A DNA stretch of 64,000 nt. Origin: Tessaracoccus bendigoensis DSM 12906. Its GTDB lineage: Bacteria; Actinomycetota; Actinomycetes; Propionibacteriales; Propionibacteriaceae. Under the pieces are notes generated by a model. It did no database searches and had not been told where the DNA came from. It worked only from the letters and a program-made list of their open reading frames with translations. Of the stretch, positions 1 to 64,000 are shown piece after piece (positions within the stretch are counted from its first letter, which is position 1; each line of letters opens with the position of its first letter). The stretch lies in assembly GCF_900141915.1 (NCBI RefSeq), contig NZ_FQZG01000005.1, forward strand, positions 1 to 64,000, in the 5' to 3' direction. A program made the position numbers and the translations under genes.

Positions 1-6
1 TGAGCA

Positions 7-1515
7 CTAACCGGAAAATGACTTGGGGGTGGGCAGGGTCTTGCGCCCCGGGGGTGGGTTCCGGGGTGTGAGGGTTGTTAGGGGTCAGGCCATGGGTTGT
101 AGGGAGACTTGGTAGCCGAGTGCTTGGAGGTCTCTGACGTGGTTTCGGACCTTTCGGTTACCGTCCACGCGGGTGGCGTAGTGGTCTGCTCCGAGTTCTT
201 GGTACGGGGTTTCGGGGTTGGCCAGGAGGTGCCAGATAGAGACCAGGATCGAACGGGCGACCGCTACCAGGGCTTTGAGTTTGCCGCGGCGTTTCACAAT
301 ACGGCGGTACCGTTGGCCGTAGAAGGTGTGGGTTCTACCTGCCGAGCTGGCTGCTTCACCGAGGACCCCTTTGAGGTACGGGTTACCTTTGCCGGTGCGA
401 CCGTTGGTTCGTTTCGCTCCGGATTGGATGGTACGAGGCGACAGTTTCGCCCAGGACACCAGATGGGCTGGAGTGGGGAACCGGCTCATGTCGAGGCCGA
501 TCTCAGCGATGATGGTCTGGGCGCTACGAGTGGCGATACCAGGGATCTTGCTGAGACGCTCAACAGCAGGCGAGACCACGGCATCGGGTCCGGTGCCGAT
601 GCCCGGGCCGGTGACGCCATCTCGATCGGTTCCCTGCGCTGCCGGGATCTGATCGATCAACTCGGTCAGCCGGCCGGTGATCTGGTCGATCTGACGGGTC
701 AGGGAATCGATCTGGTTGAGCAGGATCCGGGCAAGTTCACCATGATGGGTATCGAACCGGCCGGTGAGAGCTTCGACCAGTTCAGCATGCTTGACCTTCA
801 TCCGGCCCCTGGCCAAACCAGCCAGCACCTTCGGGTCCCGCTCGCCAGCGATCAACGCTTCAATCATGTCGCGTACCGAGAGCGTGTCCATCGAACTGGC
901 CACGGCCGATACCTTGATCAGAGCATCCTCGAGCAACTTCTCCAACCGGGCATAGTGGCGGGTGCGTTCATGGGTCAGATCGACCCGCATCCGGGAGTAG
1001 TCCCGCAGCACCCGAATCTCAGTAGGAGGCACGAACGAGGGCCTCAGCATTCCCCGCTCGGTCAGCTTCGCTAACCACACCGCGTCCAACTTGTCGGTCT
1101 TCGGACGCCCAGGAGCCTGTTTGACGTCATGGGCCCTGACCAGCTGCACATCCAACCCGGCAGCCTCCAGCAGATAGAACCAGATCCGCCAGTAATCGCT
1201 GGTGGCCTCCAAAGTGACCTTCATGACCTGCTCCTGGACCAACCGGTCACACATCTCGATCACCGCGTTGGTCGTGGCAGGCACCTCCCACACGCGATTG
1301 GATCGTTTCTGTTTGACCGGGTCAGGTACCCGTAGGCACACCATCCCCGAAGCCTTACCAACATCGACAGCAGCCACCCGCTCCAGGATCTGCTCATGAT
1401 CCTCATCCGAGAACTCCTCAGGCTCCATCATCGCCGCACCCTCCCTTCCGTTGAACAGCAGCGAATCACTCAACAACGGGTGCCCAGGGGGCCAAGTCAG
1501 GTAAAAAGCTGAACT
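7..1515 (-). mobile_element. IS110-family insertion element, apparently complete
   Basis: The element contains one intact transposase gene on the minus strand. An 8-base direct repeat CTAACCGG lies at 7-14 and 1516-1523, and subterminal inverted repeats TGACTTGG (19-26) and CCAAGTCA (1492-1499) lie just inside. Removing the element joins GAGCAC (2-7) to GTGCTC (1525-1530), giving the palindrome GAGCAC-TAACCGGC-GTGCTC, so the insertion went into the loop of a small dyad. IS110 elements make no classical target duplication; they recombine at a short core (CT in IS621) guided by a bridge RNA. The direct repeat starts with CT, which fits. Non-coding flanks of roughly 70-85 bases on each side of the gene are where a guide RNA would have to lie. 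The exact ends are ambiguous within the 8-base repeat. Confidence 0.8.
85..1431 (-). CDS. IS110-family transposase (DEDD, RuvC-like)
   Basis: The product is about 448 aa and looks full length. The N-terminal RuvC-like DEDD domain shows an Asp in VDVGK (about residue 23), a Glu in LEATSDYW (about 75) and two Asp in KTDKLDAVWLAKL (about 113 and 116). The C-terminal Transposase_20 domain contains a helix-hairpin-helix-like KIPGI segment and the SWAKLSPRTIQSGAKR and GKGNPYLK motifs typical of the family, which supplies the catalytic serine. The frame is open from a TTG at 1476, but ATGATG at 1431 is preceded by a purine-rich GGAAGGGAGGG and is the better start. The gene makes up nearly the whole element and no frameshift is visible, so the element could still be active. 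Confidence 0.88.
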   Translation of the reverse strand: MMEPEEFSDEDHEQILERVAAVDVGKASGMVCLRVPDPVKQKRSNRVWEVPATTNAVIEMCDRLVQEQVMKVTLEATSDYWRIWFYLLEAAGLDVQLVRAHDVKQAPGRPKTDKLDAVWLAKLTERGMLRPSFVPPTEIRVLRDYSRMRVDLTHERTRHYARLEKLLEDALIKVSAVASSMDTLSVRDMIEALIAGERDPKVLAGLARGRMKVKHAELVEALTGRFDTHHGELARILLNQIDSLTRQIDQITGRLTELIDQIPAAQGTDRDGVTGPGIGTGPDAVVSPAVERLSKIPGIATRSAQTIIAEIGLDMSRFPTPAHLVSWAKLSPRTIQSGAKRTNGRTGKGNPYLKGVLGEAASSAGRTHTFYGQRYRRIVKRRGKLKALVAVARSILVSIWHLLANPETPYQELGADHYATRVDGNRKVRNHVRDLQALGYQVSLQPMA

Positions 1516-1668
1516 CTAACCGGCGTGCTCGTAGCAACAGTGCGCGACCCGAAGGGTCAAGGCCCAACGCCAGACTATCCGACGGGTTCCAGTCCCAAAG
1601 TGTGTCACCGGCGTCACGGGCACCCAGCCCCATTTTCACGCCCGCGCGGCGTCCACGGAAGTGGAAAG

Positions 1669-1747
1669 ATGGACTATCCGGGGTTCGATGGGCCAGGAGC
1701 GCTCCAAATGGCCAATTCGGGCATCGAACCCGGACTAGTGCTCAACG
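1669..1747. repeat. Palindromic intergenic element with TTGAGCACTA-type end
   Basis: The left arm ACTATCCGGGGTTCGATG (from 1673) and the reverse complement of the right arm (about 1719-1745, reading TTGAGCACTAGTCCGGG then TTCGATGCCC) pair imperfectly. The interior holds a perfect dyad GGAGCGCTCC (1697-1706). The right-arm sequence TTGAGCACTA is shared with the element at 35155-35234, and GAGCACTA also forms one side of the IS110 target at the window start. A degenerate further copy, GACTATCCGACGGGTTCC, begins at about 1572. The rest of the 1524-1804 interval shows no supported gene; the ORFs there lack ribosome binding sites and recognisable products. Confidence 0.6.
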
Positions 1748-1804
1748 CCAACTCAACCCGAGCGCTCCACCCGAACGGGGAAGCCCCCGGGTCGGGCGGG
1801 CCGA

Positions 1805-2383
1805 CTACTTCTTCTTGTGGGAGATGACGCCCTCGGCGACGTCGCGCATCGACTTGCGCATGTCCATCGCAGTCTTCTGAATCCAGCGGAACGCCTCCGG
1901 CTCGGTCAGGCCGAGGTCGGTCTGGAGGATGCCCTTTGCCTGGTCGATGATCTTGCGGCTCTCGAACCGGTCTTCAAGATTGGCCAGCTCATCCTCGATC
2001 GCGGTGATCTCCTGGAAACGTCCCATTGCGATCTCGATCGCGGGCACCACGTCGGACGCGCCGAACGGCTTGACGACGTAGGCCATCGCCCCCGCGTCAC
2101 GGGCCCGCTCGACCAGATCGCGCTGGCTGAAAGCGGTGAGCATCACGATAGGTGCGATGCGCTCCTCCGCGATGATCTCGGCGGCGCTGATGCCGTCCAT
2201 CTTGGGCATCTTGACATCCAGGATGACCAGATCGGGGACGAGTTCCCTGGCGAGCTTGACAGCCTCTTCGCCGTCCGAGGCCTCGCCGACCACGTCATAT
2301 CCCTCTTCTGTCAACAACTCGACCAGGTCGAGGCGGATCAGCGCCTCATCCTCGGCAACGAGCACGGTTGGTTTCTTGTTCAT
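1805..2383 (-). CDS. pdtaR: ANTAR-domain response regulator (PdtaR-like)
   Basis: The product (192 aa) has an N-terminal receiver domain with the acidic pair in VAEDE (residues 11-12), phospho-acceptor Asp in VILDVKMP (about 56) and the conserved Lys in VVKPFG (about 106). A C-terminal ANTAR domain follows (about 125-185, KIIDQAKGIL and EAFRWIQKTAMDMR). ANTAR proteins bind paired hexanucleotide-loop hairpins in nascent RNA and act as antiterminators; the M. tuberculosis orthologue Rv1626 is activated by the kinase PdtaS. No kinase gene lies next to this one, as in M. tuberculosis. The frame opens with a GTG at 2395, but the ATG at 2383 with GGAAAGG upstream is a better start. It is divergent from the tRNA gene. 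Confidence 0.9.
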   Translation of the reverse strand: MNKKPTVLVAEDEALIRLDLVELLTEEGYDVVGEASDGEEAVKLARELVPDLVILDVKMPKMDGISAAEIIAEERIAPIVMLTAFSQRDLVERARDAGAMAYVVKPFGASDVVPAIEIAMGRFQEITAIEDELANLEDRFESRKIIDQAKGILQTDLGLTEPEAFRWIQKTAMDMRKSMRDVAEGVISHKKK

Positions 2384-2496
2384 GTTATTTGGCACCTTTC
2401 CCTCGCCCCGGGAGGCGAGCTTCGCTGGTCAACCCCCGTGAATACTACCGTTCACAGGCGAGTTTGCCCACTGAGCGCGCAACCCGGTTTTATGGC

Positions 2497-2502
2497 TAGA
2501 AT
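2497..2502 (+). promoter_or_regulatory. -10 hexamer for tRNA-Leu
   Basis: TAGAAT lies 12 bases before the mature tRNA 5' end, so transcription would start just ahead of the tRNA. I see no clear -35 at 16-18 bases spacing. Confidence 0.5.
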
Positions 2503-2514
2503 GATCCCTGCCCT

Positions 2515-2597
2515 GCCCGGGTGGCGGAATGGTATACGCGGACGGCTCAAACCCGTCTGGCCGAAAGGCCTTAGGGGTTCGACTCCCCTCTCGGGCA
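2515..2597 (+). tRNA. tRNA-Leu (anticodon CAA)
   Basis: The sequence folds as an 83-nt class II tRNA. The acceptor stem pairs GCCCGGG (2515-2521) with CTCGGGC (2590-2596), with one G-T wobble, followed by discriminator A. The anticodon stem GACGG/CCGTC holds the loop CTCAAAC, giving anticodon CAA, which reads UUG. A long variable arm (GGCCGAAAGGCC) and T arm AGGGGTTCGACTCCCCT follow, as expected for tRNA-Leu. The 3' CCA is not encoded. A strong hairpin follows directly. Confidence 0.95.
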
Positions 2598-2603
2598 CGA
2601 AAG

Positions 2604-2632
2604 AAGGCCGGGACCCAATGGGCCCCGGCCTT
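2604..2632. terminator. Bidirectional terminator between tRNA-Leu and pyk
   Basis: AAGGCCGGG (2604-2612) pairs with CCCGGCCTT (2624-2632), and inner ACCC/GGG pairing lengthens the stem. It separates the convergent tRNA-Leu and pyk transcripts. It lacks a long U-tract, which is common in actinobacterial terminators. Confidence 0.75.
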
Positions 2633-2643
2633 CCTGATTCAGG

Positions 2644-4077
2644 TCACTGATCCTCGAGGGTGTCCTTGACCTTGTGCACGCGCAGGTTGTTGGTCTTGCC
2701 AGGCACGCCCATCGGGGAGCCGGACACGATGACGATGCGCTCTCCGACCTCGATCATGCCCTTGTCACGGAGCTCGCGGTCGACGGCTTCGACCATGTCC
2801 TCCTGCTGGGTGAACTCCGGCGTGATCTGCGTGTCGACGCCCCACGTGACGGTGAGCGTCTGCCTGGTCGACTTCTCGGGAGAGAACACCAGCATGGGGA
2901 TCGGGGACCGCAGACGTGCGAGCCGACGACCCGTGTCACCGGACTTGGTGAACGCCACCAGGTAGCGCGCACCGACCCGCTCGGCGACCTCGGTTGCCGC
3001 CTTGGCGAGGATGCCACCGGTGGTGTGCGGGTCCCAGTCGATGATGTGGATCTCGGCGTGGCCCTCGCGCTCGGTCTTCTCGACGATGCGCGCCATGGTG
3101 GCTACGGTCTCGACCGGGAAATCTCCGACGGAGGTCTCGCCCGACAGCATCACCGCATCGGCGCCGTCGAGGATGGCGTTTGCCACGTCGGAGGCTTCGG
3201 CGCGCGTGGGGCGCGGGTTCGTGATCATCGACTCAAGCATCTGAGTCGCGACAATGACCGGCTTCGCCCACTTGCGGGCGGCGCGGATGATGCGCTTCTG
3301 GACCAGCGGCACCTCTTCGAGGGGCAGCTCGACACCCAGGTCGCCACGGGCGACCATGAACGCGTCGAACGCATCGATGATTTCCTGCAGGTTAGCGATG
3401 GCCTGCGGCTTCTCAAGCTTCGCGATGACAGGTAGGCGACGGCCAACCTCATCCATGATCTCGTGGACCCGCTTGATGTCGTCGCCGGAACGCACGAACG
3501 AAAGGGCGATCATGTCGACGTCCTGGCCGAGCGCCCAGCGCAGGTCACGCTCGTCCTTGTCGGACAGGGCGGGCACCGAGACAGCGACACCGGGCAGGTT
3601 GATGCCCTTGTTGTTCGACACCGGGCCGGGGACGGTGACCTCACACACGACATCGGTCTCGGTCACCTCAAGCGCACGCATCCCGACTTTGCCGTCGTCG
3701 ATGAGGATCTGGTCGCCGACATTCACGTCGCCCGGCAGGCCCTTGTAGGTGGTGGAGCAACGCTCCTGGTCCCCCATGATGTCGTCGACCGTGATGGTGA
3801 ACCGGTCGCCACGCTCGAGGTGGATCTTGGCATCGTCGGCGAACCTGCCGAGACGGATCTTCGGACCCTGTAGGTCGGCGAACACGCCGATGGTCTTGCC
3901 GGTGAGTTCCGAGGCGGCACGCACATTCCTGAGGCGGGTGCCATGCTCGTTGTAGTCGCCGTGGCTCATGTTGAGTCGCGCGACATTCATGCCGGCGTTC
4001 ACGAGTTCGACGAGGCGGTCAACTGTCTCGGCCGACGGGCCGAGTGTACAAACGATCTTTGCTCTACGCACGGCCAT
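2644..4077 (-). CDS. pyk: Pyruvate kinase
   Basis: This 477-aa protein is the usual length for bacterial pyruvate kinase, which converts phosphoenolpyruvate and ADP to pyruvate and ATP in the last step of glycolysis. It begins RRAKIVCTLGPS and contains the active-site segment IAKLEKPQAI with the catalytic Lys, the metal-binding VARGDLGVELP region and the nucleotide-site MLSGETSVGDFPVE motif, with an allosteric C-terminal domain after about residue 355. The ATG at 4077 abuts a TAGGCT -10 hexamer with no room for a leader; a GTG at 4071 is 6 bases from it and matches the start of the M. tuberculosis protein better, so the true start may be 4071. Confidence 0.96.
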   Translation of the reverse strand: MAVRRAKIVCTLGPSAETVDRLVELVNAGMNVARLNMSHGDYNEHGTRLRNVRAASELTGKTIGVFADLQGPKIRLGRFADDAKIHLERGDRFTITVDDIMGDQERCSTTYKGLPGDVNVGDQILIDDGKVGMRALEVTETDVVCEVTVPGPVSNNKGINLPGVAVSVPALSDKDERDLRWALGQDVDMIALSFVRSGDDIKRVHEIMDEVGRRLPVIAKLEKPQAIANLQEIIDAFDAFMVARGDLGVELPLEEVPLVQKRIIRAARKWAKPVIVATQMLESMITNPRPTRAEASDVANAILDGADAVMLSGETSVGDFPVETVATMARIVEKTEREGHAEIHIIDWDPHTTGGILAKAATEVAERVGARYLVAFTKSGDTGRRLARLRSPIPMLVFSPEKSTRQTLTVTWGVDTQITPEFTQQEDMVEAVDRELRDKGMIEVGERIVIVSGSPMGVPGKTNNLRVHKVKDTLEDQ

Positions 4078-4083
4078 AGCCTA
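4078..4083 (-). promoter_or_regulatory. -10 hexamer of pyk, leaderless type
   Basis: TAGGCT on the minus strand lies immediately before the annotated ATG and 6 bases before the in-frame GTG at 4071. The spacing to the GTG matches other leaderless starts in this window. Confidence 0.45.
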
Positions 4084-4117
4084 CCCGAACGCGCGCGCCT
4101 ACCCCATAGAGGTCGGG

Positions 4118-5032
4118 TTACCCGGCCCTGACCATCCCGAGCGCGTGCGCGAGATCTGCCGGGTAGGGAGATTCGAAGTGGACGAACTCCCCGCGGGTAG
4201 GGTGCGTGAACCCCAGCCCGACCGCGTGCAGCCACTGCCGCACCAGCCCCAGTTCGGCCGAAAGCCCGGGGTCGGCGCCGTAGAGCGGATCACCGACGCA
4301 GGGATGACCGATCGCAGCCATGTGCACCCGGATCTGGTGCGTGCGACCGGTTTCGAGGTGGACCTCCAGCAGCGTCGCGGCCCGGTGCGCCTCGAGCGTC
4401 TCGTAGTGCGTCACAGAGTGTCTGCCACCGTCGACGATGGCCATCTTCCAATCCGCGCTGGGGTGTCGCCCGATCGGCGCCTCGATGGTGCCGACGAACG
4501 GGTCGGGGTGGCCTTGGACGAGCGCGTGGTAGGTCTTTTCCACCACGCGGTCGCGGAAGGCCTGTTTGAGCACCGAGTAGGCGGCCTCTGACTTGGCGAC
4601 AACCATCAGCCCGCTCGTGCCGACGTCAAGTCGGCTGACGATCCCCTGCCGCTCGGCGGCCCCCGAAGTCGACACCGCCACCCCCGCCGCCGCGAGATGC
4701 TCGGTTATGGACGGGCCATCCCACCCGAGGCTCGGATGGGCCGCTACTCCGACCGGTTTGTCGACCACGACGATGTCCGCGTCCTCGAAGACGATGCCGA
4801 CGCCGTCGGCCAGTTTGGGCTCGACACGCTCAGGGGCCGACTCCTCGACCAGTTCGAGGAGCTCGCCACCAGTGACGCGCTGCGACCCCTTCACCACGAC
4901 GACGCCGCCAAGGAAGAGCGAACCCGAGTCGATCAGCGACTCCACCCTTGACCGGCTGTAACCCGACACGCGGGCCGCTGCCACGTCGACCCGTTCCCCT
5001 GCCAGGGCGTCGGGCACGATGAAGAGGCTCAA
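4118..5032 (-). CDS. rluD: RluA/RluD-family ribosomal RNA pseudouridine synthase
   Basis: The 304-aa product has an N-terminal S4-like RNA-binding domain (about residues 12-60, [16 protein letters not shown]) and a pseudouridine synthase domain with the catalytic Asp in [17 protein letters not shown], then [16 protein letters not shown] near the C-terminus. RluD converts uridines of 23S rRNA helix 69 to pseudouridine; exact target sites are inferred from the family. The frame is open far upstream, but a TTG at 5032 overlaps the lspA stop in TTGA and has GGAGGGG six bases upstream, so it is translationally coupled to lspA. The lspA-rluD pairing is common in Gram-positive bacteria. Confidence 0.92.
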
Positions 5033-5556
5033 CTCTGCCCCTCCGGTCGCCTGTCGCCCACGAAGCTCATGATCACGATGATCACGGCCGCGAACGTGAT
5101 GCACATGTCGGCCACGTTGAAGATAGCGAAGTTGGGCAGTTGGAACATGTCCACGACGTGACCGTGCAGCGGAGCGGGCGGCTGGAGGATCCGGTCGATC
5201 AAATTGCCAGTAATTCCGGCCATCAGCAGGCCGAGGGCGATCGAATGCCAAAGCCGCGTAATGCGGGGCAACGCATAACCGAGGCATGCGAGCAGCGCGA
5301 TGATCGCGAAACTGGAGAAGACGACAGTCGCGTTGGCCCCCATCCCGAACGCGGCGCCGGGGTTCCGGATCAGGTTGAGCTTGAGGAGCGGGCCGAGAAC
5401 CTCGACGGGCTGGCCCGGGGTCAGGTATGCGACGGAGGCCCACTTGACCAGTTGGTCGAGGCCGATGCCCAGGATTGCGATACCGCAGGCGATCAGGCCG
5501 ACACCGCGGTGTCGGAAACTCAGCGTCGTTCCTCTCGTTGCTTGCACGAGACGCAC
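5029..5556 (-). CDS. lspA: Lipoprotein signal peptidase (signal peptidase II)
   Basis: LspA is an inner-membrane aspartyl protease that cleaves the signal peptide from diacylglyceryl-modified prolipoproteins. Four hydrophobic segments are visible (about 18-38, 75-95, 103-122 and 145-165). The catalytic aspartates lie in GNLIDRI and FNVADMCI, and the NPGAAFG motif is present. The start is uncertain. GTG codons at 5556 and 5547 have no ribosome binding site and lie inside the upstream DksA-like gene. A CTG at 5523 overlaps that gene's TGA stop as CTGA and has AGAGGA six bases upstream, making a coupled CTG start plausible. The gene ends by overlapping rluD. Confidence 0.92.
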
Positions 5557-5946
5557 AAAGTGGCCCGTGGGAACACCTGGAGGCGGCCCTTGCCGATCGG
5601 CTGGCCGCAGACCTCACAAAGGCCGTAGCCGCCCTCGTCGAAGCGGGTGATGGCGAGCCTGAGCTGTTCGGCCATCTCGCGCACGTTCGCGGCGAGGGAG
5701 ACTTCCTGGTCGCGCTCGAAGTTGCTCGACCCGACGTCTGCGGGATCGCGGCCTGCGCCGTCGGTGCCCCCCCTTCAGAAGGGACTCCAACTCCGCCTCG
5801 GTGACGGCGATCCGGCGCTCGACGCGCGAGAGTTCATCTTGGAGGTCGGCGCGCTGTTCGGCAACCTCCTCGTCGGTCCACGGATCCTCCCCATCGAGGA
5901 CAGGGAGGACGACCGTAGGCTGGTCGGCATTCTTGGGCGTCGACAT
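5520..5946 (-). pseudogene. DksA/TraR-type C4 zinc-finger protein gene with apparent frameshift
   Basis: The first 60 residues, from the ATG at 5946 to ELESLLKGG, read in one frame. After a run of seven C (5767-5773, seven G on the coding strand) the family sequence continues one base over: about 82 residues with [14 protein letters not shown], then a C4 zinc finger CEVCGQPIG ... LCVSCKQ, ending at a TGA at 5520-5522. With six G the frame would be continuous, giving about 142 aa. In the published frame the protein instead runs into Arg-rich nonsense ending at 5614. DksA/TraR-like proteins bind RNA polymerase. Sequencing error, a real indel or slippage at the homopolymer are all possible. It has its own promoter and precedes lspA-rluD. 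Confidence 0.75.
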
Positions 5947-5982
5947 GACTTGTTTCTTTCTCGGGTCCGGACTGTTCGCCGA

Positions 5983-6010
5983 AGGCTACACCAGAAACGG
6001 GCCAATGCAA
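5983..6010 (-). promoter_or_regulatory. Promoter of dksA-like-lspA-rluD
   Basis: On the minus strand TTGCAT (6005-6010) is followed after 16 bases by TAGCCT (5983-5988). Transcription would start about 30 bases before the ATG at 5946. It lies just downstream of the wag31 terminator, so this operon has its own start. Confidence 0.55.
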
Positions 6011-6033
6011 GACCAGATCTGGGACAAGAGAAA

Positions 6034-6055
6034 AGTCGGCGCCGAAGCGCCGACT
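6034..6055 (-). terminator. Rho-independent terminator of wag31
   Basis: AGTCGGCGC (6034-6042) pairs perfectly with GCGCCGACT (6047-6055) around a CGAA loop. On the minus strand the stem is followed by TTTTCTCTTGT, a U-tract, so it terminates transcription coming from wag31 and probably the dcw cluster. Confidence 0.88.
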
Positions 6056-6077
6056 CTCCAATGGATTTCCGCCTCGG

Positions 6078-7031
6078 CTACGACTGATCCGCGTTCGCCA
6101 GCGCATCAAGTCGAGGGGTTTCGGAGCGCTTCTGCGCCAACTCGGGCACGCCGAGCGGTTCTGGGCGGTCCTCATTGAGCGAGCCGAGGAGACGCTGAAG
6201 TGAGCCGGTGAGGTTTTGGCGGTAGGAGCTCTCGAAGTCGCGCAGCGCATCCACCTTGTCGGTGAGTTCGCTCTGCTCGCGCTCCAGGTCGGCGAACAGA
6301 TCACGTCGACGTTCCGCGGTTTCCGCGTCGAGCGCAGCGGCCCGCTCGTCTGCCTCGCGAGTGGCCTGTTCCGCGTTGATCCTCGCCTCGGACTCGACAC
6401 GGTCGGCCTTGGTGCGGGCATCCGTCTTGATCTCGGTGGCGCGCTCTTCGGCTTCGTAGATCTTGCGCTCTGCCTCGGTCTGTGCCTCGTCGACAAGCGT
6501 TGTCGCCTGATCGGTCGCCATCTGAAGCAACCTTGTGACGGCCGGGGCCGCCTCCGCGCTGGCGGTGACGACCAGGTGCTCGGTTCCTGAGGCCGCCCCG
6601 GAGGTAACGTGCTCGGTGCGAACCCGGTCGAACTCGGTGCGGACCTGCTCAAGCTGGTTGCGCAGCGAATCGTTCTCGGCGGAAAGCTCACGGATACGAC
6701 CCTCGGCGGCTTCCTGCGCCGCCGAAGCATTGCCGGACGATCCGATGACGCCGCTCAGCCGCTCGATCTCGGCCTTGAGCTGTTCAATCTCACGGTCTTT
6801 GCCTTCTACGGTGCTGCGCAACTCCTGGTCGTCGGTGCCCTCCGGCTGCACGGCCGTGCCCGATGCCGAGTCGAGCTCACGGTGCAGCCGCTCGCGTTCC
6901 TTATCGAACTCGTCGAAGGTCAACTCCACCTTGTCGATGAAGGAATCGACGTCTCCGACCTGGTAACCGGACTCGCCGCGACGCGTCATACGGAAGCGGA
7001 TCTGACGGACCTCATCGAGGGTCAAGCTCAT
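6078..7031 (-). CDS. wag31: DivIVA/Wag31 polar growth and septum-site protein
   Basis: The 317-aa protein starts with the DivIVA N-terminal domain (MSLTLDEVRQIRFRMTRRGE and GYQVGDVDSFID, residues 1-35), which senses curved membrane. A long heptad-rich coiled coil covers about residues 35-95 and 100-290, rich in Glu, Arg and Ala. In actinobacteria Wag31 gathers at cell poles and directs peptidoglycan insertion. The start has GGAG upstream. It follows sepF after a 107-base gap; yggT, which often sits between these genes in actinobacteria, is absent. A strong terminator follows. Confidence 0.94.
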   Translation of the reverse strand: MSLTLDEVRQIRFRMTRRGESGYQVGDVDSFIDKVELTFDEFDKERERLHRELDSASGTAVQPEGTDDQELRSTVEGKDREIEQLKAEIERLSGVIGSSGNASAAQEAAEGRIRELSAENDSLRNQLEQVRTEFDRVRTEHVTSGAASGTEHLVVTASAEAAPAVTRLLQMATDQATTLVDEAQTEAERKIYEAEERATEIKTDARTKADRVESEARINAEQATREADERAAALDAETAERRRDLFADLEREQSELTDKVDALRDFESSYRQNLTGSLQRLLGSLNEDRPEPLGVPELAQKRSETPRLDALANADQS

Positions 7032-7138
7032 GTTTGCTCCAAGTTAACTGTTACTGAGTGGGTGACCGGTGGTCATGGATAGCCTAGCCGCCCCGGAGTA
7101 CGCCAGAAAAAGCACCCACCCCAAGGCGCGCAGGCGAC

Positions 7139-7618
7139 TCAGCTCTGGTTGAAGAACCCGCCGGTCGCGATGCGTTCCTTGTCCTCCGGGCCGACCACCA
7201 GGTGCTCTGGACAAAGCAGGAACACCTTCGAACTGACCCGTTCGATATTGCCCCGCATCCCGAAGATCAGCCCGGCCGCGAAGTCGACGAGGCGCTTGTC
7301 CTCACCGTCTTCCATATCCGACAGGTTCATGATGACGGGGATCCCGTCGCGGAAGTTCTCACCGATGACCCTCGCTTCGTTGTACGAGCGGGGACGCACA
7401 GAGACGATGCGGCTCAAGTCGGCAACCTCCTTCTCAGCGACAGGGACGATCTGAGGAGGTCGGCGGGCGGGAAGCTGCGCCACCGGAGGAGCCTCGCGGA
7501 CAGGCTCCTCATCGACGTAGACATCGCTGGTGAGTTCGCTGTCAGCGTCGAACGATTCGTTGTCGTAGCGACCGTCCTCGACGAGCCCCATCCACGCAGC
7601 AAGCTTGCGAACGCCCAC
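7139..7618 (-). CDS. sepF: Cell division protein SepF
   Basis: The 159-aa product has an N-terminal amphipathic segment (VRKLAAWMGLVEDG), an acidic, proline-containing linker (about 20-70) and the C-terminal SepF core (about 75-155, RSYNEARVIGENFRDGIPV and LVDFAAGLIFGMRGNIERVS). SepF tethers FtsZ to the membrane and is the main FtsZ anchor in actinobacteria, which lack FtsA. The GTG start at 7618 has AAGGAGG seven to eight bases upstream. It follows ftsZ directly; the ylmD and ylmE type genes that often sit between the two are missing here. Confidence 0.95.
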   Translation of the reverse strand: MGVRKLAAWMGLVEDGRYDNESFDADSELTSDVYVDEEPVREAPPVAQLPARRPPQIVPVAEKEVADLSRIVSVRPRSYNEARVIGENFRDGIPVIMNLSDMEDGEDKRLVDFAAGLIFGMRGNIERVSSKVFLLCPEHLVVGPEDKERIATGGFFNQS

Positions 7619-7689
7619 GATGCCTCCTTAATTGGTATCAGTGGAAGGTTAACCCGCCCGACCGACTTAGGAAAATGCGACGCGCCGCA

Positions 7690-8829
7690 TCACTTCATGA
7701 AGTCGGGAACATCCAGGTCGTCGTCGTCGAACCGGGGAGCAGGCCGGGGCGCCGGTGCAGGCGCAGGGGCGGGGCGCAGGGTCGGCATCGGGCTGGCCTG
7801 AGGCACTGAGGAGTTCATCGCCTGCCTGGGCTGCGCCAGCGGGCGGGACTCCGCCGGACGCAGCTGCCGCTTCTGCGGCTGACCGCCGTCGAACCCGGCC
7901 GCGATCACCGTCACGCGGACCTCGTCTCCGAGCGCGTCGTCGATCACGGTGCCGAAGATGATGTTGGCCTCGTCGTGCGCCGCCTCCTCGATCAGTTCAG
8001 CGGCTGCCGAGACCTCGAAGAGGCCCAGGTCGGAGCCACCGGCAATCGAAAGGAGAACCCCGTGGGCGCCGTCGATGCTGGCCTCAAGCAGCGGGGAGGA
8101 GATGGCCATCTCCGCGGCGGCGCGCGCGCGGTCCTCGCCTCGCGCCGAACCGATGCCCATGAGGGCGGAGCCGGCCTGACTCATGATGGACTTGACGTCT
8201 GCGAAGTCGAGGTTGATGAGACCGGGGGTGGTGATCAGGTCGGTGATGCCCGAGACACCCTGCATCAGCACCTGGTCAGCCTGCTTGAACGCCTCGAGGA
8301 TGGCGACCTGATGGTCGGTCATCTGGAGGAGCTTGTCGTTGGGGATGACGATGAGGGTGTCAACCTCTTCCCTCAACGACTCGATGCCAGATTCGGCCTG
8401 AGTGGAGCGGCGACGCCCCTCGAAGGAGAACGGGCGGGTGACGACACCGATCGTCAACGCGCCGAGCGAACGGGCGATCTTTGCGACGACAGGTGCGCCG
8501 CCGGTGCCCGTGCCACCGCCCTCACCCGCGGTGACGAACACCATGTCGGCGCCCTTGAGTGCCTCTTCGATCTCGTCGGAATGGTCCTCTGCGGCCTGAC
8601 GGCCCTTCGACGGGTCCGCCCCGGCGCCGAGACCGCGGGTCAGTTCACGGCCGATGTCGAGCTTGACGTCGGCGTCGCTCATGAGGAGCGCCTGCGCATC
8701 CGTGTTGACGGCGATGAACTCGACGCCGCGGAGCCCGGCTTCAATCATGCGGTTGACCGCGTTGACGCCGCCGCCGCCGACTCCGACGACCTTGATTACC
8801 GCGAGGTAGTTCTGTGATGCGCTAGCCAT
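7690..8829 (-). CDS. ftsZ: Cell division GTPase FtsZ
   Basis: FtsZ is the tubulin-like GTPase that forms the division ring. The 379-aa protein shows [16 protein letters not shown] (residues 13-28), the tubulin signature [12 protein letters not shown] (about 105-115), the T7 loop [11 protein letters not shown] (about 205) and the conserved C-terminal tail DVPDFMK that contacts SepF. A Pro/Ala-rich linker runs from about 320 to 365. The ATG at 8829 has no ribosome binding site but has TAACCT seven bases upstream, suggesting a leaderless transcript specific to ftsZ in addition to read-through from ftsQ. Confidence 0.98.
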
Positions 8830-8836
8830 GGCCGCA

Positions 8837-8842
8837 AGGTTA
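8837..8842 (-). promoter_or_regulatory. -10 hexamer of ftsZ, leaderless type
   Basis: TAACCT on the minus strand ends seven bases before the ftsZ ATG, and no Shine-Dalgarno sequence is present between. The 160-base ftsQ-ftsZ gap is the only sizable gap within the dcw cluster apart from the rsmH-mraZ and sepF-wag31 gaps. Confidence 0.55.
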
Positions 8843-8989
8843 TGTGAGCTTTCAAGCCCTAGTCCAACCGGCCGCGTGTTTCGGGCCGGATTGACCTAAA
8901 GCTGCACTTCAGGGTTTATGGAGGGTTCGCCGTTTAGCCTTGCTGGGGTGTCTCGGCGCCGAATTGGGGTGCATCCGTGGTGCCCGGAC

Positions 8990-9718
8990 TCACTTCTTGG
9001 TTATCGGGCTTCTCGGAGCAGAGACGTCGTAGACGCTGGCCTCGACCGACAGCAGAGCCGCCAACACCTCCGACTTCAGCTCCGATTCCTCGGCACTGCC
9101 CCAGATCACCTGTCGACCGTCCGTCAGCTTGAACGAGATCCGGTCCACCGACGGCGCGGTGAACTCGACGACGTCGCCTCTCACAGCGTCTGGTAGGTGC
9201 GTGACCACGGTGGCGATGTCGGCGCGTAGGCGGTCGTTCGGATCGCTTGACGAAACCTGGATGACGCCGTCGCTCGCTTGCGGCGAGGATCCGAACACCA
9301 CACCCTCGGCGTCGACCCACTGCACGGACCCGCTCCCCACCAACTGGTAGAGCAGGGTTCGCTCCTCGACGTTGACGATCACCGAACCGGGCAGCGCCGT
9401 CACGACGCTGACGTCGCGCACCTCAGGGAGCGTCCGCACCCGCTCCGCGATCGCGTCCCCGTCCTGTCGCAGCACAGGAACGCCGAGTTCGACGTCGGCC
9501 GCGGTGCGCACCTCGTCCGCCGTCAGGAGTTTCGCACCCGTGACCTGCACCTCCCGGGTGGCGAACACGGGCGAGAACCAGAACAGGTAGATCAGCACCC
9601 CGATGGTGAGCACCAGGCCACTGGCGATACCTGCGGTCCACAGTCGTCGTCGGCGCTGCCTCTCGCGCTTGTCTTTCAGTGCCCGGGCGAACGCCCCCGG
9701 GGGCAGAGGCTGGCTCAC
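8990..9718 (-). CDS. ftsQ: Cell division protein FtsQ
   Basis: FtsQ is a bitopic membrane protein that links early and late divisome proteins. The 242-aa product has a basic cytoplasmic N-terminus (KDKRERQRRRR), one transmembrane segment (about 28-49), a POTRA domain (about 52-120, FATREVQVTGAKLLTADEV) and a C-terminal FtsQ domain. Its GTG start overlaps the murC stop in GTGA, so translation is coupled. Confidence 0.93.
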   Translation of the reverse strand: MSQPLPPGAFARALKDKRERQRRRRLWTAGIASGLVLTIGVLIYLFWFSPVFATREVQVTGAKLLTADEVRTAADVELGVPVLRQDGDAIAERVRTLPEVRDVSVVTALPGSVIVNVEERTLLYQLVGSGSVQWVDAEGVVFGSSPQASDGVIQVSSSDPNDRLRADIATVVTHLPDAVRGDVVEFTAPSVDRISFKLTDGRQVIWGSAEESELKSEVLAALLSVEASVYDVSAPRSPITKK

Positions 9719-11160
9719 CTGGCGGCGTCCGGGCGCTCCTTCAGGAGCTTAGCCAGCAGCGGTCCGACGATCGTGACATCACCGCAGCCGAGTGTGATGA
9801 TCAGGTCGCCAGGGCGGGCCATGTCGTTGAGTGCCGCTGGCAGGTCGTACTTCTCCTTGACGTAGACCACCTCGCGGGCGCCGTGCCTCTTCGCCGCGTC
9901 GACCACCAGCTCGCCGGTCACGCCGGGAATCGGATCCTCGCGGGCCCCGCACACATCGTTGATGACGGCGACATCGGCCAACGTCATCACCTCACCGAAC
10001 TCGTCGGCGAAGTCGACGGTGCGGGTGTACAGGTGCGGCTGGAAGCAGGCGATCAGTCGGCCGGGCAGCCCTGTCGCCTCGTTGCCTGCCGCCGTCGCCC
10101 GCCTGGCCGCGGTCAGCGCCGCCCGGATCTCCGTCGGGTGGTGTGCGTAGTCGTCGTAGACACGGATGCCCGCAGTGTCGGTGATCAGCTGAAAACGACG
10201 CAGCGTGCCCTCAAAGCGGCCGAGTGCCTCAACGGCCCTGGCATGGGTCAGACCGAGCAGCCGACCCACCGCGTACGCGGCGCATGCGTTGGCCAGGTTG
10301 TGGTTGCCCGGCACCTGCAGGATGATCGGGCCCGATTCGTCCCTGAAGGTCAGGGTCGCCTCGACCCCGCCGCCGTGTGCCAGGACATCGGTGAAACGCA
10401 CGTCTGCATCCTCGGCCTCGCCATAGGTGACGACGTCCTGCCCGTCAGCGATCAGTTCCTCGGCCAATGCCCGCGAGCCGTGGTCGTCGACGTTGATCAC
10501 GACATGGCGCACGTGCGGCAGGGTCGCGAAACTGTGGAACCCGGCGGCGTAAGCCGATGGGGTACCCCAGTTGACGAGGTGGTCGGCCTCGATATTGGTG
10601 ATTACCGCGATCTCGGTCGGGTACTGCAGAAACGACGCATCCGACTCGTCGGCCTCCACCACGAACGCATCCCCGGAGCCGATCGACGACGAGACACCGG
10701 TGGTCGACAACGGCCCACCGATCACGTAGGACGGATCTTCTCCGGCCTCGCTCAGCATCACGGCGGTCATTGCGGTCGTGGTGGTCTTGCCGTGTGTGCC
10801 CGCCACTGCGATGCCCCGTTTGCCGAGCATCAGCGCAGCGAGCGCGGCGGAGCGGTGCCAAACCCGCAGCCCACGACGACGGGCCTCCACCAACTCGACG
10901 TTGTTCTCCCTGATCGCCGAAGAGATCACGACGGTTCTGGCATCTCCGATCTGCTCGGCCGAGTGACCGACGAAGGTGCGGACGCCGGATCGGGCCAGGC
11001 CCTGCAGCGCGCGGGAATCGGACTGGTCGGAGCCGGACGTCGCCACCCCGAGCTCGGCATACAGGCGGGCGACCCCGCTCATCCCGGAACCGCCTGCCGC
11101 GATGAAGTGGATGGGGCCGACCTGATCGGCGGGGACTACCTCAATCGGTTCGAGGAGCAT
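9715..11160 (-). CDS. murC: UDP-N-acetylmuramate-L-alanine ligase
   Basis: MurC adds L-Ala to UDP-MurNAc, the first amino acid of the peptidoglycan stem. The 481-aa protein has the N-terminal UDP-binding domain with GGSGMSGVARL (about 23-33), the ATP-binding AVAGTHGKTTTTAM loop (about 118-131) and the Mur ligase central and C-terminal domains (DDYAHHPTEI). The ATG at 11160 overlaps the end of murG by 20 bases and has GGAAG upstream. Confidence 0.97.
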   Translation of the reverse strand: MLLEPIEVVPADQVGPIHFIAAGGSGMSGVARLYAELGVATSGSDQSDSRALQGLARSGVRTFVGHSAEQIGDARTVVISSAIRENNVELVEARRRGLRVWHRSAALAALMLGKRGIAVAGTHGKTTTTAMTAVMLSEAGEDPSYVIGGPLSTTGVSSSIGSGDAFVVEADESDASFLQYPTEIAVITNIEADHLVNWGTPSAYAAGFHSFATLPHVRHVVINVDDHGSRALAEELIADGQDVVTYGEAEDADVRFTDVLAHGGGVEATLTFRDESGPIILQVPGNHNLANACAAYAVGRLLGLTHARAVEALGRFEGTLRRFQLITDTAGIRVYDDYAHHPTEIRAALTAARRATAAGNEATGLPGRLIACFQPHLYTRTVDFADEFGEVMTLADVAVINDVCGAREDPIPGVTGELVVDAAKRHGAREVVYVKEKYDLPAALNDMARPGDLIITLGCGDVTIVGPLLAKLLKERPDAAR

Positions 11161-12250
11161 TCATCTTCCCTTTCTGAGCGGCCGCGAGAACCGCGTCCGC
11201 AAGCACATCCGCGGCGTCCGAGGGGTACATCCCCCGCGCAGTGGCCGACATCCGGACCAACCGCGCGGGATCCCCGAGCGCGTCGCGCACCAGTTCGGCC
11301 AGTTTATCGCCGTCCAGATCGCCATCCTCGACGAGCCATCCGGCGTCGGCGGCGATCAACTCGGCGGCGTTCCTGCCCTGTTCCCCGTTGCCCCAGGGCA
11401 GAGGCACGAAGATCACCGGAAGCCCGCTGACGGCGGTCTCCATCACCGTGCCCGCGCCGGCCCTGCCGAGCATCAGATCGGCTGCGGTGTAGGCCACCGC
11501 CATGTCTGAGACGAATGCGACCGGCACGTACCGTGCCCCGTCGGCATGCGCGATGACCACATCGGCGTCTGTGAAGTTCTTGGGTCCGAGAACGTGCAGG
11601 ATCTGGACCCCTGCGGCCAGGATGCCCGGGCGGGCCTGCTCGACCGCCCTGTTGATGCTGACCGCGCCCTGGGACCCACCGCTGACCAACAGTGTCGGGC
11701 GGTCGGGGTCGAGGCCCAATTGGCGGCGGGCCTCGTCCGGCGACATCTCGGGATGGGTGATGGCGCGACGCATCGGCATTCCGATGAGTGCCCCGCCACG
11801 CATGACCGTCTCAGGAAAGGTCGTGCCGACGTAGCTGGCGAACCTCGCGCCGACCTTGTTGGCGATACCGGGCAGCTTGTTCGCCTCATGCACCACGACG
11901 GGCACCCGCATGGTCCTGGCAGCCAGGTAGGCCGGGATCGATACATAGCCACCGAACCCGACCAGGACGTCTGCCTGCGCCCGCTTCAACACCGCCCGGG
12001 CCTGCCGAACCGACCGGGTAAGGGTGAAGGGAAGCTTCAGTAGATCGAGATTCAGGGTGCGCGGTAGCGGGACCGGGTCGATCAGTTCGAGCTTCAGCCC
12101 GGCCTCGGGGATCACCCTCGTCTCGAGCCCTTTGGCCGTGCCGATGCAGACCAACTCGGCCGACCCACGCTGCGCGATGGCCTGAGCGGTGGCGATCAGT
12201 GGCGAGGTGTGCCCGGCGGTGCCTCCGCCGGCGAGTACGACGCTGGTCAT
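11141..12250 (-). CDS. murG: UDP-GlcNAc:lipid I GlcNAc transferase MurG
   Basis: MurG transfers GlcNAc to lipid I at the inner face of the membrane to form lipid II. The 369-aa protein has the GGGTAGHTSPL loop at residues 8-18, the GFGGYVSIPAYLAA segment and the C-terminal GT-B domain with LVSGGSQGA and LGRAGAGTVMETAVSGLPVI donor-binding regions. It starts with ATG two bases after the ftsW stop and ends inside murC. Confidence 0.97.
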   Translation of the reverse strand: MTSVVLAGGGTAGHTSPLIATAQAIAQRGSAELVCIGTAKGLETRVIPEAGLKLELIDPVPLPRTLNLDLLKLPFTLTRSVRQARAVLKRAQADVLVGFGGYVSIPAYLAARTMRVPVVVHEANKLPGIANKVGARFASYVGTTFPETVMRGGALIGMPMRRAITHPEMSPDEARRQLGLDPDRPTLLVSGGSQGAVSINRAVEQARPGILAAGVQILHVLGPKNFTDADVVIAHADGARYVPVAFVSDMAVAYTAADLMLGRAGAGTVMETAVSGLPVIFVPLPWGNGEQGRNAAELIAADAGWLVEDGDLDGDKLAELVRDALGDPARLVRMSATARGMYPSDAADVLADAVLAAAQKGKMNAPRTD

Positions 12251-12252
12251 CT

Positions 12253-13482
12253 TCAGTCCTCCCTGGTGGCTGCCATGACGCTGGTCATCCGTGGCCGCCG
12301 CCGGCTCCTCCTGGCAGCCAGATGCGCCCGTGCAGCAGGCGTATCACGTGCGAGCGCCAACAGTACCCCGGTGCCCATCAACGTGGCCAGCAACGCGGAA
12401 CCGCCGTAGGAAATGAACGGCAACGGCACACCCAGCACCGGCAGAAGGTGCATCACGACAAAGATGTTGATCACGGCCTGCGTGAGGAACCAGCCCGTGA
12501 TCCCCGCCGCCACGATCTTGTTGAATAGCTTGTCCGAGCGCATCGCGACGGCCAGCCCCGCCCACCCGAGCATCGCGAACAACGCGATCACCAGCAACAC
12601 GCCGAACAATCCGAGTTCCTCACCGATCACCGCGAAGATGTAGTCGGTGTGTGCGCCCGTCTTCAGACCGCCGTACTTCTGCCGACTCGCCCCGAGCCCC
12701 AGCCCCCACCATCCGCCGCTGGCCAGGGCATAGAGCGCCGACATGGGCTGCGACGAGAGGTCCGTGTTGGACTGCGGGTCGAGGAAGATGGCGATCCTGC
12801 TCATCCGGTTGCCCGAGCCGTAGACCAGCAGCGCTGCACCGCCCGCGATCAGTGCCCCGATGGGCGCCATGATCCGCAGCGGGGTGCCGACGAACCACAA
12901 GATGAGCACCATGATCAGGCCGAGGATGATGCCGGTTCCGAGGTCCCGACCGGCCAGCACCAGCAGGATGATCACCCCGCCAAGCAGGACTACGGGCAGC
13001 AGGACCCTCAAGGGTTCATCCAGCCTGCCGCGCTTGCTGTGGAGCACCGCGCCGCTCCACAGGATGAGCGCCAGCTTCGCGAACTCCGACGGTTGGAACT
13101 GTATCCCGGCGATCGAGACCCAGTTCTGGTTTCCGTCGACGCTCTCGCCGATCAGCACCACCAGGAGGAGGAGGAGGACCGTGGCACCCCAGGCGAGCCA
13201 ACCCAATCGCCGCAGCACGTCCGGCTTCAGACGGCTGACGATGATGGCACAGATCGTCCCGACCGCGAGGAACCTCAACTGCCGGATGACGTAGAAGTAG
13301 GGGTCGACGCCCCTGTCCAGCGCGAGCACGGACGAGGCCGACAGCACCATCATCGACCCCAGACTGACGAGCACAGCGACGCTGAAGACGATCGCCCAGT
13401 ACGGGGTCATGGGCGAATCGGCGAGAGTCCGCCACTGGGACCGGATGGTCCCCCGTGCCGGGGAAGCCGTGTCGGTCGCCAT
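12253..13482 (-). CDS. ftsW: Septal peptidoglycan polymerase FtsW (SEDS family)
   Basis: FtsW is the SEDS glycosyltransferase that polymerises lipid II with its partner FtsI. The 409-aa protein has about ten hydrophobic segments and a cytoplasmic N-terminal tail. SEDS signatures include WVSIAGIQFQPSEFAKLALI and AHTDYIFAVIGEELGLFGV, and the last loop reads GVPLPFISYGGSALLATLMG. An Arg-rich tail (RRSRRRPR) follows. AAAGGGG lies upstream of the ATG, 15 bases after the murD stop. Confidence 0.96.
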   Translation of the reverse strand: MATDTASPARGTIRSQWRTLADSPMTPYWAIVFSVAVLVSLGSMMVLSASSVLALDRGVDPYFYVIRQLRFLAVGTICAIIVSRLKPDVLRRLGWLAWGATVLLLLLVVLIGESVDGNQNWVSIAGIQFQPSEFAKLALILWSGAVLHSKRGRLDEPLRVLLPVVLLGGVIILLVLAGRDLGTGIILGLIMVLILWFVGTPLRIMAPIGALIAGGAALLVYGSGNRMSRIAIFLDPQSNTDLSSQPMSALYALASGGWWGLGLGASRQKYGGLKTGAHTDYIFAVIGEELGLFGVLLVIALFAMLGWAGLAVAMRSDKLFNKIVAAGITGWFLTQAVINIFVVMHLLPVLGVPLPFISYGGSALLATLMGTGVLLALARDTPAARAHLAARRSRRRPRMTSVMAATRED

Positions 13483-13497
13483 GTGCGATGCCCCTTT

Positions 13498-14949
13498 CTA
13501 CCTTGCCAGGTACCTCTTGACGGCACCGGCGAAGCTGTCTCCGCGGGCAGCGTATCCGTCCCACATGTCGAGGCTCGCACAGCCGGGTGACAGCAGAACC
13601 GTGTCGCCAGGTCGTGCCATCGAGCCCGCGAGCCCGACGACCTCGTTCATCACCTCAGTGTCGGTGCTGTCGAGCACAGTGACCGGGACATCGGGCGCGT
13701 GTCGCGCAAGCGTTTCCGCGATCAGTTGCCGGTCGACCCCGATCACGACGGCACCACGGAGCTTTTCACGGTGCGCGAGGACCAGATCGTCGAATGTGGT
13801 GCCCTTTGCCTGACCCCCGGCGATCCACACGAACGAATCGTAGGCCTGCATTGCGGAGTTCGCGGCGTGCGGGTTCGTGGCTTTTGAGTCGTCTACCCAG
13901 GTGATGCCGCCGGCCTCGGCGACCTTCTCGATGCGGTGCCCGGCCAACTGAAGCCGCCTGAGTCCCGCCGAGACGGACCCGGCGGCCACGCCGTAGCTCC
14001 GGGTGAGCGCCGCGGCTGCGACCGCATTGGCAAGGTTGTGCGGCGCGAAGGGGTGCACGTCTGACACCTTCGCCAGTTCGAGCGCCGAGTCGCGACGTTG
14101 AGGCACGAACGCGCGGTCGACGATCAGGTCGTCGACGACACCGAGCATCGAGAGGCCGGGGATGCCGGTGGTGAAGCCGATGGCCCTTGCCCCCTCGACC
14201 ACGTCGGCCTTCTCGACCATCTTCTCGGTCACCGGTTCGGCGACGTTGTAGATGCAGGAGTTGGTTACTCCCTGGTAGATCTTCGCCTTGTCGGCGGCGT
14301 AGCGCTCCATCGCTGCGTCCCCCTCGTACCATTCGAGGTGGTCAGGATGGAGGTTCAGCACCACGGCCGAGTGCAGGTGCACGTTGTTCATCCAGTGCAG
14401 CTGGAAGCTGGACAATTCCACCGCGAACACGTCGTAGTCGACGTCGTCGAGGATGGCCTCGATGATCGGGCGGCCGATGTTGCCGACCGCTGCCGCCTTG
14501 CGTCCATCTGCGATCAGCATCGACTCGACCATCTGGGTGGTGGTGGTCTTGCCGTTGGTGCCGGTGATCCCGAGCCACGGGATCACCCGATCCGGCTGCA
14601 TCATCCGCCACGCCAGTTCGGTCTCCCCCCAGACAGGCACCCCCTCGGCGGCGGCCTGCCGCAGGAGAGGCGCCGAGGGCCGCCAGCCGGGCGAGGTGAC
14701 CACCAGGTCAGTGCCGGGCGGCAGTTGCGCCGTGGCGCCTGAGCCCAGCCGTACCGTCACGTCAAGGTGTTCGAGGAGCAGTGCCTTGTCGGCATATGCC
14801 TCCGACTCGTCGAGCACCGTGATCCTGGCACCCAGCGACATCAGTCCGTCCGCGGCTGCGAACCCAGAGATCCCGAGGCCCGCGACAACCACGTTTGCAG
14901 AAGGCCAGTCCGAGAGCCGGTTCGCGGCCGCCATCCACTGCTTCGTCAC
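13498..14949 (-). CDS. murD: UDP-N-acetylmuramoyl-L-alanine-D-glutamate ligase
   Basis: MurD adds D-Glu to UDP-MurNAc-L-Ala in the cytoplasm. The 483-aa product has an N-terminal Rossmann-like domain ([17 protein letters not shown]), the ATP loop [16 protein letters not shown], and the Mur ligase C-terminal part with GHRIEKV and [12 protein letters not shown]. The GTG at 14949 overlaps the mraY TGA as GTGA, so I chose it; an ATG at 14964 inside mraY or ATG at 14934 are alternatives. The frame stays open far into mraY, but that part does not resemble MurD. Confidence 0.95.
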
Positions 14950-16016
14950 TGCCCAGTCACCCATTCCGCGTAGAAGATGCCGAGCCCGAGGGCGACGCAG
15001 AGCCCGCAGATGATCCAGAAGCGGATCACCACCGTGACCTCCTGCCAGCCGAGCAGTTCGAAGTGGTGGTGGATCGGCGACATCTTGAAGATCCGTTTGC
15101 CCTTCGTGGCCTTGAAGTAGCCGACCTGCAACGCGACGGAGCCGACCTCGATGACGAACAGGAGCCCGAGGATGACCAGCAGCAGTTCTGTGCGGGTCAT
15201 GATCGACAGCCCAGCCAGGGCGGCGCCGATGGCCATCGACCCGGTGTCCCCCATGAAGATCTTGGCAGGCTTGGCGTTCCACCAGAGGAACCCGAAACAG
15301 GCCCCGGCGAACGCGATGGCGACCATCGCAAGGTCGTTCGGGTCGCGCACCTCATAACAGCGGGGCCCGGTCGTGGACAGGCGACCGCACCACTGGTTGT
15401 ATTGCCAGATGTTGACGATGGTGTAGGCGGCGAAGACCAGGGTCGCGCTTCCGGAGGCCAGGCCGTCGAGGCCGTCGGTGAGGTTGACGGCGTTGGACCA
15501 GGCTGAGACGAGGAACACGATCAGGACCACGGCCAGGATAAGCGGCAGTGTGAGCCACGAAATGTCTCGCAGGAAAGAGATGGCGGGTGAGGCGGGCGTG
15601 ACCCCCCGTGCGTCAGGGAAGTTCAGTGCCACGAGGCCGAAGACGGCACCGATCAGCACCTGGCCGATCAGCTTTCCCCTGGGGGTCAGCCCCAGACTGC
15701 GCTCTTTGGAGATCTTGGCCCAGTCGTCCAGGAACCCCAGGAAGCCCATCGCCACCGCGAGTCCGAGCACCAGGATCCCGGACAGCGAAGGGGTCTGCCA
15801 GCGGACCAGGTGCGTGAGTAGGTAGGAGAGCACCACAGCACCGATGATGACGAGGCCGCCCATGGTCGGGGTGCCGCGCTTCACGTAGTGGGCAGTCGGG
15901 CCGTCTTCCCGGATGAACTGGCCGTAGTGCCGCTTGGTCAAGAACTTGATCAGCATCGGGGTGCCGACCAGCGCAAGTACCAGCGACAGCCCGCCTGCCA
16001 GCAGGATGTTGATCAC
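14946..16016 (-). CDS. mraY: Phospho-N-acetylmuramoyl-pentapeptide transferase
   Basis: MraY transfers phospho-MurNAc-pentapeptide to undecaprenyl phosphate, making lipid I. The 356-aa polytopic protein has about ten membrane helices. Family motifs include [12 protein letters not shown] (about 47-58), the Asp pair in [34 protein letters not shown] and the [10 protein letters not shown] and HHHFELLGW regions. The GTG start overlaps the murF stop as GTGA, and the gene ends overlapping murD the same way. Confidence 0.97.
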
Positions 16017-17446
16017 GACGTCTCTCCGTCCCGTGCAACCAGTTCGGCCGCAACAATTTCAAGGCCGACGCCGCGGGATCCCTTGATCAGGACGACGTCA
16101 CCGGGCCCCAGACTAAGCGACGAGGCGACCTCATCCCGATTCGCCGCTCGTGCCGCATGTCCAGAAGAGGTGGCCCCGGCGACGATCTCGTCGGCGAACG
16201 AGCCCACCGCGACGACCTCGTCGACCCCGAGTTCGGCGGCGAGCACGCCGACCTCCCGGTGCAGCTGAGCAGAGGCGGAGCCGAGTTCGAGCATGTCGCC
16301 GAGGACGGCGATCACGCGGGCGTCGGGGTGCTCGATTCGGCTCCCGATGGCAAGTTCCACCGCAGTGCGCAGCCCGGCCGACATCGAGTCGGGGTTTGCG
16401 TTGTAGGCGTCATTGAGCACCAGTACCCCGCCAGGGCTGCGCGTCAGCTCCATCCGCCAGCGCGACCGGCTGGTTGCTCCCGAAAGGGCCTCCGCAACGA
16501 GGCCGAGGTCGAGCCCGGCGGCCAGCGCCGCGGCGGCGGCGGCGAGCGCGTTGGCGACCTGGTGGCGTCCGATGACCCCGAGCTTGACGGCGGCGGTGCG
16601 TTCGCCTTCCCCATCGGAGACGACCAGGGTGAAGGACGCCTGGCTGAGCGGGTTGAGGACGACATCACGGGCGGTGACCCGCAGATCGCCCCCCACGGGT
16701 TCGTGTTCGCCGAACCAGGCGATGCGGGCGCGGGTCGCGTCCGCCATCCCTGCCACCAGGGCGTCGTCGGCGTTGAGCACGGCCCAACCATGTTCTCCCA
16801 CGGCGGCGACGATCTCGGACTTGGCCTCGGCCGTGGTCTCCATGTCGCCGAACTCGCCGACGTGGGCCCGCCCGATGTTGAGGCACACCCCGATGTCCAG
16901 ACCGATCAACGAGGTCAACCACGCGATGTGGCCCACGCCGCGCGACCCCATCTCGGAGACCAGGTAGGCCGTGTCGTCGGCGACCCGGCACGCGGTCAGA
17001 GGGACGCCGATCTCGTTGTTCTGCGACCCCTTGGGTGCCACGGTCGGGCCGACGGCCTCGAAGACCTGCGCCATCAGGTCCTTCGTGCTGGTCTTGCCCG
17101 AACTGCCGGTGATCCCGATGCTGAGCATCCCGCGTGCGCGGGCCTCCGCTACCACTCCCCTGGCGAGCCAGCTGAGGGCGTCCACCGAGTCTGCGGCGAG
17201 GATGTGTGGGACGTCGGCGTCCGTCAGGTGCATGCCGACCACGCCCGCCGCCCCGGCCGCGACCGCGGCGGGTGCGAAAGAGTGCCCGTCGACGCGTTCA
17301 CCTGGCAACGCGATGAACAAGGCACCGGGCGTCGCGTCACGGTTGTCGATGACCACGTCCGGGCCGACGTCGGCGTCGTCCCCGACGAGCTCAATCGCCG
17401 CAGGCTGCATCAGCTCGATCAGTTCGCTGATCCTACGAACGCGCAT
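16013..17446 (-). CDS. murF: UDP-MurNAc-tripeptide-D-alanyl-D-alanine ligase
   Basis: MurF adds the D-Ala-D-Ala dipeptide to UDP-MurNAc-tripeptide. The 477-aa protein starts MRVRRISELIELM and shows the GALFIALPGERVDGHSF N-domain motif, the ATP loop IGITGSSGKTSTKDL (about 108-122), and the C-terminal NDAYNANPDSMSAGL region. The longer open frame upstream runs through murE and is not MurF-like. The ATG at 17446 has AAGGGG upstream and overlaps the end of murE by 14 bases. Confidence 0.96.
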   Translation of the reverse strand: MRVRRISELIELMQPAAIELVGDDADVGPDVVIDNRDATPGALFIALPGERVDGHSFAPAAVAAGAAGVVGMHLTDADVPHILAADSVDALSWLARGVVAEARARGMLSIGITGSSGKTSTKDLMAQVFEAVGPTVAPKGSQNNEIGVPLTACRVADDTAYLVSEMGSRGVGHIAWLTSLIGLDIGVCLNIGRAHVGEFGDMETTAEAKSEIVAAVGEHGWAVLNADDALVAGMADATRARIAWFGEHEPVGGDLRVTARDVVLNPLSQASFTLVVSDGEGERTAAVKLGVIGRHQVANALAAAAAALAAGLDLGLVAEALSGATSRSRWRMELTRSPGGVLVLNDAYNANPDSMSAGLRTAVELAIGSRIEHPDARVIAVLGDMLELGSASAQLHREVGVLAAELGVDEVVAVGSFADEIVAGATSSGHAARAANRDEVASSLSLGPGDVVLIKGSRGVGLEIVAAELVARDGETS

Positions 17447-18977
17447 TCTTGTCCCCTTCTTCCCTGAGCCGACGCCAGGCCAGCGTCGCCTCCTCGACGT
17501 CGTCGAAGTCGACCGTGCGGTCGGCGAGAATCTGACCGCGCTCGTGCCCCTTACCGAGGATCGCCACGACGGAATCGGATGTGGCCCGACGGAGGGCCTC
17601 TTCGATGGCGGCACGCCGCCCGGCGACCTCGACGACCTCCGCGCCACCCACGCCACGGGCGCCCGCAAGGGTCTGCGCGCGGATCGCGGCCGGGTCCTCG
17701 GTGCGGGGGTTGTCGTCGGTGATGATCGTTACCCTGCTGCCCCGCGCGGCGGCCGCGCCCATGCCTTCGCGCTTCTCTGGGTCCCGGTCGCCCCCGCAGC
17801 CTAGAACCGAGATGACGGGGCCGACGTCGGAGAGTGATCCGACGGCGGCCTCCACCGCCTGCGGGGTGTGGGCGAAGTCGACCACGACCGTCGGTGCGTC
17901 GTCACCGAGGTGGACCCGCTGCATGCGGCCAGGCACCTGGGCAACGGCCAGCCCCCGCAGCGCGGCGTCAGTCGGCACGCCCACGGCCTCAAGCATCGCC
18001 AGGGCGACGACGGCGTCGACCATGTTGTATTCGCCCGGCATACCGATCCGCAGTTCCAGCGACTCTCCGCCACGTGCCACCACAGCACGGCCGCCGAACG
18101 CGCCGTCGGCCCGGTAACCGGACGGCCGGTAGTCGACGCCGGGGGCGGTACCGACCGTGACGAGCCTGGACCGCCCGTGCGCGAGCACCCGGCCCGCCAA
18201 CTCGGCCCCGTGCTGGTCATCTACCCAGATCACGCTGACGGCGGAGCGGCCCGGTTCGAACAAGCGCGCCTTGGCCTCGAAGTAGTCCTCCATCGACTTG
18301 TGGAAGTCGAGGTGGTCACGGCCCAGGTTGAGGAACCCGACCACATCGAAACCGATCGCGTCGACCCGGCCGAGCGCGAGCGCGTGCGAACTGACCTCTA
18401 GTGCCACCGCCCCGGCGCCGCGTCGCTGCATCACGGCCAGCAGAGACTGGAGGTCGGGCGACTCGGGTGTGGTGACGGTGGTGCGCGAGGAGCGCAGTTC
18501 TTCAGCGTCGAGCCTGAACCCGATCGTGCCAATGGTGCCGGTGTGCACGTCGGCCGCCATCAGCCCGCTCTGCAGTAACGCGACGGTGGTCGTCTTGCCA
18601 TTGGTGCCGGTGACGCCGAGCATCGTCATCTGCCTGCCCGGCTCCCCGAAGAGGCGGGCCGACACAGTGGCCATCGCGGAGCGGACGTCGAGGGCCGCCA
18701 CGACCGGCACCAGCGAAGCGCCGATGAGTTCGCGCCCGGCATCGTCAGTCAGGATGGCAGCCGCCCCGGCTTCGACGGCCGCCTCCGAGAACGCGGCGCC
18801 GTGCGCCCGGCTCCCGGGCAGCGCGACGTAGAGCCAACCCGGTTCGACGCTGCGGGAGTCGAGGGTGATACCCGAGACGGCAACCCGGCTGTCAGTGTCG
18901 CCCACGAGACCGAGCCCCGCCACCAGGGATCCGAGGGTCGCCGGGGGCAGGCTGCTGGGTCGAAGCGGAGATTCCAT
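17433..18977 (-). CDS. murE: UDP-MurNAc-tripeptide synthetase (diamino-acid adding)
   Basis: MurE adds the diamino acid to UDP-MurNAc-L-Ala-D-Glu. The 514-aa protein contains [15 protein letters not shown] (about 119-133), TTPESPDLQSLL, and the VVVDFAHTPQAVE region. The motif DNPRTEDP matches the DNPR signature of enzymes that use diaminopimelate rather than lysine, so the wall peptide likely contains DAP; the stereochemistry (LL or meso) cannot be read from this. Its ATG overlaps the ftsI stop as TAATG. Confidence 0.96.
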   Translation of the reverse strand: MESPLRPSSLPPATLGSLVAGLGLVGDTDSRVAVSGITLDSRSVEPGWLYVALPGSRAHGAAFSEAAVEAGAAAILTDDAGRELIGASLVPVVAALDVRSAMATVSARLFGEPGRQMTMLGVTGTNGKTTTVALLQSGLMAADVHTGTIGTIGFRLDAEELRSSRTTVTTPESPDLQSLLAVMQRRGAGAVALEVSSHALALGRVDAIGFDVVGFLNLGRDHLDFHKSMEDYFEAKARLFEPGRSAVSVIWVDDQHGAELAGRVLAHGRSRLVTVGTAPGVDYRPSGYRADGAFGGRAVVARGGESLELRIGMPGEYNMVDAVVALAMLEAVGVPTDAALRGLAVAQVPGRMQRVHLGDDAPTVVVDFAHTPQAVEAAVGSLSDVGPVISVLGCGGDRDPEKREGMGAAAARGSRVTIITDDNPRTEDPAAIRAQTLAGARGVGGAEVVEVAGRRAAIEEALRRATSDSVVAILGKGHERGQILADRTVDFDDVEEATLAWRRLREEGDKNARS

Positions 18978-20965
18978 TACTCGAACGTTAGCGGCAGATC
19001 GGGTGCCTCGGTTGTGGACGGGGCCACGTTGTAACGGGGAAGTGCCAGCCGCAGGACGTCGTTGACGACGGGAAGGGCCAGCTGACTACCGAGGTTACCG
19101 TTGGTGGGTTCGTCGAGGACCACGTAGACAAGAATCTGCGGATCCTCCGCCGGCGCAACGCCGACATAGGAGGAGGTGTAGCCGTTGTAGCACTTGCACT
19201 CGGGATCGAAACGCTGCGCGGTTCCCGACTTGCCGATGGAGCGGTAGCCGTCGATGGCGCGCTTCTCGCTCAGGGTGACCACCGACTCCATCATCTCGAC
19301 GACCGAACTCGACGCCTCCTCCGAGATCACCCGGCGCGAGACCGGTGTCGGTAGTTCCACCTCGGTGCCGTCTGCCCTGGTGGCCGACTTCAGGATGGTC
19401 GGCTGGTGGTAGGTGCCGCCGTTGACCACAGCCGCGACCGCCGCGGCCATCTGGACGGCGTTGACGCTGAGGCCCTGCCCGAATGCGATCTGGTCGCGGG
19501 TGTAGTCGGCCATGTCCGGGCCGGGCAACTGCCCGGAAGACTCGCCGGGCAGACCGATGCCGGTCTTGGCCCCCAGCCCGAATGAGGACAGGTACTTGTT
19601 CAATTCAGCCTTGTCCAACTGCCTGGCCAGTTCGATGGTGCCGATGTTGGACGACTTCGCGATGATTCCGCGGGCCGTCAGTTGGATGGTGCCGTGGGAG
19701 AACGAGTCTCGGACCGATCCGCCACCGGAAGCGATGCTGGGCGGAACGACCACCTCGGTGTCGGGGGTGACGAGCCCCTGGTCCGCAAGCGCGGCCATAG
19801 TCAGGACCTTCTGCACCGAACCGGGTTCGTAGGCCTCGGTTACCGCCCGGTTGCCCAGGTCGTCGGCGGCGGCCTTGCTGGTGTCGGCCGAATCGAAGCT
19901 GGGCCCATTGGCTAATGCGAGTACCTCACCGGTGTTGACGTTCATCACGATCAACTTGCCGGTGCTGGCACCCGCATTCGTCATGCCTTGGGCCAACGCC
20001 TGCTCCGCCATCCACTGCAGGTCGGAGTCGATCGTGGTCTGGTACGAGACGCCGTCGACCGCGGGTTCCATGATCGAGGTGCCCAGTGGGATTCGCCCGT
20101 AAGTGGAGGCATCGTAGACCTGCTTGCCGGGCGTGCCGGTCAATTCGTCGTCAAGCGCATACTCAAGGCCGGAGGCGCCCTCTCCCTCGGCGTTGACGAA
20201 GCCGATCACGTTGGAGGCGACGGTGCGGTTCGGGTAGGCCCGTACCGGGTCGCTGGTGCCGTAGACGCCGTACCAGGGCCGCTTTCCATCGCCGTCGAAA
20301 CCGAGTTTCAGGTCCGCCTGGAGTTCGGTGAAGGTGTTGGCGCTGACCCGGCGCGCAACGACCGCGTACCTGGATTGCTTGCCGGTCTTCTCTGAATCCG
20401 CGTCGGCGATGAGCGCGAGGTAGGTCTCCTTCTTCCCACCGAGGTGTTTGACCAACAGATCGGCGACGGCCTCGGGAGCAGCCGCGGCCTCCGCCTGCTT
20501 CCTCTTCGACATGGGATAGCGTTCGTCGGCGCCGTTGGTCCGGATGATCATCGGGTCGATCGAGACCAGCATCGCCGGCTCCGTCGTGGCCATCACGACA
20601 CCGAAACGGTCGGTGATATCGCCACGCGTCGCGGGCAGTTCCTTTGTGGACTGCATCTTCTCCGCGGCCTTGGCCGCATAGGCCTGCGAGTCGAAGCCCT
20701 GCAACTGGACGGCGCGCACGCCGGCGGTGCCGAGCAGCAGGGCCACCACCAGCGTGAACACCCGGATCCGGACGCTCATGCGCCCCATGGGGAGCGGGAT
20801 GGTGCGCTTGTACCTGCGAGGTGTCCCCGGTGCTCCCGGCTTCCCCTGGGTTGAACCCGGTCCTGGCCGCGCGGCGGGGCGTTTCGTCGACGCGGAGCCT
20901 GATGACGAGCGTGGGCCGGACGGTCCCCGCGATGTGGGCTGCCGGGGCGGCTCCTGCCGGGTCAC
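18977..20965 (-). CDS. ftsI: Septal penicillin-binding protein FtsI (class B transpeptidase)
   Basis: FtsI crosslinks septal peptidoglycan as partner of FtsW. The 662-aa protein has a Pro/Arg/Ser-rich cytoplasmic tail (1-60), one transmembrane anchor (about 67-87), a PBP dimer domain and the transpeptidase domain. Catalytic motifs are SVQK (Ser about 382), SSN in KSSNIGTIEL and KSGT in GKSGTAQRF (about 576). No PASTA domains follow. The start GTG overlaps the ftsL-like stop as GTGA, and the end overlaps murE. Confidence 0.95.
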   Translation of the reverse strand: MTRQEPPRQPTSRGPSGPRSSSGSASTKRPAARPGPGSTQGKPGAPGTPRRYKRTIPLPMGRMSVRIRVFTLVVALLLGTAGVRAVQLQGFDSQAYAAKAAEKMQSTKELPATRGDITDRFGVVMATTEPAMLVSIDPMIIRTNGADERYPMSKRKQAEAAAAPEAVADLLVKHLGGKKETYLALIADADSEKTGKQSRYAVVARRVSANTFTELQADLKLGFDGDGKRPWYGVYGTSDPVRAYPNRTVASNVIGFVNAEGEGASGLEYALDDELTGTPGKQVYDASTYGRIPLGTSIMEPAVDGVSYQTTIDSDLQWMAEQALAQGMTNAGASTGKLIVMNVNTGEVLALANGPSFDSADTSKAAADDLGNRAVTEAYEPGSVQKVLTMAALADQGLVTPDTEVVVPPSIASGGGSVRDSFSHGTIQLTARGIIAKSSNIGTIELARQLDKAELNKYLSSFGLGAKTGIGLPGESSGQLPGPDMADYTRDQIAFGQGLSVNAVQMAAAVAAVVNGGTYHQPTILKSATRADGTEVELPTPVSRRVISEEASSSVVEMMESVVTLSEKRAIDGYRSIGKSGTAQRFDPECKCYNGYTSSYVGVAPAEDPQILVYVVLDEPTNGNLGSQLALPVVNDVLRLALPRYNVAPSTTEAPDLPLTFE

Positions 20966-21492
20966 GGCTGGCCTTGCCCCGGCGCCGCGGCCGAGAGGTC
21001 ATCCGGCAGTGCCTCCTCGGCCGCCGGGTCTGCCGGTGCGGCGACCGCGGCCGCCGCATCCGCGGAGGGCGTCGCCGTCGGTATCGCACCGGTCAGGAAC
21101 GGCAGCTCGTCACCCACGACCGGGGTCGGGACCCCGGTGACGGTGCCGTCGGACAGGTTGATGAATGCCGGATACGGGTTGGGCACCATGCCGAGCCCCG
21201 TGGCTCGCAGGGCCAGCGCGCTGGCGCTGGAGACCTGCTGCAGCTCGGACTCGAGCGCCGCCGACTTGTAGCCGAGTTGCGTGGCCTCCCGCCGCAGGTC
21301 GGAGAGTTCGTTGGACTGGGTCCCGACCGAAGTCGTAACGATCAACACGGCGGCGAGCCCGACGGCGATGAGCACGCCCACGAAGACGATGAACCCGAAG
21401 GTGGACAGCGACGCCTTGGGGCTCGGGACCAGCGTCAGCCGTGGCGGCTTCCTGGTCTGCGCCTCGGTCGTCGTGACGGGTACGGCGCTCAT
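20962..21492 (-). CDS. ftsL: FtsL-like septum formation initiator protein
   Basis: The 176-aa protein has a basic N-terminal tail, one transmembrane segment (about 32-52) and a short coiled coil (about 60-90, [13 protein letters not shown]), followed by [16 protein letters not shown] and a long Ala/Pro-rich tail. This architecture and the place between rsmH and ftsI identify an FtsL/DivIC-type divisome protein even though sequence identity in the family is low. It is coupled to rsmH upstream and ftsI downstream by short overlaps. Confidence 0.82.
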
Positions 21493-22451
21493 GCGGCCTC
21501 CTTGATCCGTTCGGCGGCGCGCAGGCGCGCAGATGCGGCCCGCGGGTTTGTGGCGATCTCCTGCTCGTCTGGCCGTTCGGCTCCCCTTGTCAGGAGCCGG
21601 AACGAGGCCTTGAGGTCGTCCGGTACGACGGGCAGGTCTCGGGGAGCCCGGTCGCTGGCCGCGCGGGTAAGGGCGCGCTTCACTGGGCGGTCCTCGAGGG
21701 AATGGTAGCTGAGAACCGCTATCCGGCCACCCATGCTCAGCGCATCGAGCGCGGCGGGCAGGACGCCCTCAAGTGCCGCCAGCTCCCGGTTGACCTCGAT
21801 CCGCAGCGCCTGGAAGGTGCGCTTGGCCGGGTGGCCCCCGGTGTGCCGTGCAGCCGCCGGGATGGCTGCTGAGATGACTTCGACGAGCCGGGCGGAGTTC
21901 TCGAACGGCGCTATTTCGCGGGCCGAGACGATCGCCCTGGCAATCCGGTCGGCGAAGCGCTCTTCGCCGTACCACTTGAGAAGATTCGCCAGTTCCCTGA
22001 CCGGATAGGTGTTCAGGACATCGGCGGCGGTCGGTCCCCCGGTCGGATTCATCCTCATGTCCAGCGGCGCGTCGACACGGTATGCGAAGCCACGCTCCGT
22101 GCGGTCGATCTGCAGCGATGAGAGGCCCAGGTCGAGCAGGACCGCCTCGACGCTGGCGATCCCGAGGTCGTCCAGCACGTCTGGCAGTTCGTCATAGACG
22201 GCATGCACGAGCCTCGCTCGCTCCATGAGTGGCCCGAGCCGCTGCTCGGCGACCCGGTGAGCGTCAGGGTCACGGTCGATACCGATCAGCCTGGCCTCCG
22301 GGCATGCTTTCAGGATCGCGATGGAGTGACCGGCCAGCCCCAACGTGGCGTCGACGAAGATCGCGCCCGGTCGGGAGAGAGCCGGGCGCAACAGTTCGAC
22401 GATCCGGTCGAGCATGACCGGATCGTGAACGTCGGCAAACCCCTGCGTCAC
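21489..22451 (-). CDS. rsmH: 16S rRNA (cytosine-N4) methyltransferase RsmH
   Basis: RsmH methylates N4 of C1402 in 16S rRNA near the P site. The protein shows [14 protein letters not shown] at its start, the SAM-binding [12 protein letters not shown] segment, [27 protein letters not shown] and [15 protein letters not shown]. The frame opens at a GTG at 22490, but the GTG at 22451 with AGAAGGG upstream fits the family's short N-terminus better, giving about 320 aa. It overlaps ftsL by four bases. Confidence 0.95.
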
Positions 22452-22571
22452 TGATTTCGACCCTTCTTGTTCTCTATCACCGCTTGTCACCCGGAGATTC
22501 CCTTCCGGATCGGACCTGACATCGGGGAAGTGAAGTCAGGGCCGGGCCGGCCGGGTATCACCGGGTGGAGT

Positions 22572-23006
22572 TCACAGCCCCGCGAGAGCCGTGAACTCGT
22601 TGTCCATCTCCGAGAAGCCCTCTTCGCTGCTCTCGGAATACTTCTCCCACGCTGCGGCGTCCCAGATCTCGGCGCGGTCGCCCGCCCCGATAACCACGAC
22701 GTCGCGGTCCAGACCGGCGTACGAGCGCAGGTTCGCCGGGATCGTCACCCTGCCCTGCCGGTCCGGAATCTCATCGCTGGCGCCCGCCATCAGCATGCGC
22801 TGATAGTCGCGGACCTCTTTGACCGTGCTCGGTGCACTGAGCAGAGAGGTCATCTTCGCCTCGAAGGTCGCTCTCGGGTAGACGGCCAGCGCCCGGTCCT
22901 GGGTCTTCGTCACGACCAGACCCTCGGCAAGTGCCTCGCGGAACTTGGCCGGAAGGATCAGGCGGCCCTTCTCGTCCAGCTTCGGCTGATATGTCCCCAG
23001 GAACAT
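22572..23006 (-). CDS. mraZ: Transcriptional regulator MraZ
   Basis: MraZ is the first gene of the dcw cluster and a DNA-binding repressor of its own promoter in several bacteria. The 144-aa protein carries two SpoVT/AbrB-like repeats: MFLGTYQPKLDEKGRLILPA (1-20) with FREAL, and DRQGRVTIPANLRSYAGLDRDVVVIG (about 82-107). GGAGGT lies about 11 bases before the ATG. Five evenly spaced GTGG boxes lie just upstream, matching a MraZ operator. Confidence 0.96.
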   Translation of the reverse strand: MFLGTYQPKLDEKGRLILPAKFREALAEGLVVTKTQDRALAVYPRATFEAKMTSLLSAPSTVKEVRDYQRMLMAGASDEIPDRQGRVTIPANLRSYAGLDRDVVVIGAGDRAEIWDAAAWEKYSESSEEGFSEMDNEFTALAGL

Positions 23007-23032
23007 TGATCAGGCACCTCCTTCCTCCCTCA

Positions 23033-23082
23033 GTCACCCACTTTGCCCCACCGAGCACCACATTACCCCACTTCACTCCACT
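23033..23082 (-). promoter_or_regulatory. MraZ operator, five direct GTGG boxes at 10-base spacing
   Basis: Read on the minus strand, five consecutive 10-mers are AGTGGAGTGA, AGTGGGGTAA, TGTGGTGCTC, GGTGGGGCAA and AGTGGGTGAC, each with GTGG at the same place. In E. coli, MraZ binds tandem TGGGN boxes spaced about one helical turn apart upstream of mraZ. The array ends 26 bases before the mraZ start, so bound protein would block the promoter or early transcript. Confidence 0.8.
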
Positions 23083-23163
23083 CACCAGCCATTTTCGCCC
23101 CTCTCGCGACACGCTCCACCCATTCGGCCAGGCCGGGGCCCCGGCAATGCAATTGGGCGCGGT

Positions 23164-23179
23164 CCGAACACGGGTTCGG
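23164..23179. promoter_or_regulatory. Possible LexA box in the mraZ-moxR gap
   Basis: CCGAAC-ACGG-GTTCGG has the exact CGAAC-N4-GTTCG core of the actinobacterial/Firmicute SOS box, though the fourth spacer base (G) departs from the RNRY consensus. It lies where the -35 of the moxR promoter would be (-10 TAGGCT at 23188). Confidence 0.4.
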
Positions 23180-23187
23180 CCCACTTG

Positions 23188-23193
23188 TAGGCT
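23188..23193 (+). promoter_or_regulatory. -10 hexamer of moxR operon
   Basis: TAGGCT lies 39 bases before the moxR GTG; AAGGAG in the leader provides the ribosome binding site. Confidence 0.4.
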
Positions 23194-23232
23194 TGGCGTC
23201 GCCGCACATCTCCCAAGATCCAAGGAGCCCAG

Positions 23233-24198
23233 GTGATCCAACACGCCACCCCCTCACTGCCAGAGGTGTCCCAGCTCGCCAACCGCATGTCAGAAGAGAT
23301 GGGCCGCGTCATCGTCGGCAAACCGACACAGATCCGGATGGCGGTGACCGTTCTGCTTGCAGAGGGGCACCTGCTCATCGAGGACGTGCCGGGTGTAGGC
23401 AAGACGGTGTTGGCCAGGGCGCTCGGGCGGGTGATCGCGGGCGAGGTCAAACGCATCCAGTTCACCCCTGACCTGTTGCCGAGCGACGTGACCGGCGTGT
23501 CCGTCTTCAATCAGTCGACCCGCGAGTTCGAGTTCAAACAGGGCGGCATCTTCGCCCACATCGTCCTGGGCGACGAGATCAACCGGGCCTCACCGAAGAC
23601 CCAGTCCGCATTGCTGGAGGCCATGGCGGAGAACCAGGTTTCGGCAGATGGGCACACCTACCGGCTCTCCCGCCCGTTCATGGTGATCGCAACGCAGAAC
23701 CCGATCGAGATGGAAGGCACCTATCCCCTCCCTGAGGCACAGCGTGACCGCTTCATGGCCAGGATCACGATGGGGTACCCGGCCAGGCAGTCCGAGGTGG
23801 CGATGCTGACCGCACAGGCCGGTGGCGACCAGTTGAACACGGTCCAACCGGTGACCGACGCGGCCACGGTCGAGGCCGCGATCAAGGCCATCCGCGCCGT
23901 CTATGTGGCCCCGGTGATCAACGACTACATAGTGGCCATCTCCGAGGCCACCAGGACCCATCCCGATCTGCGTCTGGGCGCCAGCCCCCGAGCATCGCTG
24001 CACCTGATGCGTGCATCAAGGGTCGTAGCCGCACTCGCGGGGCGCGACTACGTGATCCCCGAGGACGTCGGCTCGCTCGCCGTCGAGGTGCTCGCGCACC
24101 GGGTGCTGCCCACGGTGGAGGCCCAGGTCGCGCACCGGGAACCGGCCGGCATCATCGCCTCGATCGTTGCGTCGGTCCCGACCCCGGCGCGGGGGTAG
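23233..24198 (+). CDS. MoxR-family AAA+ ATPase
   Basis: The 321-aa protein has Walker A GVGKTVLARAL (about 54-64), Walker B in GDEINRA (about 113-119), sensor 1 IATQNP (about 154-159) and a C-terminal lid with GASPRASLHLMRASR. MoxR ATPases act as chaperones, often for proteins with von Willebrand A or DUF58 partners. It is followed at once by DUF58 and transglutaminase genes, a widespread three-gene operon. A GTG start at 23233 is preceded by AAGGAG. It is divergent from mraZ. Confidence 0.93.
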   Translation: MIQHATPSLPEVSQLANRMSEEMGRVIVGKPTQIRMAVTVLLAEGHLLIEDVPGVGKTVLARALGRVIAGEVKRIQFTPDLLPSDVTGVSVFNQSTREFEFKQGGIFAHIVLGDEINRASPKTQSALLEAMAENQVSADGHTYRLSRPFMVIATQNPIEMEGTYPLPEAQRDRFMARITMGYPARQSEVAMLTAQAGGDQLNTVQPVTDAATVEAAIKAIRAVYVAPVINDYIVAISEATRTHPDLRLGASPRASLHLMRASRVVAALAGRDYVIPEDVGSLAVEVLAHRVLPTVEAQVAHREPAGIIASIVASVPTPARG

Positions 24199-24204
24199 GG
24201 CACG

Positions 24205-25428
24205 TTGCGGGGAGGTGCACGGCTTACGGGCCGAGGCATAGCGCTACTCATCATCGGTGGTGTGGCGGCAGTGGCGGCCGCCGCCATCGGTGAGATCGAC
24301 CTGCTGGCTCTCGCGTTGGCGATCACGGTGCTGCCGCTGCTTTCGTTCCTCTACCTGGTGCTCGTACCGCCACGGTTGCGGCATCAGCGCTCGCTCGAGC
24401 CTTCGACCATGCCAGTCGGTGAAACCTCCCGCGTCGTGCTGCGGGCAGTCAACGACGCTCCGGCGCAGGCAAGCCCACTGCGGATCAGCGACGCCGCCGA
24501 TCAGGCGGTGGGCGGCGGTGCCTCCTTCGTGATCGCCCGAGGCTTCGGCCGTTGGCAGCAGGGGGTCAGCTACAGCGTGGTCGCCGACTCGCGCGGCCGT
24601 TTCCAGATCGGGCCGCTGACGGCCAAGGCCACCGATCCGCTCGCCATGGCGAGCCGCACCGTCACGTCCGCCGGTTCGGATTCCACGCTGCGGGTCACAC
24701 CGAAGGTGTGGGAACTGAACGAACTTCCCTCAGGAGCCGGGTTGGGGGCCGCAGGCGACGCCACCCCGCAACGGATCGGACAGGCAGGCGCCGATGACGT
24801 GCTGGTCCGCGAACACCGGCACGGCGACGACATGCGCAGGGTGCACTGGAAAATGTCCGCCAAGCGCGACGACCTGATGGTGCGACTCGAGGAACACCCC
24901 TGGGACCCGTCGAGCACCCTCATCGTCGACACCCGTCTCTCGGCGCACGCCGATCACGGCCCGCGCGGTTCACTCGAGTGGGCCGTCTCGGCGGTGGCCT
25001 CCGTCGCGAGGTTGCTGCTGGTAGGCCGGTACCGGCTCTCGATCGTTGCTCCATCTGGCACCGTCTTCGAGTCCGGCCATGCCGTCGGCCCGCTCGCGAG
25101 GCAGGCGATGCTCAACGCCCTCACGGACCTGGCTTCCTCCGAACACACCTGGCTGGGTGAGGCCTTCAACGATCCGGAAGCCGTCTCGTCGGCTGCCTCG
25201 GTGGTAGCGGTCACCGGCCTACTGTCGGCGGCAGATGCGGCCGCGCTGAGCGCGGCCGGCGCGTCGGCCCGCAGCAAGATCGCGCTCGTGCCGGACGCCC
25301 CGACCTGGGGAACACCGTCCGCCGAACACGAGGACGCCTGCCTCCTGCTCGCCAAACACGGCTGGACGGTTGCCACCTACGCACAGGGCGAAACCGTGCC
25401 CGAGGCCTGGGGCCGGGTGAACGCATGA
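24205..25428 (+). CDS. DUF58 domain-containing protein
   Basis: The 407-aa protein has two N-terminal hydrophobic segments (about 8-27 and 30-50), a beta-rich middle and the DUF58 domain with the signature REHRHGDDMRRVHWKMSAKR (about 207-226). DUF58 proteins are MoxR partners of unknown biochemical role. The TTG at 24205 follows the moxR stop by six bases with GGGGTAGGG upstream. Its stop overlaps the start of the next gene as ATGA. Function is inferred only from the operon type. Confidence 0.88.
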   Translation: MRGGARLTGRGIALLIIGGVAAVAAAAIGEIDLLALALAITVLPLLSFLYLVLVPPRLRHQRSLEPSTMPVGETSRVVLRAVNDAPAQASPLRISDAADQAVGGGASFVIARGFGRWQQGVSYSVVADSRGRFQIGPLTAKATDPLAMASRTVTSAGSDSTLRVTPKVWELNELPSGAGLGAAGDATPQRIGQAGADDVLVREHRHGDDMRRVHWKMSAKRDDLMVRLEEHPWDPSSTLIVDTRLSAHADHGPRGSLEWAVSAVASVARLLLVGRYRLSIVAPSGTVFESGHAVGPLARQAMLNALTDLASSEHTWLGEAFNDPEAVSSAASVVAVTGLLSAADAAALSAAGASARSKIALVPDAPTWGTPSAEHEDACLLLAKHGWTVATYAQGETVPEAWGRVNA

Positions 25429-27599
25429 AATTCACACACCATCCGTTCTCCAGCCTGCTGATCGCAGTGGCCGTCTGGCTCTCGCTGCTTCCGCTGGCCC
25501 CACTCATCGAGCCCTTGGCCTACAGCATCGAAAGCGTGCCACTGCTCGCGGCCGCGGCGCTGATCGGGCTGATCCTCGCCCGGATGCGCGCTCCCCGCGT
25601 CCTGACCCTGGTGGCGCAGGTGATCGCCCTGCTCGGGGTCCTCCTCTGGCGGGGGCTGACCCTCGCCGGGCCGGGCGACCCGGCCGGGTCACTCAGGACG
25701 CTGACGCTCGACGGGATAGAAGCCATCCGGTCGCAGGCCGCACCGCTGACCGCGACACCCGGGACAATCTGGCTCTGCCTGCTCCTGGTCACGCTGCTCA
25801 TCATCGTGGTCGAACTGCTTGTCAACGTCCTGGAACAACCGGGCTGGTCGATCGCGCCGCTCTCGTTGTCGTTCGGGATCTCCGCCGTGATCCTGCGCGA
25901 CGACCTACCCCTCTTCGACCTCGTCCCCGTGATCGGCGCCTACACGATCGTGCTCCTGAGCGTCGCGGGGGTGGGCCCGACCACCGGCCGGGCCTCGCGG
26001 CAGAGCCCGTTCCATATTTCGAGGGTCATGACCGGTCTCGGGTTGGCCTCCATCGCCGTGGCGGTCTCACTGTTGGTCAGCCCGCTGGTCCCCCTTGGCC
26101 CCAAGCAGCCGTGGAACTCGGGCACGGACGGGCCGATCCAACTCAGCGACCCACTGGTGCGGCTCGACCAGGACCTGCGACGTCCAGCCGACACACCGGT
26201 GTTGACGTACCGGCCGAGCACCGGTGAGCCGACCTACCTCCGCACCGTCGCGCTTTCGAGCGTCACGGCCGACGGTGCCCGGTTGGTGCCCATGCAGTTG
26301 AACAGGTTCGGGCTGCGTGACCTCGATGCCCCTCCCGGCACCGAAGTGACGGTGGAGACACAGATGGCCGACGTGCCTTCCGAGTACCTGCCGGTGCCGT
26401 TCGCCGTCACCGACATCGATGCGGCCGGGCTATGGTCGTATGATCCTGCGACCCTGACCGTCGTGGCGGCAGGCGAAGACCGCACCGAGCAGACCCGCAA
26501 CCTCAGTTACACGGCCCAGGCGGTCATGCCCAACCCGTCGAGGGAACAGATCGAGGCAGCGGAGGCCGGAAGCGGGCTCGACCCCGTATTGTCGGAGGTG
26601 CCCTCGGAACTCTCTCCTGAGGTCGCCACCCTCACCGCCGATGTCGTCGGGGACGCGGTGACCGCGGGGCAGCAGGCGCTCGCGATCCAGTCGTTCCTGC
26701 GCTCCGACGAGTTCACCTACTCGCTGGACGCGCCGAGTTCGGCCGGCAGTTCCGTCATCGACGCCTTCCTACTGTCCGACCGGTCCGGTTACTGCATCCA
26801 CTTCGCCACGGCCATGGTCACGATGGCCCGGATCCAGGGCATTCCCGCCCGGATGGCGGTCGGATTCACGCCCGGCGATTCGCTGGAGGACGGCAGCTTC
26901 GAGGTGACCTCGCACGACGCGCACGCGTGGCCGGAACTGTTCCTCGACGGCCTCGGCTGGGTGCCGTTCGAACCGACTCCCGCTTTCGCGGGCAATCCCG
27001 GATACACCGACCCGGCCGCCCAGCCTTCCGCCGAGCCGTCCCAGGAACCCTCTCCGTCTGTGCCTCCGGCGTCGTCGCAACCGACGGTCGCCCCACCCAG
27101 CCCGACGGCAACCCCCACCGCCCCTGCCACATCCTCCGGGGGAGGCGGCGCCGGGCTCGGGATCGGCCTTGGAATCGTGTTGCTGATCGGGCTCGCCTTC
27201 GCGCCTGCCCTGGTGCGGTTGGGCCAGCGACGCGTGCGCCTGCGCGGTGGGGTGTCGTCGGCTGAGGCCGCCGACGGCGCCTGGAACGAGACGCTGGCCA
27301 CCCTGCGCGACCACGGCATGACGTGGCCCGGAGGGTCCCCCGTCCCCGGGGCCTTGGCGCTTTCCGAGGATCTTCCCGACGAGGCTGCAGAGACACTGGC
27401 AGGGATCGCCCACACAGTGGAGCTCAGTCGCTACTCACGCGAAGGGGCGGTGACCGGTGGACTAGCCGGACAGGTCCGGGCCCTGCGTGGCACCCTGTGG
27501 GGTGTGGCCCCGTGGGGGCGGCGCCTCCGGGTAACCTTCGTCCCGCCGTCCGTCTTCACCCGATCGCCACGTAAGGGGACCCATGCCACATCCGATTGA
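25425..27599 (+). CDS. Membrane transglutaminase-like protein (TgpA/DUF3488 type)
   Basis: The 724-aa protein has five or more N-terminal membrane helices (about 10-215), a periplasmic-type transglutaminase core with the catalytic Cys in GYCIHFATAM and His in HDAHAWPELF followed by WVPFEPTP, a Pro/Ser/Thr linker (about 530-575), a further transmembrane helix (about 578-600) and a C-terminal DUF4129-like tail. The triad residues look intact. TgpA-like proteins are membrane-bound with an extracytoplasmic protease-like fold; the substrate is unknown. It is coupled to the DUF58 gene. Confidence 0.9.
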   Translation: MKFTHHPFSSLLIAVAVWLSLLPLAPLIEPLAYSIESVPLLAAAALIGLILARMRAPRVLTLVAQVIALLGVLLWRGLTLAGPGDPAGSLRTLTLDGIEAIRSQAAPLTATPGTIWLCLLLVTLLIIVVELLVNVLEQPGWSIAPLSLSFGISAVILRDDLPLFDLVPVIGAYTIVLLSVAGVGPTTGRASRQSPFHISRVMTGLGLASIAVAVSLLVSPLVPLGPKQPWNSGTDGPIQLSDPLVRLDQDLRRPADTPVLTYRPSTGEPTYLRTVALSSVTADGARLVPMQLNRFGLRDLDAPPGTEVTVETQMADVPSEYLPVPFAVTDIDAAGLWSYDPATLTVVAAGEDRTEQTRNLSYTAQAVMPNPSREQIEAAEAGSGLDPVLSEVPSELSPEVATLTADVVGDAVTAGQQALAIQSFLRSDEFTYSLDAPSSAGSSVIDAFLLSDRSGYCIHFATAMVTMARIQGIPARMAVGFTPGDSLEDGSFEVTSHDAHAWPELFLDGLGWVPFEPTPAFAGNPGYTDPAAQPSAEPSQEPSPSVPPASSQPTVAPPSPTATPTAPATSSGGGGAGLGIGLGIVLLIGLAFAPALVRLGQRRVRLRGGVSSAEAADGAWNETLATLRDHGMTWPGGSPVPGALALSEDLPDEAAETLAGIAHTVELSRYSREGAVTGGLAGQVRALRGTLWGVAPWGRRLRVTFVPPSVFTRSPRKGTHATSD

Positions 27600-27608
27600 C
27601 TGGGCGCA

Positions 27609-27614
27609 TAGAAT
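27609..27614 (+). promoter_or_regulatory. -10 hexamer of the DUF3040 gene
   Basis: TAGAAT lies 29 bases before the ATG at 27644, leaving room for a short leader with GAGGGAG. Confidence 0.45.
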
Positions 27615-27643
27615 GGGCTCAACAAGCACCCGAGGGAGTTGAG

Positions 27644-28039
27644 ATGGCCCTTTCTGAGCAGGAGCGCAAGCTGCTGGAGCAGCTTGAGGCGTCCCTTATG
27701 GCCGACGACCCTGGTCTAGCCGAGAAACTGAGCGGATCTACCGAGGTGCGCGTGCACCGCAGGCGAGCCGCGCTCGCCGGGTTGTGCTTCGTCATCGGCG
27801 TCGTGGTGCTCGTGGCTGGCGTGACCGTGCATCCGGTGGTCAGCGTCGTGGGCTTCCTCATCATGTTGGCCGCCGCACTCTTGGGCATCAACTCGTGGCG
27901 AAGGGTCGGCGACGACGGTGGCCAGCCGAGCAAGCCCCACCCGGCCCCGCCGAAGCCGAACCCGCCACCCTCGTCGGGCAGCGATTTCATGGAGAAGTTG
28001 GAGGAACGCTGGCGTCGGCGCCAGGACGGCGATAACTGA
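27644..28039 (+). CDS. DUF3040 membrane protein
   Basis: The 131-aa protein starts MALSEQERKLLEQLEASL, typical of DUF3040, with the DDPGLAEKL motif, two membrane helices (about 44-62 and 66-85) and a Pro/Lys-rich cytoplasmic tail. DUF3040 proteins are small actinobacterial membrane proteins of unknown function that are often found near the dcw cluster. The ATG at 27644 with GAGGGAG is chosen over the upstream open frame. Confidence 0.88.
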   Translation: MALSEQERKLLEQLEASLMADDPGLAEKLSGSTEVRVHRRRAALAGLCFVIGVVVLVAGVTVHPVVSVVGFLIMLAAALLGINSWRRVGDDGGQPSKPHPAPPKPNPPPSSGSDFMEKLEERWRRRQDGDN

Positions 28040-28071
28040 ACCTGATTCGCCGGTCTGGGCCCGCTGGCGTT

Positions 28072-28170
28072 ACCAGCGCTAAGTCCCCGACACCATCGCT
28101 AAGTCCCCGATACCAGCGCTAAGTCCCCGACACCAACGAAATGCCGCGTCACCAGCGAAATACGGCAGGT
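28072..28170. repeat. 20-base tandem repeat array (ACCAGCG type)
   Basis: Three near-identical 20-mers ACCAGCGCTAAGTCCCCGAY run from 28072 to 28131 (the middle one starts ACCATCG), followed by two degenerate units (28132-28150 and 28151-28170). Further on, 28171-28214 has inverted forms such as CACTGGTAACC and GCTGGTGACGACC. The CGAYACCAGCG junction also recurs at 53.6-54.5 kb. The 28040-28272 gap lies between convergent genes and holds no supported gene. Confidence 0.75.
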
Positions 28171-28272
28171 ATCCAGACATATCACTGGTAACCGCGAAAA
28201 CTGCTGGTGACGACCAAGGCCACCGACACCTCCCATCGGTCCCTCCCCAGATCCGGTCAGGCTGACGTGGCT

Positions 28273-29460
28273 TCACCCCGCAGCGGTGAGCATCTCGCCA
28301 CGCCGCGTCAACCGAGCCCGCTGCACCGCCTGCGGGCCGAACCGAAGCACCGCCGCGTCGATCGCCTCCTCAGCGTCCTCCCAACCATGGGACGGCTCAT
28401 CCAGCACGGGCTGCCGATACGTCTGCGACTTCGGCACCAGCTTCTCGGCCCGGACCCCGACCCGTCGGATCCGGGCTCGTTGCAGCCCAAGCTTCTCGAA
28501 CAGCCTGAGCGCCTCGGCGTAGATGTCGTTGGTGCGGTCGGTGTAGGCCTTCAGCGTCCCGGTGCGGGTGATCGTCGTGAAGTCGGCGAACCTTACCGAA
28601 AGGGTCACGGTCTTACCGACCATCTCCTGCGCCCGCATCCGGCCGGCAGTGCGGTCTGCCATCCGCAGGATCTCGGTGACCACCAATGCCGGATCATCGG
28701 TGTCGCGGCTGAAGGTCTCCTGCGATCCGACACTGTGCTCTGAGGGCTCCTTCGCGAGCACCGAACGGTCGTCGCGACCCCAGGCGAGGTCGAACAGCAG
28801 CGCACCCTGCCCGTCGCCGAGTGCCCGCTGCAACGTAGGTCTCGATGTGTTGGCGAGGTCTCGAACCGTCGTGAGACCCAACCGGTGCAGCCTACCGGCG
28901 GTCGCCTCCCCCACCCCCCAGATCGCCTCCACCGGAAGCGGATGCAGGAAGGCGATGACTTCCTCCTCCTGCACCCTGACGAGCCCGTCGGGCTTGGCCT
29001 GCTTGGAGGCGAGCTTGGCGATGAACTTGCTGGGGCCGATGCCGACCGAGCAGGCGATGCCCTGCTCGTCCATCACCTGGGCCCGGAGCTCCTCCCCGAC
29101 CACGACCGGGTCGCCGCCCAGGCGCCGCAGCGCCGTGGTCAGATCGATGAACGCCTCGTCGATGGAAGCCATCTCCACCCGGTCGGTCATGGTGTCGAAG
29201 ATCTCAGCGACCCCCACCGAGACGGCTGAGTAATGGTCGAAATCCGGAGTCACCACCGCCGCCTGGGGACACAACCGCCGCGCCCTGCTCGAAGGCATGC
29301 CCGCGGTGATCCCGAACCGTCTGGCCGGATAGTTCGCCGACAACACCACCCCCCTGCTGGAACCGCCGACGAACATGGGCACTTCCCGCAGTTCAGGGTG
29401 GCGCGCCATCTCGACCGACGCGTAGAAGGCGTCCATGTCCACGTGTGCGATCACCGTCAC
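28273..29460 (-). CDS. dinB: DNA polymerase IV (Y family, DinB)
   Basis: The 395-aa product is a Y-family translesion polymerase. It shows VDMDAFYASVE (metal-binding Asp, about residues 7-17), the catalytic SIDEAFIDLTT motif, the helix-hairpin-helix IWGVGEATAGRLHRLGL and a little-finger domain (TVTLSVRFADFTTITR). The frame is open upstream into dnaE2, but the GTG at 29460 has GGAGGTGAGG before it and starts five bases after the dnaE2 stop. Its place as last gene of the DUF6504-HEPN-dnaE2-dinB set suggests it takes part in SOS mutagenesis. Confidence 0.95.
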   Translation of the reverse strand: MTVIAHVDMDAFYASVEMARHPELREVPMFVGGSSRGVVLSANYPARRFGITAGMPSSRARRLCPQAAVVTPDFDHYSAVSVGVAEIFDTMTDRVEMASIDEAFIDLTTALRRLGGDPVVVGEELRAQVMDEQGIACSVGIGPSKFIAKLASKQAKPDGLVRVQEEEVIAFLHPLPVEAIWGVGEATAGRLHRLGLTTVRDLANTSRPTLQRALGDGQGALLFDLAWGRDDRSVLAKEPSEHSVGSQETFSRDTDDPALVVTEILRMADRTAGRMRAQEMVGKTVTLSVRFADFTTITRTGTLKAYTDRTNDIYAEALRLFEKLGLQRARIRRVGVRAEKLVPKSQTYRQPVLDEPSHGWEDAEEAIDAAVLRFGPQAVQRARLTRRGEMLTAAG

Positions 29461-29464
29461 GGCC

Positions 29465-32400
29465 TCACCTCCCTGCGCTCCCGGGGCTGGAGTGCCACAG
29501 CTTGCGCGGTGCTTCCGCAGCTCCGGTGCCAGCGGGCTTGATGTCGGAGTAGGGCGACTGTTTGAAACCGCTGGCATGCACCAGCACTCGCCGCTGCCCC
29601 ATTCCGCCTGCACGGGTGTGGTTCTGCGGGTCTGGTGGCGGCTCGAAACCCTCGGGTGCGGGCTCCCCCTCCTCCGGCTCGGCAGCAGGATCCTGAACGG
29701 ACCGACTCGGCTCCTTCCAGGCACCGACCAGACAATAGCCTTCTGGCACATCGTCGAGGATCGCGGTTACGTCCGCGACGGCCTCATCCTCGGTAGCACC
29801 CTGGTTTAGGGCGGCCCGCCACGCCTCATCCAAGATGCCCAGATCCCAGGCTCCGGTGGCGCGGATCGAGATACCCCGCGGCCCGGTACGCCGGATCTTG
29901 CCCCGGACCAGCAGCATCCAGGATGAGAACACGGTGGATGCGTACGGCCCCTGCACGTCCTCGAAGAAGGTGGTGTCGACGGGGCCGGTCGAGTCATCGA
30001 GAGTCAGGAAGATCACACGCCGCCCAGAACGCACCGGTGGGGTCTGCGTCGCGACCTTTACTCCTGCGACCAACACGTCGGCCTGGTTGCGGTGCTGCAA
30101 CAGGACCCGGGAACTGGATGCACCGAGCGCGCGCAGCAGCGGCAGGTAGCGGCCCATGATGTGCTGGCTGGCGTCGAGCCCGAGGATCTCCAATTCGGCC
30201 TTGAGTCGTTCTTCGTCGTCCATTTCGGGCAGCCCGGTGACCCTGACGTCGGAGGTCGGTTCGTCGCCGTCCTCCTCGAAGTCGAGCGCGACCTGCACGG
30301 CCAGCGCGCGACGGTCGACCTGACAGCTCTGGGCGCGGGCGAGGTCGGCCGGGTCGTCCGTCGACACCTGACGTCTGCGCCCCTTCGCGCGCGCCGCGAC
30401 CCGTTCGTCGGCCCTGCTCGCCCGGTGCAGGTCGGCGAGCGCGAGCAGCAGGTCGCGTCTGGTCACCCGGCCGTGCCGGGCGACGGAGGTGCTTCCTCCG
30501 ATGCCGTAGATCCGGTCGAAGGCCCCGGCGAGGATGAGTCGCTCGACGACGGGCTCACTCACCCGGGCCCTTGCCCAGAAGTCGCTGAGCGAAACAAACG
30601 GTGCGCCCGCGACGATCCGCTCAATCTCGGCCTCCGAAATGCCCTTCACGTCTGCCAGGGACAACCGGATGCCCCAGCCGTCGACGTGCGGCAGCCCGTC
30701 CGTCGCCGACGGTGCCCCCATCGCGAAGTGTTCCGGCAGCCGCAGCTCTTCCTCGTCCATTTCCAGCCGTTCGGCACGGTACTGGCCAGAGCTGCGGTTG
30801 ACGTCGAGCCCCAGCACCGCGATCTCCATCCGCCTGGCTTCCTCCAGCAGCAGCCGCTTCGGATACATGCCGGGGTCGTGCGTCAGGATGCCGGAGAGGA
30901 AGTGGGCCGGGTAATGACGCTTCAGCCAGGCCGACTGGTAGGTGGGTAGCGCGAAGGCCGCCGCGTGTGCCTTGCAGAACCCGAAGGAGGCGAACGATTC
31001 GAGGATGAACCAGATCTGTTCGACCAGAGGCTCGGCATAGCCCCGTTCGTCCGCCTTACGTGCGAACCAGTCCTTCACCCTGGCCTGGCCGTCACGGTCA
31101 CCCAGCGCGCGGCGCACCTCGTCACCCTGTGCGAGGCTGCATCCTGTGACGGTGGCGATGATCTCGATGAGCTGTTCGTGGAAGACGACCACCCCGTAGG
31201 TCTGCTCGAGCGCCGGGATGAGGCTCTCGTGCAGATAGCTGGGCTGCGTCCAGCCTTGTCGACCTTCAAGGAACGGGGTGACCATGTCGGATTTGACCGG
31301 CCCGGGTCGGAACAAGGAGATGTCGACGATCAGGTCGTGGAAGTTCTCGGGCCCGAACTTGCCGACCAGTTCCCGCTGGCCGGGCGACTCGATCTGGAAG
31401 CAGCCGAGCGTGGCGCGGTGCGCGATCATGTCGTAGACGGCCGCGTCGTCGAACGGAGCGAGCGCGTCGATGTCCGGGGTTGGGCCCTCGGCCCCGGTTC
31501 GGCCGATCTCACCCAACGCATGTGCCATCGCCGACTGCATCCGGATGCCGAGCACGTCGAGCTTCAGCAGACCGAGGTCTTCCACGTCGTCCTTGTCGAA
31601 CTGGCTCATCGGATACCCGCTGAAGCTGGCTTCCAGGGGGGTGCGCTGCCCGAGCGACGAGTCGCTCAGAATGACGCCGCAGGGGTGCAACGCGATATGA
31701 CGAGGCAACCCGTCGAGCGACTCGACCAGACCGAACAGCAGTTCGAGGCGCTGCTCCCCCAGCCCAGCGGCACGCAGTTCGGGCAGGTCGCGCAGCGCGG
31801 CGCGGGCATCACGGGCCCGGATGTGCGGAAACGCCTTGGCCATCGCGTCGATCTCTACGGGGGGCAGGCTGAGCGCGGCGCCGACGTCGCGGACGGCATG
31901 GCGGACCCGGTACGTCTCGATCATGGCGACGCAGGCGACCCGCTGCCCGCCGAAGGTCGCCAGAATCTTGTCGTAGACCTCGGTGCGGCGGGCCGATTCG
32001 ACGTCCAGATCGATGTCGGGCAACGCCTGCCTGAGCGGGGAGAGGAAGCGCTCCATGATGAGGCCGTAGCGGATCGGGTCGACCCCTGAGACGCCGAGCG
32101 CGTAGTTGACCAGGCTACCCGCGCCAGAGCCGCGGGCGGCGCAACGGATACCCAGGCCCCGGATGAGGCCGACGACATCGGCGACGGTGAGGAAATACGA
32201 CTCGAACCCAAGCCTGCCGATCACGGCCAGTTCTTCGTCGAGCCGGTCGAACACCTCGCGGCCGGGGGACGCGTAGCGCTCGGAGACACCCGCCTCGCAG
32301 CGGGCCCGCAGCACCGACGGCGCCGCCTCGGGCGTGGTGCCGAGCGTTTCGAACTCCGGCAGCCGGATCTCACCCAGCCCGATGTCGCCGATCGGATCGA

Positions 32401-33280
32401 GCCGACAGCGCAGCGCGAGGCCGCGGGTGTCGCGCAGCAGGGAATCGGCGTCGGGTCGTCCCGCCAGCCGTGCCGCTTCTGCTGCTGCGACGCGCATGGC
32501 TTCGCCCGATTTGAGGTGGCCCTCGGCGTTACGCCGGTCGATGTTTCGCACGTCGAGCGGCACGAGGCGGCGCGCCGCGTCGAGCACGTCGACGGTGGCG
32601 CCCTGGCCTCGCTTGGCCATCCGCACCATGTTGGTCAGCACCACCGGCACCCCCATCGCGTCGGCCAGGTGGATGATGCCGCCGGCCTGGTGGGCTGAGG
32701 CGGGGCCGCGGCCGCCGGTGTGCTGGTTGGTGGCGGCCAGTACCAGGCCGGGCCCCAACTCGGAGCGCCACCGGCGGACTGCGCTCCTCGCGTCGTCGGG
32801 TCGACCGGCCGACACGAGCCCGCCGACCTCGGAATCCGCGCCGAGCAGGACGAACGCGTCGCGGCCTGCGCAGTGCTGCGCGATGGTTTCAAGCGTGACC
32901 ACCGGGTCGGAGCGTTCACCGTTCAACTGGGCGGCGGTGATCAGGGCACACAGCACCCCCCACCCCGCACGCGAGGAGGCCAACACGACGGCGCGGGGCA
33001 GCCGTTCGTCGCGCAGCTGGCCCCCGCGGGCCGCGGCCGGGCGACGCGCGGTGCGCCACCCGTCCGGCCGGACGGCGAGGTCGACGCCGACGATGGGCGC
33101 GATTCCGGTCCGTAGGCACGACTTCGCGAACCGGACGGCGCCGTAGAGGCCGCCGCGGTCGGTGATCGCCAGCGAGTCCATGCCGTGCGCTAGCGCCTCG
33201 GCCACCAACTCACCCGGGTGGGAGGCGCCGTACTGGAAGGAATAGCCGGAGGCGACCCTGAGGTGCGTGAACGGCTCCAT
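29465..33280 (-). CDS. dnaE2: Error-prone DNA polymerase DnaE2 (ImuC)
   Basis: The 1271-aa protein is a C-family polymerase of the DnaE2 type. The PHP domain is at the N-terminus (HLRVASGYSFQYGASHP, 6-22), the catalytic palm has PDIDLDVE (about 415-422), and the C-terminus has the DnaE2 ending VLVHASGFKQSPYSD ... RKLWHSSPG. DnaE2 performs damage-induced mutagenesis; in many bacteria it works with ImuA/ImuB, whose genes are not present here. Its ATG overlaps the HEPN gene stop as TAATG, and dinB follows after five bases. Confidence 0.96.
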   Translation of the reverse strand: MEPFTHLRVASGYSFQYGASHPGELVAEALAHGMDSLAITDRGGLYGAVRFAKSCLRTGIAPIVGVDLAVRPDGWRTARRPAAARGGQLRDERLPRAVVLASSRAGWGVLCALITAAQLNGERSDPVVTLETIAQHCAGRDAFVLLGADSEVGGLVSAGRPDDARSAVRRWRSELGPGLVLAATNQHTGGRGPASAHQAGGIIHLADAMGVPVVLTNMVRMAKRGQGATVDVLDAARRLVPLDVRNIDRRNAEGHLKSGEAMRVAAAEAARLAGRPDADSLLRDTRGLALRCRLDPIGDIGLGEIRLPEFETLGTTPEAAPSVLRARCEAGVSERYASPGREVFDRLDEELAVIGRLGFESYFLTVADVVGLIRGLGIRCAARGSGAGSLVNYALGVSGVDPIRYGLIMERFLSPLRQALPDIDLDVESARRTEVYDKILATFGGQRVACVAMIETYRVRHAVRDVGAALSLPPVEIDAMAKAFPHIRARDARAALRDLPELRAAGLGEQRLELLFGLVESLDGLPRHIALHPCGVILSDSSLGQRTPLEASFSGYPMSQFDKDDVEDLGLLKLDVLGIRMQSAMAHALGEIGRTGAEGPTPDIDALAPFDDAAVYDMIAHRATLGCFQIESPGQRELVGKFGPENFHDLIVDISLFRPGPVKSDMVTPFLEGRQGWTQPSYLHESLIPALEQTYGVVVFHEQLIEIIATVTGCSLAQGDEVRRALGDRDGQARVKDWFARKADERGYAEPLVEQIWFILESFASFGFCKAHAAAFALPTYQSAWLKRHYPAHFLSGILTHDPGMYPKRLLLEEARRMEIAVLGLDVNRSSGQYRAERLEMDEEELRLPEHFAMGAPSATDGLPHVDGWGIRLSLADVKGISEAEIERIVAGAPFVSLSDFWARARVSEPVVERLILAGAFDRIYGIGGSTSVARHGRVTRRDLLLALADLHRASRADERVAARAKGRRRQVSTDDPADLARAQSCQVDRRALAVQVALDFEEDGDEPTSDVRVTGLPEMDDEERLKAELEILGLDASQHIMGRYLPLLRALGASSSRVLLQHRNQADVLVAGVKVATQTPPVRSGRRVIFLTLDDSTGPVDTTFFEDVQGPYASTVFSSWMLLVRGKIRRTGPRGISIRATGAWDLGILDEAWRAALNQGATEDEAVADVTAILDDVPEGYCLVGAWKEPSRSVQDPAAEPEEGEPAPEGFEPPPDPQNHTRAGGMGQRRVLVHASGFKQSPYSDIKPAGTGAAEAPRKLWHSSPGSAGR

Positions 33281-33642
33281 TACCCGGCCTCCGCCAGGAT
33301 TTCCTCGCGTCTACGCAGCCAGCCGACGGCATCACCCATGAAGCCCTGGGCATCACGGATCAGATCGGCGGCGCCACGTTCGGAGACGAGGGCACCGGCC
33401 TGCACCGCGGCCACCGTCGGCGCCACGGCCGAGAAGAAGTCGGCCCACTCGGCGAGTTCGGGGGCAGCCGAGGTGAGCAGCCTCCAGACGTCGGAGCGCC
33501 CCCGCGCCCGGCCGGGAGCCGCCGCGATCACCGCGAGAGCCGCCTGTTGGGCCGACTGGTAGGCGCCGACGAAGCGGGCTGCGGGAGGCTCAGCCAATTC
33601 GGCCTCCAAAATCAGCCGTCGGCTGTAGGTGAGGTCGATCAT
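33280..33642 (-). CDS. HEPN-domain protein, SAV_6107 type
   Basis: This 120-aa all-helical protein fits the SAV_6107-type HEPN family: SRRLILEAELAEPPAARFVG, YQSAQQAALAV and a central segment with VWRLLTSAAPELAEWADFF. HEPN domains are often RNases or RNA-binding helices, but the canonical R-x4-6-H motif is not evident in this sequence, so catalysis is doubtful. Starts and stops overlap both neighbours (TGATG with DUF6504 and TAATG with dnaE2), so it is made together with the polymerase. The open frame extends upstream, but the ATG at 33642 is the natural start. Its role is unknown. Confidence 0.78.
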   Translation of the reverse strand: MIDLTYSRRLILEAELAEPPAARFVGAYQSAQQAALAVIAAAPGRARGRSDVWRLLTSAAPELAEWADFFSAVAPTVAAVQAGALVSERGAADLIRDAQGFMGDAVGWLRRREEILAEAG

Positions 33643-33944
33643 CAGTCGAGCACCGCCTGGAGCACCCAGTCTTCGGCGTTGACGGTGCGGGCCAGTTCGT
33701 AGACCCCGCGCTGCCTGCCGTTGCCGGCCTCGACACGCCACACTTCTCGTTCGGCCAGCGGATCGGGCTCGACATCGTCGACGGCATCTCCGCGCAGTGC
33801 GCGGGCCTGACTCCCCGACCACCAGGGTGTGGCGCGGCTCCAGCGGCCCTGGATCTCCTTGACCAGCAGCAGCCGGTCGCGCCAGATGAACTGGCGTGGC
33901 TCTTCGGTGAAGAGCACGTGGATGGGTTCGTCATAGGTGCGCAC
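33642..33944 (-). CDS. DUF6504-like small protein, first gene of the dnaE2 operon
   Basis: The 100-aa product contains FIWRDRLLLVKEIQGRWSR, a WW pair and YELAR...EDWVLQAVLD, which I recognise as the DUF6504 pattern found near Y-family and DnaE2 polymerases in actinobacteria. The GTG at 33944 has GGAGG six bases upstream. It begins a chain of four genes joined by 1-base overlaps or very short gaps. A consensus LexA box lies about 180 bases upstream. Its biochemical function is unknown; the family assignment is from memory of the motif. Confidence 0.72.
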   Translation of the reverse strand: MRTYDEPIHVLFTEEPRQFIWRDRLLLVKEIQGRWSRATPWWSGSQARALRGDAVDDVEPDPLAEREVWRVEAGNGRQRGVYELARTVNAEDWVLQAVLD

Positions 33945-34120
33945 GGTGGCCTCCGAGATCGTCCGACTACTTTGAAAACTGCTCATTCGACCCGTGCGCC
34001 GCGGCGGGTCGGCCGCGACGGGTGGACCGTGAGCCCCGGACCGGCGCAGGGGTCGAATCCACGCCGGGCCGGGGCGGCCCACCACCGAAATGCCTGTTCA
34101 AACCAGAGCTTCCGAACTAA

Positions 34121-34136
34121 TCGAACAGGCGTTCGG
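34121..34136. promoter_or_regulatory. LexA (SOS) box upstream of the DUF6504-HEPN-dnaE2-dinB operon
   Basis: TCGAAC-AGGC-GTTCGG matches the SOS box CGAAC-RNRY-GTTCG completely, with one flanking mismatch from TCGAAC-N4-GTTCGA. It starts nine bases downstream of a minus-strand TATAGT -10 hexamer, so LexA bound here would sit over the first transcribed bases and block the operon. Confidence 0.8.
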
Positions 34137-34145
34137 ACAAGAACC

Positions 34146-34176
34146 ACTATATGCCTTCCCTCCGACAAGACGTCAA
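34146..34176 (-). promoter_or_regulatory. Promoter of the SOS mutagenesis operon
   Basis: On the minus strand TTGACG (34171-34176) and TATAGT (34146-34151) are 19 bases apart, somewhat longer than ideal. Transcription would begin near 34139 and give a leader of about 195 bases before the DUF6504 GTG. A closer second promoter cannot be excluded. Confidence 0.55.
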
Positions 34177-34180
34177 GCCC

Positions 34181-34186
34181 TATCCT
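34181..34186 (+). promoter_or_regulatory. -10 hexamer, leaderless type, for the FAD-like gene
   Basis: TATCCT lies seven bases before the ATG at 34194 with no ribosome binding site between. Confidence 0.5.
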
Positions 34187-34193
34187 TGGCGCC

Positions 34194-35132
34194 ATGCTGA
34201 TCATCCGGGGGGCCACGCTGGCGGGCGTCGCGGCCGCCGCACGGTTGGCGAGGTTGGGCCACGAAGTGACCCTCGTCACCGACGGCGACCAGGTAGGAGG
34301 GGCGGGGGCGCTCCCCGACGTGATCGCCGTCCCGGCCGCTTGGCGGGACGTGTTCAAGAAGTCCGGCGGCCACCTGCAGGCTGAACTGAACCGCGTCCAC
34401 GTCGAGTTGGTCGAGGCCTTGCCGCGCGAATACGTCCTGGCGGACGGGTCGACCCTCCTCCTGCCGGGCGAGCGAGGTGCCCAGTACCGCGCGGTCGCCG
34501 AACGGTTCGGCGAGGCCGAGGCAGCCCGCTGGCGCGCTCTGGTCGACGACCTGGATGACCTGTGGCACGCGTACCGCCGCCACGCCCTCGAGGGCATCGC
34601 CCCGGTGGCCGATGCCCGGGACCGCGCCGCGCTGTGGCTCGACGTCACCGTCGGGCAGTTGGCAGAGCGGGTCGACGACCGTCTGGCGCCCATCGTGCTC
34701 GAGGCGGGCGGGTCGCCCGCCGCACCCGCCGTCGAAGCGCTCTCGCTGAGCGCCGAACGCAGGTTCGGGCGTTGGCGGTTGGTCGACGGGGATGGCGGTG
34801 CGCTGCCCGGCTCGCTGCTGCTCGACCTGCTGGCCCGCCGTATCGAGGAGCGTGGCGTCAGGCTGGTCGAGCGGTGCGAAAGCTCCCCCGACCTGGACGC
34901 GACCCTGCCCGACCGGCCGCTGCGTGCCGTCAGCGCGGAGGACTGGTTGACGCGGGTCCCGATCGTCGGTTCTGACGGCGTCGTGCGCGCCTCGGCCTGT
35001 TCACCGGCCGGCCCGGCCCCCTGGGCCGAGTTGGGCAGCGCGGCGCTTGCGGTCTACGAGTTGCACGAGCGGCTGACCGGCGAGGACTGCCGCCCCACCA
35101 ACGTCGCCTTCAAGCTGCCCCGGCTCGCCTGA
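34194..35132 (+). CDS. FAD/NAD(P)-binding-like protein of unknown function
   Basis: The 312-aa protein begins MLIIRGATLAGVAAAARLARLGHEVTLV, which looks like a dinucleotide-binding Rossmann fold of the phytoene-desaturase or amine-oxidase kind, but the GxGxxG glycines are replaced (GATLAGVAA). The protein is short for such an enzyme and lacks an obvious C-terminal FAD motif. I cannot assign a reaction. A leaderless -10 precedes the ATG. It is divergent from the dnaE2 operon across a 249-base gap containing the LexA box. Confidence 0.65.
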   Translation: MLIIRGATLAGVAAAARLARLGHEVTLVTDGDQVGGAGALPDVIAVPAAWRDVFKKSGGHLQAELNRVHVELVEALPREYVLADGSTLLLPGERGAQYRAVAERFGEAEAARWRALVDDLDDLWHAYRRHALEGIAPVADARDRAALWLDVTVGQLAERVDDRLAPIVLEAGGSPAAPAVEALSLSAERRFGRWRLVDGDGGALPGSLLLDLLARRIEERGVRLVERCESSPDLDATLPDRPLRAVSAEDWLTRVPIVGSDGVVRASACSPAGPAPWAELGSAALAVYELHERLTGEDCRPTNVAFKLPRLA

Positions 35133-35154
35133 CGCGCTCGGCGCAGGTGAGACT

Positions 35155-35234
35155 TTGAGCACTATTCCGGGTTCGTTTGCCGATTTGACGCCCAGTTACG
35201 GCGTGTCGCGGATCGAGTCCGGGATAGTGCTCAA
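35155..35234. repeat. 80-base palindromic element, TTGAGCACTA ends
   Basis: The ends are a 16-base inverted repeat with one mismatch: TTGAGCACTATTCCGG (35155-35170) and the reverse complement of 35219-35234, TTGAGCACTATCCCGG. It shares its end and GGGTTCG stretch with the element at 1669-1747. Its right end contains the TGA stop codon of the ccdA-like gene. It encodes nothing and resembles a REP/MITE-type element. Confidence 0.72.
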
Positions 35235-36055
35235 CGCCCACCCGACCCAGGCCCCACCTTCGGACGCGACAACCAACGCCACGCAATGAGCCCGACGGCG
35301 ACGGCGACGATCCCGATCACCAGGGTGTCCGGCACCGCCGCACCGACCTCCCTCAACCAACCTTCCAGCCGGTACTGCCCGGTCGCGCCGAGCAGGCCGC
35401 CCATCCCGGAGGTCGCGTCGGTGAGCAGGAACAACAACCCGACGGCGACGAACAGCAGGCCCGCGACCATCCCGACCACCGACGTGCTGAACGGGCCGAC
35501 CCTTAGCGGACGGGGCTTCAGCCGCTCCCCCAAGCTGAGCCGGTCCCACAGCAGGGAAAGTGCCAACAGAGGCACGACCATGCCAGCCCCGAAAGCGGCC
35601 AGTAGCAGAGCACCGTAGAGCGGGCTGCCGCCGGTCGCGGCGACGGTCAGGACGGCGCCGAGAAGGGGCCCCGTGCAGGCGCCCGCGAGCCCGTAGGTCG
35701 CCCCGAGCAACACCGCGCCGAGCGCCGAGCGCGGGTCGCCGCGTTGCCGCAGCCCCGGCACCGGGAGCCGGATCCCGAGCGCGGTGACCAGCCCGAACAC
35801 GATCAGGATCGAGCCACCAACCAGCGACAGCGTCTGACGGTGCACCGTCACCAGCGACCCGAGTGCCCCCGCGCCCAGGCCGAGCGGCACCAGGGTGAGC
35901 AGCAGACCAAGATAGAACAGGGCCGTCCGGCCGAGCAGCCGGGCGCGGTTGCCGTCGAAGGCGTAGGCAAAGAAGGCAGGCAGAAGGAGCGCGGCGCACG
36001 GGCTGAGGATCGCCGCGACGCCGCCGAGGAACGCCCCGGCGTAACCGATCAACAT
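35231..36055 (-). CDS. ccdA: CcdA/DsbD-type thiol-disulfide transporter
   Basis: The 274-aa membrane protein has about six helices. A Cys in ILSPCAALLLPAFFAY (about residue 19) and another in LAGACTGPLLGAV (about 127) form the expected intramembrane redox pair. CcdA moves electrons from cytoplasmic thioredoxin to extracytoplasmic thiol proteins and is needed for cytochrome c maturation in many bacteria. It is coupled (TGATG) to the upstream DsbA-like gene, so the two likely work together. The stop codon lies inside a palindromic element, so the C-terminal tail (after SRPKVG) may be acquired or trimmed. Confidence 0.88.
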   Translation of the reverse strand: MLIGYAGAFLGGVAAILSPCAALLLPAFFAYAFDGNRARLLGRTALFYLGLLLTLVPLGLGAGALGSLVTVHRQTLSLVGGSILIVFGLVTALGIRLPVPGLRQRGDPRSALGAVLLGATYGLAGACTGPLLGAVLTVAATGGSPLYGALLLAAFGAGMVVPLLALSLLWDRLSLGERLKPRPLRVGPFSTSVVGMVAGLLFVAVGLLFLLTDATSGMGGLLGATGQYRLEGWLREVGAAVPDTLVIGIVAVAVGLIAWRWLSRPKVGPGSGGR

Positions 36056-36849
36056 CAGCCTTGCAGCGCGGCCTGCTGCTCGATCAACTGCTGAAAATAC
36101 TCAAGTGGCTGGGCACCTGACAGGAACTGCGAGCCGACCACGAAGGACGGCGTCGAGCTCAGCCCGAAGCCCTGCGCCTCCTGGGAGTCGGCCTCGACTG
36201 CCTCCGCATGAACGGGGTCGGCCCAGTCCTGCTTGAACCGGTCGACGTCGAGCCCGAGGTCGGCGACGATGCCCAGCACCAGTTCGTCGGGGACATCCGG
36301 GTGCCCGTCGTTGGGCAGCGCAACGTATAGCTCGTGCGCGAACTCGAAGAACTTGCCCTGCACGCCCGCGGCACGTGCCGCCGTGGCGGCCTTGATGGAT
36401 TCGTCACCGAAGATCGCGAGGTCACGGAACTCGACGCGCAGCGTGCCGTCGTCGATGAGGGGTTGCAGGTACGGGAGGGTCTCCTCCGCGAACACCGAGC
36501 AGAAGGGGCAGCGGTAGTCGGCCCACTCCGTCAGGACCACCTTGGCGTCGGTTCGCCCCATCGCCAGCGGATCGCCCTCCTGGCGCCGCGGCAGGTCCTC
36601 AAGAAAGAAGCGTTCCTGCTCCAACTGCTCGGCCGACTTGGCCGCCGAGGTATCGATGACGGCGGCCGGTTCGCTCGAGTTGTCCTTGGCACCCGGATCG
36701 GCCTGCGAGGAACCCCTCTGCAGCTGTGCAATCACCCCGATGAGGACGACGACCAGCGCGAGCAGTGCGACGATCGCGACCTTGTACCCGTTCCTGGTGG
36801 TGTTCGCGGGTGCGGTGGGCATGGGAATCAACTCAATCTGGCTAGGCAT
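36055..36849 (-). CDS. DsbA-like membrane-anchored thiol oxidoreductase
   Basis: The 264-aa protein has a short N-terminal tail, one transmembrane segment (about 23-44) and an extracytoplasmic DsbA/thioredoxin_4 domain with the active site CPFC in DYRCPFCSVF (about residue 113) and a cis-Pro loop in LSSTPSFVVG. It probably oxidises or isomerises disulfides of exported proteins. The ATG at 36849 is preceded by GGAGG. It precedes the ccdA-like gene with a 1-base overlap. Confidence 0.88.
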   Translation of the reverse strand: MPSQIELIPMPTAPANTTRNGYKVAIVALLALVVVLIGVIAQLQRGSSQADPGAKDNSSEPAAVIDTSAAKSAEQLEQERFFLEDLPRRQEGDPLAMGRTDAKVVLTEWADYRCPFCSVFAEETLPYLQPLIDDGTLRVEFRDLAIFGDESIKAATAARAAGVQGKFFEFAHELYVALPNDGHPDVPDELVLGIVADLGLDVDRFKQDWADPVHAEAVEADSQEAQGFGLSSTPSFVVGSQFLSGAQPLEYFQQLIEQQAALQG

Positions 36850-37117
36850 TGTTTCCTCCCACTCTGCCCTACCGCCTGACGCCGCCCCAAACCGGGGTCT
36901 ACATGGGCAGGTGCCCGTCGTTCCGGTGTGCGCGGGCAACCGGAGACCCGGTCGTCGGATGTCCCCCCGTCAGAGGGCGCAGCGAGCCGACCATGGAACT
37001 GGGATCGTGCACGGCTCGACAGACCCCGACGCCTGGGTGGGTGGTTTCAAACGCTGTCACCGGCGAGGATGTGCCGGGCGGGGAGATCCAACCGCACGAG
37101 GCCCTCCGAAAATCGAC
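36850..37117. other. Gene-free stretch upstream of the repeats
   Basis: No supported gene lies between the divergent DsbA-like and helicase genes. This part carries the DsbA-side promoter region and unremarkable GC-rich sequence; ORFs in it lack ribosome binding sites and continue through the downstream repeats. Confidence 0.5.
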
Positions 37118-37273
37118 CACTGGCCGATACTCAGCGCCAGACACACCAGAATCGACCACTGGCCGATTTTCGCGAGGCGGGCGAGGCCCGCAAGCCCCCT
37201 CACCCGACAAGCACTGGCCGATACTCAGCGCCAGACACACCAGAATCGACCACTGGCCGATTTTCGCGAGGCG
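37118..37273. repeat. Two identical 62-base direct repeats
   Basis: Copies at 37118-37179 and 37212-37273 are identical, separated by 32 bases. Each starts CACTGGCCGATACTCAGCGC and ends in a near-palindrome AATCGACCACTGGCCGATT followed by TTCGCGAGGCG. The same near-palindrome begins just before copy 1 at 37112. The TGGCCGATAC word also occurs in the 53.6-54.5 kb array. Confidence 0.85.
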
Positions 37274-37388
37274 ACCGGAGGCCCGGACACGAGCGCGAAC
37301 TGGGAGCGACCGGAGGCCCGGACACGAGCGCGAACTGGGAGCGACCGGAGGCTCGGACACGAGCGCGAACTGGGAGCGACCGGAGGCT
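37271..37388. repeat. 35-base tandem repeat, three full copies and one partial
   Basis: Units start at 37271, 37306 and 37341, with a partial at 37376. Each begins GCGACCGGAGGC and contains GGACACGAGCGCGAACTGGG. The third copy differs by one base. It abuts the second 62-base repeat. Because 35 is not a multiple of 3, a coding role is unlikely. Confidence 0.85.
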
Positions 37389-37537
37389 GAGGGCGGCCGG
37401 AGGCTGGAAGCGGGCATGACCCCAGCGCGAGCCAAGCGCCCAGACGACCTCGGTATCGCCCCCACTTTCAAAAGGGACCGGTTCCGGGCGTTCACCGAGA
37501 AGTAGTAAGCTTGACTGTCTGTCTCAACCGAGGATGA

Positions 37538-39739
37538 GTGGTTTTGAGTAATTCGCGCGCTGACCTGAATCGCGAGATCGCCCTGGAACAGGCCCACGTG
37601 GACCGGGTTTACGACAACCTCAACGTGGCAACCGCCAGCGCAAAGTCACTGGCCGAATCCGGGCGTGAGATCTACGTCTCCGACCGCACCAGTTGGACGC
37701 GGGAGGAGGACAGCACCGCACTGTTCGAGCGCGACGCATTCGCCTATCAGGCGGCCAGACGACTCGCGATCCTCGACGCCGAGCACGAGGGGCTGGTGTT
37801 CGGCCGCATCGACCTGGCCGACGACGATGCGCGCTACATCGGGCGCATCGGCGTGCGCGACCGCGACTACGAACCCCTCGTGATCGACTGGCGGGCGCCC
37901 GCCGCCGAACCCTTCTACCGTGCCACCCCCACCGCACCGATGGGTGCGATCCGCCGTCGTGTGCTGCGCTGCCGCGACGACAAGGTCATCGGCCTTGAGG
38001 ACGACCTGCTGGATTCGACCAGGGCGACGAACCTCCCCATCATCGGCGAGGGAGCCCTGATGGCTTCCCTCACGCGTGCCCGCGGCCGCACGATGCGCGA
38101 CATCGTCGCCACCATCCAGGCGGAGCAGGACGAGGCAATCCGAGCCCCCTACCAGGGTGTGACGATCATCGCGGGCGGCCCAGGCACCGGAAAGACGGTC
38201 GTAGCGCTGCACCGTGCCGCTTACCTCCTCTACACCAACCGTGCGCGGCTCGAACGCGGCGGAGTGCTGGTCGTCGGCCCCACGAACGTGTTCATGAACT
38301 ACATCGAGCGGGTGCTGCCCAGCCTCGGTGAGGAATCGGTGACCTTGAAGGCGATCGGCAGCGTCGCCAGCGACACCTTGGGCATGTCGAGCGAGCGGAT
38401 GGACAACGCCGAGGCCGCCACCGTCAAAGGCAGCCTCGCCATGGTGAAGCTGCTGGGCGCCCTGGTTCGCACGCCGCTCAATGACCACCCGGAGGCACTT
38501 CGGGTGCGGGTCACGGTCAAGGGAGAGGTCCTCACCCTCGACGCCGACGCCCTGGCCAGGATCCGAGACCAGGTGCTGAGCCAGACGAAGCTGAACCGGG
38601 GTCACGACCTGGCGTTCAACCTGGTGGTGTCCGCGCTCAAGGCAAAGCTCCCCGAGGATGTCGAGATCTCGCCCGTGGAGCTCGACGAACAGGTCAGGGA
38701 GCACCCGAGCCTCACCCGCTTCATGGCCTCCTGGTGGCCAGCGCTCAGCGCGACCAGGGTTCTGGCGCGGCTCTCAGACCCCCGACTCACCCACCGGCTA
38801 GCGACGCAGTTCACGCCGCAGCAACGGGAATCGCTCTCCGGGTCCTACGCGTGGCTGCGCGGCTCCGAGTCCGACGCGGACACTGGGCGCGGCTGGTCGA
38901 TCGCCGACATCGCACTCCTGGACGAACTCGTCCACATCCTCGGACCGGTGCCCGACGAGAAGGACCGGGAACTCGACCTTTTCGCCGAAGGCGAGGTCGC
39001 CGAGGTGCTGACCACCGCCGACCTGCTGCGCCTCGAACGCAGCAAGGACCCGGCGGAGGATCCCCAGTCGACCTACGCACACATCCTCGTCGACGAAGGC
39101 CAGGACGTCACCCCGATGCAGTGGCGGATGCTGCGACGCCGCGGGCCGCAGTCGTCGTGGACCATCGTCGGCGACCCGGCCCAGAGTTCGTATCCATTCC
39201 AGGACCAGACGACCAGTGCGCTGGACGAGCTGATCGGGAGGGCGAAACGCCGCACGTTCACCCTCTCGACCAACTACCGCTCCCCGAGCGAGGTGTTCGA
39301 CCTGGCCGCCCGGGTCATCACCAAGGTCTATCCGGACGCCGAACTGCCCCGGGCCGTCCGCTCCACCGGCATCGAACCACTGCTCACCGGCACCGACTCC
39401 GCGGGGCTGCCCGGGGCGCTTCGCAAGATCCTGTTGGATCTGGCCGGCACCGTAAACGGCACGATCGGAATCATCACTCCGCCTTCCCGGCTACGGGATA
39501 TCCAGTTGCTGGTGCTGGGCGACGAGCGGCTCCGTGAGTTCGAGGACCGGCTGATCGTGGTCACCGCCCTTCAGGCGAAGGGCCTCGAGTACGACGGCGT
39601 GGTGGTCGTCTCCCCGGACGAGATCGTCGCCGAGGCACCCGGCGGGGCGCGCGTCCTCTACGTGGCCCTCACCAGGGCCACGCAACGGCTGGTGACGCTC
39701 GACGTCGAGACCAGTCAGTGGCGCGGCCTGCTGGACTGA
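37538..39739 (+). CDS. UvrD/HelD-family helicase-like ATPase (HelD/HelR type)
   Basis: The 733-aa protein has the HelD-type coiled N-terminus (DLNREIALEQAHVDRVYDNL, about 8-27), the segment IGRIGVRDRDYEPLVIDWR, Walker A in IIAGGPGTGKTVVALHRAAY (about 210-229), ILVDEGQDVTPMQWRMLRRR (motif II) and C-terminal helicase motifs (LSTNYRSPSEV, ALQAKGLEYDGVVVVSP, LYVALTRATQRLV). HelD proteins remove and recycle stalled RNA polymerase; HelR members give rifamycin tolerance. Which subtype this is cannot be told from sequence alone. The GTG at 37538 has GAGGA upstream; a TTG at 37544 is an alternative. It overlaps the end of metF by 25 bases. Confidence 0.88.
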   Translation: MVLSNSRADLNREIALEQAHVDRVYDNLNVATASAKSLAESGREIYVSDRTSWTREEDSTALFERDAFAYQAARRLAILDAEHEGLVFGRIDLADDDARYIGRIGVRDRDYEPLVIDWRAPAAEPFYRATPTAPMGAIRRRVLRCRDDKVIGLEDDLLDSTRATNLPIIGEGALMASLTRARGRTMRDIVATIQAEQDEAIRAPYQGVTIIAGGPGTGKTVVALHRAAYLLYTNRARLERGGVLVVGPTNVFMNYIERVLPSLGEESVTLKAIGSVASDTLGMSSERMDNAEAATVKGSLAMVKLLGALVRTPLNDHPEALRVRVTVKGEVLTLDADALARIRDQVLSQTKLNRGHDLAFNLVVSALKAKLPEDVEISPVELDEQVREHPSLTRFMASWWPALSATRVLARLSDPRLTHRLATQFTPQQRESLSGSYAWLRGSESDADTGRGWSIADIALLDELVHILGPVPDEKDRELDLFAEGEVAEVLTTADLLRLERSKDPAEDPQSTYAHILVDEGQDVTPMQWRMLRRRGPQSSWTIVGDPAQSSYPFQDQTTSALDELIGRAKRRTFTLSTNYRSPSEVFDLAARVITKVYPDAELPRAVRSTGIEPLLTGTDSAGLPGALRKILLDLAGTVNGTIGIITPPSRLRDIQLLVLGDERLREFEDRLIVVTALQAKGLEYDGVVVVSPDEIVAEAPGGARVLYVALTRATQRLVTLDVETSQWRGLLD

Positions 39740-40641
39740 GTGGCCTCAGCCTCCATCTCGTCCTTGAGTTGCGCAAGCACCTCACGGGTCGCCTTCGACC
39801 GGTTCTGCGTGAAGAACTGCAGACCGGGCGCACCCGCGGCGAGCAGGTCGCGGCACATCTGGAGGGCTGCTCCCAGCCCGATCTCCCGTACCTCCTCCTT
39901 CGACCCGGCGGCACGCAGCCGCGCGACGAAGTCGGCTGGCAGGGGCCGACCCGAAAGGTCCGCGAAGCGTTCGATCTGAGTGATCACGGTCAGCGGCATG
40001 ATGCCAGGGATGATCGGGACGTGGCAGCCGCGCCCGTGCATCCTGTCCAGCAGTTCTGCGTAGCGCTCAGCGTCGAAGAACAACTGCGAGATGGCGAACT
40101 GCGCCCCTGCCTCGACCTTGTCCTCGAGGATCGCGGCATCAAGTTCCGGATCGTTGTTCGCCTCATGGGGGTTGGGGAACGCGGCCACACCGACGCAGAA
40201 ATCGCCTTGCTCCTTGATGAAGCGGACCAGATGCGTCGCGTTGCGAAGCCCGTCGGGGTGCGGCACCCAGTCGCCACCACCCGGCATGTCGCCACGGATC
40301 GCCAGGATGTTGGTGACCCCCACCTCACGGTAGGCGTCCAATGCGGCAGCGATCTCGGCCTTCGACTGGTCGACGCACGTCAGATGCCCAACCGTCAGAG
40401 GACCGCCCGAGGCCGCGATCCGTCTCGTGGCCCTGATCGTGCGATCGCGCCGCGATCCGTTGGCACCGTAGGTGACCGACACGAAGTCGGGCGCCAACGG
40501 CGACAGCGCGTCGACGGCGCGCCACAGGATCGGCTCATCCTCCTCGGAGCGTGGGGGGAAGAACTCGAACGAGAAGAGGGGCCCTTGGGCCGAACCGAGC
40601 AACTCGGCGACGGTCCCGGAGCGTGAATCGGGATGAAGCAT
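39715..40641 (-). CDS. metF: 5,10-methylenetetrahydrofolate reductase
   Basis: MetF reduces methylene-THF to methyl-THF with FAD for methionine synthesis. The 308-aa protein shows FSFEFFPPRSEEDEP (about 23-37), SVTYGANGSRRDRT, HLTCVDQSKAEI, LAIRGDMPGG and AQFAISQLFFDAERYAELL, all typical of MTHFR. The ATG at 40641 has TATTGT six bases upstream and no ribosome binding site, so its mRNA is probably leaderless. It is convergent with and overlaps the helicase gene and is divergent from the prenyl synthase. Confidence 0.95.
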   Translation of the reverse strand: MLHPDSRSGTVAELLGSAQGPLFSFEFFPPRSEEDEPILWRAVDALSPLAPDFVSVTYGANGSRRDRTIRATRRIAASGGPLTVGHLTCVDQSKAEIAAALDAYREVGVTNILAIRGDMPGGGDWVPHPDGLRNATHLVRFIKEQGDFCVGVAAFPNPHEANNDPELDAAILEDKVEAGAQFAISQLFFDAERYAELLDRMHGRGCHVPIIPGIMPLTVITQIERFADLSGRPLPADFVARLRAAGSKEEVREIGLGAALQMCRDLLAAGAPGLQFFTQNRSKATREVLAQLKDEMEAEATQSSRPRH

Positions 40642-40647
40642 GCCCCC

Positions 40648-40653
40648 ACAATA
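40648..40653 (-). promoter_or_regulatory. -10 hexamer of metF, leaderless type
   Basis: TATTGT on the minus strand ends six bases before the metF ATG. Confidence 0.6.
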
Positions 40654-40676
40654 GGGAATCGTTGCAGGGGTACGAC

Positions 40677-40682
40677 TAAACT
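40677..40682 (+). promoter_or_regulatory. -10 hexamer of the polyprenyl synthase gene, leaderless type
   Basis: TAAACT ends six bases before the GTG at 40689. It lies only 24 bases from the divergent metF -10, so the two promoters share a 47-base gap. Confidence 0.6.
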
Positions 40683-40688
40683 GCCCAC

Positions 40689-41780
40689 GTGAGACGCCCG
40701 CTAGACCCGACGACCCCGCTTGGCGACGATTTCCTGTCTGCGGTCGGCGAAACCATCGAATCCTTCCTGACCTCCCAGAGCCCCCTCATCGACGAGGTGG
40801 GGGTGCCGGAACTGCTGCGAGTCGCGAGACTCACCACCTCCGGCGGTAAGCGCCTGCGCCCCGCGTTCTGCTACTGGAGCCAGGTGGCGGCGTCAGGCAT
40901 CCCCGACGATGACACCGCGCTGCTCGCCGTAGCGTCCTCGCTGGATCTGCTCCACGTCAGTGCCCTTGTCCATGACGACCTGATCGACGATGCGGACACC
41001 AGGCGGGGCGAACCCGCTGCCCACAAGCGCTTCGAGCGTTACCACCACGCCTCGGGAGGCAGCGGGGACCCGGCCGCCTTCGGTGTCTCGTCCGCGATCC
41101 TGCTCGGCGATCTGCTGCTGATGTGGAGCCTCGAACTCGCGGAGACCTCCCTCGCCAGGAACCTCCAGAGCGCCAGGTGGCTGCTCAACGCAATGCGGGC
41201 AGAGGTGACCGCAGGGCAGTTCCTTGACGTCAGCGCCCAGTACCGCGTCACCGGCGCCGCGTCGGTGGCGGAGGAACTCGATGTCGCACGGCGCGTCCTC
41301 GAGTTCAAGTCGGCCAGGTACTCGATCAGGAGGCCCGCGCAGATCGGTGCCGCGCTCGGCGGCGCCGACGACGTCCTGCTGGGTGCTCTCGGTGAGTTCG
41401 GCTCCGTGATCGGGCGCGCGTTCCAACTACGAGACGACGTCCTTGGCGTCTACGGCGACCCGACGGTCACCGGCAAACCGTATGGCGGCGACATCCACGA
41501 AGGAAAACGCACCGTGTTGGTGCTCTCCGCCTTGGCCAACGGATCGCCCCGCGAAACCGCCGAGCTTGCTGCGCTACTGGGCGCGTCAGGCCTGACCGAC
41601 GGCGACATCGACCGGGCGGCCGAGCTGATCGAACAGACCGGCGCGAAGGCCGGGGTGGAGTCGATCATCGAGGAAAACCTCAACCATGCAGAGCGGGTAC
41701 TCGAAACCACGCCGATGACCGGAGAGGGACGAACCGCCCTGGCCACCCTGGCGCACAAGAGCGTCAAGCGTGCCAGCTGA
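40689..41780 (+). CDS. Polyprenyl (geranylgeranyl-type) diphosphate synthase
   Basis: The 363-aa protein is a trans-prenyl diphosphate synthase that condenses IPP with allylic diphosphates. It has GGKRLRP (about 56-62), the first Asp-rich motif VHDDLIDDAD, and the second motif LRDDVLGVYGD with KPYGGDIHEGKRT. The residues before the first Asp motif (LLHVSALVHDD) have no bulky pair that would strictly limit chain length, so the product length is not certain. It corresponds in position to M. tuberculosis idsA2. The start is leaderless-type. It overlaps the ATPase gene by 11 bases. Confidence 0.92.
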   Translation: MRRPLDPTTPLGDDFLSAVGETIESFLTSQSPLIDEVGVPELLRVARLTTSGGKRLRPAFCYWSQVAASGIPDDDTALLAVASSLDLLHVSALVHDDLIDDADTRRGEPAAHKRFERYHHASGGSGDPAAFGVSSAILLGDLLLMWSLELAETSLARNLQSARWLLNAMRAEVTAGQFLDVSAQYRVTGAASVAEELDVARRVLEFKSARYSIRRPAQIGAALGGADDVLLGALGEFGSVIGRAFQLRDDVLGVYGDPTVTGKPYGGDIHEGKRTVLVLSALANGSPRETAELAALLGASGLTDGDIDRAAELIEQTGAKAGVESIIEENLNHAERVLETTPMTGEGRTALATLAHKSVKRAS

Positions 41781-44121
41781 GTTGGCCGGACTCACCACGG
41801 CACAGGTCGACGAGCGGATCGCAGCCGGCCAGGTGAACACGCTGCCGTCGCGTTCGGGACGCTCGACGCGCGACATCATCCGAGCCAACGTCCTGACCAG
41901 GGTCAACGCGATCCTCTTCACGCTGTTCGTCTGCGTGGCCGTCACCGGTCACCTCATCCAGGGGGTCTTCGGTCTCCTGATTGTGATCAACTCCGCGATC
42001 GGGATCGTGCAGGAGTTGCGGGCCAAGCGCACCCTCGACACCCTCGCGGTCATCGGGGAGGCGCACCCCAGGGTGATCCGCGACGGCCACTCCCGGCAGA
42101 TCGTCCGCGACGGCGTCGTGCTGGACGACTTGATCCAGGTCGCCCCAGGCGAGCAGATCGTGGTCGACGGAAGGGTCCTGACCGCCGACTACCTTGAGGT
42201 CGATGAATCACTGCTCACCGGCGAGGCCGACGCGGTTCTGAAGGAACCGGGCGACGAGGTCCTCTCGGGCTCCTTCGTGGTATCCGGCAACGGCACCTAC
42301 CGGGCGGAAAAGGTCGGGGCGGAAGCCTATGCGGCGCAGCTGACCGCTCAGGCCGCCAAGTTCACGCTCGTTTCCTCGGAACTGCGCCAGGGAATCAACA
42401 AGATCCTGAGATTCGTCACCTTCGTCCTCATCCCCGTCGGCGTCCTCAACGTGATCGTGCAGTTCTCGCAGCCTGACGCGACGTGGCAGGAGTCGATCCT
42501 GCGCACCGTTTCGGCGCTCGTGCCGATGGTCCCCGAGGGGCTCGTGCTGCTGACCTCCATGGCGTTCGCCCTCGGCGTGATCAGGCTTGGCCGACGCAAC
42601 TGCCTGGTGCAGGAACTGCCGGCGATCGAAGGACTCGCCCGGGTGAGCGTGGTCTGTACCGACAAGACCGGCACGCTCACCGCGAACGCGTTGACCCTCA
42701 GCGAGGTCATCCCTCTGGACGACACCGACCCGGTGCCTGCACTCGCCCAGCTGGCTGCGTCCGATCCGACCCCCAACGCATCCATGCAGGCGATCGACGC
42801 CAAGGTGCCGGCCCTGGACGAACCGTGGCAGCTGCGGTCCAGAGCCCCCTTCACCTCCGCGAAGAAGTGGTCAGGGGCCACCTTCGAACGCCACGGCACC
42901 TGGCTGCTGGGAGCCCCCGACGTGCTGGCTGACGGCGAGATCGCCGCCAAGGCCGAGGCGATCGGCGCCTCCGGGCGGAGGGTGCTGCTGCTGGCAGAGG
43001 GGTCGGTGCCCGTCGACGACCCTCAGGCACCTGGTGAAGTGACCCCCAGGGCGCTGCTGGTGCTCGATCAGGTCCTCCGGCCAGATGCCGCCGAGACCCT
43101 GCGCTACTTCGGGGAACAGAATGTCGCTGTCAAGGTCATCTCCGGCGACAACGCGGCCTCCGTCGGCGCCGTCACCCGCTCATTGGGCGTCGACGCCGAG
43201 CTGGTGGTCGATGCGCGCGAACTGGCGCCAGGGCCCGGGTTTGTCGACGCCGTCAACGACGGGGCGGTGTTCGGGCGGGTCACCCCGGAGCAGAAGCGTC
43301 AGATGGTCGACGCGTTGCAGGTCCGGGGCCACACGGTCGCGATGACCGGCGACGGCGTCAACGACGTGCTCGCGCTCAAAGATGCGGATCTGGGCGTAGC
43401 GATGGGCTCCGGGTCGTCGGCCACCCGCGCGGTCGCGCAGATCGTGCTGCTCGATGACCGGTTCGGATCGCTCCCGCACGTGGTTGCGGAGGGCCGTCGC
43501 GTCATCGGCAACATCGAGCGGGTCGCGAAGTTGTTCCTGACCAAGACCATCTACGCCGCGCTCCTGGCCCTCAGCGCTGGGATCCTCGGGCTACCCAACC
43601 CGTTCATGCCTCTTCAGATGACGGTGGTCGGCTGGTTCACCATCGGCATCCCTGCCTTCCTGATGAGCCTCGCCCCCAACAGGGAACGGGCCCGCCCCGG
43701 CTTTGTCCGCCGGACGCTGGCGGTCGCCGTCCCCGGAGGGGTGATCGTCGCCGCTGCCGCGCTCACCACCTACATCGCGACGCGCGGGCTCGACGAGGTG
43801 AGCGACACCGTCCAGATTCAGGCCTCCACCGCCACCCTGATCGCGCTGATCATGACGGCGACCTGGATGTTGAGCGTGGTGGCCCGGCCGTACGTGTGGT
43901 GGCGGGTCGTTCTCGTGTGCGTGGCCTACGCGTTCTACTTCGCCGTCTTCGCGTTGCCGTTCGCCCACCGGTGGCTGATGCTGGATCTCACAAACCTGCA
44001 CACCGTCACGATCGGGGTGCTGGTCGGGCTGGCAGGCATGGCCGCCATCGAGGTGCTGTGGTGGGTCACAGCGATCGTGCGCGGCGAACTGCCCCGCCTC
44101 TGGGCCCAGCCGCAGCCGTAG
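41770..44121 (+). CDS. P-type cation ATPase, CtpE-like
   Basis: The 783-aa protein is a P-type ATPase with the A-domain LLTGEAD (about 155), phosphorylation site CTDKTGTLT (about 298), MTGDGVNDVLALKDADLGVAMG in the P domain (about 527-548) and about eight to ten membrane helices. The M4 segment reads VPMVPEGLVLLTSMAFALGV, as in M. tuberculosis CtpE, which has been linked to calcium uptake. Substrate is inferred. The GTG at 41770 lies inside the end of the prenyl synthase gene, suggesting coupling; ribosome binding signal is weak. Confidence 0.9.
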   Translation: MPAELAGLTTAQVDERIAAGQVNTLPSRSGRSTRDIIRANVLTRVNAILFTLFVCVAVTGHLIQGVFGLLIVINSAIGIVQELRAKRTLDTLAVIGEAHPRVIRDGHSRQIVRDGVVLDDLIQVAPGEQIVVDGRVLTADYLEVDESLLTGEADAVLKEPGDEVLSGSFVVSGNGTYRAEKVGAEAYAAQLTAQAAKFTLVSSELRQGINKILRFVTFVLIPVGVLNVIVQFSQPDATWQESILRTVSALVPMVPEGLVLLTSMAFALGVIRLGRRNCLVQELPAIEGLARVSVVCTDKTGTLTANALTLSEVIPLDDTDPVPALAQLAASDPTPNASMQAIDAKVPALDEPWQLRSRAPFTSAKKWSGATFERHGTWLLGAPDVLADGEIAAKAEAIGASGRRVLLLAEGSVPVDDPQAPGEVTPRALLVLDQVLRPDAAETLRYFGEQNVAVKVISGDNAASVGAVTRSLGVDAELVVDARELAPGPGFVDAVNDGAVFGRVTPEQKRQMVDALQVRGHTVAMTGDGVNDVLALKDADLGVAMGSGSSATRAVAQIVLLDDRFGSLPHVVAEGRRVIGNIERVAKLFLTKTIYAALLALSAGILGLPNPFMPLQMTVVGWFTIGIPAFLMSLAPNRERARPGFVRRTLAVAVPGGVIVAAAALTTYIATRGLDEVSDTVQIQASTATLIALIMTATWMLSVVARPYVWWRVVLVCVAYAFYFAVFALPFAHRWLMLDLTNLHTVTIGVLVGLAGMAAIEVLWWVTAIVRGELPRLWAQPQP

Positions 44122-44193
44122 ATACACCGGTCCCGTCGGGAAGCGCATGGCGACTCGCCGGTGCACGAGGAGGTGATCCGGCGACAGCGCGCA

Positions 44194-44199
44194 TACAAT
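44194..44199 (+). promoter_or_regulatory. -10 hexamer of the PASTA kinase gene
   Basis: TACAAT lies 53 bases before the kinase ATG at 44253, within a 131-base gap after the ATPase gene; GGAG precedes the ATG. Confidence 0.45.
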
Positions 44200-44252
44200 C
44201 TAAGCGCAGACGGGCTGGCACGGCCTCCTTCCCCGACCGTGTATGGAGTGGT

Positions 44253-46295
44253 ATGAACAGCACTTTCGACCCGCTGGTCGGCCAGGTGCTCGACGACCGC
44301 TACGAGATCGTGGCGAAAGTGGCACGAGGCGGAATGGCGACGGTCTATCGCGCGCGCGACCTGAGGTTGGCGCGCGTGGTGGCGGTCAAGGTGATGCGCA
44401 GCGACCTTGGCGAGGACGACGAATTCGCCGCGAAATTCGACCGGGAGGCCCGTTCGGCGGCGGTCCTGAGCCATCCGAACGTGGTGAGCATCTTCGACCA
44501 GGGCAGTTCACATGGGCAGCCCTACATCGTCATGGAGTTCATCGAGGGCTTGACTCTGCGCCGCGTGATCAGCTCCGAGGCTCCCCTGGCTCCTGCCCGG
44601 GCCCTCGAACTCTTCGAACAGATCGCGGCGGCGTTGGCCGCCGCCCACGAGGCCGGTGTGGTCCACCGCGACATCAAGCCCGAAAACGTGATCCTCACGG
44701 ATCGTGGCCAGGTGAAGGTGGCCGACTTCGGGTTGGCCAGGCAGGTCGGGTCGCCGCAGATGACCGCGACCGGGGTACTGGTGGGTACCGCCAGTTACCT
44801 TCCGCCCGAACTTGTCACGCATGCCCGACCCGACGGCCGCAGCGATGTGTACTCAGCCGGGGTGGTCCTGTTTGAGATGCTGACCGGCAAGAAACCTCAC
44901 ACCGGCGAGAACAATTACCAGATCGCCTACCGACACGTGAACGTCGACATCGAGAAGCCTTCCGAGAGGTTGCGCGAGCTCGGGAAGGGCAACGAACGGC
45001 CGATCCCCGACTATCTGGACACGCTGGTACTGGCGGCCACCCGTCGCGACCCCAGGGCCAGGATCGCCGACGGGCAGGAGCTGCTCGCCGCCGTGAGGAA
45101 GGTGCGCGGCGAGATGGCCCGCAACTCCAGTGGCGACAACCCTGAGCTGGCCGCTTCCCTGCTCCCGGACAGCCCTTCCGAAGGACTCACCGAGCGGTTA
45201 CGGCCCGCAACCCGCCCCCGTCCCGTCTCCGGCCCTACCCCCGAGACCGTGATCGTGTCGCGTTCCGAGTGGGGCGTCGCCGACGCCTCAGCACAAACCC
45301 CGATCCCACCACCTGAGCCGGTCGCACCCCGGACGGCCACCTCCCAGTCGCCGACGAGCCAGCGGACCCCCGTCTTCCCACCTCTTCACATCTCGCACGA
45401 CCCGGTGCACCAGCGCCGCAGAGGAGTCATCGCAGTCCTGCTGGTCGTGCTGCTCACCATCGGCGCAGGGTTCGGCTCGTGGTGGTGGATGTCGGGCCGC
45501 TACACCACGGTGCCCGCGGTCGCGGGCATGAACGAGACCAAGGCGCGGGAGGCTGCCTCGGCCAACGCGCTGCGGGTCGAGACCCGTGATGAGTACTCGG
45601 AGACCGTCCCCGTCGGGGTCGTCATCGACACCGATCCCCGCTCCGGCGAACGGCTGGTGCGCGACTCGCAGTTCACTCTCATCATGTCGCTCGGGCCAGA
45701 GCGATACCCGGCCCCGCAGCTCGTCGGCCTCACCAGGGAGGAGGCCGAGCAGGCCATCACGGACGGGCACCTGAGCCTCGGGGAGGTCACCGAGGACTGG
45801 TCAGAGGACCAGCCGGCCGGGACTGTGTTGTCGGCCTCGGAAGAGGAGGGCGCGCAGTTGAAACCGGACACCGCGATCGACCTGACCGTCTCGAAGGGCA
45901 GAGAGCCCATCCGTATCCCCGACCTGACCGACGCGACGACCGCCGCCGCCACCGAAGAGTTGAAGGGGCTCGGGTTCGAGGTCACGGTAAAGGAGGAGAA
46001 CTCCACCACAGTCGCGAAGGGCGACGTCATCCGACAGGACCCGGCCGACGGCACCGCCTACCGCGGCGACACCGTCACGATCGTGAGTTCGCTCGGCCCG
46101 GTGATGGTGACCATCCCGGGGGTGTGGGGCAAGGGCACCGACGATGCCAGGAAGCTGCTGGAGGACCTCGACCTGAAGGTCGAGATCCGCAACGACTCCG
46201 GATTCGGTCTGCCGCTCAACCTGGCTAAATCGACCGATCCGGCCGAAGGCACCCAGGTCGCGGTCGGGAGCACCGTGACCCTCATCATCGTCTGA
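44253..46295 (+). CDS. pknL: PASTA-domain serine/threonine protein kinase (PknL-like)
   Basis: The 680-aa protein has an intracellular Ser/Thr kinase domain (about 14-285) with the glycine loop ARGGMATVYRARD, VAVKVM Lys (about 47), HRDIKPEN (about 138-145) and DFG (about 158). A Pro/Ser-rich juxtamembrane segment follows, then one transmembrane helix (about 392-415) and four extracellular PASTA repeats (from YTTVPAVAGM, YPAPQLVGLT, IRIPDLTDAT and VTIPGVWGKG). PASTA domains bind peptidoglycan fragments or lipid II, so it likely links wall status to division. Position before aroG matches PknL of M. tuberculosis, though Rv2176 PknL itself lacks PASTA, so homology could be to PknB-type kinases. 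Confidence 0.93.
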   Translation: MNSTFDPLVGQVLDDRYEIVAKVARGGMATVYRARDLRLARVVAVKVMRSDLGEDDEFAAKFDREARSAAVLSHPNVVSIFDQGSSHGQPYIVMEFIEGLTLRRVISSEAPLAPARALELFEQIAAALAAAHEAGVVHRDIKPENVILTDRGQVKVADFGLARQVGSPQMTATGVLVGTASYLPPELVTHARPDGRSDVYSAGVVLFEMLTGKKPHTGENNYQIAYRHVNVDIEKPSERLRELGKGNERPIPDYLDTLVLAATRRDPRARIADGQELLAAVRKVRGEMARNSSGDNPELAASLLPDSPSEGLTERLRPATRPRPVSGPTPETVIVSRSEWGVADASAQTPIPPPEPVAPRTATSQSPTSQRTPVFPPLHISHDPVHQRRRGVIAVLLVVLLTIGAGFGSWWWMSGRYTTVPAVAGMNETKAREAASANALRVETRDEYSETVPVGVVIDTDPRSGERLVRDSQFTLIMSLGPERYPAPQLVGLTREEAEQAITDGHLSLGEVTEDWSEDQPAGTVLSASEEEGAQLKPDTAIDLTVSKGREPIRIPDLTDATTAAATEELKGLGFEVTVKEENSTTVAKGDVIRQDPADGTAYRGDTVTIVSSLGPVMVTIPGVWGKGTDDARKLLEDLDLKVEIRNDSGFGLPLNLAKSTDPAEGTQVAVGSTVTLIIV

Positions 46296-46309
46296 TCCAC
46301 GGATCAGAC
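46290..46309. terminator. 20-base dyad covering both stop codons of convergent genes
   Basis: GTCTGATCC (46290-46298) and GGATCAGAC (46301-46309) are perfect inverted repeats around AC. Each arm begins with the last codon and stop (GTC TGA) of the gene on that strand. It may act as a small bidirectional terminator; there is no U-tract. Confidence 0.45.
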
Positions 46310-47314
46310 GAGCAAGCCACCGATCACCGCTCCGGCCTCGACGCAGTCGGCTCCGCTGACATCCAGATGAGTCACCGCCCGAAGCGACGTCGGCCCAAGA
46401 ACGCTGATCAGCACGCCGGCCGCCTTCAACCGTTCTGCGACCGCGGGGGCCTCCGGCGTCGCGATCAGCACGATGTTGCTTTCTGGTTCCCGCACCGCCC
46501 CGGGACGCACCGCATTGATCGCAGCAGCGAGCGCGCGCGCCGAGGCGTGGTCCTCTGCGACCCGTGACACGTTGTGTCGCAGCGCGTATGAGCCGGCCAT
46601 GGCCAGCATCCCTGCCTGACGCCACCCGGCGCCCAGCCGCTTGCGCTGCACGCGGGCGCGGGCGATGTCGTCTGCAGCGCCGACTAGCACCGAGCCGACC
46701 GGAGCCCCAAGCCCCTTTGACAGGCACAGGCTGACGGTGTCGAACAGCGCCCCGTAGTCGCTGAAGGGGCGGCCAGTCACCGCGGACGCGTTGGCCAGGC
46801 GTGCACCGTCGAGGTGGGTGCACACGTCGACCGCGCGGGCCCCTTCGCTGACCGCGACCAACTGGTCGAACTCCTGGACGGTGCCGCCACCGAAGTTGTG
46901 GGTGTCCTCAACCGCGACGCACGCCGTCTCCACCAGGTAGGGACCACACCCGACGGCCAACATGGCCAGCGCGTCGGCGGCGACCAGCCTCCCATCCTCG
47001 GAGGTCCAGGTGCGCATCGTGACGCCGTGCAGCGCCCCGTGGGCACCCATCTCCGCGCGCGCGATGTGCGCATAGCCGTCGCACAGCACCTCACGACCGG
47101 GCGGGGTGTGCAGCCAGACGCCGAGCAGGTTGGTCAGCGATCCGCTGACGCAGAACAGGCCGGCTTCCTTCCCGAACGTCTCTGCCGCCTCGGCCTCCAG
47201 CGCGACGACGCTCGGGTCCTCGCCGTAGACGTCGTCCCCGACCGCCGCGGCGGTCATCGCCGCGATCATCGCCGCGCCCGGTCGGGTGACCGTGTCGCTG
47301 CGGAGATCGATCAC
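46304..47314 (-). CDS. Low-specificity L-threonine aldolase (beta-eliminating lyase fold)
   Basis: The 336-aa PLP enzyme starts IDLRSDTVTRPGAAM, typical of threonine aldolases, and has DDVYGEDPSV, VEDTHNFGGGTVQ, CTHLDGARLANA (PLP-binding Asp) and LSKGLGAPVGSVLVG with the PLP Lys. It cleaves L-threonine or L-allo-threonine to glycine and acetaldehyde. The GTG at 47314 overlaps the aroG stop as GTGA with AAGGA upstream, so it is co-translated with the DAHP synthase gene. Confidence 0.92.
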   Translation of the reverse strand: MIDLRSDTVTRPGAAMIAAMTAAAVGDDVYGEDPSVVALEAEAAETFGKEAGLFCVSGSLTNLLGVWLHTPPGREVLCDGYAHIARAEMGAHGALHGVTMRTWTSEDGRLVAADALAMLAVGCGPYLVETACVAVEDTHNFGGGTVQEFDQLVAVSEGARAVDVCTHLDGARLANASAVTGRPFSDYGALFDTVSLCLSKGLGAPVGSVLVGAADDIARARVQRKRLGAGWRQAGMLAMAGSYALRHNVSRVAEDHASARALAAAINAVRPGAVREPESNIVLIATPEAPAVAERLKAAGVLISVLGPTSLRAVTHLDVSGADCVEAGAVIGGLLV

Positions 47315-48696
47315 AGTTCCTTGGCCTTGAACTGCTGCACGGGGTTGTCCCGGTTGAGCCGCCCCGACCGGAGCCGACGAGCCACAGTGAAGGCCAGTTC
47401 GAGCGACTGGTTCCGGTTGAGCCTCGGATCGCACACCGTCTCGTAGCGGCTTTCAAGGTCGGCTTCGCTCAGATTGGCCAGGCCACCCACGCATTCGGTG
47501 ACATCGTCGCCTGTCAGTTCGACGTGGAGCCCACCAGGCCAGGTGCCGAGCTGCTCGTGGACGTCGAAGAAGCCGTCGACCTCCTCGGCCACATCGGCGA
47601 ACGAGCGCGTCTTGTAACCGTTGGTCGCCTCGAAGGTGTTCCCGTGCATTGGGTCGCACACCCAGGCGACCTTGCGTCCGGTGCCCTCCACCCCGGCGAT
47701 GACCGCTGGCAGCGCCTCACGGACGCGGCGTGCCCCCATCCTGGTGATGAAGGTGAGCCTGCCGGGGATGCGGTCGGGGTCCAGCGCTTCGGCAAGGGCG
47801 ATCGCCTGTTCCGCTGTGGTGGCGGGGCCGAGTTTCACGCCGAGCGGGTTCTGCACGCGACGCAGCAGCTCGACGTGTGCACCGTCGAGCTGACGGGTCC
47901 GCTCACCGATCCACAGCATGTGACCGGAGCAGCCGTAGAGTTCCTGCGAGCGGGAGTCGACGCGGGTCAGCGCACGCTCGTACTCGAGCAGCAGCGCCTC
48001 ATGCGAGGCGTAGAAGTCGACGGTGTTCAGGGACTCGTCGTGCACGCCGCAGGCGACCATGAAGGCCAGCGCACGGTCGATCTCGGAGGCGAGTTCCTCG
48101 TACTCCTTGACCACCTCGGAGTCGCGCACGAACTGGGCGTTCCAGGAATGGACGCCACGCAGGTTCGCGAAACCACCCTTCACGAAGGCCCGCACCAGGT
48201 TCAGCGTCGCAGCCGAGGAATGGTAGACGTCCAGCAGCCGCTGCGGGTCGTGTGCGCGGGAGGCCGCTTCAAACTCGAAACCGTTTATGGCGTCTCCCCG
48301 GTAGGCGGGCAGCGTGACGTCGCCCCGGGTCTCGGTGTCCTTTGAGCGGGGCTTGGCGTACTGGCCCGCGATCCGGCCGACCTTGACCACCGGCACCTGC
48401 GCCGCGTAGGTCATCACGACCGCCATCGAGAGCTGAACGAGCAGTTTGCGCTTGATGTTGTCGGCGGTTACGGCGTCGAACGTCTCGGCGCAGTCGCCGC
48501 CCTGGAGCAGGAAGGCACGCCCGGCCGCGACGTCTGCGAGCTTGTCGCGCAGGTCGTCACACTCCCCCGCGAACACCAACGGCGGCAGCCTCTCGAGCGA
48601 GTCGACGATGCGGTCCAGGGCCGCCTGGTCCGGGTAGCTGGGCTGCTGTACAAAGGGCAGAGCGCGCAGATTTTCCCGGGAGATGATGCTCGACAT
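47311..48696 (-). CDS. aroG: Class II 3-deoxy-7-phosphoheptulonate synthase
   Basis: This 461-aa protein condenses phosphoenolpyruvate and erythrose 4-phosphate in the first shikimate step. Class II features include QQPSYPDQAALDRIVDSLE (18-36), LLQGGDCAETF (metal-binding Cys and phosphate site), RIAGQYAKPRS, GMHSWN-like GVHSWNAQF and WVCDPMHGNT. M. tuberculosis AroG (Rv2178c) is of this class and sits near pknL as here. TAGCCT seven bases before the ATG and no ribosome binding site suggest a leaderless mRNA. Confidence 0.96.
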   Translation of the reverse strand: MSSIISRENLRALPFVQQPSYPDQAALDRIVDSLERLPPLVFAGECDDLRDKLADVAAGRAFLLQGGDCAETFDAVTADNIKRKLLVQLSMAVVMTYAAQVPVVKVGRIAGQYAKPRSKDTETRGDVTLPAYRGDAINGFEFEAASRAHDPQRLLDVYHSSAATLNLVRAFVKGGFANLRGVHSWNAQFVRDSEVVKEYEELASEIDRALAFMVACGVHDESLNTVDFYASHEALLLEYERALTRVDSRSQELYGCSGHMLWIGERTRQLDGAHVELLRRVQNPLGVKLGPATTAEQAIALAEALDPDRIPGRLTFITRMGARRVREALPAVIAGVEGTGRKVAWVCDPMHGNTFEATNGYKTRSFADVAEEVDGFFDVHEQLGTWPGGLHVELTGDDVTECVGGLANLSEADLESRYETVCDPRLNRNQSLELAFTVARRLRSGRLNRDNPVQQFKAKEL

Positions 48697-48703
48697 GAGC
48701 GTT

Positions 48704-48709
48704 AGGCTA
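48704..48709 (-). promoter_or_regulatory. -10 hexamer of aroG, leaderless type
   Basis: TAGCCT on the minus strand ends seven bases before the aroG ATG. Confidence 0.6.
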
Positions 48710-48757
48710 CCTCAACGGGCAACGGCACCGTCGACGTCACCCGGGCGGTGGACGGCC

Positions 48758-49420
48758 TCAGTCCCCCGGTTCGTGGAACCCGTTGTCGATCGCGTAGAGC
48801 GTCAACTCCACCCGGTTGTGCAGTTGGAGTTTCCGCAACACGTTCTGCACATGGTTCTGCACCGTGCGGTGCGAGACGAACAACTCGTCGGCGATCTCAC
48901 GGTAGGCCATGCCCTTCGCGACGCGCCGCAGCACCTCGATCTCGCGTGTGGTCAGCACCGGCCCCTCTTCATTGTGTGAACGGGCGACGTTGACCATCCG
49001 TCGGAACTCGCCGAGCACCAACCCGGCAAGGCCCGGGGTGAACACGGCATCCCCGACCGCCGTACGCTGCACGCCCTCGATCAGTTCCTCCTTGGATGCG
49101 GATTTGACGAGGTAGCCCTTCGCGCCCGCCTTCATGGCACGGAGCACATCCTCGCGTTCGCCGGAAGCAGACATCACGAGCACGTGCATGTCCGGGAACT
49201 CGCCGAGGAGCACCTCGATGCAGGTGGCACCGTCCGGCTCCGGGATCTGCAGATCCATCACGACGATCTCCGGCCTGGTGGCCCTGGCTCTGGCGAGGCA
49301 TTCGGTGCCGTTCTTGGCGACGGCGACGATCTCGAATCCGACCTCCGTGAGGTCCTCGCTGAGGGCATCGATCCACATCGGGTGATCGTCGACCAACATC
49401 ACACGCCTACGCTCCGTCAT
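48758..49420 (-). CDS. NarL/LuxR-family response regulator
   Basis: The 220-aa protein has a receiver domain with VMLVDDHPMW (Asp pair about 11-12), phospho-acceptor Asp in EIVVMDLQIPEPDG (about 55) and Lys in GYLVKSASKEEL (about 105), and a C-terminal LuxR HTH (LTTREIEVLRRVAKGM then ELFVSHRTVQNHVQNVLRKL). It controls unknown targets. The ATG at 49420 has AGGAGGA upstream and overlaps the kinase stop by 14 bases, so the two form a two-component pair. Confidence 0.93.
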   Translation of the reverse strand: MTERRRVMLVDDHPMWIDALSEDLTEVGFEIVAVAKNGTECLARARATRPEIVVMDLQIPEPDGATCIEVLLGEFPDMHVLVMSASGEREDVLRAMKAGAKGYLVKSASKEELIEGVQRTAVGDAVFTPGLAGLVLGEFRRMVNVARSHNEEGPVLTTREIEVLRRVAKGMAYREIADELFVSHRTVQNHVQNVLRKLQLHNRVELTLYAIDNGFHEPGD

Positions 49421-50585
49421 CGGATTCCTCCTGGTGTTCAGCCTCGATCGGGAATCGCAGTTCCCATTCGGCACCCGCCCCGGGCGACGACTTGAGGATC
49501 GCCGAGCCCCCGAGGTCGTTCATCCTTCCGACGATCGAGTCCCTGATCCCGAAGCGACCGTTGTCCGCAGCCTCCTGCACCTGTGCGGCGCTCATTCCCA
49601 CGCCGTTGTCGCGGACCCACAAGATCACCTCGTCATCGCGCTCCTGGTCGACGAGGATCCAGACCTGGGCGTCCGCCCCGGCATGCTTCTCGACGTTCTT
49701 GAGGATCTCGACAAGCGTGCTTTCGACTTCGTCCACAAGGCTCTGCGACGCCATCACATGGCTGGCCATCGTCGAGACGGTCACCCTGGCGGACCCGTAC
49801 TTCTCGAGCGCCGAAACCATATTGAGCAGTTCGGTCGATTCCACGTCACCCACCTCCCGATCCTGCAGATGGATCCGCAACTGCGCCTCCGATTCCCTGG
49901 CTAGGGCGGCGAGGCGGACCCCACGGGGCCCGAGGGACGGCCCCTCCCTCTCGACCAGCGCGAGCACCTGCAACGCGCCGTCATGCACGATCCGGGACAG
50001 CCGTTCCCGTTCGGCCAGCGCGGCCGAGCGCAGCCGGACCTGCTCCTGCTCTTCGAGTGCGGTACGAAACTGCGTCACCAGCATGGTCAGACACACCGTG
50101 AACAGGATCGTCACAAAGGCCGCACCGACACGCTCCATGGCGAAATGCTGAGGCGCGACGAGCAGCGCAGCCGAAGTGGTCAGCGCAAACGACACCCCCC
50201 ACCTGTAGGGCAGGAAGACCGCCGCATACGCGCCGCACCCGCCTGCCCAGTAGCCGGCCAGCGACAACGGCGCACCTCCCGGGGGCACCACGGCGACCGT
50301 CAGCAAGATGATGGCGACCGTGACTGCCAGGTCCGCCATGAAGAGAGGTTTCGTCCGCCGGGCAGGTTTGCGCATCTGCAATGAGACATAGATCTGCCAG
50401 AAGGCAAGCACCGCCGAGGCGGCCCAGACGATTCCGGGGTGCGTGGAGCGCGGGGCGACGATGAAGACGTTGACGGCGATCGCGTGCAGTCCCAGGAGAC
50501 TACGCGCAACCTCGCACACCCCATAGACCCGCCCGAAGGCGTCTCCGGACGGCCTGCTCCCGAGGGTGGATCGCAACCAGTGCAT
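49407..50585 (-). CDS. Two-component sensor histidine kinase (NarX/DesK-like)
   Basis: The protein has five or six membrane helices in the first half (to about residue 190), a short coiled linker (RTALEEQEQVRLRSAALAER) and a HisKA_3-like dimerisation region with the candidate phospho-His in LSRIVHDGALQVLALV, then an HATPase domain (ILKNVEKHAGAD N-box, RDNGVGM G1 box, GRFGIRDSIVGR G2 box). The start is uncertain: the ATG at 50585 has a weak ribosome binding site, while a GTG at 50660 would overlap plsC. The signal is unknown. It is paired with the downstream regulator. Confidence 0.88.
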   Translation of the reverse strand: MHWLRSTLGSRPSGDAFGRVYGVCEVARSLLGLHAIAVNVFIVAPRSTHPGIVWAASAVLAFWQIYVSLQMRKPARRTKPLFMADLAVTVAIILLTVAVVPPGGAPLSLAGYWAGGCGAYAAVFLPYRWGVSFALTTSAALLVAPQHFAMERVGAAFVTILFTVCLTMLVTQFRTALEEQEQVRLRSAALAERERLSRIVHDGALQVLALVEREGPSLGPRGVRLAALARESEAQLRIHLQDREVGDVESTELLNMVSALEKYGSARVTVSTMASHVMASQSLVDEVESTLVEILKNVEKHAGADAQVWILVDQERDDEVILWVRDNGVGMSAAQVQEAADNGRFGIRDSIVGRMNDLGGSAILKSSPGAGAEWELRFPIEAEHQEESDDGA

Positions 50586-50607
50586 GACGCCGCGCTGACG
50601 TTGTGTT

Positions 50608-51378
50608 TCAGCCTCTTGCACGCTCAGGCCGTGGCTCGACGACCGGGGGCTCGCCGCCACCCGGCCTTGCCAGTTCGGACGCGGAGGCTTCCTCCAACGT
50701 CAGCGATCCGGACTTGATGCGTGACGCGTAGACGTCGACGTAGTCCTGCCCGGTCAGCCGCTGGATTGCGGCCATGGTCTCATCGGTGACCCACCGCAGC
50801 ACCTTGCTGTTGCCCGGGTTGTCGAAGTACTGCGAGAAGTCGAGCGGCTCACCGATCACCACCACTGGACGTCTGGCCCACGGCAGCCCGAAGGGTCCCT
50901 TGAGAGAGGTTGTCCCGGAGACCCCGACCGGGATCACGGGCACCCCGTTCGCCAGCGCCATCCGCGCCATGCCGGTCTTGCCTTTGTAGAGCCGCCCGTC
51001 CGGCGACCGCGTGCCTTCGGGGAAGATGGCGATCACATGCCCATCGGCTAGGACGTCGGAGATGGCCTGCAGCGCGTCGACCGAGGCGCGGCCACCGCTG
51101 CGGTCCATCGGGACCATCTTGACGGTCTTCAGGAACCAGGCGACGATCTTGTTCCCGATGCCGCCTTTGCCGCTGAAAAGTTCCGCCTTCGCCGGGAAGG
51201 TGATGGGACGCGGCATCATGGCGGGCACGACGAGCGAGTCGAGCGCATCGATGTGGTTGCTGGCGAGGATTGCGCCGCCTTCACGGGGGAAGTTCTCTTC
51301 ACCGAACACCAGCGCGCCGTACCCGAACCGCACCATCGGACGGAAGATCGTGAACTTGAAGAAGCGATACCACCACAT
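50608..51378 (-). CDS. plsC: 1-acyl-sn-glycerol-3-phosphate acyltransferase (PlsC type)
   Basis: The 256-aa protein has the acyltransferase motif NHIDALD (H-x4-D, about 41-47), an acceptor-binding FPEGTRSPDGRLYKGKTGM stretch (about 120) and VIPVGVSGT (about 146). It acylates lysophosphatidate or a related acceptor at the membrane to make phosphatidate. TAGACT seven bases before the ATG and no ribosome binding site point to leaderless expression. It is divergent from the esterase gene with a 46-base gap. Confidence 0.92.
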   Translation of the reverse strand: MWWYRFFKFTIFRPMVRFGYGALVFGEENFPREGGAILASNHIDALDSLVVPAMMPRPITFPAKAELFSGKGGIGNKIVAWFLKTVKMVPMDRSGGRASVDALQAISDVLADGHVIAIFPEGTRSPDGRLYKGKTGMARMALANGVPVIPVGVSGTTSLKGPFGLPWARRPVVVIGEPLDFSQYFDNPGNSKVLRWVTDETMAAIQRLTGQDYVDVYASRIKSGSLTLEEASASELARPGGGEPPVVEPRPERARG

Positions 51379-51385
51379 GGGCGGC

Positions 51386-51391
51386 AGTCTA
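51386..51391 (-). promoter_or_regulatory. -10 hexamer of plsC, leaderless type
   Basis: TAGACT on the minus strand ends seven bases before the plsC ATG. Confidence 0.6.
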
Positions 51392-51412
51392 TCCCGACAG
51401 GGAGTCCGCGCT

Positions 51413-51418
51413 TATCCT
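51413..51418 (+). promoter_or_regulatory. -10 hexamer of the esterase gene, leaderless type
   Basis: TATCCT ends six bases before the ATG at 51425. Confidence 0.6.
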
Positions 51419-51424
51419 TCACCC

Positions 51425-52201
51425 ATGACAGTGTCTTCCTTGTCCCGCGCGCCCGAGATCTGGCCGGAGGCCCGCACGCTCCGCGTCGGCACCGGAACGG
51501 TGGGGGTCGTGATGAGCCATGGCTTCACCGGCTCCGTCCAGTCAATCGCACCGTGGGCACACGCGTTGGCGGAACCTTCCGCCGACTGGCCGGGTGCGCG
51601 CGTCATCGCGCCGAGGCTCCCCGGCCACGGTACAACGTGGCGGGACCTGTCCCGCACCCGGTGGTGGGACTGGTACGCGGCCGTCGAGGACGCCTACCTC
51701 GAGCTTGCCGATGAGGTCGAGCACCTCTTCGTCGCCGGGTTGTCGATGGGTGGCGCACTGGCGCTCCGGCTCGCCGAGCAGCGGTCAGTTACCGGTGTGC
51801 TTCTGGTGAACCCGGCGATTGCAACCCGCGACAAGCGGGTCGCTCCCGCGAGCCTGATCCACCGCGTGCTGCCTCCGCAGAAGGGCATCTCCTCAGACAT
51901 CGCCCGCGAGGGCGTCGAGGAACTCGGGTATCCACGGTTCTCGGTGACGAGCCTGGCCACGATGACGCAGCTGTGGCGCGACGTGCGGTCATCGCTCAAG
52001 AGCGTGTCTGCCCCGGTCCTGCTGATGTGCTCACGCGAGGACCACGTCGTCGACGACCTGAGTGGCCAACTGATCCGCCGATCGGTCCGCGACGTGCGCA
52101 CGGTCGATCTTGAGCGGAGCTACCACGTGGCGACGTTGGACCACGACGCCGGGTTGATCGCGTCCAAATCGCGCGACTTCGTGAAAGAACTCAGCCAATG
52201 A
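51425..52201 (+). CDS. Alpha/beta-hydrolase, carboxylesterase type
   Basis: The 258-aa cytoplasmic-type hydrolase contains VVMSHGFTGS (oxyanion-hole region, about 28-37), the nucleophile elbow GLSMGG (Ser about 107), Asp in CSREDHVVDD and His in RSYHVATLDHD. These match Est30-like monoacylglycerol lipases and carboxylesterases. The physiological substrate is unknown, but divergence from plsC hints at lipid metabolism. Its end overlaps the convergent NlpC/P60 gene by 11 bases. Confidence 0.88.
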   Translation: MTVSSLSRAPEIWPEARTLRVGTGTVGVVMSHGFTGSVQSIAPWAHALAEPSADWPGARVIAPRLPGHGTTWRDLSRTRWWDWYAAVEDAYLELADEVEHLFVAGLSMGGALALRLAEQRSVTGVLLVNPAIATRDKRVAPASLIHRVLPPQKGISSDIAREGVEELGYPRFSVTSLATMTQLWRDVRSSLKSVSAPVLLMCSREDHVVDDLSGQLIRRSVRDVRTVDLERSYHVATLDHDAGLIASKSRDFVKELSQ

Positions 52202-53297
52202 CGCGGCGTGCGCCGGTGAAGGGCATCGAGTCGAGGCTGGTGACCCGGACCCCGGCGCGGGGGTTGGCGGCGTCGACGATCTTGCCGTTGCCGATGTAGA
52301 GACCGACATGGCTGACAGGGCTGTAGTAGAACACCAGGTCGCCTGGCTGAAGATCCGACTTTGCGACCTTGTAGCCCACGGAGGCGTACTGCTCGCGCGA
52401 GGAACGGGTGATGTTGATCCCCACCTGCCGGTATGCCCAGCTGGTGAGCCCGGAGCAGTCGAAGGTGTTCGGGCCGGAGGTGCCCCACACGTAGCTGCTG
52501 CCGACCTTGCCGAGGGCGGCGTCGACGACCTGCTGCGCGCGGCCTGACCCTGAGGCCGACTGGGACGGCGAGGTCGGTGCGACCTCAGGTGCCGGCGTGG
52601 CCGAACTGGCCACGGACGTGTCCGTTTCAGAACGGCTGGCTTCCTGCGCGGCTGCCGCCTGCTCGGCTGCGGCCTGGGCGGCCGCCTCCCTGGCGATGCG
52701 CTCGGCCTCGATCGCGGCGAGGCGCGCCTGCTCTTCGGCCGAGAGGCGGTCGTAGACGGCCTGAGCCTGCTGCTCCAGCTTGTCGTAGTCCTCCGCAAGC
52801 GCAACCTTCGCTGCGGTGTCCTTGTCGAGTTCTTCCTGCGCCTTCGCAGCATCCTCACGCAAAGTGGTGAGCGCAGCCTGGTCGAGCTGAAGCTGCTGGA
52901 TGCCTGCGTTCGAGCGATCGGCCTCCGCCTGAAGCACACCGAGCCCGCTCAGGAAGCTGCCTGCGTCGCTGCTGGTCAGGAGCTGCGCCGTCAGCGAGAA
53001 CGAGTCGGTCTGTAGCTGCACCGCACCGACGTCGCCGAGCTGGGCTGACAGCTTCGCCACGCGATCCTCCTGCTTGGCGACGTCCTCCCCCAGAGTCTTC
53101 AGCTTCTGCGAGTTCTGGTCGGCGCGGTCGTGCGCCTCGATGATGTCCTGGTCGACGGCGGAGCTTTCCTGGTGGATCCGGTCGAGTTCCTTGCGCGCCT
53201 GCTCGACCGCATCGGGGTCTGCATGGGCGACAACAGCCCCTGCAAAGACCGACGAGATCGCCACTGTGGCGGCGAGAACGATTCGGGCTCGATTCAC
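52191..53297 (-). CDS. Secreted NlpC/P60 peptidoglycan endopeptidase (Rip-like)
   Basis: The 368-aa protein has a signal peptide (VNRARIVLAATVAISSVFAG, with a likely cut after AHA), a long coiled coil (about 28-220), a Ser/Pro/Ala-rich linker and a C-terminal NlpC/P60 domain. The catalytic Cys lies in TFDCSGLTSWAY and His in SHVGLYIG. It likely cleaves D-Glu-DAP bonds in cell-wall peptides to separate daughter cells, with the coiled coil controlling access. The GTG at 53297 with GGAG upstream is chosen because it starts the signal peptide. TAAGAT upstream may be the -10. Confidence 0.92.
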   Translation of the reverse strand: MNRARIVLAATVAISSVFAGAVVAHADPDAVEQARKELDRIHQESSAVDQDIIEAHDRADQNSQKLKTLGEDVAKQEDRVAKLSAQLGDVGAVQLQTDSFSLTAQLLTSSDAGSFLSGLGVLQAEADRSNAGIQQLQLDQAALTTLREDAAKAQEELDKDTAAKVALAEDYDKLEQQAQAVYDRLSAEEQARLAAIEAERIAREAAAQAAAEQAAAAQEASRSETDTSVASSATPAPEVAPTSPSQSASGSGRAQQVVDAALGKVGSSYVWGTSGPNTFDCSGLTSWAYRQVGINITRSSREQYASVGYKVAKSDLQPGDLVFYYSPVSHVGLYIGNGKIVDAANPRAGVRVTSLDSMPFTGARRVIG

Positions 53298-53563
53298 TAC
53301 AACTCCAGGGACGACGGAAATTCCTGAGAGAATCTTATGACGGTTGCCGCCGATTTCCAAGAAGACCCGAGAACCGTGCAGGATCGGATGATCCGCTGCC
53401 CCGACCCCAGGACTCCTGACGGGGTGGGAGCTTCGACGAATGGTCTGAGCGGGAATCCAGCCTTCGGGAGGCAACCCGAGCGCCCGAGGAGCCGCTCGGC
53501 CGTCTACGCGATCCGAATCGACCATTCATGAATTGCCTCAGGTGTCTCGCGGGCGCCCGCGGC
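53298..53563. other. Gene-free stretch upstream of the large repeat array
   Basis: This interval holds the leader and promoter of the NlpC/P60 gene and then about 200 bases without recognisable features. ORFs that cross it on either strand continue into the repeats and show no family similarity. Confidence 0.5.
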
Positions 53564-54520
53564 GGCGCCGGACTGGGTGACCGTAAGGCCTGCCGCTCTC
53601 GTCCATCGAGCTGCCGGGTGGTGCTGTTGGTGGGCGCAGACACCAGCGATTGGTGGCCGATACCAACGGTATCGCTGGACACCAGCCGTATAACGCTGGT
53701 GACGAGCCTTTCCGCAGGTATCGACGTCAGAAGGCTGGTGTCGAGCCCTTCCGCAGGTATCGCGGCGGCGCCGGGCTGGGTGACTGCAAGGCCTGCCCCG
53801 ATCATCCATCGAGCTGCCGGGTGGCGGTGATGGTCGGCGCGGACACCAGCGGTTTGTGGCCGATACCAGCAGTATCGCTGGACACCAGCTGTATACCGCT
53901 GGTAACCAGCCCTTCCATAGGTATCGACGGCGGAACGCTGGTGTCGAACCTTCCACTGGTATCGGCGGCACATCGCTGGTGTCGAGTCTTTCCGTTGGTG
54001 TCGCGGCGGCGCCGGACTGGGTGACTGTGAGGCCTGCCGCTCTCGTCCATCGAGCTGCCGGGTGGCGGTGATGGTCGGCGCGGACACCAGCGGTTTGTGG
54101 CCGATACCAACGGTATCGCTGGACACCAGCTGTATCCCGCTGGTGACGAGCCCTTCCACAGGTATCGACGTCAGAAGGCTGGTGACGGGCCTTTCCGCAG
54201 GTATCTACGTCAGAAGGTTGGTGACGGGCATGCGGCCAGCGACCGGGTGTCACCACGGCGTGTGCCTCGAGACGACGCTGGTGCTGTTGATCGGCGCGGA
54301 CACCAGCGATTTGTGGCCGATACCAGCAGTATCGCTGGACACCAGCCGTATACCGCTGGTGACCAGCCCTTCCACAGGTGTCGACGCCGGAACGCTGGTG
54401 ACGGGCCTTTCCGCAGGTATCGACGTCAGAAGGCTGGTGTCGACGTCAGAAGGCTGGTGTCGACGTCAGAAGGCTGGTCTCGACGGCATATCCCTGGTGA
54501 CGACGGTGGATCGCTGGTGT
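53564..54520. repeat. Mosaic array of about 20-base repeats in four larger modules
   Basis: Short units of 19-21 bases built on GAYACCAGC, or its complement GCTGGTRTC, fill the region. Examples are ACCAGCGATTTGTGGCCGAT (54302) and a run of GGCTGGTGTCGACGTCAGAA units at 54433-54472. The units sit in larger modules: a GGCGCCGGRCTGGGTGAC header at 53564, 53767 and 54008, and a GACACCAGCG block at 53639, 53842, 54083 and 54299, so module lengths vary (203, 241 and 216 bases). Units face both ways and include dyads such as GATACC-AAC-GGTATC. No gene is supported here. Confidence 0.85.
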
Positions 54521-54581
54521 CGAGCCTTCCCTCTGGCGTCGTGGCGGCGCTGGACTCCTCGTCGAGGGAGCGCCGACGCCG

Positions 54582-54776
54582 TCATCCCGTCCGTTCGGCC
54601 GGCACCTCCAGCCTGAGCGGCGGGAGCAGGCCCGCGTCGGAGAGAACCTCCAGCGCCCGCACCTCGGGTTCCACCAGTTCGATGCTCGGTGGCCCGAGCA
54701 GGACCGAGACGACGCAATCGGCGCAGGCCGGGCCCTTCGCCCGGCAGGTGCGGCAGTCCACATGTAGCGATGTCAT
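54582..54776 (-). CDS. Small Cys-rich conserved actinobacterial protein
   Basis: The 64-aa product begins MTSLHVDCRTCRAKGPACADC and continues VVSVLLGPPSIELVEPEVRA. The CxxC...CxxC spacing (four Cys at about 8, 11, 18 and 21) suggests metal binding, perhaps zinc or iron-sulfur. Small proteins of this shape recur in actinobacteria next to the DEDDh/GIY-YIG gene that diverges from it here, but their function is unknown. The ribosome binding signal is weak. The ATG at 54776 is chosen because the longer frame upstream overlaps the divergent gene. Confidence 0.68.
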   Translation of the reverse strand: MTSLHVDCRTCRAKGPACADCVVSVLLGPPSIELVEPEVRALEVLSDAGLLPPLRLEVPAERTG

Positions 54777-54840
54777 GGGATGCAGTCTCGTCGAGCCCTC
54801 TGACACATTCCCCGCACGGGGTCCTGTCTGAGGCGTGGCG

Positions 54841-54846
54841 TAGCGT
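54841..54846 (+). promoter_or_regulatory. -10 hexamer of the DEDDh/GIY-YIG gene, leaderless type
   Basis: TAGCGT ends seven bases before the ATG at 54854. Confidence 0.55.
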
Positions 54847-54853
54847 GCCTGCC

Positions 54854-56581
54854 ATGTCGAACACCACCGCCGCACAGCCGAGTTTCGAAGATCTTGGCAG
54901 GCCACTGACGGATGTCACCTTCGTGGTTGTCGACCTCGAAACGACCGGCGGCGGGTCCGACTCCGAGATCACGGAGATCGGCGCCGTGAAAGTGCAGGGC
55001 GGCCGGGTCCTCGGCGAGTTCCAGACCCTGGTGCGTCCCGGTTCGCCCATCCCGGCGATGATCCAGGTACTCACCGGCATCACGAATCAGATGGTCGCCA
55101 CATCGCCGACTATCGACTCGGTGCTGCCTGCTTTTGCGGAGTTCGCGGCCGGATCGGTGTTGGTGGCACACAACGCCCGCTTCGATGCCGGGTTCCTCAA
55201 GCGTGGTTTCGAGCAGATCGGCCTGACCTGGCCGGGGCCAACCGTCGTCGACACGGTCGCACTGGCCCGATGCGCATTGCTGCGCGATGAGGTTCCCAAC
55301 TGCAAACTTGGCACGCTCGCCCGCTACTTTCGGGCCACCACCGAGCCGAACCACCGTGCCCTTAGCGATGCGCGCGCCACGGTCGATGTCCTGCACGCCC
55401 TGCTGGAACGCGTCGGCAACCTGGGTGTGGGCACGTTGGAGGATCTGACGGAGTTCACGCTGCAGGTCTCCCCCGACCGGCGCGCGAAACGCGCGTGGGC
55501 ACAAGACGCCCCCGGGTCGGCGGGTGTGTACTACTTCGTGTCCGACTCCGAGGGCCCAGACGGGCCGCAGCGGGAAGTGCTCTACGTGGGCAAGTCGAAC
55601 AACCTCAGACGCAGGCTCCGTTCATATTTCTCGGCTTCTGAGAAGCGCAGCCGCATCCACGAAATGGTGCGCGTCGCGACAGGGGTCGAGTTCGTCGAGT
55701 GCGCCACAGACCTGGAAGCCGAGGTCCGTGAGCTGCGGATGATCGAATCCCTGGCCCCGCGCTACAACCGGAGGTCGAAGAACCAGCGGAAGCTGTGGTG
55801 GCTCAAACTCACCGACGAGCCGTTTCCTCGGTTGTCCGTGGTGTCCCGGCTGGGCAGCTCCACCCGGTTCTTCGGCCCGTTTCACAGCCGCGGCGCCGCC
55901 GAAGAGGCGGCGCTGACAATCTATGACGCCTACCGACTGCGTCGTTGCTCTACCAGGTTGTCCGCTCGAAGGCCGAGCCCCTCATGCGCACTCGGCGAGA
56001 TGGGACGATGCCTGGCCCCCTGCGAATTGGGCGCTGGAGCCGAGGGCTACGGGGCTGCGGCGGCGGCTCTGACAGAGGGGTGGGACGGCGATGTGAGACC
56101 CGTGCTGCGCAGCGCCCAGGGGAGGATGCGGAAACTCATCGGAGCGCAGCGCTACGAGGAGGCAGGAGAACTGTCCGAGAGGTTGGGCACCTACTACCGC
56201 ACCTCTCTACGATTCCACCGGATCAGGTCCCTGGCCAGGTGCCCCCAACTGGTCGCGGCTGCCCCGTCGGCACGAGGCTGGGAGATCCACGTGATCCGCT
56301 ACGGGCGGCTGGCCGCTTCCACGGCCGCACCTGGCAATTCGGCGCGCACCGCGTCGGAGGCTGCGGTGGCCGCCGCCGAAACCGTGCTGGAGCCGGGCAA
56401 CGGGTTGCCCGCGGCCAGCATCGAGGAGGCCGAACGGGTCGCGGCCTGGCTCGAGCTTCCGGGCGTGCGACTCATCGACACCGACGGCGACTGGGCCTGG
56501 CCGGTGCACTCTGGGGTTCCCGAAGGTTCGTTCCCGAGGGAGTTGTTAGGGCCCCGTCCACTCACGCACGAGACCTCCTGA
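54854..56581 (+). CDS. DEDDh exonuclease fused to GIY-YIG (UvrC-like) nuclease
   Basis: The 575-aa protein joins two nuclease domains. The N-terminal DnaQ-like exonuclease (about 20-185) has FVVVDLETTGGG, VAHNARFDAGFL and HRALSDARATVD, which supply the DEDDh residues. The middle has a UvrC/Cho-like GIY-YIG domain (about 215-300: GVYYFVSD, VLYVGKSNNLRRRLRSYF, then LEAEVRELRMIESLAPRYN). The rest resembles the C-terminal part of such proteins, with CALGEMGRCLAPC. The arrangement matches M. tuberculosis Rv2191. It likely acts in DNA repair, but no substrate is established from sequence. Confidence 0.9.
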   Translation: MSNTTAAQPSFEDLGRPLTDVTFVVVDLETTGGGSDSEITEIGAVKVQGGRVLGEFQTLVRPGSPIPAMIQVLTGITNQMVATSPTIDSVLPAFAEFAAGSVLVAHNARFDAGFLKRGFEQIGLTWPGPTVVDTVALARCALLRDEVPNCKLGTLARYFRATTEPNHRALSDARATVDVLHALLERVGNLGVGTLEDLTEFTLQVSPDRRAKRAWAQDAPGSAGVYYFVSDSEGPDGPQREVLYVGKSNNLRRRLRSYFSASEKRSRIHEMVRVATGVEFVECATDLEAEVRELRMIESLAPRYNRRSKNQRKLWWLKLTDEPFPRLSVVSRLGSSTRFFGPFHSRGAAEEAALTIYDAYRLRRCSTRLSARRPSPSCALGEMGRCLAPCELGAGAEGYGAAAAALTEGWDGDVRPVLRSAQGRMRKLIGAQRYEEAGELSERLGTYYRTSLRFHRIRSLARCPQLVAAAPSARGWEIHVIRYGRLAASTAAPGNSARTASEAAVAAAETVLEPGNGLPAASIEEAERVAAWLELPGVRLIDTDGDWAWPVHSGVPEGSFPRELLGPRPLTHETS

Positions 56582-56587
56582 ACCGCG

Positions 56588-56621
56588 GGAGCCGCCAACC
56601 CGTCTCCGGATAGGCGGCTCC
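56588..56621. terminator. Hairpin terminator between convergent nuclease and cyclophilin genes
   Basis: GGAGCCGCC (56588-56596) pairs with GGCGGCTCC (56613-56621) around a 16-base loop, seven bases after the nuclease stop and 16 bases before the cyclophilin stop on the other strand. No long U-tract is present. Confidence 0.65.
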
Positions 56622-56636
56622 TCAGCCACGGGGCGA

Positions 56637-57146
56637 TCAGGCCAGTGTCACCGAATCGATGACCACCGCGTCGACCGGACGGTCGCGCCGATCGGTGGGC
56701 GTGGCGGCGATTGCATCGACCACCTTCTGGCTCGCGGGGTCTACCACCTCACCGAAGATGGTGTGGCGGCGGTTCAGGTGCGGCGTGGGGCCGACGGTGA
56801 TGAAGAACTGGGATCCGTTGGTCGCCGGTCCACGGTTGGCCATCGCGAGGAGGTACGGCCGGTTGAAGGAGAGCTCCGGATGGAACTCATCGGCGAAGGT
56901 GTAGCCCGGTTCCCCGGTGCCGTCGCCCAACCGGTCACCACCCTGGATCATGAACCCGGAGATGACGCGGTGAAACGCGACGCCGTCATAGAAGTTGCCG
57001 GTCGTCTTCTCGCCGGTGACGGGGTCGCGGTACTCCTTGGTGCCGCCGGCGAGGCCGACGAAGTTCTCGACGGTCTTCGGCGCCTGATCCTCGAACAGTT
57101 CGATGACGATGTCGCCGCGGTTGGTGTGCAGTGTCGCAGTGCTCAC
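56637..57146 (-). CDS. ppiA: Peptidyl-prolyl cis-trans isomerase, cyclophilin type
   Basis: The 169-aa cytoplasmic cyclophilin lacks a signal peptide. It contains [20 protein letters not shown] (9-28), [14 protein letters not shown] (catalytic Arg about 56), [15 protein letters not shown] and HTIFGEVV. It speeds prolyl bond isomerisation in protein folding. The GTG at 57146 has AAGGA upstream, and a TAGATA hexamer precedes that. It corresponds to the small cyclophilins next to sunset-domain genes in related bacteria. Confidence 0.94.
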
Positions 57147-57339
57147 GGATGTCCTTATCTAGCGTTGGGGAACCCTTCCTTGCAACCAGTGTGGCAGATG
57201 GATCTCAGGGGCAGCGGCCCCACCAGGGTCGCTACCGGCCGCCAATCGGCCCGTTTTCGCCTTCGCCACTTGATGGAACCCGACAAACCGGTAGCGTTGA
57301 AAGTGCTCGATTACGAGCCACAACCTACGGGAGGAACTT

Positions 57340-58185
57340 GTGAAGAAGTCACAAGAGCTGACGAAGGCCGCCGCGGAGACCGTCTCCGCCGCCGCCGAGT
57401 ACTCAACGGCCGCACTCAAAGAAGGCCTGGACAGGGCCCAGGACCTGCTGGCGGAGGCCCAGAAGCAGGCCGCCCCCATGCTTCACGACGCCAAGGTCCG
57501 CACGGCCGACCTGGCCTCGAGGAAGCTGGACGATTTCGAGCCGCACATCAAGGAGACATTCGAGAAGGTCTCCCCTGCAGTCGACGCCGCGATGGACAAG
57601 GTCACCGATGACCTGCTCCCCAAGCTGCAGGACGCCCTCCACACCGCGGCCGGGCACGTCGTGGCGGAGGTGGAGGAGCCGAAGAAGAAGAGCAAGCTTC
57701 GTAAGGTGGGCAAGTTCCTCGCGATCAGCGCCCTCGTCGCAGGGGCGGTCGCCGCGGTGCGTCACTTCCTCGCTCCCAAGGACGACGGCTGGACCGCCCA
57801 TGAGCCTTCCAAGGCATATGTCAACAACAACGACACCTTCTCCAACGCCGCCAAGTTCGCATCGGACATGGATGCGGCCACCGATGACGACGGCAACGAC
57901 GAGGTGATCGTCTCGGCGGAAGAGGTTGACGATCAGGTCGACATGACGTCGGAGGGTGCGCCTGCGCCCCACGTGACCTACGTCACCGAATCGGATGCCT
58001 CCGGCTACGGTGAGGGGTCATACGTGGGCACCGAACCGCCGGAGGGCTATTCCATCAAGGGCAACGAGCGTTCCAAGAAGTACCACCTGCCCGGCACCGG
58101 TGGTTATGAGCGAACGATCGCCGAGGTGTGGTTCACGTCGGAAGAGGCTGCTGAGGCCGCCGGTTTCACCAAGGCTCAGCGTTAA
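57340..58185 (+). CDS. Membrane protein with C-terminal sunset domain
   Basis: The 281-aa protein has an Ala/Lys-rich amphipathic helix region (1-105, with [20 protein letters not shown]), a basic patch KKKSKLRK, one transmembrane helix (about 126-144), an acidic linker and the C-terminal motif [20 protein letters not shown] with [17 protein letters not shown]. That motif is the sunset domain, seen in actinobacterial surface and nuclease proteins. The function is unknown. GGAGG precedes the GTG start; TAGCGT (57291) is a candidate -10. Confidence 0.8.
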
Positions 58186-58197
58186 GGAACCACTTCC

Positions 58198-59400
58198 CTA
58201 ACCGAGTTCCCTTTGGAGGTCACCGGCCCATGTCCCTGGGCCGGTGACCTCCACCGATTCCAGCCCCTGCCAGGCTGCCGCCTCATACAGCAGCGGCGCC
58301 ACCCGGCGGGCCAGGGCGCCGCGTCGCGCCACCGCATCAGGTTCGATGTGGGCGTGCTGGACCCGCAGCACCCCAGCGGCGCGGTCGCTCTTGAGATCGA
58401 CGCGCCCGACGATGCGATCGTCGACGAGGACCGGCATCACGTAGTAGCCGTGGACCCGCTGCGCAGCGGGCGTGTAGATCGAGATCCGGTAGCGGAACCC
58501 GAAGAGGCGTTCGGCCCGGGGCCGGTGCCAGACGAGCGGGTCGAATGGCGACAACAGTGCCGCGGCCTCGACCGCCCTCGGTATGCGGGTGCCGACAGCC
58601 AGGAAAGCGGGCCTGTCCCAACCGTCGACGACGACCGGTTCCAGCTCTCCGTTTGCAACCAACCGGTCGACGGCCGCCTTGGCGGTGGCCATCCTGAGCC
58701 GCGGGTAGTCGGCCAGGTCGTCCAACGTCGCCACACCGTAGGTGGCAGCGGCTCTGCGGACCAATTCCAGGACCGCGTCGTCACGGGGCATGGACGTCCG
58801 CGCCTCCGGGGGCAGGACGTCGTCTGCCACGGCCAGTCGGCGTTCGAAGCGCCTGCGCCCGACGACGACAAGTTCGCCCCGCCGGAACAGCCAAGTCGCC
58901 GCCCAGTGGACATCGTTCCTGTTCCACCAGCCACCTCCCGTTGACACGTTCTGCGGATGCTCGAGTTCACGCACACACAACGGCCCGCGCTCAGCAAACT
59001 CACCCAGCACATCCGCGATCAGCGCGGCGTGCTCGGCACCCCAGGCCACGAACCCCGGCCTCATCGGCTGCTCACGATGCCACGCCCACAGCGGCCAGTC
59101 CGACACCGGTAGCACCGCGGCCTCATGGGCCACGTACTCGGTGTAGGCACCGAGCCCGGCGCCGTGGTCGTGCCTCAGGAGCCGGTCCAGTTCGGCGCGG
59201 TCGTAGGGCCCGATCCTCGCCAGGAGGGGCAGGTAGTGGCTTCGCTCGAAGACGTTGACCGAGTCGAGTTGCAGCACCCCCATCCTGGAGATGGTCCGGC
59301 GAAGCGCCGCCGCACCCGGCCGGGCTGGGCGCGCCCGGCCCAGCCCCTGAGCCGTGACGGCCACCCGCCTGGCCTGTTCAAGGCTGAGTCGTCGTGGCAT
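58198..59400 (-). CDS. Winged-helix YcaQ/AlkX-like DNA glycosylase family protein
   Basis: The 400-aa protein belongs to the HTH_42 family. It starts MPRRLSLEQARRVAVTAQGL and has the family signature VLQLDSVNVFERSHYLPLLARIG (about 38-60) and a C-terminal part with HAHIEPDAV and AAALLYEAAAWQGLE-like helices. E. coli YcaQ (AlkX) and Streptomyces AlkZ unhook DNA crosslinks; catalytic motifs vary, and I cannot place this protein in an active subgroup. TATTGT seven bases before the ATG indicates leaderless expression. Its last codons lie in a perfect 16-base-pair hairpin. Confidence 0.82.
   Translation of the reverse strand: MPRRLSLEQARRVAVTAQGLGRARPARPGAAALRRTISRMGVLQLDSVNVFERSHYLPLLARIGPYDRAELDRLLRHDHGAGLGAYTEYVAHEAAVLPVSDWPLWAWHREQPMRPGFVAWGAEHAALIADVLGEFAERGPLCVRELEHPQNVSTGGGWWNRNDVHWAATWLFRRGELVVVGRRRFERRLAVADDVLPPEARTSMPRDDAVLELVRRAAATYGVATLDDLADYPRLRMATAKAAVDRLVANGELEPVVVDGWDRPAFLAVGTRIPRAVEAAALLSPFDPLVWHRPRAERLFGFRYRISIYTPAAQRVHGYYVMPVLVDDRIVGRVDLKSDRAAGVLRVQHAHIEPDAVARRGALARRVAPLLYEAAAWQGLESVEVTGPGTWAGDLQRELG
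58215..58252. terminator. Perfect 16-base-pair hairpin inside the end of the YcaQ-like gene
   Basis: GGAGGTCACCGGCCCA (58215-58230) pairs perfectly with TGGGCCGGTGACCTCC (58237-58252) around TGTCCC. On the minus strand it encodes part of the C-terminus (EVTGPGTWAGDLQ) and stands 17 bases before the stop. It lies 30 bases past the stop of the convergent sunset gene and may end both transcripts. No U-tract follows. Confidence 0.7.
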
Positions 59401-59407
59401 GGGCCCA

Positions 59408-59413
59408 ACAATA
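59408..59413 (-). promoter_or_regulatory. -10 hexamer of the YcaQ-like gene, leaderless type
   Basis: TATTGT on the minus strand ends seven bases before the ATG at 59400. Confidence 0.6.
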
Positions 59414-59466
59414 GGCAGGTTGTCCACAGATCCGGGCAGGTGCACGCAGTCGCTCGCGGGGCCAAC

Positions 59467-59472
59467 TACTCT
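59467..59472 (+). promoter_or_regulatory. -10 hexamer of the prepilin peptidase gene, leaderless type
   Basis: TACTCT ends six bases before the ATG at 59479. Confidence 0.55.
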
Positions 59473-59478
59473 CTGCGC

Positions 59479-60126
59479 ATGGTGACAGTCGTCCCGATCG
59501 CGTTGGCGGTCGCCTCCGCGCTGACCTGGCTCCTGGTGGTACCCGGGATCCGGATCGACGACGACGAGGCGCCCGATCTCAGCCGACTGGTGTCGTGGCG
59601 CTCGACGGTAGTGGTCGGCGCTGCAACGCTGCTCATGGCACAGGTGCTACGGGCAACACCCGTCGACCACTGGTGGCTCTGGGCGCCCTACCTCTGGTTG
59701 GGCGTGCCGCTCGTGGCCGTCGACCTGTGCACCACCTTCCTTCCGGCCCGACTCAACCACCTGACGCTCGGCGCCATGGCCGTGGCAGCGATCCCGATGA
59801 CGCTCACGCAGCCGCGCCTCGGATTGTGGGCTGTGATCGGCGCAGCCGCGGTGTATGGGGTCTTCTACCTGGTCTGGAGGCTGGGGCTGGGGATCGGTTT
59901 CGGCGACGTCCGGTTGGCCGCCCTGATCGGGGCCGTATCGGGGCCGTCAGGCGCGCAAGGGGTCGCTGTTGCGGTCTTTGCAGGTACCGCTCTCGGGGCC
60001 GTCCATGCGCTCGCCCACCACGTCTGGGCATGCCGGGACGCGCGTCGCCCACGACACTTCGCATACGGCCCCGCGCTGTACGCAGGGCCCGTCCTCGCCG
60101 TCGGGTTGGGCGCTATCGCCGGGTAG
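59479..60126 (+). CDS. A24-family prepilin peptidase (short form)
   Basis: The 215-aa polytopic protein has about six membrane helices. The first catalytic Asp lies in LVAVDLCTTFLPARLNHLT and the second in the GFGDVRLAALIG (GxGD) motif (about residue 143). It lacks the N-terminal methylation domain with CxxC pairs, so it is a short TadV-like or archaeal-like form. It would remove leader peptides from type IV pilin-like or Tad proteins, but no pilus genes are in the window. It overlaps the end of trpD by 14 bases. Confidence 0.85.
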   Translation: MVTVVPIALAVASALTWLLVVPGIRIDDDEAPDLSRLVSWRSTVVVGAATLLMAQVLRATPVDHWWLWAPYLWLGVPLVAVDLCTTFLPARLNHLTLGAMAVAAIPMTLTQPRLGLWAVIGAAAVYGVFYLVWRLGLGIGFGDVRLAALIGAVSGPSGAQGVAVAVFAGTALGAVHALAHHVWACRDARRPRHFAYGPALYAGPVLAVGLGAIAG

Positions 60127-61150
60127 CGGCGACCCAGGTTCCGAGGGTGTGCCCCGCCCGCCCTGAGTCGATGGCATTCTGGGCGTCGCGTAGCGGTTCA
60201 CGCATCTGCTCAACCAGATCCTGCACCGTCGAGATGCCACGGTAGGCGAGCAACGCGGCCGCGGCGTTGAGGACGACGATGTCACGCACCGCCCCACGTT
60301 CACCTCCGACAACGTCTCGGACGACCTGCGCGTTGTGCGCCGCATCGCCCCCCGTCAGGTCATGGAAGGCGGCCGGCTGGAGCCCCAGGTCGGTCGGGTC
60401 GAGGACCGTGCGATGCACCCGCCCTTCTGAAATCAGCCACACGTCGGATGGCGATGTGGTGGTCAGCTCGTCGAGCCCGTCGAAGCCGCGGAACACCATG
60501 CCGCGGGTGCCTCGGTCGGCGAGCACTCGGGCGACGACCGGCGCGATGTCGTCGTTGGCCACGCCGAGCGCCATCGCCCGGGGCCGGGCCGGGTTGGCCA
60601 GCGGGCCCAGGAAGTTGAAGGTGGTCTGGATCCCCAACTGCTTGCGCACCCCTGCGACGGTCTTCATCGCCGGGTGGTAATGCTGCGCGAACAGGAAGAC
60701 GATCCCGACCTCGTCGAGGATTGCGGCCTGCTTGTCGGGTTCCACGTCGAGCCGCACGCCGATCGATTCGAGGGTGTCGGCGGTGCCTGCCATTGAGGAG
60801 GCGGCACGCGAGCCGTGCTTGACGACTTTTGCCCCTGCTGCGGCCGCGACGATGGCTGCCATCGTGGACACGTTGACGGTGTTTGCCCGGTCGCCGCCTG
60901 TCCCGACGATGTCGACCGCGTCAGGGTCAAGACTGATGGGCATCGCTTTGGCGAGCATCGCGTCGGCCAGGCCCGCAATCTCGTCCTCCGTCTCCCCCTT
61001 CGCGCGCAGCGCCGTCAGCATCGCGGAGATCTGCACCTCGGAGGCCCGGCCGGAGAGAATCTCCGTGAGCGCCCAGTTGGCGGCACTCGCCTCAAGCCCC
61101 TCCCGCCGGATCAGCCCGGTCAGGATGTCGGGCCATGAGTACCCCGACAT
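60113..61150 (-). CDS. trpD: Anthranilate phosphoribosyltransferase
   Basis: TrpD transfers phosphoribose from PRPP to anthranilate in tryptophan synthesis. The 345-aa protein shows DIVGTGGDRANTVNVST (PRPP site, about 79-95), KHGSRAASSMAGTADTLESIG, FLFAQHYHPAMK and FNFLGPLANPARP, all TrpD signatures. It is not near other trp genes, as in M. tuberculosis, where trpD also neighbours ctaE. The ATG at 61150 overlaps the stop of the upstream receiver-like gene as TGATG. Confidence 0.95.
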   Translation of the reverse strand: MSGYSWPDILTGLIRREGLEASAANWALTEILSGRASEVQISAMLTALRAKGETEDEIAGLADAMLAKAMPISLDPDAVDIVGTGGDRANTVNVSTMAAIVAAAAGAKVVKHGSRAASSMAGTADTLESIGVRLDVEPDKQAAILDEVGIVFLFAQHYHPAMKTVAGVRKQLGIQTTFNFLGPLANPARPRAMALGVANDDIAPVVARVLADRGTRGMVFRGFDGLDELTTTSPSDVWLISEGRVHRTVLDPTDLGLQPAAFHDLTGGDAAHNAQVVRDVVGGERGAVRDIVVLNAAAALLAYRGISTVQDLVEQMREPLRDAQNAIDSGRAGHTLGTWVAATRR

Positions 61151-61557
61151 CAAGCCACCTGGGCCAGGCGCGCCCTGATCAGGTTCGCCACCTGCTGCGG
61201 CAGGGTGACCGGATCGATCGGGAACGGGGCGACCGCCTCGGCACGCGCCCAGGTGGCGAGCCAGGCGTCCGCCTCACGGCTGACGAGCAGCAGCACCGGC
61301 GGGCAGTCGACGTACTCGTCCTTGACCTGGTAGGCCATCCCGAACCCGCCCGACGGCTGCGCGTTGCCGTCGAAGATCATCAGCGTGTACTGCGTGCCCG
61401 CATCCAGTGTGCGCAGCAGCGCACCCTGGGTGGCCACCTCGGACACCTCGATCTCGGGCAGGTCGGAGGCCACCTTGCGGCCGAGGGCGAGCCGGACGGA
61501 CTCGCGCACGATCCGATCATCGGAGAAAAGCAGCACCTTCACGGGAGCTTCAGACAT
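61150..61557 (-). CDS. Stand-alone receiver-like protein, probably degenerate
   Basis: The 135-aa protein has the fold of a response-regulator receiver with VLLFSDD (acidic pair 13-14), an Asp at the phospho-site in LMIFDGNA (63) and LLLVSRE, but the conserved Lys after the fifth strand is replaced (AVAPFPIDP). It has no output domain. The missing Lys suggests phosphorylation-independent signalling. It is coupled to trpD. It follows ctaG by six bases, so ctaG, this gene and trpD may share a transcript. Confidence 0.72.
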   Translation of the reverse strand: MSEAPVKVLLFSDDRIVRESVRLALGRKVASDLPEIEVSEVATQGALLRTLDAGTQYTLMIFDGNAQPSGGFGMAYQVKDEYVDCPPVLLLVSREADAWLATWARAEAVAPFPIDPVTLPQQVANLIRARLAQVA

Positions 61558-61563
61558 CTGCGG

Positions 61564-62556
61564 TCATTCCTTTGCGTTGTCGCTGTCGACCGGGGGTCGA
61601 GGTTGCTTGCTGGTGTCATCGTAGCCGGGTCGGCCGCTCCTGGCCTGCGCGGCCTCCTCACGGTCCAACTGCCGGTCGATGCGCTTCGCCTCCCTGTTGG
61701 ACTCCCTGATCCACTGGATGAAGATCGTGCCCATCGCCGCGAACATCGTCAGATCCCCGGTGGCCCACAACAGTCCACCTGCCCAGTTCTGGTCCGACAT
61801 TGGAGACAACCCCCAGCTCCGGTCGAACGCCACGTACCAGTCCTCCGCTATCAGTCGGGTGGAGCCCATGATCGTCACACCGAGGAACGCGTGGAACGGC
61901 ATCGTCAGCATGAACAGCAGGATCCGGATCGGGTAGGGCATCTTGATCGGCACGGGGTCCACCCCCAGCAGGGGGAAGAAGAACAGGCACCCGACAGTCA
62001 CCAGGTACAGGTGCAGCATGTCGTGGAAGAAGTCGTTGCGCAGCGTCAGCTCGTACCAGCCCGTCATGTACAGGAGGAACGGGCTGGCCACCATCAAACC
62101 GGTCGTCAGGGGCGGAAACAGCAGCACCTTCGCGAACCCTGAGTGGAGAACCTTCAGCAGAAGGCCACGGGGACGCTTCGGCAAGGTGCGCAGCGCGAGA
62201 GTCACCGGCGCCCCGAACACGAGGAACACAGGCGCGATCATGTTGAGCAGCATGTGCTGGACCATGTGGGACCAGAACAGAACCGTGTCGTAGACGCCGA
62301 GGAAGCTGAAGGTGGCCACGGCGATCGATCCGAGGCCCAACCCGACGAAGGAGATGGTCCGCATCACCGGCCACGAGTCGCCCCTGGCCTTCAGCCGATG
62401 CACCCCCCAGAGGTACAACCCGCCGACGACCAGCAACGCCAACACCGCCACAAGCGGGAAGTCCCATGCCGTCAGGTACCGCCACCCCCGGAGCGGGACG
62501 ATGTCATCATCCGGGTTCGCATGCATCGGAAACGCGGCCATCACCCCTGCAAACAT
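61564..62556 (-). CDS. ctaG: CtaG-type cytochrome c oxidase assembly protein
   Basis: The roughly 330-aa membrane protein has about seven helices and the family motifs SHMVQHMLLNMIAPVFLVFG (about 102-121), ASPFLLYMTGWYE, HDMLHLYLVTVGCLFFFPLLG and PFHAFLGVTIM. Its several His residues fit copper delivery to the CuA or CuB site of cytochrome oxidase (caa3_CtaG family). The frame opens at 62583, but ATG at 62556 lies seven bases after a GATAAT hexamer, suggesting a leaderless start there. It is divergent from ctaE. Confidence 0.9.
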   Translation of the reverse strand: MFAGVMAAFPMHANPDDDIVPLRGWRYLTAWDFPLVAVLALLVVGGLYLWGVHRLKARGDSWPVMRTISFVGLGLGSIAVATFSFLGVYDTVLFWSHMVQHMLLNMIAPVFLVFGAPVTLALRTLPKRPRGLLLKVLHSGFAKVLLFPPLTTGLMVASPFLLYMTGWYELTLRNDFFHDMLHLYLVTVGCLFFFPLLGVDPVPIKMPYPIRILLFMLTMPFHAFLGVTIMGSTRLIAEDWYVAFDRSWGLSPMSDQNWAGGLLWATGDLTMFAAMGTIFIQWIRESNREAKRIDRQLDREEAAQARSGRPGYDDTSKQPRPPVDSDNAKE

Positions 62557-62563
62557 GTGGCGC

Positions 62564-62569
62564 ATTATC
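62564..62569 (-). promoter_or_regulatory. -10 hexamer of ctaG, leaderless type
   Basis: GATAAT on the minus strand ends seven bases before the ATG at 62556. Confidence 0.55.
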
Positions 62570-62645
62570 GCACTGGCACACAAACGATTGACAGGGGGGT
62601 GTCTCCAAGTTTCGCCTCCGGCGTGACCACAGGCGATTTTGCCGC

Positions 62646-62651
62646 AATAAT
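62646..62651 (+). promoter_or_regulatory. -10 hexamer of ctaE, leaderless type
   Basis: AATAAT ends six bases before the ctaE GTG at 62658, with no ribosome binding site between. Confidence 0.55.
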
Positions 62652-62657
62652 GAGCCC

Positions 62658-63362
62658 GTGGCCACGAATCATGAAACCCTCACAGCACCGTCGGAGCTGC
62701 CAAGCGGCGCCCTGCACAAGGTGCCGTCCGCGCGATTGAACAAGCCCACGGGGCGCCCCGACACACTTTCGGTCGGCGTCATCGTGTGGCTGGCGAGCGA
62801 GCTCATGTTCTTCGGCGCGGTCTTCGCCGCCTACTTCTGGACGCGCAGCATCACGGGCGACGCCGCCGCCGCGGCGGGCACCCCGTCGATGTGGGAGACG
62901 AACAGCGCCCACCTCGATGTCACCTTCGCGAGCATCAACACCGCGATCCTGGTCCTGAGCTCCATCACCTGTCAGCTTGCGGTCAACGCAGGCGAGGCAA
63001 GGCGGGTCACCGGCTCCTGGTTAAACCCATTGAAGTGGGGGCTACGGCAGGGCTTCATGGTCACGATCGTGTTGGGTTCGGTGTTCGTGGCCGGGCAGGT
63101 GTGGGAGTACTTCACCTTGTTCAACGAGGGATACACCATCCAGACAAACCAGTACTGGTCGCTGTTCTTCCTCGCCACCGGTTTCCACGGCCTGCACGTC
63201 GTGGGTGGCGTCGTCGCCATGTGGTACGTCCTGGCCCGGTCGTTCATGACCCGTACCCACACCCACGAGCAGACTGTGGCCGCCCACGTCGTGTCCTACT
63301 ACTGGCACTTCGTCGACGTGATCTGGATCCTGCTGTTCGGCGTCTTGTACTTCCTCCGCTAA
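62658..63362 (+). CDS. ctaE: Cytochrome c oxidase subunit III
   Basis: The 234-aa protein has five membrane helices after a hydrophilic N-terminal tail. It has VIVWLASELMFFGAVFAAYF (about 40-59), the GQVWEYFTLF region, LFFLATGFHGLHVVGG and YYWHFVDVIWILLFGVLYF, all typical of heme-copper oxidase subunit III. It supports proton uptake and stability of the aa3 oxidase. The gene is followed by qcrC after 23 bases, so it likely begins the bc1-aa3 supercomplex operon. Confidence 0.95.
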   Translation: MATNHETLTAPSELPSGALHKVPSARLNKPTGRPDTLSVGVIVWLASELMFFGAVFAAYFWTRSITGDAAAAAGTPSMWETNSAHLDVTFASINTAILVLSSITCQLAVNAGEARRVTGSWLNPLKWGLRQGFMVTIVLGSVFVAGQVWEYFTLFNEGYTIQTNQYWSLFFLATGFHGLHVVGGVVAMWYVLARSFMTRTHTHEQTVAAHVVSYYWHFVDVIWILLFGVLYFLR

Positions 63363-63385
63363 CCCTCGACCTGGAGACAGACTCG

Positions 63386-64000
63386 TGAAACTCCTCACCA
63401 AGTTCCGGCGGCATTCGCTCGCCCGGCCGGCTCTGCTGATCCTGGCGCTCGTCGTCGTCGGGTTGGGATACGCCGGGGTCAACCCGCAACGTTCCTCAGC
63501 CGAGACCGAGACAACGCAGCAGGTGGAACAGGGCAAGGCGCTGTTCGACCTGACCTGCTCGTCGTGCCATGGGCTCGGCGCCGAAGGAACTTCTCAGGGC
63601 CCCACGCTGATCGGCGTCGGGGCTGCCGCCGTCGACTTCCAGATGGGCACCGGGCGCATGCCCGCAGCGCGTCGGGAGGCCCAATTGCCAGTCCGCGAGG
63701 TCAACTACTCCCAGGAGCAGATCGAGGCGGTCGCCGCCTATGTCGCCTCCCTGGGTGCAGGGCCCGCGATCCCGAGCTCCGAACAGTACTCCCCGGAAGG
63801 GCTGAGCGACGACGAGATCGCCCGCGGCGGCAGCCTGTTCCGGGCCAACTGCTCCGCATGCCATGGCATCACCGGTGGTGGCGGCGCCATGCCTAACGGC
63901 AAGTTCGCACCGTCCCTGGTCGACACCTCGTCGAGGCACATCTACGAAGCGATGCGCACCGGCCCCCAACAGATGCCCACCTTCTCAAAGGACGTCATGC
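63386..64000 (+). CDS. qcrC: Ubiquinol/menaquinol-cytochrome c reductase, diheme cytochrome c subunit (partial)
   Basis: The window ends inside this gene after 205 codons. An N-terminal signal-anchor (about 13-30, ALLILALVVVGLGYAG) is followed by two cytochrome c domains with heme motifs CSSCHG (about 58-62) and CSACHG (about 156-160) and downstream Met ligands such as TGRMPA and QQMP. In actinobacteria this diheme subunit replaces soluble cytochrome c in the bc1-aa3 supercomplex. The GTG at 63386 has GGAGA upstream. Confidence 0.94.

Follow-up and report, generated by a model that had tools for sequence, protein, structure and literature searches.

The ImuA-ImuB-DnaE2 mutasome requires ImuA and a fused ImuB, and its mycobacterial form combines DnaE2 with ImuA' and a fused ImuB under a LexA control that is documented in papers. 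A different arrangement has been predicted in print, in which DnaE2B works with RecA, a Y-family polymerase and an ImuB-C that stands alone (PMC12926913, PMC6511836). As described in the 2026 survey, this DnaE2B-[ImuB-C]-PolY-RecA module is restricted to Actinobacteria, with Tessaracoccus lapidicaptus as an example, and genomes with DnaE2B are without ImuA and ImuB (PMC12926913). Here we analyse an operon from Tessaracoccus bendigoensis DSM 12906 that most likely encodes a DnaE2B mutasome induced in the SOS response and containing a split ImuB; the core of this mutasome has already been predicted in print. Its likeness to the DnaE2B-[ImuB-C]-PolY-RecA module lies in a DnaE2B-type DnaE2, a probable stand-alone ImuB-C-like protein and an apparently active Y-family polymerase, in a genome of the actinobacterial Tessaracoccus/Arachnia group in which ImuA and ImuB were not found. 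Unlike the module as described in the main text of PMC12926913, the operon additionally carries a HEPN_SAV_6107 gene. With the mutasome core in print (PMC12926913, PMC6511836), this gene is the residual novelty: the word HEPN is absent from the main text of both surveys, and a literature search returned nothing on HEPN together with dnaE2.

The operon lies on the minus strand of the window, by which we mean the whole stretch of 64,000 nucleotides analysed. Its first gene (33642..33944) encodes a DUF6504 protein (PF20114), recognised by Pfam at 56.6 bits; the likely start is the GTG at 33944, which has GGAGG ahead of it, and the ATG at 33986 is a possible alternative. The second (33280..33642, start ATG 33642) encodes a HEPN_SAV_6107 protein of 120 aa (PF18726; 65.4 bits against a cut-off of 27.2). 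It is followed by dnaE2 (29465..33280, start ATG 33280), a C-family polymerase alpha subunit of 1271 aa according to Pfam and NCBIfam, and by a PolY/DinB-like gene (28273..29460) for an IMS Y-family polymerase, most likely starting with the GTG at 29460. The main Pfam domains of all four genes exceed the curated cut-offs, and all four are under purifying selection, with dN/dS values of 0.14-0.31 against the same-genus locus L095 over the domain stretches, that of HEPN being the highest (0.31). A preliminary description of this DNA had proposed four genes joined by 1-base overlaps or a tiny gap, and this is indeed how they are arranged: DUF6504 and HEPN overlap in TGATG, HEPN and dnaE2 overlap in TAATG, and polY begins 4 bases past the dnaE2 stop. 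The span of 33280-34176 given there contains the promoter, DUF6504 and HEPN, but the operon extends to 28273. The gene joins, together with the LexA box described below, suggest that the four genes are transcribed as a single operon.

Ahead of these genes, the minus strand reads as a -35-like hexamer TTGACG (34171..34176), a 19-base spacer and a -10-like hexamer TATAGT (34146..34151), and nine bases past the latter starts a LexA (SOS) box, CCGAACGCCTGTTCGA (34121..34136), so that the consensus box noted in the preliminary description is confirmed from the minus-strand sequence, at a promoter-like site. The strict core of the box, CGAAC-N4-GTTCG, occurs in 25 places of the 4.13-Mb genome versus 3 for the same pattern read backwards (both whole-genome counts), which is more than chance. 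Both lexA and recA, confirmed by Pfam, carry it: lexA has a box 36 bp upstream with a core identical to that of the operon, and recA has a strict-core box 137 bp upstream. Conservation was scored in 73 named DnaE2 loci, which remained after 7 of the 80 fetched had been dropped; the 80 rank highest among at least 587 relatives and are therefore a biased sample, and a few of them duplicate genomes that are counted under handle labels. Within 400 bp upstream, the core matches at 10/10 positions in 68 of the 73 loci and at 9/10 in the other 5, in agreement with the expectation that relatives would keep the box. Additionally, the core upstream of DUF6504 in 15 same-genus loci (L094-L108) matches at 10/10 in nine, 9/10 in five and 8/10 in one. 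That dnaE2 and dinB are plain neighbours beside a chance box, with no special module, is very improbable: further cores do occur in the window, some of them inside genes (23164, 31731, 34753), but a core of at least 9/10 upstream of every one of the 73 scored loci and a pattern common to lexA and recA contradict a chance box. By its conserved promoter box the operon is a predicted member of the LexA regulon, with LexA binding and induction predicted alike.

The box also sits 72 bp upstream of the probable start of a divergent gene, whose relatives are flavin amine-oxidase-like; therefore, LexA could touch both directions. Strict cores are found inside this divergent gene (34753-34768), inside dnaE2 (31731-31746) and, close to the division gene region, between minus-strand mraZ and a plus-strand gene for a MoxR-type AAA ATPase, both Pfam-confirmed (23164-23179). 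Short intergenic repeats with the frames ...DHWPIF... and ...NRPLADF... are present at about 36950-37450 of the window and in L157, with similar ones on another contig; judged by eye, they resemble a dispersed repeat.

In a quick tree of 20 rows, the window DnaE2 clusters with DnaE2 proteins of an Arthrobacter plasmid, Nonomuraea, Streptacidiphilus and two Streptomyces-like genomes, and this clade stands apart, with support of 100, from four imu-linked or imu-bearing DnaE2 proteins. Going by the description in that survey, the clade would correspond to the DnaE2B of PMC12926913. The operon resembles Streptomyces dnaE2-dinP (PMC9380542), the DnaE2B-iPolY-RecA of PMC12926913, in its DnaE2B clade, in its LexA boxes, in the Y-family partner that adjoins dnaE2 and in the reported presence, in S. 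venezuelae, of an intragenic LexA site in dnaE2 (PMC9380542). It differs in that the Streptomyces PolY is described as inactive and ImuB-C as absent (PMC9380542, PMC12926913), and in that HEPN and dnaE2 are about 0.5 Mb apart in two Streptomyces-like genomes (G193 and G128). On the Arthrobacter plasmid pYA7-1a (L255), DUF6504 lies directly before a DnaE2B-type polymerase gene, as in the window, but the 15-kb stretch there has neither a HEPN nor a PolY match. This plasmid is typed as conjugative, and its DUF6504-dnaE pair adjoins an SOS response-associated peptidase gene.

The preliminary description regarded both small proteins as unexplained, which probably no longer holds for the first of them. 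The AlphaFold2 model of DUF6504 is mainly beta, with six strands (pLDDT 87.7), in line with the barrel as which ImuB-C is described (PMC12926913). A profile comparison with ImuB C-termini gives a weak match, collinear to the last residue (pairwise E 6e-4, probability 11.5%), and the reversed, mid-ImuB and HEPN controls give no alignment. One Rhodanobacter ImuB shows no DUF6504 (PF20114) match at 1e-3, a sequence search for solved relatives returned none that was credible (best E 0.17), a literature search yielded nothing on DUF6504, and neither that word nor HEPN occurs in the main text of PMC12926913. From its sequence and model, DUF6504 is probably a stand-alone ImuB-C part, and ImuB would therefore be split and not simply absent. 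The PolY gene encodes a partner whose catalytic motifs appear intact, with DMDAF (DxD) and SIDEA (SxDE) present, as expected of the normal-looking DinB noted earlier; SxDE was found by pattern in 107 of 117 PolY reading frames, a set preselected by DxD that includes the window and duplicates. The conserved C-terminal tail of PolY bears a resemblance, judged by eye, to a RecA-NT motif; a first pattern matched 0/117 tails and a second 86/121. Two simple scoring tests gave no significant support for the motif: 291 of 2000 shuffles scored as well as the tail, and the RecA N-terminus was only the fourth-best window in the tail score.

The genome, a draft assembly of 158 contigs with a completeness of 100, contains one DUF6504 and only two Y-family genes, each of which has complete IMS and IMS_C domains. 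No ImuB was found in it by a Y-family family search combined with Pfam domains, and the same family search recovered the ImuB class at 50.6-61.0 bits in 7/7 mycobacterium-like genomes. Likewise, no ImuA' was detected at E 0.1 with a profile built from ten ImuA' proteins, for which the reading frames directly upstream of imuB were used; this profile matched 9/9 control genomes, six of them outside the profile; a search with Pfam RecA (PF00154) is not a valid test for ImuA', because this model misses the actinobacterial protein. The second Y-family gene was considered DinX-like by eye, and this was set aside; Pfam detects no Tudor-type tail on it. A check for imuA and imuB elsewhere in the genome, suggested in the preliminary description, thus found neither, with positive controls working. 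The ImuA and fused ImuB required by the ImuA-ImuB-DnaE2 mutasome are not seen in this genome. With the mycobacterial mutasome the operon shares DnaE2, probably an ImuB-C-like domain and, as predicted from the box, LexA control, whereas here no ImuA' was detected and ImuB seems to be split. The earlier proposal is supported in part, namely in the conserved SOS box, the operon-like arrangement, the failure to find imuA' and imuB and an alternative DnaE2 module. Such a module had already been predicted in print, and a complex of the four products would likewise be a prediction.

The second small protein remains unaccounted for. The AlphaFold2 model of HEPN is all-helical, with five helices (pLDDT 94.9), and no credible solved relative emerged from a sequence search (best E 0.2). 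Conserved sites of the family include R23, E65, W66, R89, D92, D93 and R96; the window protein has Y instead of H at position 28, G instead of E at position 90 and A instead of D at position 92. Two small overlapping genes, one of them from a superfamily that includes RNase toxins (PMC3710099), could suggest that DUF6504 and HEPN act as a toxin-antitoxin-like pair whose RNase is HEPN, and an R-x4-H stretch is in fact common among HEPN_SAV_6107 relatives, with H in 54 of 62 aligned, as judged by sequence alignment. We regard this as highly unlikely. The survey of the superfamily lists SAV_6107 as a family lacking the catalytic motif (PMC3710099), and the conserved catalytic Rx4-6H of HEPN RNases is missing from the window protein, which has R-x4-Y, a Tyr in place of the His, and two further conserved sites altered. 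Moreover, a pair is hard to reconcile with 33 of 196 genomes carrying HEPN only and 23 carrying DUF6504 only, and a toxin with a best PADLOC match at E 0.014. A role for HEPN as a defence gene was also rejected, with no PHROG match and that PADLOC match being marginal. A plasmid search gave no match to the window HEPN at E 0.01.

The distribution of HEPN links it to DUF6504 and dnaE2, and also extends beyond them. In a set of 196 genomes from the order, to which that of the window belongs, 120 carry HEPN and 110 carry DUF6504, with both in 87, DUF6504 only in 23, HEPN only in 33 and neither in 53 (odds ratio 6.1, kinship ignored). In all 87 genomes with both, the two domain matches share a contig and are separated by less than 750 bp, with a median of 106. 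Across the phylum, HEPN is matched in 36 of 396 genomes, and in 26 of these the match exceeds the cut-off. Of the 26, 21 score at least 65 bits and all belong to the class of the window; the other 5, which fall outside it, reach 27.8-32.6 bits. Beside dnaE2, DUF6504 occurs in 69 and HEPN in 68 of the 74 named loci whose upstream sequence was long enough for scoring (6 of the 80 having been dropped), and 64 of the 69 with DUF6504 and DnaE2 also have HEPN; in L189 the DUF6504-HEPN pair is inverted. Twenty-five mapped loci (one genome counted twice, as L105 and L176) have DUF6504 and DnaE2 without HEPN, the two genes being separated by only 2-35 bp in 20 of them. On a DnaE2 tree of 39 rows, HEPN must have switched between presence and absence 9 times, with at least 8 of these switches on well-supported branches, gains and losses being undistinguished in this count. 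We read these changes mainly as losses; either way, patchy loss or gain argues that HEPN is accessory. Two loci of family f77 (L128 and L129) have the DUF6504-HEPN pair and a 10/10 box core with no dnaE2 or polY match in the 15-kb stretch, and among the matches listed 37 f77 genomes have both DUF6504 and HEPN.

Where dnaE2 is absent, HEPN occupies the same gene neighbourhood, which comprises a DUF3040 gene, a methyltransferase gene and, in some genomes, mraZ nearby (in the window, DUF3040 lies at 27596-28039 and mraZ about 10 kb away); therefore, the neighbourhood may overstate the link between HEPN and dnaE2. It is conceivable, though on balance we do not favour it, that HEPN_SAV_6107 serves the SOS response independently, for instance in a checkpoint or in a function directed at RNA, and shares only the LexA-controlled promoter with the polymerase genes, the mutasome genes having joined an older LexA-HEPN unit beside mraZ/dcw. 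The occurrence in this neighbourhood without dnaE2 speaks for this, as does the absence of HEPN where the mutasome stays. So does the box at HEPN loci without DUF6504 and dnaE2: within 400 bp upstream it reaches at least 9/10 in 14 of 18 such loci and 10/10 in 8, compared with 67 and 1, respectively, of 2245 random 400-bp windows from the same loci. Seven of ten HEPN loci in the Streptomyces-like family f4 read CGAAC-N4-GATCG, in keeping with the LexA consensus tCGAAC-N4-GNNCGa of S. venezuelae (PMC9380542). The family is also present in C. glutamicum, as a search control showed. There, going by gene order, the HEPN gene may be cg2381, which lies near mraZ. A gene of unassigned function, cg2381 belongs to the LexA regulon, and its ciprofloxacin M value of 3.86 equals that of recA (PMC5055667). 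If cg2381 is the HEPN gene, this induction would further favour independence.

Full independence is harder to square with the adjacency of HEPN to DUF6504 in 87/87 genomes with both, and with G204 (L137), where the HEPN match ends 63 bp before that of imuA', with imuB and a gene for DnaE2A coming next, a mutasome of the canonical type; HEPN has therefore met two different DnaE2 modules. Furthermore, by a reading of the hit lists, 17 of 18 queried HEPN genomes without the operon encode another alpha subunit, of the DnaE2-like kind, at a different place, but the same is true of 3 of the 7 queried genomes with neither HEPN nor DUF6504. A broader reading, for which the chances appear nearly even but slightly adverse, is that HEPN_SAV_6107 is an unrecognised core actinobacterial SOS protein, a helical factor under LexA control that several orders have retained. 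On this reading its targets would be error-prone polymerases, and its gene would have come to lie in one run with those of at least two DnaE2 modules, DnaE2B with a split ImuB and DnaE2A with ImuA' and ImuB.

Taken as a whole, we consider it fairly likely that the operon specifies a LexA-controlled DnaE2B split-ImuB mutasome with an accessory HEPN, in which LexA binding, the protein contacts and the role of HEPN are inferred. LexA bound over the expected transcription start would keep the promoter shut, and RecA-triggered cleavage of LexA would open it. HEPN_SAV_6107, which in other actinobacteria appears to be SOS-controlled without DUF6504 and dnaE2 partners, would be an additional helical SOS protein, probably without enzymatic activity, that is expressed together with the mutasome and plays an accessory or modulating part; we read it as an accessory SOS protein and not as an essential mutasome subunit. 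DnaE2 systems drive damage-induced mutation, and SOS control of the predicted DnaE2B split-ImuB module gains support from the box kept in 73 named loci. The HEPN gene may prove to be a missing component of this module or else a new effector of the SOS response, and it is open to direct tests in harmless genera.
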